Position numbers and translations under genes: made by a program. Shown piece by piece: positions 1-64,000 of a stretch of 64,000 nt of DNA (its first letter is position 1; every line of letters begins with the position of its first letter). The notes under the pieces were generated by a model. It had not been told where the DNA came from. It did not search any database and saw only the letters and a list, made by a program, of their open reading frames with translations. This stretch comes from Pomacea canaliculata (taxonomy: Eukaryota > Mollusca > Gastropoda > Architaenioglossa > Ampullariidae): NCBI RefSeq assembly GCF_003073045.1, contig NC_037598.1:14918486-14982485 (forward strand). The letters are read 5' to 3'.

Positions 1-589
1 CTTCTGCTGCCTACATCGGGGTGGGAAGGGAGGACTTCGGGCACGTGTCAACGAATCCTTTACGGGTTGGGACAAGTTTCAGTGTGGGTGACCTCTTGAC
101 CGGTCTTGGTGTGAAGAACAGAGTGCTGAACATTGACTGACTCACTCTCAGACATTCAGAAAACTGTGGAAGAGACCTCGGGAAGAGCTCACTCGTGTTT
201 TCTGATTGACTGCTGATGGACTCAGGAGAAACGCCAAGGTAGCCAGCAGTTCTGTTAACTCGTCTTTTTCGTTCTTCAACGAAGGATCAACCGCCGTTGC
301 CAAGGAGCCTCGCAGTGGAAGACGCTCAGCTTTGGGAGGGGGGAAGCGAACTCCATGGTGACAGTGAATGATGTTCAAATTCTTGCTTCTTCAGTATCTT
401 TTATGAGGAGGCAGATGCCCCCTGACCCTTCTGGTCCCTACGGCATTGGCCTCGGTCCACAACCTGGTTTTGACTACTCAAACAGTTCATTCACCTTAAC
501 TCCAAACAATCCCTGCACCTTTCTTGAAAAAGGTCTTCAATGATGGACTTAAGGTGGAGAGCAGAAGATTTAAATATATATATATTACT

Positions 590-720
590 ATTCGTGGATG
601 GGAACGAAAAGTGGTCCTTGACGACACCCATAGCCTGGACTCGAACCACAGGGCCTGCTACCGTGTAGACACCTGGACTATTTCCCCTTCCCTTTACCCC
701 TCCCCCCTGTCATCAAAGAG
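590..720 (-). repeat. tRNA-derived SINE-like fragment
   Basis: On the minus strand the patch contains GGTTCGAGTCC, a perfect RNA polymerase III B box, preceded by an A-box-like ACGGTAGCAGG segment. There is no cloverleaf with a proper acceptor stem, so a SINE head or tRNA relic is likelier than a working tRNA gene. Confidence 0.3.
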
Positions 721-3700
721 TTGTGAAATTCAAGTACATCTCCGGCCTCTGACGGTTTGTGAGTAGAAGTACTGTTGAAATATTTTGAATTCTAACTGGA
801 GCTTGTCTGACACTGATGGTGATGCACATCTGGCTTCACTGCATTTGTTGTTTCGTGACTATTTCTGCTCTAGATTTATTATAACTATTATTATTTGCTT
901 TTCAGAGGCGATTCCATTACTTTTTGACATCGTTGTGTCTCTCGTGCCTAGTACCATCCCCTCTCTGGACTGGTCTTCAAGTCGTGTAACGGATACAAAG
1001 CTTGTCCAATAGCAGTGTTCACACAACAACTGTCGGTTTGTTGTTCACATGGTGGTTGAACAAGTCAGTTGACCAATGTCTTTACTACATTGTCATTCGG
1101 TGATAACCGGAATTTAGTTTTATTTTTGTTGACAATGCAGATAAGCATGTGTGTTATTGTGTCCAAGAAAACGGATTTTTTTACAATCATGTATGAGAGT
1201 TGTATGCTTTTTTTGAAAATAATTAAACATCGATTGAGAAATAATTTAAGCTTGGTTTTCAGATGTCTATGTATATAAGTCACAGCAACTTTGAAAAAAA
1301 ATGAGGTTGTGATTATTATGCGGTATGCTATGTGCCTCTCAAATCCCAGAAAGTACTAATACAAAGAAACCTGATTGTCCGTCAATGAAAGAAAATGTGA
1401 ATAAACTTATTTCTCTGCAAAAGAAAAAACTTCAGAAACGATGTTTGAAATAAAATTGGAGGCGTATAGCAAAGTCGTTATCATATTTCGCAAACTTTAT
1501 TAAGGAAATAAACTTTTTGAGCGCCGTTGTCTAAACATTTTCTTTTGCATTTACCATGCCTACAGCTTTAAGGCTCTGCCAACTTTTCGTTTGTTTGTTT
1601 GTTTGTTTGTTTTACTTATTGTAAAGATTGGAAAAAAAAAACGTTGTGACCTCATTTCAAGAGATGTTCCTAGGTTTTAATTACTAATGTGTAATCTTTC
1701 ATTTCTGTAATCAGTTCAGTATTGTTTAATAGATAATTTATTGATCTCTCACAAACATGTTTTAATGGACGTGTCAGTTAAGTGCAAACGTGTCTTCTGT
1801 TGTGATGCGTGTGTGTTTGTGTGTGGTTATGCATATGTGTGTGTGCGTGTGTACACGTAGTTCTTGACCATCATTAACGAGTCTTCCATGGTCTATTTTC
1901 AAGTAAAAGAAACTTTGGTCTGCTAACAATTCAAATTGAAAGGATAGCACTGCCGAATGCTTTAGTGACTTTTTCTTTCATGCTTCATGCTTTTTTTTCC
2001 TTCTTCCTTCCAAGTGCGAGACCGGAATATATTTGCACTTCCAAAGCTGTTGCCAGAATCAGTTCTGTCAAACCCTGTAACACTAGACACCTAATCAAAG
2101 AAACTCTTTGCAGACATTGTCCTCTCACATCGTGACTGATGCTGTTTTGTTATCTAATCGGAGATGATGAATAACATCCACGAGGCTAGGAAGTCGGAGA
2201 GGGAAGCAGAAGGAGCCAACCTCCTCGACTGACTGAAATGACTGTTCAGTTCCAGTCTGGCCAAACCTGGCATATTATGGACGATGTAAGACAACATGAG
2301 AGGACGGACACTGATAAAATAAACACCATTCCTTCGCCATAGCTTACAAAGTATTTCAAAGTGGATCCCCGAGGTTTGAAGACGGAAGGTCTGTGAGTTT
2401 GTAAGATAGAATCAGAACAAATCAATGTAAAATGAACAGGGAATTGCTAGCTAAAGGCATGGTTTTTAAATAATACATTAATAATAATAATATTATTATT
2501 GTTATTGAATATTTGTTGAAAAGTATCAGAGTACAATCAACAAGTCCCGCCACTTGAAGGATGTGATTCACAGGTTTCACCCTCTCCTTCCAAACAGAGG
2601 CCGACATTTGCAAGAAACCCCGAGGGTAACTTGTTGGATGTTCCGGATGTACACCCTTTCTCTTAAAATGTTTTTGTCTGTCATTCTAGAGAACGAATAA
2701 ATTCAGTCAAAAAAGTTTTTACAGCTGCCGTCCCTCTGCTAACACATATATCACGAGCATATGAAAAGCATGAATTTTATTTGTTATTTTTTATTATTTT
2801 TATTAAGTTAATTGGTCAATATAAAGACTCTTGCCATGTTTTTATCATGAAAACAATGCTTCTCTGTTCAGTTGCTTTAGTGTCTGTTCACCTGTCCTTC
2901 TCAAATACGAAATAATAACTTTTTCACAATTTTATGTTCTGACTGTGATTGACAGAAATGGTACCAAAGTCATTGCAATGTTAGTTCTACCTCAAAGCCT
3001 CTATGCAAATCATATAATAATGCAGTGCCATGGTGTAATAATTGTCTATGCTGCACAGAGTATAAAAGATCTTCTCTCATCACCGTCCTCTCTATCTCTA
3101 TCACTTACTCTTTTCTCTCTATATATATTTATATAATTTTGCAAAAATATATTATCCATGAAAAGATTGACGCCCTGTTGTATGTGCTTGAGTTTATTGC
3201 TCTTGTCCTAAAGCTTGGCTTGAAGATCAAGCGGAGCTTATTATTTAATGAAGGATTAAACTCCTGAGTAGCACAAAGTATACTAGTAGACATACATTTT
3301 CAAACGGTCTGTGAACAGCCAACACCAATATACATTCACAATACACATTCACACATTCATATATACATTCACACATATAAGCCCTCCGACATGGAGATCG
3401 ACACAATGAAGACGGTCCAGACCATGAGGTCGCTTTGGGATATAATTGTTCCCACATTTGTTTCTTTGCTGCAACATTGTTTGTTTACCTGCCCTTCATT
3501 GACATCGCTCTTTTGATCTCTTTGTTCACATGTCGATGTTTGAAGGTTTATATGGCTTCTGTAGTCATGAGCTAGACTTTCGTTTGAAAGCAGATTTTTT
3601 ACAGGAGTTGGTCTTCAAGCTGTAAGTATTACAGCTGACCTGTTTGTGTTTATGTTTCTCCATCTTTCTCTCTGACCTAACCTATTCTTGCTCTTTCTTT

Positions 3701-4124
3701 CCATCTATCCCTATGTTTGTCATTCTGCCTGCTTTTCTTTGTTTTGTTTTGGAGGTTCTTTTTGGGGGAAAACATTGTTGTTGTTGTTTTCTCGCCATTT
3801 CCGCTTCAGTTTTTTTCAATTATCATTGATCCCACACACACACACACACACACACACACTTAAGTCCTGCTTCCTGACTGTGTGTTTTATTTAAAGATTC
3901 ACTTAAACATGAAGTTATACAAGCTGGATTTTATCTTGAGCTTGTAGCACGTGATTCAGTCTATCAGACGAGGACGCAGACCGTTGGCTAGAGGTTGGAC
4001 GGAAGCAAGAGTTACAAAATCAACATAAAATACAACCCTAATGTACAGATGTTTCAGCTGTCACTATGGCGACCTGTCGTCTGCTAGACTTTTACCACCC
4101 CGATGTCCAGCGAGGGTCTGGGTA

Positions 4125-4178
4125 TGACGTCAGCAGAACCGAGAGCGCGGCTCCAGCGGTTGCTTGGTGGTGACGTCA
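4125..4178. promoter_or_regulatory. Pair of full CRE palindromes
   Basis: TGACGTCA occurs at 4125-4132 and again at 4171-4178, 46 bp apart start to start, in a locally GC-richer patch. This is the consensus for CREB/ATF-type bZIP dimers. An AATAAA lies about 110 bp downstream, and no obvious coding exon is attached. It could be the promoter of an unrecognised short or noncoding transcript. Confidence 0.3.
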
Positions 4179-7100
4179 CTGAGAGACAGTTTCAGCCTGA
4201 GAGTAGCTCACTGCTTGTGTTATTATTACTTTTTGCATCGTGTACATTATTTGAACATAGATGTAGATGTGGCATCAGAAGACAAATAAAGGGAGCTGCA
4301 CAACTGACCTCGTCATTGACAAATGTTGCTCAGTGAGGATGGTGCGATTCTCGTGTACTGTCTGTGAGGATATGCTATGATGAAGTGCGTCGGGGGCTGA
4401 GAGGTGGGTGGCTAGAGTTGAAGGAAGATGCTAGATTTGAAATTAAAGAATGTTCCCTTTATTCGGGATGCCAGTCACTGTATTTTGATGGCATGCATAT
4501 AGCTTCTACCCACCCCACCACAAATGTGACAAGTGGTTGGCAGGTTTGTCTCCCTGCATCAGACAGATCAGGGTTTGGTCTGTAGTTGAAAGCTTTGTTG
4601 AAATCTGTAGGACAGAGGAACATTCATTCTCTGCAAGTCTGCACGAAAAATGGTTACTGTATTTGGCTACCTGCGTTTAACAAGAAGTCAACAAAAATGA
4701 TGATGATGATCATAACATTTTCGTTGCCTAAATACTGACCGATGAGAGAGAAAGACGAGAAGGAAAGACAAAGTGAAGGAGAGAGACACACGACGATATT
4801 AAAGAATAGGAGAAACACAGCAGAGTGAACATTTTTGTTGATCTAAATGTTGACATTCCTCACAATAAAAATTTAATTGTATGTACACAAAACTGAAATC
4901 GAAAAGAGAAAATTCGGGGGCATGAAAAGATCTGTAGATATTTGTACGGCATTGTATATTAATAAACATTTTAAACCCTCTCAGATAACCAGACATTCAT
5001 ACAGTAAACGTGACCTGAACATGAATACATGAACTTAAAACTAAGACCTCACTTCGAATAGTTTAACATTTTTGTCGACAGTCACATAAAGATAGAAGCA
5101 TTTATTAAATTTCCAAGCGGAAAAGATATCGAAGTTGTTGTATTCCTCATCTATTCAGACAGAATACAGTAGGAAATGCATCGACTAAGACAAAGAGATA
5201 GATGTTAAGTCAACTCCCAGGTAAAGTTCAGTCAGGTTCGGCAAGGCTCGAAAACTGCACACAAACAGCAACAATCATGGACAAGGTGATGTTGACAGTA
5301 GGAAAGGAAAGCTTCCATTGATGATGAAATCAGAAAAGAAGAACAAAGAGATGGTAGCATCATTTATGGAGTCAGCATGAAACTAAATGCAATGGTCCTG
5401 CCGATGGCTCGATCGGTATAAGTCAAAAGACAAGGTTCCCCCCTCGTGTTGAAATGTGCAAAAACAAATAAAATATTCTGCAGACACTAAAATTATCATC
5501 AAAACGAAGACCACTCCATTCTCGACGGTAGCTCATTATAATAAAGTCTCGTTGTTGTTGCTCGGGAGAGAGGGGACCCATAGAGAGGAAGAGAGTGGGT
5601 TTGGTGGGAGCACAAGATGCATGCGTTTAGCAGAAGAAGGGAAAGGGAAGGAACTGCTAGGAGAGTCAAATATTACGTCAATACACGGTTGTTTCCCTTA
5701 GTCTAGCAAACAGTAACTAGACCTTTAGAGCCGCACTTTCTCTCGCCCCTAAGCCCTATATATATATAGTACAATTAGTGCAAACCACATGTTAATGGTT
5801 TATTTCTTTCTCTAGTTTTTAAATCACTGTAAGGACGGTGTACTATAACTGTTATCCATAAAGTAAATTGATAATATTGGAGGGGAGGTTGTATGAGAGA
5901 GAGAAAATGGAGGGAATTGAGGAACTGGGGTGCGTGACAGAGTTTCAGAGTATGGACAACCAGAGAAAAGAAAAAAAGCGACTCGGAACGAGTGATCGAG
6001 GGAGGGCATGGTACTACAGCAGTTTGTGTCGCCCCCTTCATTTAAAAAAGGTGATGAAAACTTGTAAAACTTGCTTATTGAGGGTTGAGGTGAAAGCTAA
6101 GATCAAAGGAGAATATCTGATATTGAAAAGGGAGAAAACTTCAAAGTTTAGGCAACAGATGGTACCAATGATACAACGGAGAAGGAATGATCACCATGAC
6201 AACCGCGATTTCATTGTTTAGAAAGTTCGCCTCAGTCTAGGAGTGGAGAGAACAAGGAGTGCAGAATGTTCACACAGGTCATCAGGTACTGAACCTTGTT
6301 CTGCAGCCTCACTATAGTTCATCCTTTTAATTATTTCTGGGACAAAGGGCAACGAAGCTGCGGAGTGACTGTTTGAAAACGTTCGGTGTGAAACGTCCTC
6401 ACACGTCGGTCATTAGGACATCTCTGGGCGACATTGTTGCTTCCTCTCACTTTTGTAAACACACTGTTGTCGCCCAAACACTCCTGTTTCTTCTTTCTCT
6501 CTCCCAGTCTTCTCGCCCTTTATTTACACACAGGGAGAGGTCGTGTGAGGACCTCCGTGCTCAACAGTTGCACAGGGGGATAACGAGCTCAAAGTGCAGG
6601 TCTGTTGATGCGGAAACAAAGCTATGCCCGACATTAAAATGAATGAAATGTAGATAAATTGGATGAGAGTTTCCAGCTATAAATGGATTTTTATTAGACT
6701 AGAAATAGAATCACACACACACACACACATAAACACAGAGTTACTATTTTGACATACAGTTCAGCAGTCTGCTGGGTACTGAGCTAAAACACAGAAGTTT
6801 GTTGTGTCTCACAGATTTTCCTACCTTGACACTTCTGCTCGTGAATTTAAAGCAGACACCAAACCCTCACAGACTTTGGGCGGCAAACTTTCCTCGGTTT
6901 GTTGCAGATGAACTGGCTCATCACTGCGCCGTTAGTCTCCCGTTAGAAGTGTGAATCATCACAGCTCTCTCACACATATAATTTCTTTCGACACCCGAGC
7001 CTACCTGTACTACACCCATCACAGCTGTCACACAGGTGACCCCCCAGTCCAGCTGTCACAATACTGACCTTTGTCCTCTCACCACCCCAGGTTCTGCAAA

Positions 7101-8068
7101 GACCGAATCCTTTGGTCTTAGTTCTATACTAACTGTTTAAACTTCATTAAAGTTTGTGAGATTTCCGCTTAGAACATGAAATGGTATCGATATATTTTAT
7201 AGGTGAATGTTGCACCACATGGAGGTACAGCTGGAAAACAGCTGGATCCAGAAACTCTGCTTGTCCGACTTTCTGATGTGAATGTACCCCTTCCTTTTGC
7301 TTTCCTTTTCCTGTGTCTGCAATACGAAGAAGAGGTACTTCTTTATCGGATTCATGTGTTCCTTGGTCATATTGTACCTCTTAGCATCTCTTCATGTTTG
7401 CAAGTCGTTACGGGAACACCATCAGCGCTGATGAGAAGACTCGAATTAAAAGCGAAGAAGTTGACAGGGTCAAGAGATCTTTTCCTTTCCTACAGCCTTT
7501 TGCAAGACTAGCAATTCCCATTACTTGTTTAATCCGAACGGCAGCTCTTTATACACACCCTGTTGACGACCAAGCACGTAGTAACCGACATACCCGAGAT
7601 TTGCGATGGTCAAAGACCAAAGGTCACAAGGCCAGCGGACACCTGAAGCTGGAGGCAGGTGTTCAACACGGAGATTTAAAAACTTAAAAACCTCTCTCCT
7701 CCCCATCCACGGATAATGGCGGCGTGCACCAGCTCTACGCTACCCCGTGTCAAGGTTTGCTTGCAAAGACGGGTGTCGATGTGTATCTACCGACAATTAA
7801 ATCCAGAGTCAACATGGCCGCCAGAGAAGCGCAGAACAGAAGCACCTGCCAGCGCCTCCCATCAGCATCCCCCGGGTTTCCACGTCCGGCGTTCAGCCAA
7901 TAAAAAGCGATCCTCAGAGCACAGAACACCCGGTACCCGTCACAAAAAGCGAGGTGAACGAGTGGAGCGAACACTAAATACAGCGAGGCACGTGTCAAAA
8001 GGCTTTTGTGTACCTGTCCGATTTCGAAACACGAAAGCGTCTCCGTATTCTGTGTCGCTGAGGGAGGC

Positions 8069-8075
8069 TATAAAA
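8069..8075 (+). promoter_or_regulatory. TATA box of chitin-binding gene A
   Basis: TATAAAA lies about 157 bp upstream of the chosen ATG, with a possible initiator about 30 bp downstream near 8098-8105. An upstream CCAAT occurs at 7897-7901. The position of the TATA box argues that the long open frame running upstream from 8226 to 7716 is not translated. Confidence 0.65.
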
Positions 8076-8225
8076 CTCTGGGCCAGGAGGAGTCTGCGCA
8101 GTTTTCGGAGGACACTTTGTGTGTGTGACAGGAAGCTGTTGTGCACGAGAGGAAGAGGACATTGTCTTGGACGGAGCCTCGCTCCTTCACCTGTACAGGC
8201 GTTGGACGTCGATCGGGCAATCACC

Positions 8226-8307
8226 ATGGAGATTGGGGAGCTGCGATGGCTTCTGGTTCTGGTTGTAGTGGCCATGACAGTGACGGGCTCCAGGGGACAG
8301 ACTCAAG
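8226..8307 (+). CDS. Gene A exon 1: signal peptide
   Basis: Twenty-seven codons plus one base, ending CAAG|GTGGGA. It carries the N-terminal hydrophobic leader. Genes B and C differ in placing the leader and first CBM14 domain in one exon. Confidence 0.85.
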
Positions 8308-9598
8308 GTGGGAGACATTGTCAAACACTTGAACGTGTGCGTGAGTGAGTGAGTATGTATGTAGGTGTACTGTGTCCCCAATACCTGCAAGTTTGTAGGA
8401 GTCTTGGTACTGATTTGTACTGATGTACGAAAACATCCTTCTTCTGAGAGGACACAGAAAGCGTATCTTGCCAACTTCAAGAAGTTTTAAAAAAAAAAAA
8501 AATTCAGGTCACTTAGAAGTTGACTATTTCGATGAAGGCAAGAACCTGACCTAGGGCTAATAATGCTGTAGCAAATAGTTTGGCCAGGATTGACAGTGTG
8601 GGGAGGGGAAATGGTGTTGTACTAGGTTATTTCACAGGAAAGCATCTGGCTTTGTAAGTAGGTGTCATGTGCAGAGAAAGAACAGTGCCTGAGACGAGAT
8701 CTGAACCCAGGACATCCAGTCTTAACTATGCCAGGATAGACAAAGACTCTGTGGTGTAGGAACCAAGGGGGAAAGGGGAAGGGGCAGTCACCTCCTCAAA
8801 AGAGCTACCGAGGGGAAAAGGACATGATCGTCGTTCACTAGCTGCACGGAGTTTGCCTCCCTCCTCTCTAAAGTCTCCGCCACTGAGACTTTGACACAGA
8901 GATGACTTGGGGTCTGTGATGACACTGGAGTCAATGCAGGTGTCACTAACTGGTTGGAAGTTACTTATTGTGTAGAGGTGCTGCCATCTGCTACTTTGGA
9001 ATTGTAGAGCTGTAAAATTTTAAAGAAAAACTATATATATTGCAGTCTCAGTTAACATTGTTTAATTAGGATAGCAAGAAGATCGAGATAGAGCAATCAG
9101 ATGTACCTTCCTCCATTCTCGATGGCTTTAAATGTTGACCCACGTGACTAACCCACGATACACTTTATTCTCATCAGATATCGCGAACCAGGCATGTCAG
9201 AACTCCTCGTATCTCATCTTCGCTGACCGGGATGACTGCACCAAGTACTACAGATGCGACCTCCCCGCCCCCTACAGGCCTCCTGCCCCATCGACGAGGT
9301 GTTCGACGACGTTCGCCTGGAGTGCAGGAAGGGGGCTGTGTGCGGTCAGCGGCCGGTCACCGGTCGTCAGCTCAGCCCCCCCGCCGCCGTGGTGACGTCA
9401 TGCCTCCAGAGCGCCACGCGCCAGACGGCGGACCCTCAGTCCTGCAAGAACTACTACATCTGCCCTAACGGGACTCTGGCCCTGCTGTCGTGTCCGGAGT
9501 TCACTCTCTTTGATGTCGTCTCTAACCGCTGTATACCTTTCACCGGGGTGGACTGCCAAGCCAGACCAGGTATGCTACAAAAATTGGATATGCGCTTA

Positions 9599-9640
<42 letters not shown>

Positions 9641-10402
9641 GTGATGAAAAATTATTGAATTGCAAAAATCTTTGTCTTTTGTCCGCTAGTTACCTACAGC
9701 GCCGACCAGCTCAGTCAGGTGTGTAGTGCCAACCCCTTCCTGCTCATCCCCAGCTCCCAGACCTGCAACTCCTACTACAACTGTTCTCGCCGCACTGAGA
9801 GTGGCTCACCGGCCTACTACCAGGAGTGCCCGTACCTTCAGCTCTTCGACGTGAACTCCAGGAGGTGTCTCCCCTACAGCATGGTCACGTGTGGCACACG
9901 GGGCGCACTCAAATACAGATGTAACAATGCTTTCTTCTTTTTACGTGTCTGTATGTGTGTGTTTGTGTGTGTGTGTGTGTCTGTATGTGTGTGTGACGTT
10001 TATGTCGCTGATGACTTTAGCAGATGACCAGAGATGCACAGGAGACTTAGTGACGTGCATTAGACGTAGTGACGGTTTGGTGACGTGTGTATGACCTACG
10101 TGACGTGCAGGTGGCTTTGTTTCAGGTCAACTGTCTCTAGCGAGTGTGGCACGTCACACTGCGCGCCCTGCACCGCCGTCACACCCGACTGCCGCAACCT
10201 GCCCAACGGCAAGCAACCGTTCAACAAGGGTCAGTACCGCCCCCGCTACGCCATGTGTCAGGACGGATGGACGGTCGACGTGCTGGACTGTCAGCCAGAT
10301 GCCCAGCGGAACCTCCCCCGCCTCTTCGACCCGAACAGTCTTGACTGCGTGTCCGTGCAGGTGGTGCCCAGACGGTTCGGGGGGCTGGCTGCTGATGGCT
10401 AA
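8226..10402 (+). CDS. Secreted chitin-binding (CBM14/peritrophin-A) protein A, four exons
   Basis: Probable secreted chitin-binding protein of about 332 aa. Exons are 8226-8307, 9178-9569, 9690-9920 and 10111-10402. Exon 1 encodes a signal peptide (hydrophobic WLLVLVVVAMTV) from an ATG in good context (CACCATGG) 157 bp below a TATA box. Exon 2 encodes two CBM14 domains and exon 3 one, each with six cysteines and the family's C-x5-C aromatic core (CTKYYRC, CKNYYIC, CNSYYNC). Exon 4 encodes a divergent Cys module (C-x4-C-x2-C-x6-C-x21-C-x10-C) shared with genes B and C. All introns interrupt codons after base 1, as expected of shuffled extracellular modules. The frame breaks twice: in a C run at 9268-9272 and near 10140; one base added at each restores the domains. 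CBM14 proteins bind chitin in peritrophic matrices, cuticle and molluscan shell matrix; the tissue here is unknown. Confidence 0.9.
8640..8765 (-). repeat. tRNA-derived SINE-like element in intron 1 of gene A
   Basis: The minus strand reads a B-box-like GGGTTCAGATCTC preceded by a TGGCATAGTTAAG A-box-like stretch, followed by a non-tRNA body. The arrangement matches similar patches near 30.2, 30.5, 40.3, 54.7 and 61.7 kb. No target-site duplication was resolved. Confidence 0.35.
9178..9569 (+). CDS. Gene A exon 2: two CBM14 domains
   Basis: Acceptor TCTCATCAG, donor CAG|GTATGC. The first domain spans the cysteines from ACQNSSYL to RKGAVC, the second those from SCLQS to GVDC. The 392-bp length needs one extra base in the 9268-9272 C run to keep both domains in one frame. 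Confidence 0.85.
9600..9640. repeat. TCTG tetranucleotide repeat in gene A intron 2
   Basis: About ten TCTG/TGTC units fill a third of this 120-bp intron. Confidence 0.95.
9690..9920 (+). CDS. Gene A exon 3: third CBM14 domain
   Basis: Acceptor GTCCGCTAG, donor AGAT|GTAACA. It holds a complete six-cysteine domain with CNSYYNC and LQLFDVNSRRC. The exon ends with T of a TGT cysteine codon completed by the next exon, the same junction used in genes B and C. Confidence 0.85.
10111..10402 (+). CDS. Gene A exon 4: C-terminal Cys module
   Basis: The acceptor is either 10110 (GTGCAG, matching the GTGGCT start of the gene B exon) or 10125 (TTTCAG); the two differ by 15 bp and keep the same frame. 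One base is missing near 10140 relative to the conserved ECGTSHC motif. The module then reads C-AP-C, DCRNLPNG, AMC, LDC, LFDPNSLDC and stops at TAA 10400-10402. Confidence 0.75.
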
Positions 10403-10644
10403 CGGCCACGACCTGAACATCAACACCCTCCGACATAGAACTGAACACCCCACCTCCCATCGAGATATAGAAAGGCTATGACGTCAGTAACCTAAATTTT
10501 AAAAATATTAACATTTCCAAAAGCATATCTAACAATATTAAGAAATCCAGCAACATAGAAAACAACTGGACATGCAGTAGGAATAAGAAACTACTCTCGT
10601 GGGGACATAAACAGCAGATGCCAAGTCAAGACACAGTGTCCAGT

Positions 10645-10650
10645 AATAAA
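10645..10650 (+). terminator. Polyadenylation signal, gene A
   Basis: AATAAA about 245 bp after the stop codon, in AT-rich sequence without further open frames. Confidence 0.6.
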
Positions 10651-11883
10651 ACATGATATTCAGAAAAAAGGAAAATAACAAAGAGGAAAGCGATAAACTT
10701 GCATCTCAATGCAATAATCTCCAGAAAATATGAGATAAATAGAAATAAGACCCTGTATCTACTAGAAGTCATTTTGAGGATATACAAGTTAAAAACAAAG
10801 TTAGAGCAACTAAACTTTAAAACTCAACGGAGAAGAATTAACTCTGACTTTCAGTTGCCTGGCAACTCAAGGCACCGACAATGGTTTTTTCCTATTTTTA
10901 TATTACTAATACATAATATTTTATTACCCTGACAATATTTATAGTATTTAGTATTATACTCGTATACATGTATCTGTATCAGCGTGTAAACATTGGTGTG
11001 GAGTTTTTAATTTTGTTGTTACAAAGTGACTATGTCACATGTTCTGGCAGCCATTTTGCAACGTTCAACTAGAGAACAGTCTCTGTAGAGAACTAAGAAG
11101 TATATGAAACATTGAGAAGTGGGATATAAGATCATTTGTCTTCATAGCATTGAAAAAGCGATTTTTGTTTTGTTTTTGTTTATTGTTTATGTTTTTTGTT
11201 GTTTTTGTTTTTGTGGGCTGTTTTGTTTGCTTGGTTTTTTTTGTTTTTGTTTTGTTTTTGTTTTGTTTTTTTTTTTGGCAAAGCACTGAAGAATATGTTC
11301 TAATTTCGGAAAACTTTCCCAACCTGATTTTGAAACACATTGCCATACATTTCTTCTGTCAGTCAGTGTGACCTCGATCACTAGATGCTAAAAGTAACCC
11401 ATGAGGAGTAAAAAATAATCTTTACCTTCTGATGAGAGGGATTCTAAATACGAGCAGAAGGTCTCGTGAATCCTGCGGGTCCTCGTGCTCTATCGAAAAA
11501 CTCCAGCGCAACTAGAAGTTAACAGGTTAAAGCAAGATGCATGAAGTTTAAATTACAGTAAGTCCCATGTCATACTGGTTAAGAGTGTGTCTGTCTCTCA
11601 TTTATACTCCTAACAGACTTCCTGTTGAGATCTCTGAGAAAAAGTTGAACGTTGCAAAAAGCATCCTGGGGAGACGACTCTTGTGGTAACCATGACGACT
11701 CTGTGATAATGATGTTATGATGTGTAGAGAGGTGAGGATCAAGGACAATGGCATTTTCTGTTCATTATTATCATCATCATCATCGCTGCTTAAATGGAGA
11801 CACATTTTAAATATAACCAGCTAATAGCATATCCGTCTTCTTTTTGTGTGTGTGCGCGTGTGCGTGCGAATCTGTGCGTGCGC

Positions 11884-11884
<1 letters not shown>

Positions 11885-11956
<72 letters not shown>
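11885..11956. repeat. TCTG microsatellite
   Basis: About 18 uninterrupted TCTG units flanked by GT/GC-rich sequence. Confidence 0.95.
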
Positions 11957-11957
<1 letters not shown>

Positions 11958-12555
11958 GTACGCGTGCGTTTAAAAACGAGCACTCTGATTATCAAAACTA
12001 ATGCCCCCAATAAATCGCCTAGCTTAAAAACATTTCAAGGAAGTCCTTGATTCACTATCAAGATTTATGATAACATTTCGTATCAATCAATCACACTTCT
12101 GTTCTACAGGAAGTCCGGCTGTTTGTCATGACAATGATATTGCCTAGTTTTCACATCAAATATGCTACCACGTCAGTAGGAGAAGTTGACTTTCATCACT
12201 GATGCTGTTCTTCTTAACTTGACTTTGCCTGTGGAAAAGTGCTTATCCATCTATTCTCCTGTTTTTCTTCTTTGGAGTGGTCTGCACGGCCCACTCAGTG
12301 TTATCTCTGTAGTGTCAAAGTGCACTGGGAGGATCAACGATGAACGCCCCAAGTCTAAACTAGCCCTCGTGACGTAGCGAAACGTCACACATGCACCCAG
12401 GGTGGAGCACAGGAAAGGCTTTCAACTGCAGCTCCGAGGCTTCACAGTACACTCGGGTCATCTTCTCATTATTCATCCTGACATCGCGCCAAAAATAAAG
12501 TTAGATAACTGAGCAGTGAAAACATGCGAAACAAAATTCTATGTATGTATGCATT

Positions 12556-12735
12556 GTATACACACACCTACATACCTGCACCACACACATACCTACACAC
12601 ACACCCTACACAGACTCTCTCAACACACACCTACATACCTGCACACACACACACATACCTACACTCTCTCTCTCTCACACACACACACTACATACCTGCA
12701 CACACACACACCTACACAGTCTCTCTCTCTCTCAC
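12556..12735. repeat. CA/CT compound low-complexity tract
   Basis: Alternating CACACA, ACCTACATACCTGCA and CTCTCT blocks, with the CCTACATACCTGCA segment repeated imperfectly about three times. Confidence 0.8.
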
Positions 12736-14213
12736 AATGTAGCAGTTACTGCCCATTTAGTACTTTGACTTGAAGGTGAAGCCAGGGTTCAAAGGTCTCT
12801 TTACCCACAGGTGTGTTTGTCAGGAGCGGGTGCACGCTTTGTTTTCTCACGGGAGGAGAAATCGTGAGAGAGGCGACGCTGCATTTCCTAAAAATAGAAG
12901 TTCACCCTGGGCGCACCTTGTGATAGAAAAAGATGAAGATGTGGACTGTATGTAAACTCACAGTTTGGCATTCTCAGGCCTTCCCTTCACTTTAGTCACG
13001 TGACCTTCAACACCAAAAGCCTAGATAAGCGAAAAATTTTTTCTTACACACACACACAACTGTGTTTATAGTTATATGTATGTTTGGTTCCCCCAAAACC
13101 CTTAAAATTCATCCAGAAACATGATTTCATTATTATTTACAATTATTTCGTTATCTACATACATAAAGGAATTGTAAAATAATAATAAACAACCATACAA
13201 GAAACACAAGAGTCTGTAAACGAATCACACCATAGCAAACAAGAACAAAAAGCATGGAAGTCGATGAATAAAAGTGATTTATCATTATCTATACATAAAG
13301 TTTTTGCGAGATGACCGGACTCTACACAGGATTATGAATGGTAAAGACGGAGGAACAAAGTGCTGCACGAGATGTCCGTGTGGGCACTGTACTCGCCTCC
13401 AGCTGTTGCTCTGTCTTTCCTTTGTGAAGACATTTGAAGTTTATGTACCTGGCAGGCCCAGGATATTCGATAGAGCTCACCACAGTGAAAATTTATTGAC
13501 GGATTTGTGTGTTTGTCACTGACTTTCATCCTGTTCGTACCTACGACCATTGGTTGTTTTTCTGGGAAAGAGGACTTCCTATTAGAGGCACTTTTATTTA
13601 ATTTATGTTGTTTACACTGTGTGCAGGTATCTAGGTGGCCTTTGTAGGCCTCTGTGTGTGTACGAGTGTGTGTGCTTGTTTCAAAGAAGAAGAAGAACTT
13701 TCTGATTTTGTAATGAAAGTATTGACTACAGATAAGATTTTTTTTATCTGTTGAACCTTTGTTGTTCCGGACATCTTCCTGATCTCTAGTATATGTTTAC
13801 AAATGACAGTTTTGATTTCGAGTTGCTATTTTCAGAATACCGGAGACTAACTGAAGGGTTTACCTCAGGTAAGATTAAGGTGTAGAGATTTATATTCCAT
13901 TCATTTAATGTCAGCTGGGAGGTCGTTTCCAAAACGTTAAACGTGAGTTGTTGTTAAAGTTGCACGTGGGTTACCGGATGTCTACTTAGTCCATTCAATG
14001 AGTAGGATTCGTAGTAGACAGTTTACCACTTCATATTCAAGTAGGCAAGATTATGTAACTGATAATTCCTGTATTGCTACTCTTTTTGTACTCCACCCGA
14101 ACTATTTTCGTCATTTCCGGCCGTTAAGAAAATTTATCACTCCGCCCTTTTGACATGGGTGTCTTTGAACACCTTACTCTCCCCCAACGCCCACACGGGT
14201 CTGTCAGCTTTGG

Positions 14214-14220
14214 ATATAAG
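14214..14220 (+). promoter_or_regulatory. TATA box of chitin-binding gene B
   Basis: ATATAAG about 190 bp upstream of the ATG, at a position comparable to the TATA boxes of genes A and C. Confidence 0.55.
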
Positions 14221-14403
14221 GAGGTGGACTTGGCTGTCCTGTCACCATCTGCCTTGAAACTCGGCAAAGACATCTTGACACCGTCTCAGCAGGCGACACT
14301 CGGCTACTACACCAGCAGCCTCCAACATCTTTAGAAACCACAGCTAGAGTCTGATCCAACCGTCGTTTGGCATTGTATAACTGAGAGTAAAAGCACATTC
14401 AAA

Positions 14404-14650
14404 ATGCAGACCCTGGAGATATCCACCCTGTTGTGTCTCATCCTTGTCTGGAGCGGCGCCGATGCCTCACAGAAGCCCATCTGTTCCCTGGGGCCAGTGA
14501 GCCAGGGGCTCCAGTGGCTCGCCGACCCGGACAACTGCTCCACCTTCTACCTGTGCCACGGAGCCCAGAGGTTCGAGTTTGACTGCGGGGACAACGTCTG
14601 GGACCAAGAAACCAAGACTTGTGTCGGTCGGGGATCTGAGTGGGATAAAT
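14404..14650 (+). CDS. Gene B exon 1: signal peptide and CBM14 domain
   Basis: Intact frame of 82 codons plus T, donor AAAT|GTGAGT. The six cysteines run from PICSLG to the split codon at the donor. Confidence 0.9.
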
Positions 14651-15944
14651 GTGAGTAGAAGACTAGGGCTGAGATTTTAAACTGCTTTGACAGGATGAAC
14701 CTCGTCTTGAATTTGTTCCCTCACCTTGTACGGATCTTTGCTTTTAAAACAAAAGCCAGAACTAATCTGTAAATAACTTTTTGCTATGCAGTATGCATCG
14801 GATTTGGTCTGATGTATGCCTATGACCACTGTCTAGGATTTATATTAGTTGGAGAGAGACTAAAAGACATATGAAATAATAATAACCTGCAATTAAAGAA
14901 AAAAAAGCTATTACCAATATTATCCATATTCAAGCACTAAGTAATATACATAAATGCATAATCAGGTTAAAAAATGATTATTTTCCATGTATTCTTGCCA
15001 GGCTCACTCGTCAAAGATCTCAATACATGGCAACGAGCGAGAAGTGCACTGAAGGCAGCAAAGCGGTCTTCGCCAAGGGAGACAACTGCGCCCAGTACTA
15101 CGACTGCAGTTCAAGGGAGGCGACCGTGAGCAGCGACCCCACTGTGCGCGAGTGCGAGTTCCCTCTCTTGTTCAACGATGTCACCAAGCAGTGCGAGCAC
15201 TTCAGTCAAGTCACCTGCGGGCTGAGAGAAGAACCTCTGGATGCATGTAAGTCTGGCTGGACTCTCCGTTGTTATCTGCTGCTGTCGTAGGGTTGTTGTT
15301 GCACCGGAGGTGGTGGAGGAGAGGTTGGAGGGCACAGTCAAAAGTCATCACCACCTGCAAACCTTCCAAATGGTTTATCCTCAGAAAGAGTCTGGTGTAG
15401 AAAGGGAAACAAGTATAAAACAGTTTTAATCTCCACTCTGGACAGCAGACAGTAAACATCAGAGGTCTTAGAAAAGCCGAGCATCTTCCTTCGCTACTGT
15501 TCAGGCTTAATACATTTTATCTGTTATTAACACTTTCGTACACGATATCTGTCCATTAACCCTTTTGCACGTGTTTGAATGATGAAGTTTATCCTCTGTG
15601 GCAGGTGGCTATGCAGCCAACCAGTGTACCCGAAGCTCTCACTGCATCCCGTGCAACGTTCGTTTCCCATCATGCCGCGGGCTGCCAGACGGCCTCAACC
15701 CCTGGGTGGGACGCGAGTACTCGCCCTACTTCGTCCTGTGCCAGAACCAGCGGGACCTCCACCACGGACAGTGCCAGGGTGGACAATCTTCCACCCGGAG
15801 CAACGTGTCTGCACCGCCATTCCAGAGAAACCAGCAACTAGTGCATCCTCAGTGAGGTGGCAGGGAGGAGACGAAACTGTTGAAACCTTTGATCTCAGCA
15901 ACGGCATGTGTACACCCCTTCATCCCTCAAAAAGAAGAAAATGA
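14404..15944 (+). CDS. Secreted chitin-binding (CBM14/peritrophin-A) protein B, three exons
   Basis: Probable secreted chitin-binding protein of about 277 aa; exons 14404-14650, 15002-15246 and 15605-15944. Exon 1 encodes a signal peptide (LLCLILVWSGADA) and a full CBM14 domain whose core is NCSTFYLC. Exon 2 encodes a second CBM14 domain (EKC-x13-C, CAQYYDC, ECEFPLLFNDVTKQC). Exon 3 encodes the C-terminal Cys module (QC-x5-C-x2-C-x6-C, RGLPDG, FVLC, GQC, FHPEQRVC) and a hydrophilic tail. Both introns split a cysteine codon after its T. One base is missing near the start of exon 2 (about 15020-15030) and one near 15778-15781 (GGG where GGGG is expected). The corrected length equals that of gene C, supporting a recent common duplication. 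Confidence 0.9.
15002..15246 (+). CDS. Gene B exon 2: second CBM14 domain
   Basis: Acceptor TTCTTGCCAG; donor GCAT|GTAAGT after the EEPLDA motif also found in gene C. The first codons (SLVKDLNT after the split Cys) and the following CBM14 frame disagree by one base. Confidence 0.85.
15605..15944 (+). CDS. Gene B exon 3: C-terminal Cys module and tail
   Basis: The acceptor GCAG is followed by GTGGCTATG. The frame continues through NQC, IPC, SCRGLPDG and FVLC, then needs one extra G near 15780 to join FHPEQRVC. The stop is TGA 15942-15944. Confidence 0.85.
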
Positions 15945-16296
15945 TTTTCTCCGCACAGAAGACATATGTCTTACCGCAATATGTTCCAACAGAAACTGAA
16001 AGAAGCAAAAAAACAATTTTCTTTAAACCGCTTCATCACTGAAACTGTCGACAACAGTAGCAAATAGCAGTTATCATGATTCTAATGTACAATAATTTAT
16101 AAAACTTCTTTGTTTTTCTCAGTTTGGTAATTTTTTTTAAACAATCATTGTTCATAATAGTATTATGCATTTTTATTTTGATTGTTCTTGCTTGGAAATG
16201 TTATTATATATTTATTTGAAATCAAATGTTTGACTCCTCTGTGATAAATTTTATATGATTTTGTTTTTCGGTCGATGATTGAAATGATAATTGACG

Positions 16297-16302
16297 AATA
16301 AA
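16297..16302 (+). terminator. Polyadenylation signal, gene B
   Basis: AATAAA about 350 bp after the stop, at the end of an AT-rich 3' UTR-like stretch. Confidence 0.65.
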
Positions 16303-16309
16303 TTGAAAA

Positions 16310-17979
16310 GTCAGTGCCAAGGCTTGGATTTAATTGTATGCATTCGTGTTTTAAGTATTATGTCTTCACCCAACTCTTCTCTATTACTAAATTCTCTTCT
16401 TTCACTTTTTTGAGTCTTTTTTCTCTCTCTCCCTCTTATTTCTCGTTCTCTCTCACTTTTTTCTTTTCTCCATCATTCGCTATCTTCAAACATATTTGCG
16501 CCTCTGATGATAGCAGGAGTAAAGACATAAATCCAGCCTGAATGGCCACAAACGAGGGGACCACATGTCATACAATCATGTAACACTGTAATGACGATCA
16601 TGTCACACTATCGTGACCGTCATGTTACATAATCATGTCACACTCTAGTGACCGTCATGTCACACCACAGTGACCAAGCACTAGACCACCACTACACGAT
16701 GTGCTGCTGTGTCAGAGGTTGTTATCACTTATCTGATTTACAGGCCCCGTCTGCAGATCAATAGGCTAGGCTGACATTTTTCACTGTAAACAGTCTGCAG
16801 TATACATGGCAACCGATAAATTTATTCCGAGCCAGCAGATGGAGCTCACGTCTGCCAGACCAACTTGATTTTCACTTTCATTTCCGCCAGTGCAGCCTTC
16901 TATCAATCATCAGCAGGGACCGTTATTTGTCCAGCGCAAAACTCGCCACACACGCGGCCTGCTCGGGTCGACACAATATCGACTCACTTCCTTCACAAAA
17001 AAAGAAGAAAAACCACATCGGAAAACGAAAACCAACCGTCTGACATCGAAAGCAGATCGCCACTAGATTCTCAAATGTAATTTTTCGGGGATTTCGATCC
17101 AAGCTTCTCTTTTCGCTTGAAAATATCGTCTGTGAATGAGAGAAGCCTGTCGTCTCCATTGACATTCTCTGGCCATCACTTACATCATCCAGACTGAACC
17201 CTCCGTGGAAATATTGTGTGAACATCATGCACAACGAGCACAGAACGATGATAGACTGAGCAGGGAGCGCAGAAGAAACGAGCACAGAATGAATATAGAA
17301 TGAGCTCATACTGAACACACGAGATCTGAACATTGGACAGCCAATCGAAAGGTAAAACAAAACAAAACAAAAGCAAAACACAGAAAAAACAAAAATCTCT
17401 CAATCATGAGTTTTGTTGGAAGGTCCATGAATTTATGATTTAGCCGAGCCATTGTCTTTTAATATTTTTCTGAAAACCACAGGGAGCAACTATTGTCCAG
17501 TTTTTTTTTTTTCGTAACCCAATCCCTCGCATTTGCTGGTGAAAAAAACATTTGGTGCAGAGGGCACGACTTGCACAGCACCATGGGGCACTCGTACCAA
17601 GACTGGCTCGCCCCTCCCTCCTTGACCTCACTGCAGGCTTGACCCCTAGGCGCCATTAACAGTTGGCGCTGTCACAAGTTCAGAGCACCCGGCGCCACGT
17701 CACATTCAAGCGTTGCTGTCACAGCCCTTTGATGGACATCTGTTAATTGGTCACAACTCAGCCTGTCGGGTGTCTCAGCTATGTTATCTGCACTTGACAA
17801 ATGGGCGTGTATGCACGCGCGTACGTGTGTGTGTGTGCGCGCGAAGGAAGGAAGGAAGGGCAGAAGATAAATAAGGATTATGACGATAATGACTATTTAA
17901 AGAGGGTGGAAGTTCATGCAAAAAAGAAGACATGACATGGCATATGTGGAACAACGATGTATAACTTTACATGCCTTTT

Positions 17980-18013
<34 letters not shown>

Positions 18014-19280
18014 GGATTTATAGAATGCATTCCCCTACAGAGAGGTGAGCTCAATGCACAGTATAATATGTATATAATATAAAATATATGAGATGTAAAT
18101 GGCAGGACTCAGTGATGCCATGTGACAGAGAAGGACATCACAATTAGGCAATCACACAAACACACATGCACAGTGAACATTGTCAAAATATGAAAGAATA
18201 CGGAAAGGTAAAGGAAGAAAGTAACAGTCAGGGTAAACCACTTACTCCAGGTGTTTCCAAAAGAGAATATTATTATTAAGTCCAGGCCGGAAAGCATGTA
18301 TGGAAAAACATAAAATGACAGGTAGATACAAGGAGACAGAGCATGGTGGGTGGAGTGATATAATTAAGGAGACATGAAGGGTAGATATATGTATGCAAGA
18401 TAAAATAATGGCGGACTGATGCAAAGAAAGAGGCATAACATGAGGAATGTAGGAACAAAAAAGGAGAAATGAACATAATAAGAGGTACATGAATTATTTG
18501 CTAGACATGCAATCATTATCTCATTATCGCTCCAATATCTCATCCACTACCTTTCTTCTCTTTGGAATTTACAGTTGTTTCTTTCCTGTTGCTCTTCTTC
18601 TCACCTGTGAGGCAATCACGAGGATGTGGTCGAGATGGTGACAGACGGGGTGTGCTCAGACTTCACCTGCCAGTGATGGGTGTCGACGCTGAGATTCCGT
18701 CCTCTTGTTTACTCATCTCAGTGTTTTGAGCCAATGCTTTAAAACATCAAAGACCTGAGGCTGAACATCCAAAGATTTCGTGTTTCTCCGCTCTAATAGG
18801 AGAATTTTGCACTCGACAATCATTTTATCAATGGTTTCAAGTGTCAAAGACCGACAAATGTTTGGTTGTATTCAAAGCTTTACATTGTGGTAACACATTA
18901 ATGTTTTCATAAACCCAGAGCTTGATACAGTGATACAATATTTTTATTAATGTTTTCATAGACTGTATACCTTTAAGACCATTGGGAAAATTATTTACAA
19001 ATTTTAAGAATATCAATTAAAAATTAAACTTCTTTCTTAATGTCTCTACGCAAGAGCTAAGTATTGAGCATGAACATGTAGTAGACTAGAAATGTAGAAA
19101 CACTGACGAGGGAGGGACGATCAGCGGTTGCCATGGACCCTAATTAATCAAGGGAACGCTCGACGAGATGTTAAAGAAAGAATTAATCAGGAGAATTTGT
19201 TCCCTATCTCTGAAGTATGGCCATTTAGCTGAGGAAGGGAGGCGGAGGTCGGAGCAAACATCATCATCTATCTTTTTTTC
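16310..19280. other. Intergenic region between genes B and C
   Basis: No gene recognised. It contains a short minisatellite (16563-16675), a TG/CG run (17826-17843), an ATA trinucleotide run (17981-18013) and a pyrimidine-rich patch (16380-16490). Confidence 0.5.
16563..16675. repeat. Minisatellite of about 33 bp
   Basis: Imperfect tandem copies of a unit containing ATCATGTCACACT and GTGACCGTCATGT, about three to four copies. Confidence 0.7.
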
Positions 19281-19284
19281 CCTC

Positions 19285-19367
19285 ATTGGCGGGGCGCGTC
19301 CTGTTGGTGACGTCACAAACCGCCGCTTCCACCCTTAAATACAGCAACATGGCTTCCAGCTATAAAG
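19285..19367 (+). promoter_or_regulatory. Core promoter of chitin-binding gene C
   Basis: An inverted CCAAT (ATTGG, 19285-19289) overlaps a GC-rich GGCGGGGCG patch, followed by a full CRE palindrome TGACGTCA (19308-19315) and TATAAAG (19361-19367). This is the most complete promoter in the window and suggests cAMP/CREB-type responsiveness, though only the motifs are seen. Confidence 0.65.
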
Positions 19368-19646
19368 CTGAGCCCTCCACGCTCTCGTCACTCAGGTCAT
19401 CGTCGTCACGCAGGGTTTGTTTCACGGCAAAACTCATCTGACAACTAATCCATCTGCGCATCTTCGTGCTTTTAGTTTTCAAGAAAAAAAGTTTGGTTTG
19501 TGGCACCACGCGCCTTTTGTTTCACAAAATCACAAAAAACAAAACGAATTGTGAAAAACTCATTTGTTAAATTGAATTTCCTCAAAGATCTCCGAAATAC
19601 AAAAAAATTAGAAAAAAAACTCTTCGTGGAATTCCGAGCTAATTAA

Positions 19647-19879
19647 ATGGCAGGCGAGTCGGCGCTGGTTTTGTCCCTGGCTGTGGCAGTCTGTGGCGTG
19701 GTGGCTGCTGGCACCGGGTGCCTCCAGACATCGGCCCTCCACTTCCTAGCAGACGACAGCAACTGCTCCACCTTCTACGTGTGCGTCATGGGGCAGAGGA
19801 GCGCAGTGTCGTGCCCCAGGGCATGTCTTCGACAACCAGACCGTCAGCTGTGTGCCAGCCTACTCCTTCAACGACAGAT
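19647..19879 (+). CDS. Gene C exon 1: signal peptide and CBM14 domain
   Basis: Starts at ATG 19647 below the CRE/TATA promoter and ends AGAT|GTGAGTAG. Two missing bases, after TGCCCC and after GGCATG, interrupt the frame; with them the domain reads on to FDNQTVSC and NDRC. Confidence 0.8.
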
Positions 19880-21213
19880 GTGAGTAGCTGGGTAGACAGA
19901 TGTGAGTAGATGAGTAGAAGATGTGAGTAGATGGGTAGACAGGTGTGAGTAGCTGGATAGACAGATGTGAGCAGCTGAGTAGACAAACGTGGGTGGCTGA
20001 GTAGACAAATGTCAGTAGGGTTAGGTGTGAATAGCAGAGTAGACAAGCACGGGTAGCTGAGTAGACAAATGTGAGTAGCTGAGTAGACAAACACGGGTGG
20101 CTGAGAAGACAAACACAGTAGCTGAGTAGACAAATGTGATTAGCTGAGTAGACAAACACGGGTGGCTGAGTCTGAGTGAAATCTGAAATTTTATTTGTAT
20201 TAACACGTAAATTTCGTCTTTAGGATCCAGCGATCCATGTACCCCCACCTTTCTCCTTTAATAATGGTCGTAGGTCAGAAGGTGACTCAGAAAATCACCC
20301 AAGTGGAAACCAGTCCACATGCTTGGTTTCAATCAGATGACTGGTGGCCACCCAGCCAAGCCTCCAACACGTGCCAGACACATTAATCCTATCGTTCATC
20401 AAATATACTTTACTGCACCTGAACTTAAAAAATCCACAATTACGAAACCAAAATAAAATGTCTACAGGTTCTCCACAGAGGGCTCGCCAGGCTCGCTGTC
20501 CACCCGGCTCCAGGCAACCAGTCCCCACCCGACCAAGTGCGCTCAGTATTACGACTGTGGCGCCACCTTCACCTGGTGGCAGCAGCGGGACGTCCAGCTG
20601 CGCGAGTGTCCTGCTCCCCTCGTCTTCAGCCCCGTGGTCCACACCTGTGTCTTCCCTGCCCCGGGGTGTGTGGCGACAGGGAGGAGCCGCTGGATGCTTG
20701 TGAGTGAAGTTAGGAAATTAATCCATAGGCATACTCAGTAGTCATCGAAATAGTCTGACATACATTTGCAGATGCCAACGAGGCCAATCAACCTATCGGC
20801 AATGAGGGGAATCGACCCAATGATCACGAGGTGACATGCATGTTGCAGGTGACTATGAAGTCAATCAGTGCGACGGTCACGCTGACTGCGTCCCGTGCGA
20901 GGTTCGCTTCCCGTCCTGTCGAGGTCTTGGCTGACGGCGTCAACACGTGGCGCGGCCGTCGGGTATCTCCCTTCTACGTCCTCTGTCGCCAGCAGCGGGT
21001 GGTCCGATCGGGGATGTGCAAGCAAGAAGGACCACCGCGACCTTTGACCCAGAGAAGAACGCGTGCGTGGACTACAAGGGAGAGGTCGTGGAAAAGATCG
21101 TCGATAACGAATCCTCCGCAGCCGACCAACTCCACATTCCAAACGTACATCCCGCTGGGTGTTGGCTACCAGCTCCCTACAAACCTCAACAGACAGCATC
21201 TATAGGCAGCTGA
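19647..21213 (+). CDS. Secreted chitin-binding (CBM14/peritrophin-A) protein C, three exons
   Basis: Probable secreted chitin-binding protein of about 277 aa; exons 19647-19879, 20468-20699 and 20849-21213. Exon 1 encodes a signal peptide (ALVLSLAVAVCGVVAAG) and a CBM14 domain (NCSTFYVC, almost identical to gene B). Exon 2 encodes a second CBM14 domain (KCAQYYDC, as in B) ending in EEPLDA. Exon 3 encodes the shared C-terminal module (QC-x5-C-x2-C-x6-C-x21-C-x10-C) and an acidic tail. It is the most disrupted of the three: missing bases near 19814-19817, 19825, about 20524 and about 20660, one extra G near 20928 and one missing base near 21025. Corrected spacings match gene B exactly (for example 13 residues between the first two cysteines of domain 2), which favours sequencing error over gene death. 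A true pseudogene is the alternative. Confidence 0.85.
19876..20171 (+). repeat. 22-bp minisatellite built from the exon 1 donor site
   Basis: About 13 copies of a 21-23 bp unit of the type AGATGTGAGTAGCTGGGTAG. The first copy spans the real exon 1/intron 1 junction, so the repeat unit contains the splice donor. Early copies start at 19876, 19898, 19919, 19941 and 19963 and keep GTGAGTAG or GTGAGCAG; later copies drift to GGGTGG, CAGTAG and GATTAG. Confidence 0.9.
20468..20699 (+). CDS. Gene C exon 2: second CBM14 domain
   Basis: Acceptor TCTACAG; donor GCTT|GTGAGT. Two single-base gaps, in a CCCC run near 20524 and in CCCC before GGGG near 20660, separate three segments that together make one six-cysteine domain. 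Confidence 0.8.
20849..21213 (+). CDS. Gene C exon 3: C-terminal Cys module and tail
   Basis: Acceptor TGTTGCAG, then GTGACTATG (compare GTGGCTATG in gene B). The frame runs through NQC, VPC and SCRGL, meets a stop caused by one extra G near 20928, resumes as ADGVNTW to YVLC and SGMC, and after a missing base near 21025 continues as TFDPEKNAC to TGA 21211-21213. Confidence 0.8.
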
Positions 21214-21465
21214 GGGCTAGATGCACTTGCCATCCAGTCCAACAGGTTATCATGCAGCAGTATCGTCGTCAGTAGTAACAGCTTTTCAACTGCGTCGTCA
21301 TCTTTCGTCAGATGCTGTCCCAGGGTCGTCATCACTGTCCTCGATTGAAGCACAGCTGACGACACGGGGAAAGAAGACGTATAATATTTATTTATTTATA
21401 CTTGTCTTACTTTAACTGTGATTTGTTGTCTTTTGAAGGTAAAGAAATATTTTATGATTGTAGCG

Positions 21466-21466
<1 letters not shown>

Positions 21467-21503
<37 letters not shown>
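21467..21503. repeat. CAA microsatellite in the gene C 3' UTR
   Basis: About 12 uninterrupted CAA units between the stop codon and the first AATAAA. Confidence 0.95.
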
Positions 21504-21633
21504 AGCTGGTGTATGTAATAGCAGCTCTATATAAAGTAGGAATGTATTTCAGGCTACATGCCAGCCTAACCCGACAAGCCACACACCAAACAGACCCAAA
21601 TAGGGTATCTCCAGTTATATTAATTTAAATAAC

Positions 21634-21723
21634 AATAAATAATCTGTTTTTATTAGCGACAGATCCGTGTTGGGTCCGTTGCTAACTCGACCATGAGACC
21701 CATGGCTGTTTGAGGTCAATAAA
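21634..21723 (+). terminator. Polyadenylation signals, gene C
   Basis: AATAAA at 21634-21639 and again at 21718-21723, 420-505 bp after the stop. Either could be used. Confidence 0.55.
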
Positions 21724-21749
21724 CTCCGGTGTAGCACTTGACAAAGATT

Positions 21750-24700
21750 TGTGGGTTTACTTTCGAACAAGTGTAAGAACGTGGTTTATTCACTTGAAAG
21801 TTTTTTTCTCTCTTCTTTTTTTCTTTTTTTTTTTTTTTTTTTTTTTTTTTCCTTTATAAGAAAATTTCGACTGTTTGTGATTTCTTCATCACCAGTTAAA
21901 TGTCAGCAGATCTCAGGTAACTAAAGTTATTGAGCAAGCAAGCAGGCAAAGCATCCTTCTCATTTCAAAACCACACTGAAGTCCTTCTATTATAAACAAC
22001 TTTATTTCTAGTAGTTCAAAAACCAAATGTAACCAGCGGTGTTATCTACAGTAACGCCTAACAACAAAACTGTCGAGTACCAAAAGAGCACACAGATGGA
22101 AACACTTCTTGTAAATAACACAGACACCTCAACGAGATCTTTACTAAACAAACACCGAGCTGAGAAAATCCTTTCTAAACCCACAGATAAATAACAACTC
22201 CTTTCTTTGAGAATGTTTCCAGCCATTCAGACTGTGTATATGCACACTCACGCACAACATGCGTGCACACACACAGACACACAAACACACCTTTACTCGC
22301 ATAGCACGCGCTGCCAGACAAGCATTCACACCGACGAACGCAAGGTGTGCGCCCACGTGCTTGAATACGCTGACCAACACAAGAACGAGGCACAATCACA
22401 GACGTGCAAAACATTCGAGATCCTCGTGAAGCTTTAAATAACTACCAACATATATCACATCAACTGGATCCCTCCATTTTTTAAAGACGCTTCAACCATG
22501 AATAAAGATCATAAAATTTGAATGGAAAACGTCCCTCGCTACAAGTCTAGAAATGCCAACAAGTTGTGAAGAAAACAACAACAACAACTCGTGGCTTGGT
22601 CTATGTTGAACGCACTCTAAGCTCCTAATCAAACAGTCAATAGATAATGGAGTTAAGCAAACAATGCATGCTGATCACAACAAGTTCTCATAGATGATAA
22701 GGACCAATCCGAACTTCTATGTCACGCAAATAATTGACCCACAAAAGTTGTCACATGCTGACTACAACCGAGGACACACCACTCGACTAAAAATTGTTTT
22801 GTACACAATAGTTGTCTTCCCTCCAGTCAACAAGAGATAAATTATTGTCTTCCAAATGGATGAACTGAAACAACAGTTTTTTGGGGAATGGTCTCATATG
22901 ACAATATTATTTCTTTTTTACCAAACGGTAATTCATTTTCTGGTTTGTCTCCATGTCTTCCCTTAATTTCTGTCAAAAGTGTGGAGCTGACCATCTCTTG
23001 TTACATCATCGCCAGGGTTCACGAAGAAGCTGTAAAGACCGAAAGTTCAGCAGCAATGTTTAATTCTCTTTCATCTCATCTAACCCCCAGGAGATGCACA
23101 GGTGCAGAGGTGAAAGGTGAATTGTACTCGATGACCAAGAACAGACATTTCTACTAATCCACCCACATACTGCGGTCACGTGGCATTGCAATAATCACGT
23201 GATCATACATTCTGCTCAGTTACAGTAATAAACAGTCTGACAGTTTTATGGTCTGACAGCAAACTGTCTAACAATCGCAACTTTCTATGAATTCCAGACA
23301 TTCGAGGCACCAGAATCCACCGGAAGATGGAGTTTTGACAGTCTGCGGACAGTTGATGACAGCAAATAAATAAAAATTACAAGTAAACATGCTCACGACA
23401 GACAGTTCTTTTGGTGTTAAAAAAAAGGAACATGATTATACTGGATAGTATATATAGGTAGTATATATGAGTCTGACAGAACCAGCGATCGTGAGATAAA
23501 TTTTTGTAGGGGAGAGAAAGAGAGAACCAAATGGTGTCCTTTCTGTTATTTTTTTCTTGACAAAAAATTGTCGCAAAATTTAGCACGGTGACACATAGCT
23601 TAGCGAAGAACAAACAAAATTATCAAAGATTGCCTCAAAGCTGTGTCAAAGCAAAGGCCTCGTACCTTGGATTTTACAGTAACTTAAAATCGAACAAGTA
23701 TACAGAAAGTTCACTGACCCAAAATAAAACAAAAATTTCTTTCAGTACTTTTTTTTTCCTCTATGAATAATACAAAACATGTTTGAGTAGACTTTTAAAT
23801 GCGTTTTTCTTTTTCAGCCAAGTTTTTTCCAGGCAAAAACTCTTTAAAGTCGATTTTACTGTGGATAAATTAGAACTTAAAAGTGAAAATATTCCCAGGT
23901 TACTAAGAGAAAGTTGTTGATTAATTCCAAGTCACAGAACTGTGATGGTTGCAGTAAAGTTTTTTCCTCGAGTCTCTTCTCTCCCTCATGCTAACCACCC
24001 CAACCACCACCACCCCTAACTACATGACACCAGTCATTCATAATATAACATTTGTTCTATTGTATCCTGTTTACATTTTCACAAAACAACTTATTATAAT
24101 GACTTTTCGATTGCACTGTGAAACAATTATTCAAATTTTTACAAATGTTTCAAATGTTCACGTGCTCCGCGTGCTTGAAGACAACAGGGACTTCATTCAG
24201 AAGCGTGCCAGCTCCCTTGACATGTCATTGGGTCAAAGGTTAAACATTGATGTGATGTTTGTGCAAAGGGGTTTGTTGTCCATGTGTCACAATGCCGGGT
24301 ACTTTGCATAGTGTACGCGCCAGTGTCCTCAGTACAGTTCGCTCCAAGGCCTTTCTGTGGGGTACTGGTCAGGGTCCCTCCCTCCCATGGGGCCGCAACA
24401 GGTGTCTCGGGGGCCATGTCACTGCTGCTCCAAGTCTACATAATCATTGTGGTCAGTTCTTGCCAAACTTAATTTATAAAATTATAAGTAATGTCGCCAT
24501 TCGTCAGATATTAAATTCACTCACTCATTTACGAACTCATCCATGCACGCGCGCGCAACACACCACACCACACGAACGCATACTCGCATGCAGGCATGCA
24601 AGCATGTAAATATAATCTATACAAAAGTATATAAACGTGGTGGGGTCAAAGGGCAGTATATACAGGCCAGTCAGGTGTCTATGGGCGCTATGAGGCGCTG

Positions 24701-26487
24701 CTAATTACTGTCAGGCCTGGCAATCACAATTAGTCTACAACAGATCGCTCTACAAGCAGCTCTAGCGTCCTACGGCAGCTCTCTACACAGAAGCGGAGGT
24801 CTATAACGGTCGTCACGTCACACGTCACACATCGTACGTCACCAGGCTCCGTGGTCACGTGCGAGATGTGTACAAACATCGCATTCACTGAAGACTGAAA
24901 ACAAAATCTAAGAGCCCTGCAAACCAAATACCTTAGGTACAAATAAACACAGTGTCATGATTGTATTAACGAGAACACACTTGTTTGTGTCCTCGTGAAG
25001 AAGGACAACACGATGTTTGTCGCTAATTCAAAGCAGTCATGGTGGTAAGGGTAGAGGGTTAGGTGGACAAGTCCCACCCATTCCTCCCGCTTGTCCTTGG
25101 TTTTGTACGTCAGGCAGTCCCAGAGTAATTCTGTATTTATTCTATATTTATTTTTCCCGTGTAGAAAATACGGGTTTTCAGACCTCTATTGATAATTATT
25201 GGAGCAGTCGCAATACACAGCCATCCTCATCCTTGATGTTCAGAAACTGCTGTAATTATTAATATCATGTTTTAGAACCACAAAGCATGTCACAGCTGAA
25301 ATTTGACAAAAAAGTAATCATGAAATATCAACTGTCGTGTATCTGGGTTATCACAACATGTCTTACATCTGACATTTTCATACCCCGATGCTAATCGTTC
25401 AGTTTTCCAGAACGCTTCTGGAAAAGTTTCTTTTCGTGATTTAAACCCTCGTACGTGATTCACGCTCGTCTCTATGCAATGGTAAACATTGTTTCTATTC
25501 ATCCTTCAAATCTATCTTCATTACGGTCGTGTGGAATTAAGCATTTCATTATGTAAAGTGCAATAGTTTCATAACTACTGATTGCTTGTGAAAATATTAC
25601 ACAGAGAAGTAAAAAGACAGGAATCTTCTGTAGCTGGAATCTAGATGTAGTCACAGATAAAATGGAATGCTTGAAGAAGGTTACAAATTTTTTTCTCCAT
25701 AACTAATGCCAAGCATTTACTGCAGCGCGGACACATTTTCTTAAATCACTTTGGTTCTTCAGAAGAAGAATATATTTTCAGTTAGAGGAACATCTAAAAT
25801 AAAACTACGCGAAAAAAAAAAAGTGCGATCCACCCAGCAAACGATTTTGAGACTAGGTGCGTTAAATATCGCTAGCTGAATGGTTAAGTGCTCAACCCAC
25901 TGGCTTACATTCTTTTGTCATTGTCATTGTCATTGTCATTGTCATTGTCAGTGTAAACAATTGTCATTCCAGGTGAGTCTTGCATTAACCATTCAGGTAG
26001 GACCTAGTCACGTGCCAGGCATCTATTGACTAATTAATACTCGCAAAATCTCGCTCATTTCAGTCTTTCTTCGCTCTACGCCAAGGTTCCTACACGAAGC
26101 TTTGTGCCACGATCCCTGCTTTAGTACCAGCAGAGTGTCAGGCCCCTACACGTGCGAGGTCTGGGGCTTGGTCCCTATGAAACAAGTTTTCTTTGCACAA
26201 ACACGCACATGCACCAGATCCAAAGGCATGCTTTGAGGGATGGCATCACACCCTGACAGGTCTCTTCAGCACAACAAAAAGTTGTGTTTGTTTGTTTTAT
26301 GTACATTACATGTGTCTTTGGTTCATGTTCACTTTAGATGCTTTCTGTTTCTTGTCACACTCTCTCACGAGGTTTATTCTCACGATGCTTTCGCTTTTTG
26401 CCCTTAGTCCCACCCACGTTCATCAAAGGGTCACGTGACCGCACACCAGCCCCAGTTTCAGGCGACGGAGAGCCAGGGTCCGCCCTC
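21750..26487. other. Intergenic region, probably including the synapsin 3' UTR
   Basis: No coding region recognised. It holds a poly-T run (21812-21851), a CA run (22265-22292) and a TTGTCA hexamer repeat (25915-25950). On the minus strand AATAAA motifs (TTTATT on plus) occur near 26373, in the 25133-25152 cluster and near 22010, so a synapsin 3' UTR of about 0.1, 1.3 or 4.5 kb is possible. Long 3' UTRs are common in neuronal genes. Confidence 0.4.
25915..25950. repeat. TTGTCA hexamer repeat
   Basis: Six uninterrupted TTGTCA/CATTGT units. Confidence 0.9.
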
Positions 26488-26812
26488 CTACATGTCCCCG
26501 AAGATGCCCGCGAAAGTCTTCCTCAAGTTCTTCATCGTGTCCTCCTCGTCTTTGCTGGCCGTGCGAGCCGCCATGGCCGGGTGCATGGGTGGCCCGTGTG
26601 GGTGGGCGTTGGACATCTGCTGCTGTAGCTGCTGTTGATGTTGCTGTTGCTGGTTCGGAAGCTGCTGGCCACCATGACCCCCTGGATGACCGCCACCTCC
26701 TCCCCCACCGTGACCCATTGGGAGGGACACTGGAACCGCTCCTGGAAGCACCGGCCTCTCACTGCCCATGCCAGGATTCTGACCCTGTGCGGGTCGTGGG
26801 GAGGTCGCATTC
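26488..26812 (-). CDS. Syn: Synapsin exon 13: Gly/His/Gln linker and domain E
   Basis: Begins [11 protein letters not shown], passes through a Gly-rich run and a [12 protein letters not shown] stretch, and ends with the domain E signature [14 protein letters not shown] and TAG 26488-26490. Domain E mediates oligomerisation and vesicle clustering in other synapsins. Confidence 0.98.
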
Positions 26813-29800
26813 CTGCGCCACAAAAAGATTTACACGACAGAGCTTTGAGAGCCATGTTTACTTTTAAAAAATGTAAACAGTCACAATACTACTAAAATAA
26901 AACTTAGTAAGTTTGACAAAATTGTTCTTCCAATACTTACTTACGGCTGTGAAATATCGGCATGAGGAATTAGTGATATTTGTGTTAAGCTGTAGTTAAG
27001 ATTCTACAAAATGATTCTCAAAGTAAAAAGTCCATCTCATCCTGTATAAGGCTTGGAGAGTGTGGTCGCATCCCTGTTAGTCTTCTTCTTATTAACAGTA
27101 GAATGGGTTTAAATTAATGAAAGCAAATAACTGTTAAAAATAAAACCTTTTAAAATCCTATAAACCCGAATAAAGCTCAAAACATCAATGAGAGGATGTG
27201 GTTAGTTATGGACAGTTACATGAGATAATTCGCTGTTCAAATCGAGCGATCGTTTCTCACTTACATCATCTGTTGTCGCCCCTGTGGGGAGCCAACTTGA
27301 TTAGAACTTGCATAATGGTCATTTAATGCCTGGTGCATTATGGCCCCTGAGCTGGTGGCTTTACTGCCGACAAAAACAGGAAATATAAACAGTAAACATC
27401 ACTGGTCACCATAGAAGATGGAAGTGGAACATTCTGCAACAGGATTGTATTCATTGATCAACCAAACTGAATTCATGAATGAGTGAATGTTTTGACATGT
27501 TAATCCTGCTCACTTGGTAAACACCTTTTTAGTTTCCGGTTGAAACTATCTTCCTCTCTTCCCACCCAATCCCCTCCCTTTTTTTTTCATTTGGAGATTA
27601 TACAGATTATTATTTTCCTTTTCTAATCAGAATGTTTTTAATGCAAATGCTCAAACGCTTCTACAAAATGTAGAGTTTTACAGCTTACAGACAATGTATC
27701 TTACTATCTTATTTTTCCCCCTTCAAAAAAGTTTACAATAGTTTTGTCTAACTTGGAAAAATATCTGGTGTCATCCCATCCACCCACACCGCTCCGTTAC
27801 AATGATGATGCTGATGACATCTTTATTATCGTGCTTGCTTTTGGTATTAATATTGCTAATGTTTCATTTATTTCAACATGATCATAACAAACAGTTGGTG
27901 GCAAGAACGTTTCGTGATTTTATGGCAGCTATCGCTTTATTTTATCGTCTGCAACAGTGGATCCCGTCCGCCCTATAAAATGCACACAATGCCTCCCACG
28001 TTGGCAATGCCCTCAACTCAACCACCATTAACCCCTCGTCCCTGGCAACGCGTGCTCTGATTGGCTGCTAAATTATACAACGCATGATCTGATTGGGTAG
28101 ATGACACCAGCGTCTCCCCCTTTCCCTACTCACACATTTAGACCACAGACTACTTACGTCAGAGTGGTGACGGGCTTCAGGTATTGCTGCATCCGCGTGA
28201 GCACCAAGTCCGCGATCAGGCGCCTGTCCTCCTCCTGCGTCTCCCCCAGGAGGGTCATGGAGGAACCGTTGACCTGCAATACAGCCGCAGCCTCGTTTTG
28301 ATCCTTTCGCTGAATGTTTTTGCTCTCAATCATCTCTTCAGGAACACGAGTGAGTGCTTTAGTGCGTGAGTGGGTGCGTGCCTGGGGAACTCGTGTGCAA
28401 AGGTGTGTGGGGGGAGTGAGTAGGTGAGCACCTTAGTGACAGAGAGGAGTCGTCTGTCTACCTCGATGAGTGAGAGAGACATGGGTCGTCTGCTTATCTC
28501 AGTAAGTAAGATACAGGTTGTCTGCCTACCTCAATGATGTGTTCTCGTCCATCCTTGCCCTGTATGGCTTCAACTGCCACGATGTCAAGGCCGCCGAAGA
28601 GCTTGCTGCACTCGTCCACCCACGTTTTAAACCTGAAAATGGCGACGACAGTTACAACAACATCCTCTCGAAAGTACATAGGCCATTCAGGCTGTAGTTT
28701 TCTCTCCATTAAACTTGACAGTGACAGGTATAACCCTTTGACATATAAAGTTAACCAAGACTTACAATTTTTTTTTTTTAAAGAAAAATAATTCCTTTTT
28801 CCCCATTGCTATTTACCTCTCCTTTCTTCTCCATTTCTCAGGCACACACTTCTCTCTTCCCCTAGTTACCTCCCCCACTTAATTAAGTGCCCAGTCTTGC
28901 AGAACAGCTGATGAGTGATCGTAGAGTAGTAGAGGTAAACCATAAGTAAACCAGGCATCAAACAGTAGCACACATAGACACTAGACTACTCTGTCTCCCT
29001 TTTATAATTTATTCTCAAAAATAAAAACAAATAAATTCTGTACTAATGGTTAACAGACAAGCAAAGCTTGGACAGGTCGTTATTGTTTAGCTAATAAGCG
29101 ACTAACGATGAGCAGTTATTTAATATTTCTTTAACAGTTGTGTTAAAATCTGTGACAGTCTACATACGTCAGCATTGTCACGTGACCCTAATATTACTAC
29201 CTACCTTTCGTTCATGGCAATCTGTTCCAACATGGCCGATCCTGTGTTTGCCTTCCAATTGCCAGATATAGACTTCCGCCTTGACAACAGCAAACAAATT
29301 ATAAAGGAATCTCGTTTTCCTTCACTTTTTCATTAAACAAGCAGACAAGTGAAGAACTATGTTGTACAATTACAGAAGTAACAGTAAGTAAACAAACAGC
29401 ATCATTCCAGTATTTACTGATTCAAAGTGCGCACGAAGTGTTGGTCACTTTATACAGTTTTAACTTTCCCCAGCAACTTGGCTTCAACTTTCACGAAATG
29501 TGTGTCGCAAAAAACAATTTAATATTAAAATTATGTTTATTATTTATTTAAAATATATCCGAGTCAAAGCAGCCTCATGGTGTTTTACTGCACATTTATC
29601 TGCAACCTATGTCCGAACTTGAGAGACTGGTCAAACACGATAAACAAATTAAAAACCAAGAAAATATGTTGCAAGCAGCATGCGTCCTCTGTTCTTACAG
29701 GTTTTGAATGAGGTGCTGTTTATTTGTCAGTTTTTGAGATGTTTACTAACCTAGCCTAGCACAAATATTTCCATCAACTCTAAAATGGGAATGGTAGCAG

Positions 29801-32800
29801 ACAACATCAAGAACAATTAATAAAAGTAAACAATAATAGCAACATTTTATCAATATCAATAAAGTAAAAAGAGTGTGAGGAATTTGTGCATACAACAAAG
29901 GTCAACTGACACAAGCTACAAGATTAAACAGGAATTTGTAAATAAATGAATGAGAAAAAACTATATATATATATCAAAGTTACAGGAAGGCAGCAGAATA
30001 GATATATGTATACATATACATGAAGTGACTGCATGCAGACAACTCAAATACATCCATGAGCCGTATTCACAAAGTGAGGGTGAGTCATTTCCTGGGAGCA
30101 AACTTTGGAAATAGAAGAAACCTTTGTCACTGTAGTCAGGGTGCACTGTCCACACCGCGTGGATATTGCTTGTGTTATTTGCCCGAGAGGAGTTTTGCCA
30201 CTGATTTAAAACTACCCCGGGAGTAATGTAACACCCGCAGGGTCTGGACCTCCACTTTATAACTACTGAGATAAGCCGCTAACCCTTGGCTTACTCGCCA
30301 TGGCGGCTTATCTTCCTTTCATGCATACGGCCACATAGGTGTCCTGAACTTGGATTACAACAGAAAGAGGGGATGACAGGTATGCCACAGGGAAACATAA
30401 GAGAATTGAAGAGAACAGGGGGACACCACCAACTTCCTCTCCCACCCTAAAAAAAAAAAAACTGCCAAAATGCGGAACAGACAGATGGGAAATGAAGGAA
30501 TCAAAAGGAAACACTAAAGAGGCAGATGTAGTATTTCAAACACTGGCTTGTAAACTGAAGCCAAAAGCCCATGGTTCAGATCGCACCTTATATATGACTG
30601 GTCGGTCATGTTCTCCCCCTCTTTCCCTCTTATAGTTCTAAATCTTCTCTAGTGGGAAACACATTCCCGCCAAATTAACCAGCCAACCTCTATTTATTAA
30701 GCAAGAATTAACTGGACAGGTTAAGTGAGGAATTTGTACTAAGCTAAAATATTACTTAGTAATTATTTTCGTTCGTTTGCTAAAATCTCCATAGCATTAA
30801 TCAAACATTATTTCGGCGGAGAGAAGCTGGTTTCATGCTGTGAACGGCTGACATTTTCTTTGTGTGTTCGCTGGTGTGATTTCATTGACAATAGACTGTC
30901 GATCCCTTTGTCTATTCTTCTGTTTATTATATGTTTGTTTTCTTACGTTTTTTAATCCATGCTTTGCAGTTATGTGTTTAAACATGTGGCTAGTACGCGG
31001 GGCTTGATCTGTTGTGTGCAAGTCTGATGCGCCGTCTGTTTGTGTAAATTGATTGATTGTTTGTTTGTTTGTTCGTTCGTTCGTTTGTTTCGTTTTTGGT
31101 TTATGTCAGCTGCCAGAAGGAATTGAAAACTGCGTCCAACTGTCCTTCCACGGGAGTAGACGAGGAGCTGCCTACTAATGTAATCACGTGGTATGTAATC
31201 ACGTGGTATGACATCGCTACCATGACCCTCAGCACCTGAGCAAGGGAGGGACAAGGAATGGAGTAGGCGGGACAGTGACTGACGACACACGAGGTGAGAG
31301 GCGAGGCACACAGGTAACTCACATGAAGGCCTTGTAGGAGTTGCCTATCTTTTGGATGTGGATGTCGAGCTTGGTGTCTATGTAGGACTCTGTGGTGGAG
31401 TAGCCGCGAGTGACCGCCACCACCCCGGCAATGTCTTGAAAATCATGGGGCGACGCTACCCTAACCTGTCGAGGGCAGATAAGGTGAAGGTCATCAGAAG
31501 GCAAACAATTGGGAGGAGGAGAAGAGTTTTGCTAGAGTCCACACCAGGTCCTGAACTTCTTGTGATCTTACAAGCTCCAGCTCCTAGCAGTCAGGAAGGT
31601 TTGAGGCGAGAGACAAAAAGACTAGAATTTCGGTAGACTCCGGTACTTTTGAGGCCACGTGATAATCTGAGTCTAATATGTCAAAAACGAGTATGTAGTT
31701 TGTATGTAGTTACAGTGTAAAGTTCCCTATTTTCCCCCCAAAACTTCGTGGGGATAAACACTTTTCTTAATCGAGAGTAAGTCGTCAAACCATTGGCCAA
31801 GTTTAGAAAAGGTCAGAGGAAAACGAATGATGCAAGTCGAACGTTTGGACATTTGAACTTTTGTCAACATGCTAAGACAAGGTTGTCTGCCATGATATTT
31901 ATTAGGGTGGAACGTTGGAGCACTACCAGGGTTTGAAGCTTTGGCACTTTACCCGGTTAAAAACAGACCTAAGACTTCGGCTTCAGGGTTAAAGGTTAAT
32001 GTATGACAGTAGCCTTTCTTGGACAGCATTCATTACTAGTGTTAGGCAATGTGAAAAAACCACTCTTCCTTCACTAATCCTCCCTCTCCATTTAATATAT
32101 ATATAGACAGAGAGCTCTCCAAAGCAAGTGAAAAAGTCAAGGAGATGGACAGTGGGAATTTCTGAGATTGTGCACAGGCTTCAGGAGGGAAAGCTCCTCC
32201 CACGATCGTTTTTTTTTTTTGACATATCTCGGATGTTATTCACTGTCTGTAGTTAGTGACTAAGCTATTTGTAATTAGATAGTTTTTCTCTGATTAGCGA
32301 GTTTCTGTATTGTATGCCTGTACATCTCCTGCACAACCTCTCACTAGCGGAAGTGCCACAACACGCATGCGCTGACCAACAAACAATCGATAAACCGGAA
32401 GCCATACGATGGTTAAGGACGGACCAATCACAAGCACAGCTGGTGGTCACACCAGGGGTCATGGACGACGGGTCAAAAGCTGCTTGAGGGAAGGAGTTGG
32501 GGGTAGATTATGGGGGACTCCATTTGCGAGTGATTTCCGTGTGCACGAGCTCGGTTGTTGGAACAAAATGCGGTCAGGCCGGGTGGAATGAAAGTCTTGT
32601 TGACCTCGCCGTGTACAAGTCTCGACAACAGCCTTGTACCAAACCTCGGACAGAAGAGCAAACACTGGCGCCTGTGGGGAGACAATCGATCAAGGCGGGG
32701 GAACAGCACAAGCGTCCAGCAGCGACAAAATGTTAGACAAGGGGGCGTAACTACGGAGGGGGTGTTTCTGGAAAGATTACAGTAAACAGTGCTGCCATCT

Positions 32801-35800
32801 AGGATATTGAGAACACGACTTGGTCAGTATTTTTAAATCTCCTTTTTACTATTCTTTTCTCTCATATATATATATAAGTTGTTCATTTTTCGTCTGTCTG
32901 ACTTTCCATCATTCCTCTCTCTTATCTCTTATTCATGTCTGTTTACTTTCTCGTTCTTCACACCCATATACGCAAGTATATACACCCACAGGGGTCAAGA
33001 CCTCACGAAGATAGACATACTTTTTGGAAGTCAAGATGGCCGATGTTAGTAAGCTAGTTTGTTTGTTTGTTTGTTTGTTTGTTTTTTGTTTGTTTTTTTG
33101 TTTTTTTTTTTTAAATATCAGGATGTTCACACAGGGGCGGATAAACACCTGTTTTTATTCTGACTACGCCCTTCGTTGGTGGTTATCTTTCCTGACTCGG
33201 GTCTTTGTGTTTTCCTCCCAGCCTTACTTGAAACTTTCCTTCATTATGTGACAGTGTTCATTTGTGTGTGCGCGCGCGCTCTCTATTTTTATAAATGTTC
33301 TTCCTAATTTCTTCCCGTTTCCTTCCCGTGCACATAGTTTTGCGATTATCGAAGGATTTGGAAGGACTGCCTTCAACATTAACTGCTTCGTTGCTTCTTA
33401 TCCTTTCTCGGGGCTACGTGCTTAACTGGCGTGAAACCAAATTTACATTCTTCTTTAAATATGTTGTTAAAGTCTGACATTGCCTGTCACAGGATGGTCA
33501 AAAAGTGGAGAGAGAACAAGTTGAGAGAAAGAGTTGGATGGAGAGAGAGGGTAGCTGCGACAATGTGATAATGAGCTGGCGGTAATAAAAAATTTGAGTT
33601 GAAAGTCTTAATACAGATACAGTCGAAGTTGAATTAATAATTAGTAAAACAAATTCTCAAAAATTTCTTCTCGTGCGGGTGATTTGTTGGGAACAGATAA
33701 GACAGGAAAACAGAACACTATACCACACACAGAACCCAAAAATAATATCAACAGCCAAACTCTGATTTCCGGTGGTGGTGGTGTGTGTCATCTACACCTA
33801 AACTGCCAGAACGAGTGCGAACTGATAACAGACTACAAAACTTGAGATTAATGGCCTGGCCAAAGCTAAATGTCTCTAGGACAGGACTACAGAGATACAA
33901 CATGGCATGCAAGAATGTGAACAGTGTAAACAAACATCGTAAACATTGGACAGTGCATCGTCAAACACCGTTAGGAATATGTGTGAAGCAGGTGAACATT
34001 TAAATATCTAGGAGCACAGTGCGAGAGACGAGCAGTGCAGTGAGTCCGGGGAGGAGGCCATTGGATACAAAAGGGAGATCACTCACAAGTAGGCCTTGTA
34101 GTTGCCCCCTATTTTCTGTATGTGCAGATCATATTTTCCGTCCACAAAAGCTTCGGTAGTGGCGTACGTGTTACACACGGCCACCACGCTGGCGATGTCT
34201 TGAAAGCCGTGAGCTGATTCTATCCTCACCTGTCACACGCCACGAGACAGTCACGTGGGGCTCGATCCCCACTTCCGGTGGAGTCAGTCAGCAAAATTAT
34301 GAATATTGGGGTTTGTTTAACATTTGAGCGCTGGTTCATGAATGTATTTGAAACATGGCGATTCAGTATTTGGTGGCACGCCTCTTAGAAAAAGAATCAT
34401 CACTTCATCTCTTTTCTTCATCCCTTCTTATCTTCCACCCCTCCGACCCTTTGTTTGTATATCTTCCTGCCTGCATGTCTGTTTTTCTGTCACTGCTGTT
34501 GCGTGTGATTGTGGTATGATTGTCGATGTATTCTGCCACTCTTAGCTATTAATTACATGTCCTAATTGCTACCCTCTTCTCATCTTATTGTCATTCGTAC
34601 TAATCAGCAAGTCTGACGGAGGGAAGGGCAGGGAGGGAAGGTGTACCCGAGTCCGAGGCTGTGGAGGAGGCCTGAGACTTGTATACAAAGTAATTTCCAT
34701 GAGACGAAAAACTGAAGTTTATACATTTCTCGACGATCAGAATGTTTGCTTCGTAATGAAAGCTTAAGAAAGATTTGGGAAACATTCAAGAAACTGAGTA
34801 TTATCGTGCAATTGTTTATCAACTGTCAGTAACTATTCTAGGGCGACATCTGCTGAGAGTGTAAATGTCTAACTTCGCATCGCGAACAAAACAAAACAAA
34901 AAAAAAAAAACAAACAAACAAAACTTTCAGCGACTGGCTCAAGAGCAACATCTTCATGGAGGGATTTACACCTTCTACTTCTCTTCTGTAGATGTCCACG
35001 AAATATGCTAGGACATTATTTTTGTGACACAGACTGAAGTCTTACTTCCCATCGTTCATCGGGCTTGTTGCCTTATAAGCGAGCCCCCGTCCTACATCCT
35101 TGCTTCTTCCTGCTGCTGATAGGTTTACTAGCACAGCCTGGCTCTCAACAGCAACATTGATTTGATTCTCGAGGCGTTTCTAATACATTCCATCTCCACC
35201 AAGGCCTCGGTAATGAGATAAGAGCATGCGACATCACAGGGATGCTGAGCACTGCACTTCAGGTCAAAGGTGAAGGACGTGTTTGAGGGCAACGCTAATG
35301 CATATTATGTCCACGTTGAAACACATTATGGCAGCCGCCTCGATGAAATACATCTTGTTTGCGATGAGCTAAATAAAAAAAATCCCCCTCCATAAAAAAA
35401 CAAAGATCCCTAAACAAAATAAATAAATAAAAATAAAAAGCCAAGCAAATAAAACCCCGAATGTATTGCGTGTAGGTGCAACTGTGAAGTGCACTGGTTC
35501 AAGAAAATATCAACATATTTCATTCTTAAATTTAGGGTTGTTTTTTTTTGCAATTATTCTCACCTGTAATACACTTCAACATACAGTATTGTCAGAGAGA
35601 AGAAAACGAATTAACAGAATAGTGGAGAACTGGTGACCAGAAAAGGCGAAAGACAGAAGTCTCTTCCTCTCTCTCACACAAACACACACACTTGTGAATA
35701 TAATTTTAGCGAGAAGAGAGAAAACATTTGCAGGATATAGTAAATATGAAAGCAGTACCAATCTAAGTGTTAAGAGAGAAGACAACCATCTTACCTTGCC

Positions 35801-38800
35801 TAGTCCTTGGTGCGCATGTCCAATTTTCACGACGACCGGAAATTTGGGCGTGATGAGCTGCCGATCAAAACAAAAACAACAAAAACAAAATTTAGAAAAT
35901 CTTCACAGTTACGTTGGAACTGGAATATGTTTTTATGTAAGAAGTAAGGCGACGAATAGAAGAACAGTTTTAGTTACAACGAAATGAAACGAACGAATAG
36001 AGTCTACTAGGTTGTAATTAAACATTTGCTTAATGAACAATGTTCAGCCTGGCACTCGATGTCTTCTGATAGTTCCAATGTTCAGAGTGTGGAACAGTAA
36101 TAAATGAAGTTATATATATAAATGATTTATCTTCCTCTCGGATCCTCCTTGATTTAAAAGCTTTATTTCCCTCGTATTATTCTACCACGGTAACAAATCT
36201 CTAAGTCAACAAGCTAAAGCATCATATGCCACACAATATGAACAAAGCCCTACAATGATGTTCACATCTAGTTTAATTTCTAACATTATGGTTTTAGCAA
36301 ACCTGTTGCATTCAGTATTTACAAATGATTAAGTTTTATCCCACCTACAGCCCACTGGTCACTAATAATAACCTTTTGTCATGCATTTAATCATTGATTC
36401 AATAAATTAATCGAACAGTCACTCGTTCTTTCACGCCTTCATAAATTCGATTGAAGTATAAATTCTTCGTAAACATTATCTAATTAATCCGAACACTTAA
36501 CACACATAAAAAAGCCAACACAATAAAGAGGCTTGAAGAATATTTATGATTGAGTCTAGGATATATGCTGCTAGACATGCACATCACAGGAAAACATTGG
36601 AGATGAAGGCTTTATCAAGATTTCTTTATTACACTACTATTTTTTGAAAGGACTGTCATTTATTTATCAGCTTCATGCAAAAGAAAAAAAAAAAAAAAAA
36701 CAACAACAACGAAAAGGGAAAATGTCATTTTAAAAAACTACAGCGAGGTTAAAATAAAAAAATTCGAAGAAAATGGTTTAAAAGTTTATACATTAACATG
36801 TCTGAAAGTCTAGGAAAAATTCTTTAGTTATAATGGCTAATTGTCTTGTTTGATTGACAGGCTTGTAAGATATGTTGTATTTCTCAATGTTAGTCCGGGG
36901 AATAGATTACACCAGAAGTAAACCTTGCATTCAATGTACTCTCCCTAAAGTTATGAGACAGGACCATGATTTCTATCTCCTCATGTGTAGCAGGCACACG
37001 GCCACTTTATCTGACAGAACTAGTCCACTCATTCAGAGAATAAATTACAAAATAAAAATTGAGATAAATATCACAACAACAATCTGTTATCACAACTGTG
37101 AATTACTTTACCATAAAGTATTAATATAATTTTATTTAAGATAGTTTTGTCACAAAACAACAGTTAGACACAATTACTACAACACAATTATTATCCGGAA
37201 AGCAATTACTCATAATAATAATTGTTAAAGAGCAATCACTTTACAACATATAGTTAGCAGACAGCAGCGATCTTAAAATATACCAGAAAGCAAGGATTCT
37301 ACAACACAATAATTATTAGAAAGCAAGGACTCTACAACATAATAATTATCAGAAAGCGAGGGTTCTACAATAATAAATACATGTATTAGAAAGTACAGAC
37401 TCCACAACACAGGGATAAAGAACAACTGATCAGCAGCAGCAGTTTTTGTGATACAGTACTGACATGACTGTGATATTATAACTAGCTTTTATTACATTTA
37501 CATTATGCTCAAACACTTTCAGTTCACAAAGCATGTGACACATCGCTGACGACACAACAAGCGCCACTGACTTGGCACAGTGAACCACCCATACCGCCTC
37601 TACCTCTACCACAGACGGCAAAAAGCGAGAACCTCGTTACCCGAGCTACACCGCAGACTGAAACACTTAGTCACTGAAGCAAAGAGTCATTCAGACTTCG
37701 ATCAGTTCATTACCACTCCGGACGCATTGCAGGTCACGTGACACAGGTCACCATCTCGACAAATGAAATGCTAAAGACTTACAGATCACTACTTCAAGGC
37801 AATGGAATTAGTTCATGATACCAGGATGTCTTACAAAATCAGGCTGACTACAAATGTAGTTAATATACAGCTTTGAGGCAAGAGTAACGTTTGTATTCAA
37901 CAGTTATTTAAATAATATACTTTCATACATTAATACATAGCAAATCCAATTTCCAAAGATAATTGAAGTGTCTCGAAACCTTAAATTTATGTACAAAGCG
38001 CACGCAGGTGCTCACTCACTCCCTCATGCTCCATCACGAGTTACGACCCTTCGTCAGACTATACCTGCCTGCTAATGACGTCACGGCTAGCGAGACAGTC
38101 ACGTGATGGTGTCACGTGATGGTTGCCTCAGCGCAGGTAAGCACATGACCTCACGACTCATCATCTTTGCACTGATAAATGTACAAAATCAAGCCTACAT
38201 TACATAGACAAAAAGTCACGTGTCCTCAGGTCTCGTGCTCTCAGCCTGTGGGTGACTGAAGACTTGAAGTTCACAGACCCTAGTGATGTGACTAGCTTGT
38301 CACGAATGAGCTGTGATCGGATACAATTCTCACTTTTTGTGACCCTGAAGGCAGCAGCCAGAGGCAGAGCTTCCAGCTCGTGATAATTAATTTATGTGTT
38401 ACCGTAGCAACAGTCAACGTTTGTGACATCACGAGGTCTGATATCAAGATATCTCTATACAAAAACACAGAGAATTTAAAGCGTGTACATTGTGGAGAGA
38501 TCAGATTTATCCGCAAAAAATTGGAAATTAGTATCTTCTGACAAACGAAACCTATTCAGATATTTGACAAATGTTTTACACTCCGGGTGGCTTTAACCCG
38601 TATATCTACTCGATCATTTCTTCGGAGACTGGGTTCCATTACAGTCCTGAGATCATCCAACATGACATGCGCATTATAACCTGACAGTAGATAAGCCACT
38701 CTCTACTTCTATTCCAGTTCTTCCTCAATACATTTTAGCATATCTTCAGAGAGATATTCTCAGTGTGTGCCAGAAGCTTCGGGAAACTCATTTTGAATGG

Positions 38801-39103
38801 CAGGTAAAGTCGGTAAAAGTCAAACCCAGCCATTAGTCTTCTCTGTTGTTAAATGTCGCATTCTAGACACAGTTACATGATAAATATGAAGCTCTGTATT
38901 GATGTATACTGGCAAATGTTTCAAGAAGCTATTTTGGGAATTATATATAGGAACATTTATTTCTTTATGGAGCTAATGAAACCGTCCTGGTGGTTTTGGA
39001 GCTTCCTCGGAGAAACGAGAAACAAAGTCAAATAAACAGTCAACTATCCCGCACGAGACAAGAGAAAAGTAAAAATACAATTGTGATATTTATTTATTTA
39101 TTT

Positions 39104-39143
<40 letters not shown>

Positions 39144-42100
39144 TTTCAGCGTGTATTTGCACAATTTTCGGTTAGCAACATCCTACAGGCTGCTCAATAT
39201 TATGTATGACTGTTTGGCTGCCCACCAACTATCACAGACCTGACAATAAATGCTGTCAGTGCCAGGAAACCTGGTGCATCCTGCTTGCCTGCCTTCAGTC
39301 AGTAACAAAGAGGTTGTGATGGGGGGAGGAAGTGTGGAGGTTGATGGGAAGAAGTGAGGAGGGGAAAAAAAACTCACATAAGCAACTACAATGATCAGCG
39401 ACTGTCTATTCACCGCAGGCGTGCAGCAAACAACAGAAATCTCAACCCGAGTATAGGTGGCGCTACACATGGCAAGACACTTGCTTAATTTTTTTTTTTT
39501 TTAAGGGTCTGGGACTGGTCGAAAACAGCGGAGTCATGGCAGCCTCGATCTGGACTGAAATCTTATAAGACAAACCCCGAGCGGGTGAGGAACAAGTTCT
39601 TGTGTGGTGCAGGGCTGCTCCGCGAAGCGTCCAGGCGGGTAGATCGATACCCGAGAGACCTGGACGCAACCATATATTTTATTAATAATAAAGGGAGGAA
39701 AATGGCCTGGCCAGGCGCTTTGTGGGTCTGAATGGAGGCTGTCCGCTTGGCCAGGCCGTCTAGACATGGACCCGCTGTTCCGACGAGAACCAGTGTTAGA
39801 TGGTCTGTACACGCAGTAATGCTGGATTAAAATTGGACTCCAACTCACCCACATGTTACTCACCATTTCCTTGTGGTTGGGGTAGTAGGCCTGCTCGATC
39901 AGGGGGAAAGCCTCCTTACCCAGCCGCTTCTGGATCTGAATCAGCTGGGCAAACTGTGGGATTCAATGGCAAGACAGTTTGTACTTGTTCTAGCTTGTGA
40001 GCAATAAAACATTCAACCTGATTTACATACGTTTACTGGTTGACATTCTGGGAAAGGTTCAATGTGAAGGTTAAAGGTTAAGATGATGTAATGGTTTCTA
40101 TAGTCTACTGGCCCTAGAGGCAATGAGAAGAAGGTGTTTACTGTGTCTAAGCATTGAAAGTCGGAGGGCAGCAACTGCCTTCTGTCACCTTTGCATTCTC
40201 AATTTTGCTGAGCGGCTGTTGTATGGGCACAGACAGGAAGTTTTCTAGCCACAGGCCCAGCAGGTTTCGAAGCAGCCGCATTCTATTTCGAAAAGCGCAC
40301 TAACCCTTTAGCTAACTGCTCCACTTTAGCATCCAGCTAGGATGGTTGGTTGTTTAGCGGGAAAGTGCTTCTCCTCCAGATTTGATTTCGCATTATGAGA
40401 AGAGGGCAGGGTACCCGTATACAACCTCAGAAGGCCGGCCATGCGAATAAATGTCACATACAGAGCAACCCGAGGATGAATATGTTGGTTCTTTACGCGT
40501 AGGACATCGACTCATCCTGCCTGACAGGATGTACAGCCCTCCAGGATTCGTTGACAGTTTCAGTCGTTGCTGTCAAAAGCTTTCTCAAAATCCGCGAACT
40601 GACTTTGTTAGGAGGGGAAGGAAGGGAGGGCAGCCTGACCCTTGCTAACATCATGGCAGTCATCACACTACATCAGGAGTAAGCCATTCCCGCCATGTCA
40701 TTCAAGCCCATCCCAACTCGAGCAGCGCGTGCATGAGTGTGGCATGCCATCTTGTGATGACGTCACCGGATGTTTGGATCGATGTGCCAGTCTCTTTTTC
40801 TTGTAGTCTTAAATATGTGTCAGCGAATCAATGATGTGGTTGCACAAATACAACCTGAGCTATAAATATTAAATTCTTCGGGGTGTATGGGTGTGTGGAG
40901 TGCCGGTGGATGGTTGTCGTCATAAACAAGGGGATGTTTCCACGTCCCTGGTTCTGGTTCAGTGTCGGTGAGTGCAGTGCACCCCACTACACCTCAGGGT
41001 TACTAGGGGTGGCACTCATTATCAGTTTGATACTTCGAGACAGCTCATTATCAGCATCCCGATGTGGGTGAACAACCTCACAAAACTCCACAACGCTTGT
41101 TAAATCGAATAAAAACAAGATCATTGGTCTCAATAATTAGGGTTTGGATTAGAGTTTGTATTTGAATGAGCTAGGGTTAGGGCCAGTGTTATTATGTCTT
41201 GCAGTTATTTTCAGGTGTTGGAGTAGAGGTTGTGTCTTCCATAATATGTTCTCATCACCACGGTGGTGGTGGCTGGGGGAGGAGTCAATGTACAAGGGAA
41301 TTTTTGCCATATTGTACGATAACAAGAAAACAAATGAAGCTTTCTTGGACTAATGGCTTTCAAACTGTAATTGATTTGTTCCATTGATTTTTCCTGGAAG
41401 CTTCCAGGCAGCGGGATAGGGGTGAGCGCAACCAAAGCCGTAGACACGATGAACCACTTTCAGTTCACTTCTCGTGTGTGCCTTCGTCTTGAAACCCCGT
41501 CAAACATTGACTTGACATTATTTCAGCATGCTCCTCATTCTTCCACACGTGGATTTAATGTTTATTAGGCCCAGCAGTGTAAATGGAATGTTTCCTTTTC
41601 TTTTCCCTCTCCTTTCCTGTTTCCTCCTCTCACTCCCATCTTTCCTGACAAAATATGGCTGCCGCGCGAGCTAAAAATACTGTTTACAGGGCGCTCAGAT
41701 CATGGAGGCAGGAGTGAAGTGAGGGCTAAGATGTGGCAAAGAGAAAACACGACACCATGAATAATACAACCAAGGGCAAACCTACCACCCAGGGCTTGTC
41801 CAGGAAGTTATAGGTGGCGCTGAGGGCGTTGACGGCAGGTATCCCGCCATATTGGAAACCCAGCAGCAGGTTGCGCCAGTCTTCGTGCGCGTCCCGCACG
41901 TGCTGTCTGATCAACAAGAAGTCGGGTCTGAAGGATCTGCACACAAAATAAACACGAGAAGCAAACTGAAAAAAATGACAACTTTTTCACCCGCCAGCAG
42001 CCAGAGCTTGACTGTCAGAAGGAGACTTCTTCCAGGAGATCCCTATGATCGCTGCTTCCTTTTTAGAAAAAGTGGCTTTAATTCTAAGTAACAGTATTTT

Positions 42101-45100
42101 TTCATTAGAACAAGAAGACCTGAAAGCTTGTTATCTGAAGTTAAAGGATATTTCAAAGAGAATTCTGCTTAAAGTTCTTGTTCAAATATATTTTAGATGA
42201 TACACGGGTGTAGCGTGCGCGTGCAAACACTCACACGAACACATTCCATTTAACAGCAGGTGGTTGTGTAAATGAATGATGAGCATAGGAGAACTGCTTA
42301 GTGAGATGTAGTTGCCCATTAGAGCATCAGCTTTATTACAAGTTCTTTCGTTACCTAGGAAACATTTTTTCCTCTTTAAGCCTCAATGTGATCTGGAAAA
42401 TTTGTAATACTCATGGAGAGAGAAGAACAGGATGTGATCAAAAGCAACAAGACGGACAAGGATCCAGGCAGACAAAAATATAGATAAACAGACAAAATGA
42501 TAGACTAGTAAAGACAGAAATATTAAACTAGACACAGATAGACACCTACCGAACTACTTTCGTTCCATTCCTGTTCACCTGGATGTCCACCATTGTCCCG
42601 CTGTCTGAATATGCCGCCAGGTTGATCTCAGAGAACTCCGCCTGTCCAACAGGTGAGAAACAAAACACCTTTACCTATCTTTCCACGATTGCAAAGGGGG
42701 TAATAACTGCAAAATAAAATAATGAAATTGTACACTCTGGGAATCAAACAGTTGTCTTATTATTGGTTTTGTACAAAATCTAATCACGGTATTTTAAAAA
42801 TGCAATTATGACAAGACAAAGACTTGTTGATATCAGCCGACGAGTCACAAGTCAGGGAGTAGGGTATAATGACTTCGAGCGATTTTTGCTCAGACAAGGG
42901 AAGAAATCACAGATGTTGACCTCTGAACCGCTTGCAGACGAATTTTCTAGAACGAGGCCAAAGCACAAATTCACTTCCGGTTTAACTCTCAACATCAAGA
43001 AGAGCTCTCGTGTTGTCGAAGGTATAAAAGCTCAAACTTTACGGTCTGTCGTGTTCTCAGTTTATTAGCTAGTGAGAAGTGGAGGTCGAGGATTTTTGCC
43101 TAAACAGAAATAAATAAAAATTAACTGAGCAAGAAATATATTGCATGCTTTTTTGACTTCAAGAATTTTATCACGGTTCGGAACATAAAACTGCAAAATC
43201 TTTCGCGAGACCTGACAGCCTACAAATTTGCGAAAGGCTAAGAGTTGATTTCGGGAAAAGGGCAGAGAGATAAGTCCACACATAAAAGTTCGCCAGGAAA
43301 AAAAAAAAAAGATTTTCTTGTCACTAATTTGTTCCTTACCTCCCTTTAGATTTATTTCTTACTGAAGGGGATAAAAAAAGACGAAAATGAAACCAGAAAA
43401 TAATTATGGTTATTTTTAGTCGTCAACCGAGATAAAATTCAAACATTTGGGATCTGTTATTCAATTATAGGCTGTGTTATCACAAGATTGTGTTATAGAG
43501 GGGACTGTTTTATATTTGGAAAATTCACCTAATCTGAATTGGTAAATGGCGACGGGCTGGGTTAAGAGAGATTACATGCTTGGATATTTTGCATCGTTGG
43601 CTGTGTAAATACTTTCACAGTGGTTATTGTTAAACAATAAAGCAAATCGAGAATTTAAGGTAAGAACAGCTTCTCCTTTAATGTTAAATTAAATTTAAAT
43701 GTTAAATTTAATGTTATAATTAGTTGGTTTTTTTTAATTTGTTTGAAGTAATAAACTGAGCCCAACATGTCGCCACTATTTTGAGCACCTTGTGCCCTTG
43801 GAGGCTGTCACGTGGTGAGAACAAAAGAAAAAATGTCTTTACACTCCAAGGCTTCAGCAGGCTGTTTAACGGTCACTGCCTTTATAAGCTTTCCGCAAGT
43901 TTTTTTTTTCGATGATGCTGCGCGCTGCACCCACTCGGCATGGATGGCCTCGTTCTGGGAAATACACATCAGACTGTGGAGCGAACTGTTCTGGAAACTT
44001 TGTTAGTGGTGGCTGCTTGCATGGTTTGGACAGGAAGACTAAAAATTGTACTTAATATGTGTTATGGAGTAAACAAATTGATTCATTATTTTGTTATATG
44101 GTCACGTGATGAAATTCTGCTTTTATTGCGTTAATCTGAAATCTTGAATTGTGACAAAACATCACAAGGTGGAATGAGCAGCTCTGTAAATCGACTGTCC
44201 TTTCAAGCCCACCATATGCTAATTCTCCTTTTTTTATTATCTGTGTAAAATGCTGCCAGGCCAGGAAAGGCCGTAAGTGCTTTTTAAATTTATAAAATGG
44301 TTTAACCTTAAATTTTTGTCGTTTGCCATTACACTTTGTCATGTGTTATTCTAATGTATGCCGTCCTCAGTACACCCATGTGTCGATTCTCTTGAGCCAG
44401 AAATATCTTTACCTCTTGTTTGCATTGATTAAGCACACTCCTTGTTCCTTTGTTCCTTTACTACTTTTCTTGTCAGAGTAAGAAATAGTCTAATGCTCAC
44501 CAGAACTGCTTCCTATATATATACACTCTATGTAACACAACTTGCTGAAGCCACCACGTGTCCATCTTAATGTCACTCGTAATGTCAAATAAACTAATAC
44601 GGAACATGACACAGACAGACGCCTTCGTCCTCAGTTTTTACATCAAAGCAGGGCAAGAATTAAAGCTGTTCAAAAAAAAAACTGCAACGTAGACAGTTGA
44701 TGAAAAATACAAAAATACAGTTGCAATGCATTCAATATCAACACAGTATCGCGTTTCGAGCTTTAATGTGCTGAGTGGACAGTTTCCAGAAAAGCCAACA
44801 ACGGTCTGTCAATTAATTTCGAATCAGATTTCTTTAAAGAGCAGCCTGAACGGTTTGTGTGTGGGTTTTTTTTTTTAGAAATCAGTAGATATAGGCGATA
44901 TAAAACTAACCTGTAAATGTCAGCCTCCAAAACCCATCTGTTACTTAATTCTCCGCTACGATTCCCACCTGCGATCAACAAGCGCCGCTAACAGTGTACT
45001 ACGTCACGTTGGTGCACCATTCACATTATTGCCTGCAGTCAACACCACACAGTGTACTACGTCACGTTGGTACACCACTCACAATATTGGCAACAATCAA

Positions 45101-46648
45101 CACCAATCAGAGAGAGAGAATGAGCGACAGTTCGGGTTATTCGAATGTTGACAGTCTGCATTTCTCGTGGTTTTGAAAAACTGCTGCTTTAGCACGAGAA
45201 ATGCAGACTTTCAACATTCGAATAACCCGAACTGTCGCTGCCATTGGTGTTGACTGCTGGCAATGTTGTGACGTAGTACACTGTTAGCGGCGCTCGTTGA
45301 TCGCAGGTGCGAATCACGTACTTTGGTAACAGATAATTAATTAACGGATCAGTTTTGGAAGCTAAAATTTAAAGGTTAGGTTTATATCGCCTATATCCAC
45401 CAATATCCCCCCCCCCCCCCCCTGCCCCCCCCCCCCCTAAAAAAAAAAAAAAAAAAAAACCAAAAAAAAACGCAACCATTCAGCTTGGTCTTTAAGAACC
45501 TCGAAGCCTTAGTACTACCAAACAGTTTCATTCCAGTTTTTTTTTAATCAAGGATTTTTTCGAGACAAGCCACCTGTTTAAAATCGGCTTTCTTACAGAG
45601 CGCCTAGAAGATAAAACCCAAACTTGTGACATCATCCACACCATGCAGGGGTCTAGTATCATGCGTTCACAGAAGAGGAGGACAGAGAAGGAAGGAACGA
45701 GACAAGGAGACTGTCATGATGCCTCCACTATTGATCACAACCTACGTCGATGGTTTGTAAGCACCCGCTCAGTCTGGGCTCAAGTCGCGATTATTGTGCA
45801 CACCCATCACCTGATGATGTCTGCTTGTTTCCACACCAGAAATCATTTAGTTGTGCGGAAGAAATTTGATAAGCGAGCAAGAAAAACAAAAAAAAGAGTT
45901 CAACTGTACTTCATCTCCACGCGCACTTTGGAACTAAGTTTTGATGACGCGTTGAGGACAGGTTCGACCCATTGCGATGTTTTTCAGTTGGATGGTCGTT
46001 AGGAGGAGACTGATGCAAGTTAACATTCCGTTGTTAAGGTGCATGCTCTCCAGATAAATTCTTTCTTCAAGTATTGAAAAATAAGCCTTGGCTTGGCCAT
46101 GCCTGCTCTCTATTTGCTAAGTATTCCCTTTTCCCTAATCTCTTTTTCTTTCTTCCTCTCTCTCTCTCTCACCCACACACACATATATATCATATATCGT
46201 GGTCATTATGTGCCCCTGCTTACCTGTTCCACTCGTACATCCCAATCACCAAAGATCTTCTTCCCTTGAAGTACTTGGACCTGAAACATCGGAAATGAAC
46301 TAAGTGACCCTTTTATGTATGCTGGTTATCCGACTCCTCTGCCTGTGTGTGTGCGTGTGTGTGTGTGTCCTGTAGTTGTACCAGTCTCCTGGCAGTTTTT
46401 TCGTGAATAGTGTTTTTTCTCGTGTTGCCTCAACATTAAGCAGTCTAAACAAGGTCTGTAAGCACCGCGCTGGGTTTTAATTGCTCAAGAAGACCATCAG
46501 CTTGCATTAGCACCTCGGTTGCTGTTCATAAAACTGTCTTTGAACGAGATTGAGTACCGCCTTCCGACAGCATTACTACAAAGACTTAAAAAAAAAGCTA
46601 GCTTTGTTAGTGTGCGTCCGGTCTTGTCTTTTAGATGTCTAAGGTGTT

Positions 46649-46683
<35 letters not shown>

Positions 46684-46685
46684 AT

Positions 46686-46721
<36 letters not shown>

Positions 46722-46934
46722 GAAAAAAACAAAGAAAGAAAAAAACAAAGAAAGAAAACATAGAAGAGAAAGAAGAAAGAAAGAAAGAAGAAAGAACAAA
46801 GAAAGAAGAAAGAAAGAAAGAACATAGAAAGAAACAAAAAGAAAACAAAGAAAGAAAGAATCAAAGAAAAAAACAAACAAAGATAAAAAGAAACATAGAA
46901 AAAAGAAACAAAGAACAAAGAAAGAAAGAAAGAA

Positions 46935-47006
<72 letters not shown>

Positions 47007-47331
47007 CATAAAAAGAAAGAAAAAAACAAAGAAACAAAGAAAGAAAGAATCAAAGAAACAAAGAAAAAAAGATAAAAGAAACATAGAAAGAAAGAAACAG
47101 AAGAAAGAAAGAAAAATAACAAGAAAGAAAAAGAAACAGAATGAAAGAAAGAAAGAAAAAGAAAAAAAAAAAACAAACAAAGAAAGAAAGAACATAGAAA
47201 AGAAAGAAAAAACAAAAAGAAAGAAAGAAAGAAAGAAAGAAACAAAAGAAAAAGAAACAAACAAAAGAAGAAAGAAAGAAAAAGAAACAAACAAACAATA
47301 GACACAAAGAAAGAAAGAAAGAAAGAAACAT

Positions 47332-47370
<39 letters not shown>

Positions 47371-47464
47371 AACAAAAAAAGAAAAACAAAGAAAGAAACA
47401 AAGAAAGAAAGAAACAACGAAAGAAAGAAACATAGAAAGAAAGAAACAAAGAAAACAAACAAAC

Positions 47465-47495
<31 letters not shown>

Positions 47496-48467
47496 AAAAA
47501 AAAAAGAAAGAAAAAAAAAAAGAAAGAAAGAAACTACTGACATACGCCAGAAAGAGTCAAAGAAAGATAGGGTATCTTTAGAGAACACAGGGGCCAGACT
47601 ACTCACCAGTCCGTGTGCTGGTCGTCGATGATGAGAGTATCTTGCAGCGGTCCTTGTTGTAGGCCGGCTTGCCTGACCCCGATGACCCCGCCGAGAAGAT
47701 GCGCTGGCCGATGGCTGTGGCCGGGGTGGTGCGGGAGGGTGAGCTGGGGGCGCTGGGGGAAGGACCTTTCTTGCCCACCGGCGGCGGTGGCTGCCTCTCG
47801 TCCTCAAGCTCCCCCTGTCATCGATCATCGACACTTTACTATCATCAAGCTTCCCCTCAACTTCATTATCACTCAATATTTCATGGCAAGGCCTTGTCAC
47901 AGAGTATGAGCACAATAATATTTCCTCAACCTCAATATGCTTGTTGTATTATTTAAATATTGTCTTGCTTCCCGATCTTATTACTTCTTTGACTTCTTCT
48001 TTTTTTCTTTTTCTTCTTCTTCTTCTTTTTTTTCTTCTTCTTTTCTTCTTCTGGTGCTGCTGCTGGCTATGGTATGGTGTACTGTCTTGAATGTCTTTGC
48101 GAAGTTTTCTAGTTTTATTTCCCCTTTAACTTATCCATGCTGCCTATATAAAAAAAAACAATGCGTACAAAATAATATAAGCAAGTAACAAGTAAAGGAT
48201 ATAAACAAGAACAAATAAACAGTGTCAAACAACTGACTGATCGGTAAGGTTAAATGTTCCCTTGCCTGAGTCTTCAAAATATATTCAGGTCATTTCTGTT
48301 TATTTTAATGTAAAGAGTTTGGTTATTTATTTATTTATTTATTTATTTATTATTTATTTATTATTTATTTGTTTGCTTATTTTTACCTGTAGATCGCCAG
48401 AGGAGAATCGGCGCCTGAGATAACTCATTCCAGATGAGAAATTGTCTTTGAAGCTGGAGAACGACAT
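26488..48467 (-). CDS. Syn: Synapsin, complete gene with mutually exclusive exons
   Basis: Synapsin coats synaptic vesicles, clusters them in the reserve pool and releases them on phosphorylation. Coding exons in transcript order: 48467-48387, 47814-47607, 46280-46224, 42641-42550, 41936-41786, 39953-39864, 35857-35795, then 34229-34087 or 31465-31323, then 29279-29205, 28632-28530, 28273-28158, 27363-27265, 26812-26488. The total is about 534 aa. Domain A carries the RRRFSS kinase site (Ser22). The N-terminal half of domain C has IIDDQHTDW and [12 protein letters not shown]; the ATP-binding half has [22 protein letters not shown] and [13 protein letters not shown] Gly/His/Gln-rich linker precedes the domain E ending [14 protein letters not shown]. 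All junctions are GT-AG and phases agree, apart from single missing bases near 47640 and 46262. A 3' splice site at 48490 implies an upstream noncoding exon. Confidence 0.97.
27265..27363 (-). CDS. Syn: Synapsin exon 12: linker
   Basis: 99 bp of low-conservation linker ([17 protein letters not shown] and GSPQGRQQM). Acceptor GTCGGCAG, donor TGAT|GTAAGT; identified from phase continuity between exons 11 and 13. Confidence 0.9.
28158..28273 (-). CDS. Syn: Synapsin exon 11: end of domain C
   Basis: 116 bp encoding [20 protein letters not shown] to QYLKPVTTL; acceptor ATTGCAG, donor TGAC|GTAAGT. Confidence 0.97.
28530..28632 (-). CDS. Syn: Synapsin exon 10
   Basis: 103 bp encoding [16 protein letters not shown] and [16 protein letters not shown]; acceptor ATTTTCAG, donor GAG|GTAGGC. 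Confidence 0.97.
29205..29279 (-). CDS. Syn: Synapsin exon 9
   Basis: 75 bp; its first G completes the Leu/Met codon from exon 8a or 8b, then [16 protein letters not shown] to MNE. Donor AAAG|GTAGGT. Confidence 0.96.
30175..30310 (-). repeat. tRNA-derived SINE-like element in synapsin intron
   Basis: The minus strand reads GGCGAGTAAGCC, TTAGCGGCTTATCTC and a B-box-like GGTCCAGACCC at tRNA-like spacing. Confidence 0.35.
30535..30700 (+). repeat. tRNA-derived SINE-like element in synapsin intron
   Basis: CTGGCTTGTAAACTG (A-box-like) is followed by ATGGTTCAGATCGC (B-box-like) and a body containing GGGAAACACATTCCCGCC. Confidence 0.35.
31323..31465 (-). CDS. Syn: Synapsin exon 8b, alternative copy 2
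   Basis: 143 bp, acceptor GGACAG-like (CTGACAG context GACAG), donor TCAT|GTGAGT. It encodes [14 protein letters not shown] through [12 protein letters not shown] and supplies AT of a Met codon, as in other synapsins. Same length and phase as exon 8a, 2.6 kb further downstream. Confidence 0.95.
33057..33112. repeat. GTTT repeat
   Basis: About eight GTTT units followed by longer T runs, in the intron between exons 8a and 8b. A related GTTT/GTTC patch lies at 31057-31092 in the next intron. Confidence 0.9.
34087..34229 (-). CDS. Syn: Synapsin exon 8a, alternative copy 1
   Basis: 143 bp, acceptor GTGACAG, donor ACTT|GTGAGT. It encodes [14 protein letters not shown] through [12 protein letters not shown] and supplies TT of a Leu codon completed by exon 9. 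It has 29 of 47 residues in common with exon 8b and is closer to the vertebrate sequence in TYAT and NYKAY. No stop or frame defect. Confidence 0.95.
35155..35262 (-). pseudogene. Syn: Decayed third copy of synapsin exon 8 (possible)
   Basis: On the minus strand one frame reads SAQHP, then DVA, then [11 protein letters not shown]. This aligns with SAH, DIA and [12 protein letters not shown] of exon 8a, with an internal deletion of about five codons. Nucleotide similarity is clearest at TCCACCAAGGCCTCGGTA against TCCACAAAAGCTTCGGTA. The 3' part, including the IQKIG block and the donor, is not recognisable, so it cannot substitute for the intact copies. Confidence 0.45.
35795..35857 (-). CDS. 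Syn: Synapsin exon 7: Gly-rich ATP loop
   Basis: Twenty-one intact codons, phase 0 at both ends, encoding [16 protein letters not shown]. This lies immediately before the duplicated exon. Confidence 0.97.
37187..37405. repeat. Minisatellite of about 40 bp in synapsin intron 6
   Basis: Imperfect copies of a unit containing AGAAAGCAAGGACTCTACAA and ATAATAATTAT, roughly five copies. Confidence 0.75.
38076..38119. promoter_or_regulatory. CRE plus duplicated TCACGTGA cluster in synapsin intron 6
   Basis: TGACGTCA (38076-38083) is followed by TCACGTGA at 38099-38106 and 38112-38119, the latter two in a tandem GTCACGTGATGGT duplication. These are consensus sites for CREB/ATF and for USF/MITF-type bHLH-zip factors. 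An intronic enhancer is possible; activity is inference. Confidence 0.35.
39088..39147. repeat. TTTA microsatellite
   Basis: About 15 TTTA units with one interruption, in synapsin intron 6. Confidence 0.95.
39864..39953 (-). CDS. Syn: Synapsin exon 6
   Basis: Thirty intact codons from [12 protein letters not shown] to [11 protein letters not shown]; donor ATG|GTGAGT. Confidence 0.97.
40205..40335 (-). repeat. tRNA-derived SINE-like element in synapsin intron 5
   Basis: The minus strand reads GGAGCAGTTAGC, GGGTTAGTGCG and GCTTCGAAACC (B-box-like), then CTGGGCCTGTGGCTAGAAAA, which resembles the body of the element near 54.7 kb. Confidence 0.4.
41786..41936 (-). CDS. Syn: Synapsin exon 5
   Basis: Intact; [20 protein letters not shown] to YNFLDKPWV, one of the most conserved synapsin blocks. 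Acceptor TGTGCAG, donor GTG|GTAGGT. Confidence 0.97.
42550..42641 (-). CDS. Syn: Synapsin exon 4
   Basis: Intact; encodes [11 protein letters not shown] through [10 protein letters not shown], matching the synapsin strand that precedes SFRPDF. Donor TTCG|GTAGGT. Confidence 0.95.
44820..45500. mobile_element. Foldback (MITE-like) element in synapsin intron 3
   Basis: Two arms of about 250-330 bp are near-perfect reverse complements. GTTCGGGTTATTCGAATGTT on the left faces AACATTCGAATAACCCGAAC on the right, and ATATAGGCGATATAAA faces TTTATATCGCCTATAT. The loop near 45160-45205 is short. The left arm has an internal direct duplication of about 58 bp (CAGTGTACTACGTCACGTTG at two places) that the right arm has only once. 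The right arm carries poly-C and poly-A runs. No transposase is present. Confidence 0.8.
46224..46280 (-). CDS. Syn: Synapsin exon 3
   Basis: Acceptor GTTTCAG, donor CAG|GTAAGC. It encodes SKYFKG then [12 protein letters not shown]; the two halves differ in frame by one base near 46262 (GGGAAG where GGGAAAG would be in frame). Length 57 bp against 58 expected from the flanking phases. Confidence 0.9.
46649..47535. repeat. 880-bp AAAG polypurine tract in synapsin intron 2
   Basis: An almost pure A/G tract of GAAA and AAAG units with occasional C, starting about 70 bp after the exon 2 donor on the transcribed strand, where it reads as UUUC/CUUU. The long Phe/Ser/Leu open frames across it are low-complexity artefacts. 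Confidence 0.97.
47607..47814 (-). CDS. Syn: Synapsin exon 2: domain B-like linker and start of domain C
   Basis: Begins with [12 protein letters not shown] and a Ser/Pro-rich segment, continues through [10 protein letters not shown], and ends with IIDDQHTDW split at the donor TG|GTGAGT. One base is missing near 47640, between KDRCK and TLIIDD. Confidence 0.92.
47982..48053. repeat. CTT-rich tract in synapsin intron 1
   Basis: Interrupted TTC/CTT runs; AAG-rich in the transcript. Confidence 0.85.
48319..48371. repeat. TTTA microsatellite next to the synapsin exon 1 donor
   Basis: About 13 TTTA units ending roughly 15 bp inside intron 1 from the exon 1 splice donor. Confidence 0.9.
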
Positions 48468-48489
48468 GGTGGAGGGTCTTCAAGCTAGG
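48387..48489 (-). CDS. Syn: Synapsin exon 1 (coding): domain A
   Basis: ATG at 48467 followed by 27 codons; RRRFSS supplies the conserved PKA/CaMKI-type site. The donor is CAG|GTAAAA. TTTTGGTTTTGACAG ends at 48490, giving 22 bases of 5' UTR in this exon and an upstream 5' UTR intron. Confidence 0.9.
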
Positions 48490-50871
48490 CTGTCAAAACC
48501 AAAATTGTTGTAGTTGTTCTAGACTGTAGACCTCCTGCCAGACTCTGGTTTCTTTGACAGTTTGTGATGTTTGTCACCAGCTTGACATTCTCACTTGACC
48601 TCTCACGACTTCTTCACCAAACACTCTCAAAACTGTTTTGTCCTCTTTCACTCTGATTCCCTCTTCAGCAAATCCCGGGTACACGACACGTGGAGCAGAC
48701 TACTTGAAGTTTCGTGAAACAAATGTGGTTGCCAAGCCGATGTGTTATCGACGATGTGAAGGTATGGTGTGCAGCAATCTGGTCAGGACATCAGCAAATG
48801 ATGAAGAGCACCACAAAAAAAGTCGCTAATTTCAGGATCGGTGCTCTCTTGGTTCCCGCGATCAAACAGCATCGATCCTTCGGCAAACAGCAGTTAGGGT
48901 CCTCCTCCTCTCACAGACCTCCCAGGTATCTTTCTAATGAGCTGAACACCTCACCGTGGAGCCCCGGCTTGTTGGATGCTGGTGAGGCTGGCGTCTGGCA
49001 TGAGTGCCGAGCGAGCTCTCGTTACAATTAGCTAACAAACCCTCGCTAACCGTTACTTGCGCCGCCTGCTGCACGTTCTGATGGATTCGGCTTCCTGTAG
49101 CAGCCTCCAAGTTGCTGCTGATCGATTTACTTTTTACTTCCTTCGCTCTTAGAAGCTGGATATAGCGGAACTGATGGAGCTTTTATTTCTCTCTGTCTCT
49201 CTCTCTCTCTCTCGTCTCTCTCTGTCTCTCTCTCTGTCTCTCTCTCTCTCTGTAGACTGGATAGCGTGGGACTGATCTCAAGATGTCGGTGGTTGGGACA
49301 CTGGTGTAGGTAATGCAGACACACAGACGACGTCACCTACACGTCACAGCAATGTCTCACCTGGACGTTCTTCCCGCCCTTGTACTTACTCTCCTACAGA
49401 CGTCATCATAGTCGCGTCACCTGTAAACAAACAAATAATTTGGTGATAAACTCGTAAATCGAGGCTCGTGCGATCATTTGATGGCCGGTCGGTCGGTCGG
49501 TCGTCTGCTTCAGAACTACACGAGAGACCGCTTCATGTTACAGAATATTCCGTTTTACTGTCGAGGGTTGTATTATTGTCGCTGAGTGGAGTGAGTGGCT
49601 GTTTGGGAAGCTGCTTTTTTACCTCCAGATAATTGAGTAGAAGATAAATACATTCATCGTAAAGGAAGAAAAAAAAAGGAATCGGCTTGAATGTGACAAA
49701 AAGGGATTAATCATGAATGCCTGGTCTGCTTTTACTCAGAATAATGAATAGAAATTTGGTTGCAAGGAGTTCACATGCGTGCACACACAACAAATATTCT
49801 CGCATGCAAATCAATAAGCATGTGTACATACAGATATATATACACACACACACTCGCAGTAACACACATACACACATCAATGACTTGCTTCGTTTTTTTA
49901 TTATTTCTAGTTTCTAAGGATGGAGCTGATTGCGGTGGTGATGCAGCAAGGACTACTGACGGCTGCTGCGCCTGTCTGGGCGACTGTGGTTCTTGGCAAT
50001 AAGATGCACAGCAGGACTTGACAAGACACGTGACCCCTCCTGCACTTCCGGAAATTAACTTCTGTAAACAACCATTGTTTATCTCGGCAGTAAATTCAGG
50101 TTCTCTCCCACCACCATCCCACACACGCGCTCTTTGATGCTCTTCTACTAACCTAACTCCCTCCCACGCAGCCTCGTGTGGGACTGCACACACATCCTGT
50201 CCGCTTGTCGGGTCCAAAGGAGAAAAAAGAAACCTCGGTGAAAGCGTTGCACAATCTTTGATAATGAATTTGACTGGTCGATAGCCCCCGGTATAAGCCT
50301 GAGAGGCGGGAGAAAATTACCCAGGGTTCTGTGGGCTGAATCATTAGCTGTGGGCAGCGAGCAGATTTCTGTGTTCACAGACTTGATGGTGTTCACATCA
50401 TTGGGACTACTTCGTCTACGATGACGAGGGTTTAGCGTGTCGGGACCGCTCACAATGATAAGGCTAGGGCACCTAGTAGACCTTTTAGTGTATATTTAGC
50501 TTGCTATTTAGTCTATTAGCTTAAAATATAGTCTCATGTGAAGTCGGTTGACAGGATTTTAAGAATTTTTCTTCAACAACACTGTTAAGGATTTTGTTCA
50601 AGAAGAGGCTTTCTAGTAATTACAATTTCTAGATAGGTTGAACCACAAACTTGTATTACCTATACACACCCGTCCATGAACTATATAAAATATCATCAAA
50701 TGCATTGATTATGTCTATTTTGCGTGTGTGTGCGCGCATGCGTGTCCATGTATACAGAGAGCAGAGTTCACATGCCTACCTACGGTGTGTGATGTTTCTG
50801 TGTTTCCGTTGGCACTCTATAGAGTAATGAGCAATGAGTTTATGACTGTATAAATGTTCTGCATTATTATT

Positions 50872-50878
50872 ATTATTA

Positions 50879-50943
<65 letters not shown>
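50872..50943. repeat. ATT microsatellite
   Basis: About 24 TTA units with one interruption. Confidence 0.95.
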
Positions 50944-50944
<1 letters not shown>

Positions 50945-51089
50945 ATGTTGAGGTAGGCGTGCCAGTACACCGCCGCTGCACTCACTATATTTCTTCTACA
51001 CTTCTACACAGACTGTAACAAAAAGGGAGGCTAACATTGAAATGAAATTCAGAAATTTTAAGGGGATGGGAAAGTAATACTTGTTGGTC

Positions 51090-51300
51090 CCAGTGGTGTC
51101 TGCTTCTGACGACGTGTTCAGACCGAGGCGCCCCCTCGCGAGCCGTGGCATCGCCCGGATTACCAGTCGTGACGAGCAGCGCCGGGCGGTCATGGCGGCT
51201 GAACAAACACCGCCGTGCTGGCTTTTGCGCCAAGTCGCCGGAAGTAATCGATTCGCCATCTTGCTTCACCGTAGAGTTGTCTGCGCCAGCACAGAGATCG
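51090..51300. promoter_or_regulatory. CpG-rich promoter-like patch (YY1/ETS motifs)
   Basis: Locally GC- and CpG-rich, with GTCATGGCGGCTG and GCCATCTTG (the YY1 core in both orientations) and a CGGAAG ETS core. Similar AAGATGGCGGC occurs near 52107. It could be a distal synapsin promoter on the minus strand or the promoter of an unrecognised gene. Confidence 0.35.
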
Positions 51301-54300
51301 CATCAGAGTCAAGTTCCTCCGCGTACACTCATTGCCCCTTTCTTCCCCTCCTTGTCCCACCGGGACATCGTGGATCCTTGAAATGACACGAACCTGACAG
51401 AATGTGTGATTGTATTCATCAAGATTATTAATAAAGCTAATTATCGTATTTACTCCTTTGACCCCTGCTGACATCGATGATAGTGCTTGTCCATGATCAC
51501 CGTCATTCCAGTTCTTGTTCTTCCAGAAAAAAATTTGTTAGCTTGCTTGTCTGCTGAGTAGTGGACTTTTTTTAATATTTGATAGCTTACAAGAATATCT
51601 TTGAATATCTTTGTCTAAAAAAAATCTTTAGTGAGATTTTAATTTATGAAAAAGCTATAAACGCATATTTGTGTGAAATAGCAACATTATCTTTATTTCA
51701 TGCAATGAGTGACACGCTAACACTATGATAATCAACATTTTTTGACATTTTAACTCCTATTCCACTCGTCACATTTTGAAGGAATCGTTTCTCGGTCTGT
51801 TATTGTTAAATGAGAAATACACGAAGCACATTACTGCAAGGAAAGTTTTAAGAAAAAACTTTAAAATAATGTAGATAATGAATCGAGGAATGTGAGAGTG
51901 TCGTGAAGAGGACAACATGTCGATAGCTGTAATAGAATGAGAACAAAATGGGACAGAAGATACAAGAATGTAGGAAATGGAAAAGAACTTAGAAAAGACA
52001 ATAGAGGAGTTGGAGAGAAAGAAAAAGAGAAGATGAGAAGTGTGAGGAAGGGGGACGAGAGGAGGGATGCCAATGACCAGCTCATCGTTAGGTAGCTATC
52101 CCTTCAAGATGGCGGCTGCATGACATGAAAGGTCTTCATTTGGCTAAGAAATAACCATTTCAAAAGTGGCTCCAGAATCGAACAGTGAAATTACTAGGCA
52201 CAAAAAAATAATAAAAATAAATAAATGAACACACTTGCATAGAATCCTCCACAAGGAGATAAAAATTGCTCCTAATCTGTCCTGACTCCATCAAATGGAA
52301 ACTCTCAGAAGGCTTCACCCAAAGAGCATATGTCTCTTTTGAAAAGACGTGAATCCTTTTTTAAAATCTGTAGCTACCAAAACCGCTGTCTCCCAGCAAC
52401 TGCTGCAGTTTATTTTTATGCCGGTAGTTCAAATGGCGATCTTTCAATTAAAGAACACAGTTGTGCAGTGCAGTGGCCTAGGAGTATGAAAGGTGAGTGG
52501 TTCACTGTTTAGGGACACGACGAGGACAAGGCAGAGCCCAGTCCTATCCTTCCACCATCTTTACCTACTTCAACAACAGCCATGTGGACATGTGGTGAGT
52601 TCATCCTGAGGACCTGGCAACAATGTCCTTCTGCTCCACAGCGTGGTAAGCGACAACTTGTCGATGGATTACAGACAAAGTGGCTCGCCCACAATACCGT
52701 AAAGCAAGATAATAATTCTTATAACACAATTTTCTGCAAGAAAAACCTGTTTTCCAGGTCTTCAGATGCATTACAGTGTATTTTCCAGTTTCTTTGGTGC
52801 TGTTAGACCTTAATGATGTCAGTGATGATAGAGACAAGGACTCCATCTCATGTGTGGGAACAGATCATTCACCACCCGGTGCACTGATTAAGCTACTCAC
52901 TCGACTTTTCAGGGTTTTTCCTTTACACAGGGAATTTGAGACCTACGGTTGTCATTATTTTGATCTTTGCTAAGGAACAATCCAAGCTGCTTAGAGCACA
53001 GAAGTCGAGACAAATAAAATTGTTGTCGTGCAAATTAAGGTAGAGTTGATTCCGTTAGTTTTAATGCATCCTTTGCCAGTCATCCATTAGAAAAGCATTT
53101 CTTATAAAATATTTGTACAATATAGAAAATCGTATAATCTTCACTAAAAGATGAGCAGCAAAGCAAAAGTACGACATTTAAATTAACCAACTTGATTAGA
53201 TTCTCTTCAAAAATTTCTACCTCTGTCTCCAAGACCTTGTGAAACGTAAATAGTTTTACAAACTGGAGAGAGAGAGAAGGTTGACAATTTTTTCACTTCT
53301 ATCATTTCCCGCTTCTCAATATCAGTCTTCTTTCCTTCCTTTCACTCGACGAAATGAAACTTCTACAAACCGTTTAATCACAAACAAATCCGAATGTGAA
53401 ATCTTAAATGACAATTTTCACTTGTTGCCAGGAAACGGATCCTGAAATTAAGCTTAAATTTGCTGGTATTTTAATAAAACTTTTCTCTGCCACTACTTTC
53501 TCACAACAATGTGTTGTGACTATTAGTAAATTATTGTATTTATTGGCGTAAAGATCACGTGCTTAAACTAAATTCTAATGTTGAAGGTAACACCTAGTCC
53601 AAAAGTTGAGAGTTCACGAGGACAAGAGAGTCGACCTCTGTAACCTTTTGATACCACCGAACCTCTTTCTCAAGGCCCAGGTCAGAACTACGACTGTTAA
53701 AGGCTTAAAAACTGAGAAAAGTTCACTCGCTGTGAAATATAATATCTAGGACAGAACAACAACAGACTCTTTGTACTCAGCCTTCAATTGTCTTATATCT
53801 GCGAAAACCAGAGGATCTGTATCTTCTTAGTCTTTTTTTTCTTTAATTTCCTTTTCCAAATCGATTGACTTTTTTTCCCTCAAAGAATCCACCCGGAAGT
53901 GCCCACGGTGCCCATTACATCTCATTAATGTCCCACGGGAAAATTGTCGTCGTTGCCGTTTGATTTTGAGGCATCGTCGGCTGGGTGAGCACAGTTCGTC
54001 TCGCTCGTTGGATCAGTCCTGCCTCCCTCCTCTGCAGTAACAGCAGCAGCAGCAGCAGCACTTCATCAAGTCAGCGTGCTGCCAGCAAGCAGTGTAACGT
54101 GAGGCAGCCACGACACCGTGCTGCAAGCCAGGCGGTGATTATCAGAAGGCCACCAGGTCTTTTACATCCGGGACGTTGGACATAAACTGCCGGTTTCCGT
54201 CATGTTGCAACGATCGTTTACGGAGTGTCGTGGCGGTGATAGGCAGTGGTGGTGGTCGTTCTTTTAGAAATGTCTTTTGTTGTTGTGCTTACTCAGCAGT

Positions 54301-54589
54301 TGCATGACTTCAACTGTATCAAGTGTTTGTCCGAATTCTCCTCAATTATTTTATGTATTCACCAAACTGTTATCTAATCTGTCTTTAGTACTACTTTGCA
54401 TCGTTTTAACTGTACATGTATGTAGTACAAGGGAGAATATACTCGTTTACTAGTCCAGCCATCCGTAAACTAAATTTTAAAAAAATTCAAAGGTTTTTAT
54501 AGAAGGTTTTTTGAAGGTACAGAGAACTGAAAGTGGTTTACTGTGTCAAATGCGCGGCCTTTGGGAACCTAACTCCCTCTCCTTCCACT

Positions 54590-54720
54590 GCATTTTTGCT
54601 TTCACTGATAAATGTGTGAAGATGGCAGTGGGTTTTCAGTGACAGGCCCAGGGGAACATCGAACCGTCCACCTTTCAAAGTCGAGATATTATTGACTGCG
54701 CCGCCCCACTGCATCCCTAA
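54590..54720 (-). repeat. tRNA-derived SINE-like element
   Basis: The minus strand reads GGCGGCGCAGTCAATAATAT, then GGTTCGATGTTCCCC (B box), then CTGGGCCTGTCACTGAAAAC, the last part resembling the element near 40.3 kb. Confidence 0.45.
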
Positions 54721-55901
54721 ACACAGTTTTCCATCAAGAAAATTGTAATTTTTCTAACAACCCGACCTTAATGGCCTTAGAGAGCAATTGACCCCTTGAG
54801 CCTAAACTATACATTGTTTTCTTTTCTGAACACCATCTTTTATGCTGGCGGGTTATAAAAATTCACAAGAAATTGTGGTTGTGGAAGAGTAAAGAAAGTG
54901 AAAGGACTGAAAAAAAGGATGAAAAAAAAAAACAGTAGACGAAAAAAATCAGTCTAATACATCTTGCTTGGCCAGTCTGCCAGTTATGGCCTGTGAATGA
55001 TGCAAGGTGACACAGGAATAATTTCCCTGGCGGAGGCTGGCATTTCTGACTAAAAGGATGCACAAGAACGAGTCCGACTGCTCGCTTCTTTCAAATTATT
55101 CTCGCAATTTATTGTCGCCCTGTGTGGTATGACTCCCGGCTAATTGCAGTTCTCTCTCCAATCAACAAATTATATCTATTAAAAAAAAATTTCTCACTCG
55201 GTCGTTCGGGGAAGGGGAAAAAATAGCCTCCGTACTTGCTAAAGGCCATCGGTTGATTTGTTTAATTTTTTTTTTTTGTGAGTTATTTTCGGTGAGGTTA
55301 ATAAAGTGAGCTAACGGTTGCTTAACTTCGTGTTTCGCAAGGTGGAAAATAGCTTCTTGGCTTCTTTCTTACGAAAGGTTGAGTGTCCAAGTGACTGGAC
55401 AAAATAGTTTGTCCCCATATCCACATAAAACATGATGTGGTGGGAGAGTTGGGTGGGAGTGGCTGAAGGACTGTCACAATCACGGATACTCATTGATGGA
55501 TGACTGTCTGCGCGCAAGGGCACGGCCACATCCTTTTGTTCTTCGCAGTAGTGACTGTGCAAAAGTTAAATTTTAAATCCAAAATTGGTTTTCAAATTTA
55601 AAAAAAAAACAACTTAGAAAATCATAGAAGACAGTCGACCTGCATTTCAAAGCCAGAATTTAATCAGTTCGACAGGATTTCAATTGTAAAGATGTCCGAA
55701 AGGCCGTGGGCTAACAAAAGCGACAGAAGTGGTTGTTGCTGGTCATGTGACCAGAGTCGGTAGTCCATTAGAAGTGTCGTTGGTGGTTGTAAAAGTGTGG
55801 CGTTGATGCATCGACAACGACGTGCGTGCGCACACTACTTCCTGTCTCATAACCAAAGTTGATGTCGGTGACATTTTTTCCAGCTTTGAAGCAGCTCTGC
55901 C

Positions 55902-55947
<46 letters not shown>

Positions 55948-58881
55948 CGAAAAGTGAGGTCTTTATCTGAAAAGAATCTGCGCAAGGAAACAAAAATGGC
56001 GTTAATGCCTTACCAGATCTCATTTGCCACTTTTTTTTAATTGTTGTCTCTCGACTCGATTTAACGGCGTTATGTTAGTAAAGGCGAAGAAGTCGCACCG
56101 AGACCTTTGTAGGACATAAAACATCCTGCTTCACAACGAGGCTCATTACGGGTGGAGAGGGGAGACCACGCGTGATGCTTAATGGCGCAGACGACAGGCG
56201 ACAGGCTCACCACTAACACAGACAACACTGCCAGACGCTGGGGAAGACCACAGCGATGAACCTTAATGGTTGTTGACGGTGGCGCTGATGGAGGTGGTGG
56301 TAGAGGTTGCTGTTGTGGTGGTGGAGACAACTGTTGTGGGTGTAGTGCTACTATTGGTGTAGTACTGTCGCCGATCTGTATTCAATCGCTTTTTACCGTT
56401 TGTCAGAACTAATGTCAACTGTCATCAGAGGTGAACTGGACTCAGGTCATCTGTGACCACCTGCAGTTTGAATTGGTTGAAATAAATATTGGTCCAGGTG
56501 AAAAGCATGCTACTGGCGTGATAAGCAAAATTATATCAACAGGACACTTTAATAAAAGACAAAGCTCCAATACCCAACCAGAATCAAGTGGATAGGTTCA
56601 AATTTTCTGCTAGGGATTTTTTACTCCCGAAATGGCCACGTGACTTACCTGGCACTACACAATGTCTAACCCTGTCCTCGCACCAACACAGTAAAAAGTG
56701 ATCGCAGACTTCTCGTTAGCTGCGCGATTATCGCGATGTTTTGCGAGAACAAGTTCTTTTGAATTATTACAGGTTAAATTTGAAAATGCTCTGTCTCTAA
56801 TTAGCCTCATTGATTTACATTTTGCCCTGCAGGCAACATGATCAGTAATTCCCTAAAAAAATAGTTCCCTGCCGACTCTCTTTCTTCTCACGTGAGTCCT
56901 GCTGTTTGTGACGGTTTTACTGCATTTATTTCTTTTTATTTTGTTTTGTTAAATAGATAAGTGGCGTTGAACAAAATCATTTTGAGAAGAGAAGGGAATA
57001 ATATTCACTCAGGCTTTTAGAAAAGAAGTATCTTGCACTGAGGTCTACCTGATTATTAGACAAAAAAATGCACCATACTAGTTCTTTAACAAATTTTTGT
57101 AGGAACACTCTGTACGTGTGTGCCTGTGAGTGTGTGAGTGCGTGTATGTGTGCGTGCGAGCGTGCAATGTATCATTCAGAGACCACCTCTGTAGCAGGCA
57201 AGGTACACCCAGCATTTCGTCTAAAAATGTCAAATAAATCAGATAAACGGTTTATTTCTCATTTAACGCCGAGAACGTCGATCATCTAGTTAACGAGGTC
57301 TGAGCTTGCAGACTGCACAGAGGAGGTCACGTGGCGGGCCCGTGGACACAGGACAGAAGACACAAATAGGGAAGAACAAAGAAAGGGACAGAATCTGGCT
57401 TAGTTGCCTCCCCTTCTGGGTATCAATGTGACGGCACGAACATTGTTCAAAATCTGAGGGACAAGGAGGGAGCGTTCATCACGGGGTAGACAAGACACAT
57501 GAGATTGCATGACAGAGCAGACACGATTTTTCTCGTCGACTGCCAACGGGCAATATTGGCCGTTTGTCCGATTCTGGAGAATTATTCATATGTGACTTTC
57601 ACCCTAAGCCGAGGGTAAACCACTTCCAGTTTGATGTCAGATGTTGATACGTGTAGCGTTCTTTGACCTTCGACCTTACAGTCTGTCCCAAAAGGCATCC
57701 ACTGTGTTTTCATTTTAAACTTTTTTCAGCTATTGTCTAGCAGTCAGTAAACTTTTTCCACTATCGGCAGTTTAACAAAGCGTTAACCATAATTCAGACA
57801 GTTACCAGTGTTTCGTGCCACCGGCCCCATGATGTCTATTTGTCATTTTCCCAGCAATAGGTCAAAAAGCTGCATGGGAGACTCATAATTCTCTCACGTG
57901 GCAAATTAACTTCCGACGGCTCACGCTCACAGCTCAAGTAACTCATCTATAAATCACTTGCACAAAAGTGTTAATAACCACACTGTGCACGCCATCTTGT
58001 CGGTCTCTACCAACAGCAACAATACTCGTGGCAATGTAATATTTATACTACCAGTGTTACAATAGCCACTACTATTCTTTAACTCAATGTTTTATAAACA
58101 GGTCATCATCATCCAATGGCCGCCTCCCTGGTTTGTCCACACCACTACACCGTTGGTCCTATGGCTGCCATCGGCTGATTCTGCTTAATAGCAACCAGCG
58201 CCGCCATCTAATCGCCTTTTGCTTGGGCAGGGAGTCGTCCTTCCTGCTTTTATATTAGCATTATTAAATTCTTGCTATTGATTTCTCCCCCTCCTCCCCA
58301 TTTTTCGCATGTTGGAACCAGGTGCTTCCAGAGGCGAAGTGCGCATTGCACTAATGCATGCGATGGTTAGCAACCGATGGCTGGAGCTGTCGTGCTGGAT
58401 CCATCCTCTGGCCATCAGCGGCAGGCGTGCAATTACCTTGACGGAGTCCCACCAACCACCTGGAGCTGGAGAGTCAGGCAGACACATGGCAGCGCCCTCC
58501 AGCCACCTCCAGCAAGAAGATTTGTTCAAAAAACAAACCTCACAAACCCGATGAATTAATCACGATGGTGTCAGAATCCGTGAAAGTTAGACGAAAATGG
58601 ATGTTTGAGTGCCCCAGAAAAAATAAGCAGTTAGTTATGTGATATTTGTGTGTTCGGGTGTGTACTGTCTGTGCAACCTCACACACACACACAAAATAAT
58701 AACTTGCTTGAATCAGCATTTTTCATGACATCAGGAAACAAGAATATAGTGTTCTCTTCTTCCCTCCCCCTCTCTATCTGTGATCTGTTGTCTGTGTGTC
58801 TGTGTGTCCGTGCGTCCGTGTGTCTGTGTGTGTGTCTGTGTGTCTGTCTGTGTGTGTGTGTCCGTGAGTTTGTCAGCGCGT

Positions 58882-59200
58882 TCACACGTCGATGCGCACG
58901 CAGTCCTGATAGTCTCGTGCCAGTCTGAACATTTCCAAATGCACGGCACCCTCGACTCGCACCGGTCTGCCAACTCTTCCATCTTCTAAATGACCGGTGA
59001 TCGATACCCGGGGTTCCGCGTTCAAGGGCACTTGACTGTTTGCGATAAACTGAACCGTTGGGAGGCCATAAGTTGTGCCGCTGCCTCCCTGAATCCTGCT
59101 CACCACGAGACTCCACACTCGCTGGGTGACGAGTAGGAGGTTGTGGGAGGGAACACAGATCGGGATGCTCGCATTTACACAATCAAGCCAAATGGTCTCT
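58882..59200 (-). CDS. Candidate terminal exon of an unidentified gene
   Basis: A 105-codon open frame follows a good acceptor (TATTTTCTTAG) and ends at TGA 58882-58884. Composition looks coding: varied residues, no low complexity, with segments such as RETIWLDCVNASIPVCV, VTQRVWSLVVSRIQGGSG and RDYQDCVRIDV. I do not recognise the family and found no convincing upstream exon at 59.2-64 kb. The neighbouring TG/TC tract lies just beyond the stop. It may be a mobile-element or decayed gene fragment. Confidence 0.35.
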
Positions 59201-60723
59201 CTAAGAAAATAAGAGGCCGACTTTTCTCAGCCGCAAGAACGGACAGAACGGAAGGGCTTCTTTAATCCTTGGACACAAGGGAAAGAATGGGGATGGCTGG
59301 CAGCAAAGAATGCACGATGTATGGGCTTGTGTCTCCTCTCGTGGGAGGACGCCATCACAAAAGCATTGCTTGGCTTCTTTGAAGAATTCGCCGTGGGAAT
59401 GAACGCATCTTTAACCACTAGAGTGCATGGACTGATCACTCTGTGGCATCTGTAATCGATGGGAGCATGCATTGGCAGAAAATTTGCCCTTTGACCTGCG
59501 TGAAGTGGGATGTGATGTTGCGTGAAGGAGAGAATGAATGTTTGCTGTGTTTACCCAGATGGACGGATGGGGAAAACAACGAGAAAGTCGTGGACGAATT
59601 TTTTTTAAAAAAAATTTCTTCCCCACAATGTACATGAGTGAACAGTTTTGATCCCTTTAATGTGTTTGAGACCTGGATCATGCCAGCCGATCGACCCTCC
59701 CCGGGATATCGGGGTACAGGACTGACAATGAATCATGGGAAGGACCACAGACAGACACACGTATTAAACTCTTTTCATTGGAAGCCGGCTCCAACATTCC
59801 CGGACTGGAGCCAAAAATGACTTGGCACGAAAATGTACATGGTCGGAGTCATTCTTTGAGCATGAGACCTACAGCTATGGACTGACGGCTGGTCAAGCTC
59901 AATAAAAACCACCAGAAGTCATTACTTACTGCGAATACCCCGGTGCCATATGGTCCGAGGCACGCTGTAACCTCGTGAGTAAGTGTGTGTCCGTAACGGA
60001 AGCTCTGACATGGTGAGACGGGTACAAACCTTACAATGTCAATACAAATTTACAAACCAAAGAATCTCTTTCAAGACAAACGTGTACAAACCGCAGAAAG
60101 CCAGACGGGGCTTGGAACCACCGCCCGCGATCAGCACGGCCTGAGGACCAGGAAATCAAAGTGCCGAGATCGATCTCGCATCCAGAAACAAACGCCCCAC
60201 ACGACATTTCTGGACATTTCGCTGAATTACTGTTCCCACCCCACCCACCACTCATCCCCCGACGGGGAGCTGGATGTCACGTGAGCGACTCTGCACAGTC
60301 AGACGCGTTTCTCAGTCAATGAGAAGGACCAGCCCCGTTACTGAGCAGTTCACAGCTCGCCTCTACTTCACCTGAAATCCCCGCAGAACTGACAGATGTA
60401 AACATTAGGTCAGTAGAACGAAGACTGTGACAAATATCAGCATGTGACAGATTATGCCAACGTTGGACGAGTATGGAAGAAAACACTAGGAATCAGGGTA
60501 GGGAAACTCCAGTCTTTGAGTGGTAATCATGAGCTTAAGGCCCTAATCGTGAACAGAAATATCTGTATCTCATCTCCACTAAATATTTACAGCCCTGCCT
60601 AGCCTTCTATATGTATTTATAACTACGGACACAAGACGAGAACTAGTCCTTAGCTAAGCCTGAGGTAAGACTACCTCTGCTTCATGACTATGTCCCCAGG
60701 AAGGGGATTCCCCAGACAACTCC

Positions 60724-61107
60724 ATGAAAGACCCAACCTCGGCATCACGTGACTCAGTACACAGAAAGACCGCCGGCAAAATGGTCTCAGCTGCTGAGGA
60801 ATTTAAGAAGCTGAAAGCAAGAAGGTTGGAAAGACAGAGGAAATCGGCTACCAGACATGTAAACTTAGTACGGTTGAACCGGGAGTTTAAAAGTTTAAAA
60901 ATACCTCCCACCATCACCTCAGAAAACCGAAGCAGTCCATTAGGACGAACCCCGGCTGTGATTAGCGTTAACGAGATCGATTGGGAAGTAATCGATACAA
61001 CATGTCTCTGTGTGGTCGACCGGAGTCTGGCCTTTCCTGTTGAGGGGAATATCAGGTTACAAGAGGGCTGTCGAGACAGACGTGGACATGGGGAAATGTC
61101 ATCTTAA
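60724..61107 (+). CDS. Candidate 127-aa ORF, basic and possibly helical
   Basis: Starts at ATG 60724 and ends at TAA 61105-61107. The N-terminal half is highly charged (AAEEFKKLKARRLERQRK) and could form a basic helix; the middle contains a plausible hydrophobic/acidic segment (VISVNEIDWEVID). No family recognised. Without a known homologue or splice context, chance is possible. Confidence 0.25.
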   Translation: MKDPTSASRDSVHRKTAGKMVSAAEEFKKLKARRLERQRKSATRHVNLVRLNREFKSLKIPPTITSENRSSPLGRTPAVISVNEIDWEVIDTTCLCVVDRSLAFPVEGNIRLQEGCRDRRGHGEMSS

Positions 61108-61644
61108 GGGAACGTGAACGACAAGAGCCTGGGGGAGGGAAAGGTAACCAAGTTGAATAAACTCTGCCTCCTGTGTTGTTTAAAGTATATAGTCAGGAAA
61201 ATGATCTCTTGTGGGAGATAAGGTGAAACAAAAACATGATCTTGACACAGGACCGAGTCATCGTGACATCGTGACAAATATCGTGGAGGTTATTCCACCA
61301 ACACAGTTACCAGACTCGCATGTATCTATCCTTGATCTTTCACAGGTAAGTTAAAGGCAGGAATGAATGAATTAATGAACAATTTTCTTTATTCTTTCTC
61401 TGCTTAAAGCTTTTTCGAACTTACATTTGCTCTGTCACGCACGCACGCACGCACACACTCACTCACAGACGGAGGAGAAATAATAGTAAGTCTTTATACC
61501 CGTCCATCATCTTTTGTCCGTTGTGCGTGGGTGCAAGTGCCAGACATCTTAACACGTTATTGCATAATGTGTGTGTGTGTGTTTGCGTGCACGTCTGTTC
61601 TCTCTACCGCTCACACGCTCACCACACACACACAGCCTCCCTGC

Positions 61645-61900
61645 AGACAGCGGATAGTCGAGCGATTAAATAATCAACGCCTCGATTCGATACCCGAGTA
61701 GCGCAGCAAACTTCTCCCAGCTAAACCAACTGTCAGGAATGGGTTCCTGACTCCACAGAGAGTTAGGGAAGGTAAGATCGCGGGAGGGATGGGCACCGCC
61801 GTCACATAAAAAAAAATCTGGCCGTTGAGTAAAGTGAGGTCTCTAACACCTCACTCTCAGACGACCGAAAGGTTAGGAAACGACCTTCACCTCTTTTTCA
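61645..61900 (+). repeat. tRNA-derived SINE-like element
   Basis: GCGGATAGTCGAGCG (A-box-like) and CTCGATTCGATACCC (B-box-like) are spaced as in a tRNA head and followed by a body with an A-rich patch. The B-box region resembles AGATCGATACCCGAG near 39650. Confidence 0.45.
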
Positions 61901-62089
61901 GAAAAAAAAAAAAATCAGGCCGGGAAATCTCACATTTTTCCCCTGGGCAGTATGGACGAATCTTGTCTTCTGTCAAGTTCCTCTAGAAATATTCAGAATT
62001 GAACTCAAATGAGTGCTTCTGACATTGCCCCCAGGTCACATTTCCCGGTGAACCAATCTGACATCTCTTGCATGGATGAGTCTGACATT

Positions 62090-62228
62090 CCACCCTCCTC
62101 GTGAGGGCGATTCCAACATTCCGCCCTCCCTATTCCAACATACCAACATCCCTTGTGTGAGCGATTCCAACATTCCAACATCCCTTGTGTGAGCGATTCC
62201 AATATTCCAACATCCCCTTGTGTTGGCG
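62090..62228. repeat. Minisatellite of about 38 bp
   Basis: Three to four tandem copies of a unit containing GAGCGATTCCAACATTCCAA and CATCCCTTGTGT. Confidence 0.85.
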
Positions 62229-64000
62229 ACTGTGATATTGGCTTTCTATAGTAGTGTGTCGAGGGGAATAGAGTTAAAACTCTTTTATTCTCTCCTGCAA
62301 CCGGCTCCGACAGTCGAGCAAACGAGTCTTTTATTCAATCACCCGGAATTATTGGATCTTTCTGCACCATCGCCTACACCTCTTTGTTGGAGGAATCGCA
62401 TTGGTATTACCTTCCCACGACCTTAGGATCTTTTCTGTCGGAAGGTGAAAATAGTTCTCTATACAAAGGAGGTAGATGCACCCGTGCACTGATGACTTTT
62501 ATAGACGAATAAATCCATGTGGTACAAACGCCAGCTTTGTGAATTAGCCTTGGATTAAAAGAGCAAAAATGGTCACGTGACATCGTCTGGAAAGGTCATT
62601 GCTGTTTTTAATGTTTCCAAGTTTTTTTTCCTCGCTTTGAACTCATCAAAGTGCTTTTTTACAATCCTCTTTGTAATATGCACCTGGTGACTGTGAGTGG
62701 AGCAGATAATTCAACTTTTTCTTTCACTCATTCTGTATGTGTGTGTGCATGTTTGTCTTTACACCTGTCTATGCGTCTGCAACGTCAACAATATCTGGGT
62801 GTGTTTGTCTTTGTCTACAAATCCTTGTGAGTGTTTCAGTGAGTGTGCTCGCGTGTATGTATGAGTGTGGAACAGAGATCAAGATGCTTGCATTTATTTT
62901 AAAAAAAATTCGTTCGAGCGTGTGTTTGAATACGTTTGACGACATACATGTGAGAATGTCCAAACAAATGGAGACCAGATGGATTTTCTTTTCTTTCAAA
63001 TTTTATGGTCTGCCAAGCTTTGTCGTTAAGGGATGGGTTCATTTTGGTGAACATCTCTTCCTCCATTTTCTCTCTCGTCCCCACCTCCCCTCTCTTTCCC
63101 CCCCCCCTCCTACCCTCCCATTTTCCCCTGGATATTGACCGCTAGCCAGCCTCAGCCCAACCACCCGCTGACTCCATCCGCATCCATGGCAGTTCGATGG
63201 ATGTCTAGCAAGCAGCCGGGCGGCCGACCCTTCACGAGAGTGTGGTGCTGCTGGGCGGGACAAACATCGGGATGCTGTGATAAACAAGCGCCGTGTGCAG
63301 CCCTCGCCGCTGTCATCAGTTTGTCCATCGCCTCCCATTCACATCGTTGGTTGAAAGAAAATAACCCACTGCCTAACTCCGCATTTCTAACCGTCATAAT
63401 CGTCTTGGGGGTTTAACCCGACAATGCCTATTGTTAGTTTGTCCCCCTTCATCATCCTTTCCCCACCTCCGAAACTAATACGACACGCAGACAGACACAA
63501 ACTCAGGTATTATGCAATATACACACACATACATAAACATAAACATAAACATATAAAATCAGTTTTGAAAAGTCAGCCGATGATATGAGCATAGAATCAA
63601 GGCAAGGACTGATTATTCCTGATGTGCCAAGCAATGTGCACGCGATGAACACGTGTGGGCACGAGACTTCGCGAGAACTTCGTGTGAGCAAGACGTGCAA
63701 GACACTCCACTAAAAACCGTTGGACAGCTGGATCGGGTAACAAGTACGGATCGACCCGCCCCCAGCGGGCATGGCCGAAATAAGTGAACATTTATTCAGG
63801 GTGGTTGTGCAAGAAGTAACGGATGAGAGTGTGATATCTTTTAACTAAAGCAAACAAATTTCAATCTGGTTTTGCTACCGTTATTTCCAGACCATCTTCG
63901 AATGCGTATTCACGCCCACAGATCATCATCATCGTCTTCTTTTTTTTTTTTTTTTTTTTTTCTTCTACCGTGTGTGATATGAGAGCGCCTTTCTCCTGCC

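What the first reader, a model, noticed from the sequence alone, without database searches (positions are those of the whole stretch)
31323..34229. Mutually exclusive duplicated exon in the synapsin ATP-binding domain
Seen: two intact copies of the exon between the Gly-rich loop exon (35795-35857) and the SGNWK exon (29205-29279). Both are 143 bp, both start GTG/GTT AGG after AG, both end at GTGAGT, and 29 of 47 residues match. Established: in synapsins this stretch lies in the ATP-grasp-like C domain, just after KIGHAH-x-G-x-GK and up to the K-A-Y/F-M block. Inference: skipping both copies, or including both, shifts the frame, so a transcript must use exactly one. This gives two synapsins differing in about 18 of 47 residues in or near the nucleotide-binding and oligomer region. 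I know of no described synapsin with this arrangement, though some molluscan splice isoforms have been reported and should be compared.
Basis: partly seen in the sequence, partly recalled or inferred. Interest (0 to 1): 0.88.

Follow-up and report, generated by a model that had tools for sequence, protein, structure and literature searches.

The report
Either-or exon in snail synapsin
A snail gene for the nerve-terminal protein synapsin carries two interchangeable versions of the exon that forms part of its ATP pocket, both versions recur among other snails and clams, and a working message can hold only one of them.

Summary
The window is apple snail DNA (Pomacea canaliculata, by its matching deposited protein) with one synapsin gene on the minus strand. 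Exons 7a (34087-34229) and 7b (31323-31465) are both 143 bp, phase 0 to 2, AG/GTGAGT-bounded; 29 of 47 residues match. Either one joins exon 6 to exon 8 in frame. Skipping both, or joining both, shifts the frame; 7a+7b gives a stop at the fourth codon, counting the split one.

Evidence for an old, used, either-or pair: (1) two Littorina saxatilis synapsins of 535 aa differ at 24 residues, all inside exon 7; one carries type A (7a-like), the other type B. (2) In a tree of 36 exon-7 sequences, A and B form separate groups, each holding gastropods and bivalves. (3) A Tegillarca granosa (clam) model holds a cut-short first copy followed by a full B; the first copy's type is unresolved.

Aplysia isoform 2.1 is type B and Helix synapsin type A, so the products were probably cloned by 2002 (Aplysia 8.2 versus 2.1) without being recognised as mutually exclusive exons. 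The exon encodes the ATP-site hinge (bovine 305-308) and Tyr301. Tissue regulation and functional difference are inferred. No RNA-seq could be mapped.

The parts
34087..34229 (-). exon 7a (type A): [47 protein letters not shown] + TT; used in the deposited Pomacea synapsin
31323..31465 (-). exon 7b (type B): [47 protein letters not shown] + AT
35795..35857 (-). exon 6, [21 protein letters not shown], common upstream partner, ends in phase 0
29205..29279 (-). exon 8, completes the split codon (TTG Leu after 7a, ATG Met after 7b) and encodes [24 protein letters not shown], common downstream partner
34230..35794 (-). intron 6, 1565 bp; acceptor of 7a has a poor pyrimidine tract (10 of 20)
31466..34086 (-). 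intron between 7a and 7b, 2621 bp, GT-AG; too long for steric exclusion; 7b acceptor has 15 of 20 pyrimidines; one TGCATG at 33911
29280..31322 (-). intron after 7b, 2043 bp; TGCATG at 30325 and 30037
39849..39953 (-). exon 5 with two tandem GTGAGT donors 15 bases apart (exon ends at 39864 or 39849); the longer form would add VSNMW (start boundary read by eye)
41786..41936 (-). exon 4 of the C domain (boundaries read by eye)
42550..42641 (-). exon 3 (boundaries read by eye)
28530..28632 (-). exon 9 (boundaries read by eye)
28158..28273 (-). exon 10, end of the C domain (boundaries read by eye)

Best explanation
Exons 7a and 7b are an ancient pair of mutually exclusive exons in the single synapsin gene of a snail.

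Shown from sequence: each copy alone joins exon 6 (phase 0) to exon 8 (phase 2) in frame. Leaving both out or keeping both in shifts the frame, and 7a+7b meets TAG at the fourth codon, counting the codon split across the junction. Only messages with exactly one copy make full-length synapsin.

Shown by comparison: exon 7 sequences of molluscs fall into two groups, A and B, each with gastropods and bivalves, and Littorina has annotated isoforms that differ only here.

Inferred: a weak 7a acceptor competes with a stronger 7b acceptor under tissue-specific splicing factors, and wrong combinations are removed by nonsense-mediated decay. Also inferred: the two proteins keep Tyr301, Glu305 and Asp313 but differ in the lid strand and helix and in the ATP-site hinge and next residues (306-308, 310, 312), and so differ in ATP/Ca2+-dependent oligomerisation and vesicle clustering. 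This would be a one-gene counterpart to the vertebrate solution of three synapsin genes with different ATP regulation.
For: Equal length, phase and splice sites, with frame outcomes computed. 29 of 47 residues are kept while only 21 of 47 third positions match; NG86 gives dN 0.30 and no defined dS, which I read as saturation (the second method failed). Littorina P0005 and P0006, contigs of the same length, differ at 24 of 535 residues, all within 247-293 of the 246-293 exon; P0006 and P0007 carry the locus name V1264_020329, P0005 is named synapsin-like. Tree of 36 rows: B one group at 96/95, A one group at 89/90 (below the tool's star), each with gastropods and bivalves; with one fragment added, B 93/95 and A 86/90. 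Tegillarca P0233 reads exon 6, then 28 residues of a first copy, then a full B exon. Exon placement in the synapsin C domain; hinge Pro306/Ile308 and Glu305 from PMC2922380 passages, a docking study. Octopus Syn8.2, found in ovary and testis, carries 'substitutions in domain C' shared with ApSyn8.2, HpSyn, LpSyn and mammals (PMC6817820 passages); HpSyn (P0033) is type A and Aplysia 2.1 (P0010) type B.
Against: No RNA evidence for 7b in Pomacea; the only listed Pomacea protein uses 7a. A clean A-and-B pair within one species was seen only in Pomacea (DNA) and Littorina (proteins). The first copy in Tegillarca has both A-diagnostic residues but is 14 of 28 identical to each Pomacea copy and in the tree lies outside both groups on a long branch, so its type is open. 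The two Babylonia proteins look like two different genes. The other molluscs show one type each, possibly because the database keeps one representative per 90% cluster, possibly because of loss. The tree rests on 48 columns; A or B was assigned by motif before the tree was built, and Mytilus was put in A although its diagnostic residues are mixed. I could not confirm that the Littorina models rest on reads. No intronic pairing beyond one simple repeat exceeded shuffles. Functional difference is untested; the type B model had low confidence over most of this exon.
Confidence: 0.86

Rival explanations
1. 7b is a silent relic: an old duplicate that is no longer spliced in Pomacea, with 7a the only exon used.
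For: The deposited Pomacea protein uses 7a. 7b is the more divergent copy: Pomacea-Littorina identity is 62% for B against 83% for A and 88-100% for exons 3-6 and 8-10.
Against: 7b keeps an open frame, the exact length and both splice sites, a better pyrimidine tract than 7a, and Tyr301, Glu305 and Asp313. Type B is the form in the listed proteins of Littorina (P0005), Aplysia 2.1, Biomphalaria, Haliotis, Lottia and oysters.
Confidence: 0.07
2. The two exons are not strictly exclusive: ordinary competing cassette exons whose double-skip and double-inclusion messages are made in quantity and used as unproductive, expression-lowering transcripts.
For: All three introns are long GT-AG introns (1565, 2621, 2043 bp), so neither steric blocking nor a U2/U12 clash forbids joining 7a to 7b. 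Distant branch points were not tested by any search, and docking-selector pairing was not shown.
Against: It differs from the best explanation only in how much nonproductive RNA is made, so the two overlap. The Littorina proteins show clean replacement.
Confidence: 0.2
3. The pair arose independently in several molluscs (separate tandem duplications) rather than once.
For: The tree has only 48 columns; the root and the place of annelid sequences are unsure. The first copy in Tegillarca does not group with A, which would fit a separate duplication or a third type.
Against: Independent duplications would group A with B within each species. Instead Pomacea A groups with Littorina A, and both B copies with other B; least changes 1 for each label against shuffled means of 12.1 and 10.4.
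Confidence: 0.05
4. Assembly artefact: an allelic or chimeric duplicate exon.
For: The assembly does have probable single-base errors in this gene.
Against: The copies differ at 52 of 143 bases, lie 2.6 kb apart, and have separate counterparts in other species.
Confidence: 0.01

Closest known systems
Tandem-duplicated mutually exclusive exons in other genes (for example OGDH 4a/4b, U2AF1 Ab/3, Mhc, oyster AOX)
   Same: Homologous alternative exons, one per message; reading-frame mismatch plus NMD is a recognised way of enforcing choice (PMC7969005 passages; the other genes from search listings only).
   Different: Host gene is synapsin; the intervening intron is 2.6 kb, so the short-intron, distant-branch-point device of OGDH is unlikely; no regulator is known.
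Aplysia synapsin isoforms 11.1, 2.1, 7.1, 8.2
   Same: [quoted passage not shown] isoform 2.1 (P0010) carries type B.
   Different: The original cDNA paper (PMC6758201) is not held, so that 8.2 carries type A is inferred, not seen.
Octopus vulgaris Syn8.2 versus Syn-long/short
   Same: Syn8.2 has VSNLW plus domain C substitutions shared with ApSyn8.2, HpSyn, LpSyn and mammals; isolated from ovary and testis, Syn-long/short also from brain (PMC6817820 passages). Octopus sinensis P0041 has VSNLW plus a type A exon.
   Different: The term 'exon' occurs 0 times in that paper's main text. That Syn-long carries type B is inferred.
Vertebrate synapsins I, II and III
   Same: Same C domain, with the exon 7 stretch alignable over its full length.
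   Different: Diversity comes from three genes, with alternative splicing in the C-terminal region (PMC2825198 passages), not from a replaced ATP-domain exon.

Membership tests
Synapsin family | Synapsin N-terminal and ATP-binding domains (PF02078, PF02750) over cut-off | tested here: met
   P0003 (this gene's deposited protein) 124.9 and 341.1 bits; both Littorina forms also
Synapsin family | Conserved N-terminal A domain with RRRFSSGD and C-terminal E domain (motifs recalled and seen in P0003-P0013) | tested here: met
   [11 protein letters not shown] near 48416; [16 protein letters not shown] near 26538
Mutually exclusive tandem exons | Adjacent, homologous, same length, same phase, own splice sites | tested here: met
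Mutually exclusive tandem exons | Each alone keeps the frame; both or neither does not | tested here: met
Mutually exclusive tandem exons | Isoforms differing only in this exon exist | tested here: met
   in Littorina annotation; not seen for Pomacea
Mutually exclusive tandem exons | Transcript evidence that exactly one is used in the source species | not testable with these tools
   no RNA-seq held
Mutually exclusive tandem exons | Both types conserved across species | tested here: met
   (both groups hold gastropods and bivalves); that each species keeps both as neighbours was seen only in Pomacea DNA, and in part in the Tegillarca model
RNA-structure (docking-selector) exon choice | Competing intronic base pairing above chance | tested here: inconclusive
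   stems above the best of 20 shuffles (56.0 and 44.0 against 42.5; 40.5 against 38.5) all use one T-rich stretch of intron 6; none between the other two introns; no comparative introns available
Steric or U2/U12 exclusion | Intervening intron shorter than about 50 nt or incompatible splice-site types | tested here: not met
   2621 bp, all GT-AG

The most novel reading that the evidence does not exclude
Molluscs have kept, since their common ancestor or before, an either-or exon that swaps the lid and hinge of synapsin's ATP site. It acts as a splicing switch that sets ATP/Ca2+-dependent oligomerisation and vesicle clustering by tissue or neuron type, doing in one gene what vertebrates do with three. 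Because Aplysia appears to make both forms, the switch may take part in presynaptic plasticity there.
Probability: 0.3. Interest if true: 0.8.

Novelty: new member of a known kind. Interest (0 to 1): 0.57.

Why it matters
Why synapsin binds ATP at all is not fully settled. Two natural versions of the ATP pocket, kept apart for what is probably over 500 million years (date recalled) and represented in Aplysia, Helix and oysters, give a ready-made comparison. Swapping one exon's worth of residues in the same protein and measuring ATP affinity, Ca2+ dependence, tetramer formation and vesicle clustering would test directly what the pocket does. It would also explain the 'substitutions' reported between molluscan isoforms.

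Tried and rejected

Docking-selector RNA pairing between the three introns, against 20 first-order shuffles per pair. Intron 6 with the 7a-7b intron: 56.0 and 44.0, shuffle maximum 42.5. Intron 6 with the last intron: 40.5, maximum 38.5. The 7a-7b intron with the last intron: 34.0, maximum 38.0. All three stems over the maxima use the same T-rich stretch of intron 6; rejected as low complexity. Motif counts near the exons: one TGCATG 176 bases downstream of 7a, with two more in the last intron, and small excesses of others; not tested for significance, and weak given 9 motifs and 4 regions. In one search the acceptor rows for exons 3, 4 and 5 used wrong coordinates and were dropped.

Structure models: Littorina type A (mean pLDDT 56; 66-86 by blocks of ten over exon 7) matches rat synapsin II best. 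Type B (mean 52; under 50 up to residue 275) is too poor to compare and was not searched. The difference may reflect the alignment, so nothing is drawn from it.

Searching for proteins nearest to each exon alone: the A search returned 189 hits (120 listed), mostly vertebrates; the B search returned 6. The numbers cannot be compared because they depend on exact shared words. P0123 (Acipenser) carries two identical copies of the vertebrate exon in one model: probably an assembly or model artefact, set aside.

First copy in Tegillarca: I first took it as type A from its two diagnostic residues. Adding the 28-residue fragment to the tree placed it outside both A and B, beside an acorn worm, on a long branch; mean identity to A rows 13.4 and to B rows 12.9 of 28.

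Nested TIMP gene (reported for other phyla, PMC2825198 passages): a motif scan of the window and a family search of the genome found nothing, but the search's controls were silent too, so absence is not shown.

Rows in the counts: one search typed 29 proteins, namely the 28 named as molluscan among the 120 listed of 1769 hits, plus P0233. 16 were A, 10 B and 3 undecided by the two diagnostic residues. Of those 3, Pecten P0016 (tree side B) and Mytilus P0028 (tree side A, long branch) are in the tree; P0017, whose exon 7 is identical to P0016, is not. P0007 was also left out (same exon 7 as P0006). The tree used 36 of 37 prepared rows (16 A, 12 B, 8 others that I selected); the 28-residue Tegillarca fragment was added.

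Literature: searches (20 of 128 papers listed; 20 of 514; 1 of 1; 20 of 75; 4 of 4; 15 of 85; 15 of 34). Passages were seen of six papers; none was read whole.
Full report
What the window is. The minus strand of the window carries one synapsin gene, from an A-domain exon near 48416 to an E-domain exon near 26538. The closest protein in a 5.8-billion-sequence search is the deposited synapsin of Pomacea canaliculata, which shares exon 7a at 48 of 48 residues and even the odd stretch [12 protein letters not shown] of the window's upstream exon. The assembly has 440,159,624 bases in 24 contigs. A 94-residue query of exons 6, 7a and 8 matches four places in it: 7a, 7b, exon 8 and exon 6 of this gene. 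The gene is therefore single copy at that sensitivity.

The observation. Exons 7a (34087-34229) and 7b (31323-31465) are both 143 bp, follow AG, and are followed by GTGAGT. Their translations share 29 of 47 residues and their DNA 91 of 143 bases; third codon positions match in only 21 of 47. The best match of 7a to any other 47-residue stretch in six frames of the window is 11 residues. With flanking exons, both copies match the solved mammalian synapsin C domains from end to end.

Frame logic. Exon 6 ends in phase 0 and exon 8 needs phase 2. Exon 6 + 7a + 8 and exon 6 + 7b + 8 stay open and differ at the junction residue (Leu or Met). Exon 6 + 8 is out of frame; it stays open to the end of exon 8 and, read by eye, stops at the second codon of exon 9. 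Exon 6 + 7a + 7b meets TAG at the fourth codon, counting the codon split across the junction; the reverse order stops at the second. So only one copy at a time can give synapsin. This follows from the sequence; that faulty messages are degraded is inferred. PMC7969005 (passages) lists frame mismatch with NMD among the enforcing mechanisms, beside U2/U12 incompatibility, RNA structure and 5'ss-to-branch-point proximity. The intervening intron is 2621 bp here, which makes the last unlikely; branch points were not mapped. All sites are GT-AG. RNA structure could not be judged.

Are both copies used? The strongest evidence is in another snail. Littorina saxatilis proteins P0005 and P0006 are 535 residues each and differ at 24 positions, all between 247 and 293, inside the exon-7 stretch 246-293. 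P0006 is 83% identical to Pomacea 7a and P0005 62% identical to 7b over the exon. Both come from a contig of the same length (70,200,420), and P0006 and P0007 carry one locus name. I could not see whether reads support each model. In the ark clam Tegillarca granosa, one gene model (P0233) reads exon 6, then 28 residues of a first exon-7 copy, then a complete B exon. This looks like a gene predictor trimming the first of two tandem copies to keep the frame. The first copy has the two A-diagnostic residues, but it is equally close to both Pomacea copies (14 of 28), and in a tree it falls outside both groups. So Tegillarca shows a tandem pair with one B member, while the type of the other is open. 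The DNA of Tegillarca was not available.

Age. A tree of 36 exon-7 sequences puts all 12 B rows on one side of a branch (support 96/95) and all 16 A rows on one side of another (89/90). Each group holds gastropods and bivalves; A also holds a chiton and cephalopods. With the Tegillarca fragment added, the supports are 93/95 and 86/90. Annelid and nemertean sequences lie next to B in the first tree (87/91), but the root is not firm with 48 columns. The simplest reading is one duplication before gastropods and bivalves parted. Against over-reading: most species show one type only, because the database keeps one member per 90% cluster or because one was lost.

What the exon does. By the numbering that fits PMC2922380 (Lys269, Glu305, Pro306, Ile308; passages) and the Tyr301 site (PMC6817820 passages), the exon runs from residue 280 to 327. 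It encodes the strand and helix after the glycine-rich loop, Tyr301, the hinge of the ATP site (306 and 308 in a docked-inhibitor model; its role with adenine is recalled), and two strands leading to the multifunctional loop (330-343, PMC9678998 passages). Secondary structure from the type A model agrees. Tyr301, Glu305 and Asp313 are the same in 7a and 7b. The 19 changes are at 282, 283, 285, 287, 293, 298, 299, 300, 302, 306, 307, 308, 310, 312, 314, 321, 322, 326 and 327. That the two forms differ in ATP handling or oligomerisation is inferred from these places. In mammalian synapsin I, ATP binding is reported to favour dimers, tetramers and vesicle clustering, and a Ca2+-site mutation lowers vesicle density (PMC9678998 passages).

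How the choice may be made. The 7a acceptor has a poor pyrimidine tract (10 of 20) and 7b a better one (15 of 20); exons 6, 8 and 9 have 13 each. A TGCATG lies at 33911, 176 bases downstream of the end of 7a. A reasonable guess is that 7b is the default and 7a needs an activator; this is a guess.

What is already known. PMC2825198 (passages) states that Aplysia isoforms 11.1, 2.1, 7.1 and 8.2 differ by two inserts and one possible substitution. PMC6817820 (passages) states that octopus Syn8.2, isolated from ovary and testis, has VSNLW and domain C substitutions shared with ApSyn8.2, HpSyn, LpSyn and mammals. In the sequences I hold, Aplysia 2.1 is type B, Helix is type A, and an Octopus sinensis isoform has VSNLW and type A. 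The fit is that 8.2 forms carry exon A and the others exon B; this is inferred. The 2002 cDNA paper is not held. Among the rows listed by full-text searches of the held library I saw no paper describing mutually exclusive exons in synapsin. That covers only open-licence papers, and only the listed rows were looked at.

Verdict. A real and, on this evidence, ancient pair of mutually exclusive exons; the kind is known, the host gene and domain are not known to me as such. The frame logic is firm; the evolutionary claim rests on one matched pair in a sister species and a short but consistent tree; the functional claim is open.

Noticed in passing
39849-39953 (-): Exon 5 has two tandem GTGAGT donors 15 bases apart; the longer exon would add VSNMW, whose first two codons are the upstream donor itself. 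The same 5-residue insert (VSNLW, VSNMW, VSTFW) appears in listed synapsins of Littorina, Haliotis, Gigantopelta, Potamilus, Mya, Octopus, Lineus and Capitella, so this alternative donor also looks ancient. It occurs with both exon-7 types.
   Followed up: partly
about 47607-47800 and 46224-46280 (-): Two neighbouring upstream exons each change reading frame once relative to the Littorina and other listed synapsins; the deposited Pomacea protein reads through with a garbled stretch ([15 protein letters not shown]). Probably single-base assembly errors, not tested.
   Followed up: partly
P0004 and P0008 (Babylonia areolata): What look like two different synapsin genes on two contigs in a neogastropod, one shown with exon type B and one with type A. 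Either a gene duplication that split the two exons between copies, or each gene still has both.
   Followed up: no
31323-31465 and Littorina P0005: Type B changes faster than its neighbours: Pomacea-Littorina identity 62% for B, 83% for A, 88-100% for exons 3-6 and 8-10. Littorina B lacks the usual Lys311, Tyr312 and Gln317.
   Followed up: no
P0233 (Tegillarca granosa), P0033 and P0035 (land snails), P0028 (Mytilus): The first Tegillarca copy, and the exon-7 forms of Helix, Bradybaena and Mytilus, are unusually divergent in the first half of the exon; a third exon type or a fast-evolving A lineage is possible.
   Followed up: partly
whole window: No TIMP gene was seen nested in this synapsin gene, though nesting is reported in other phyla; the test was not decisive.
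   Followed up: partly
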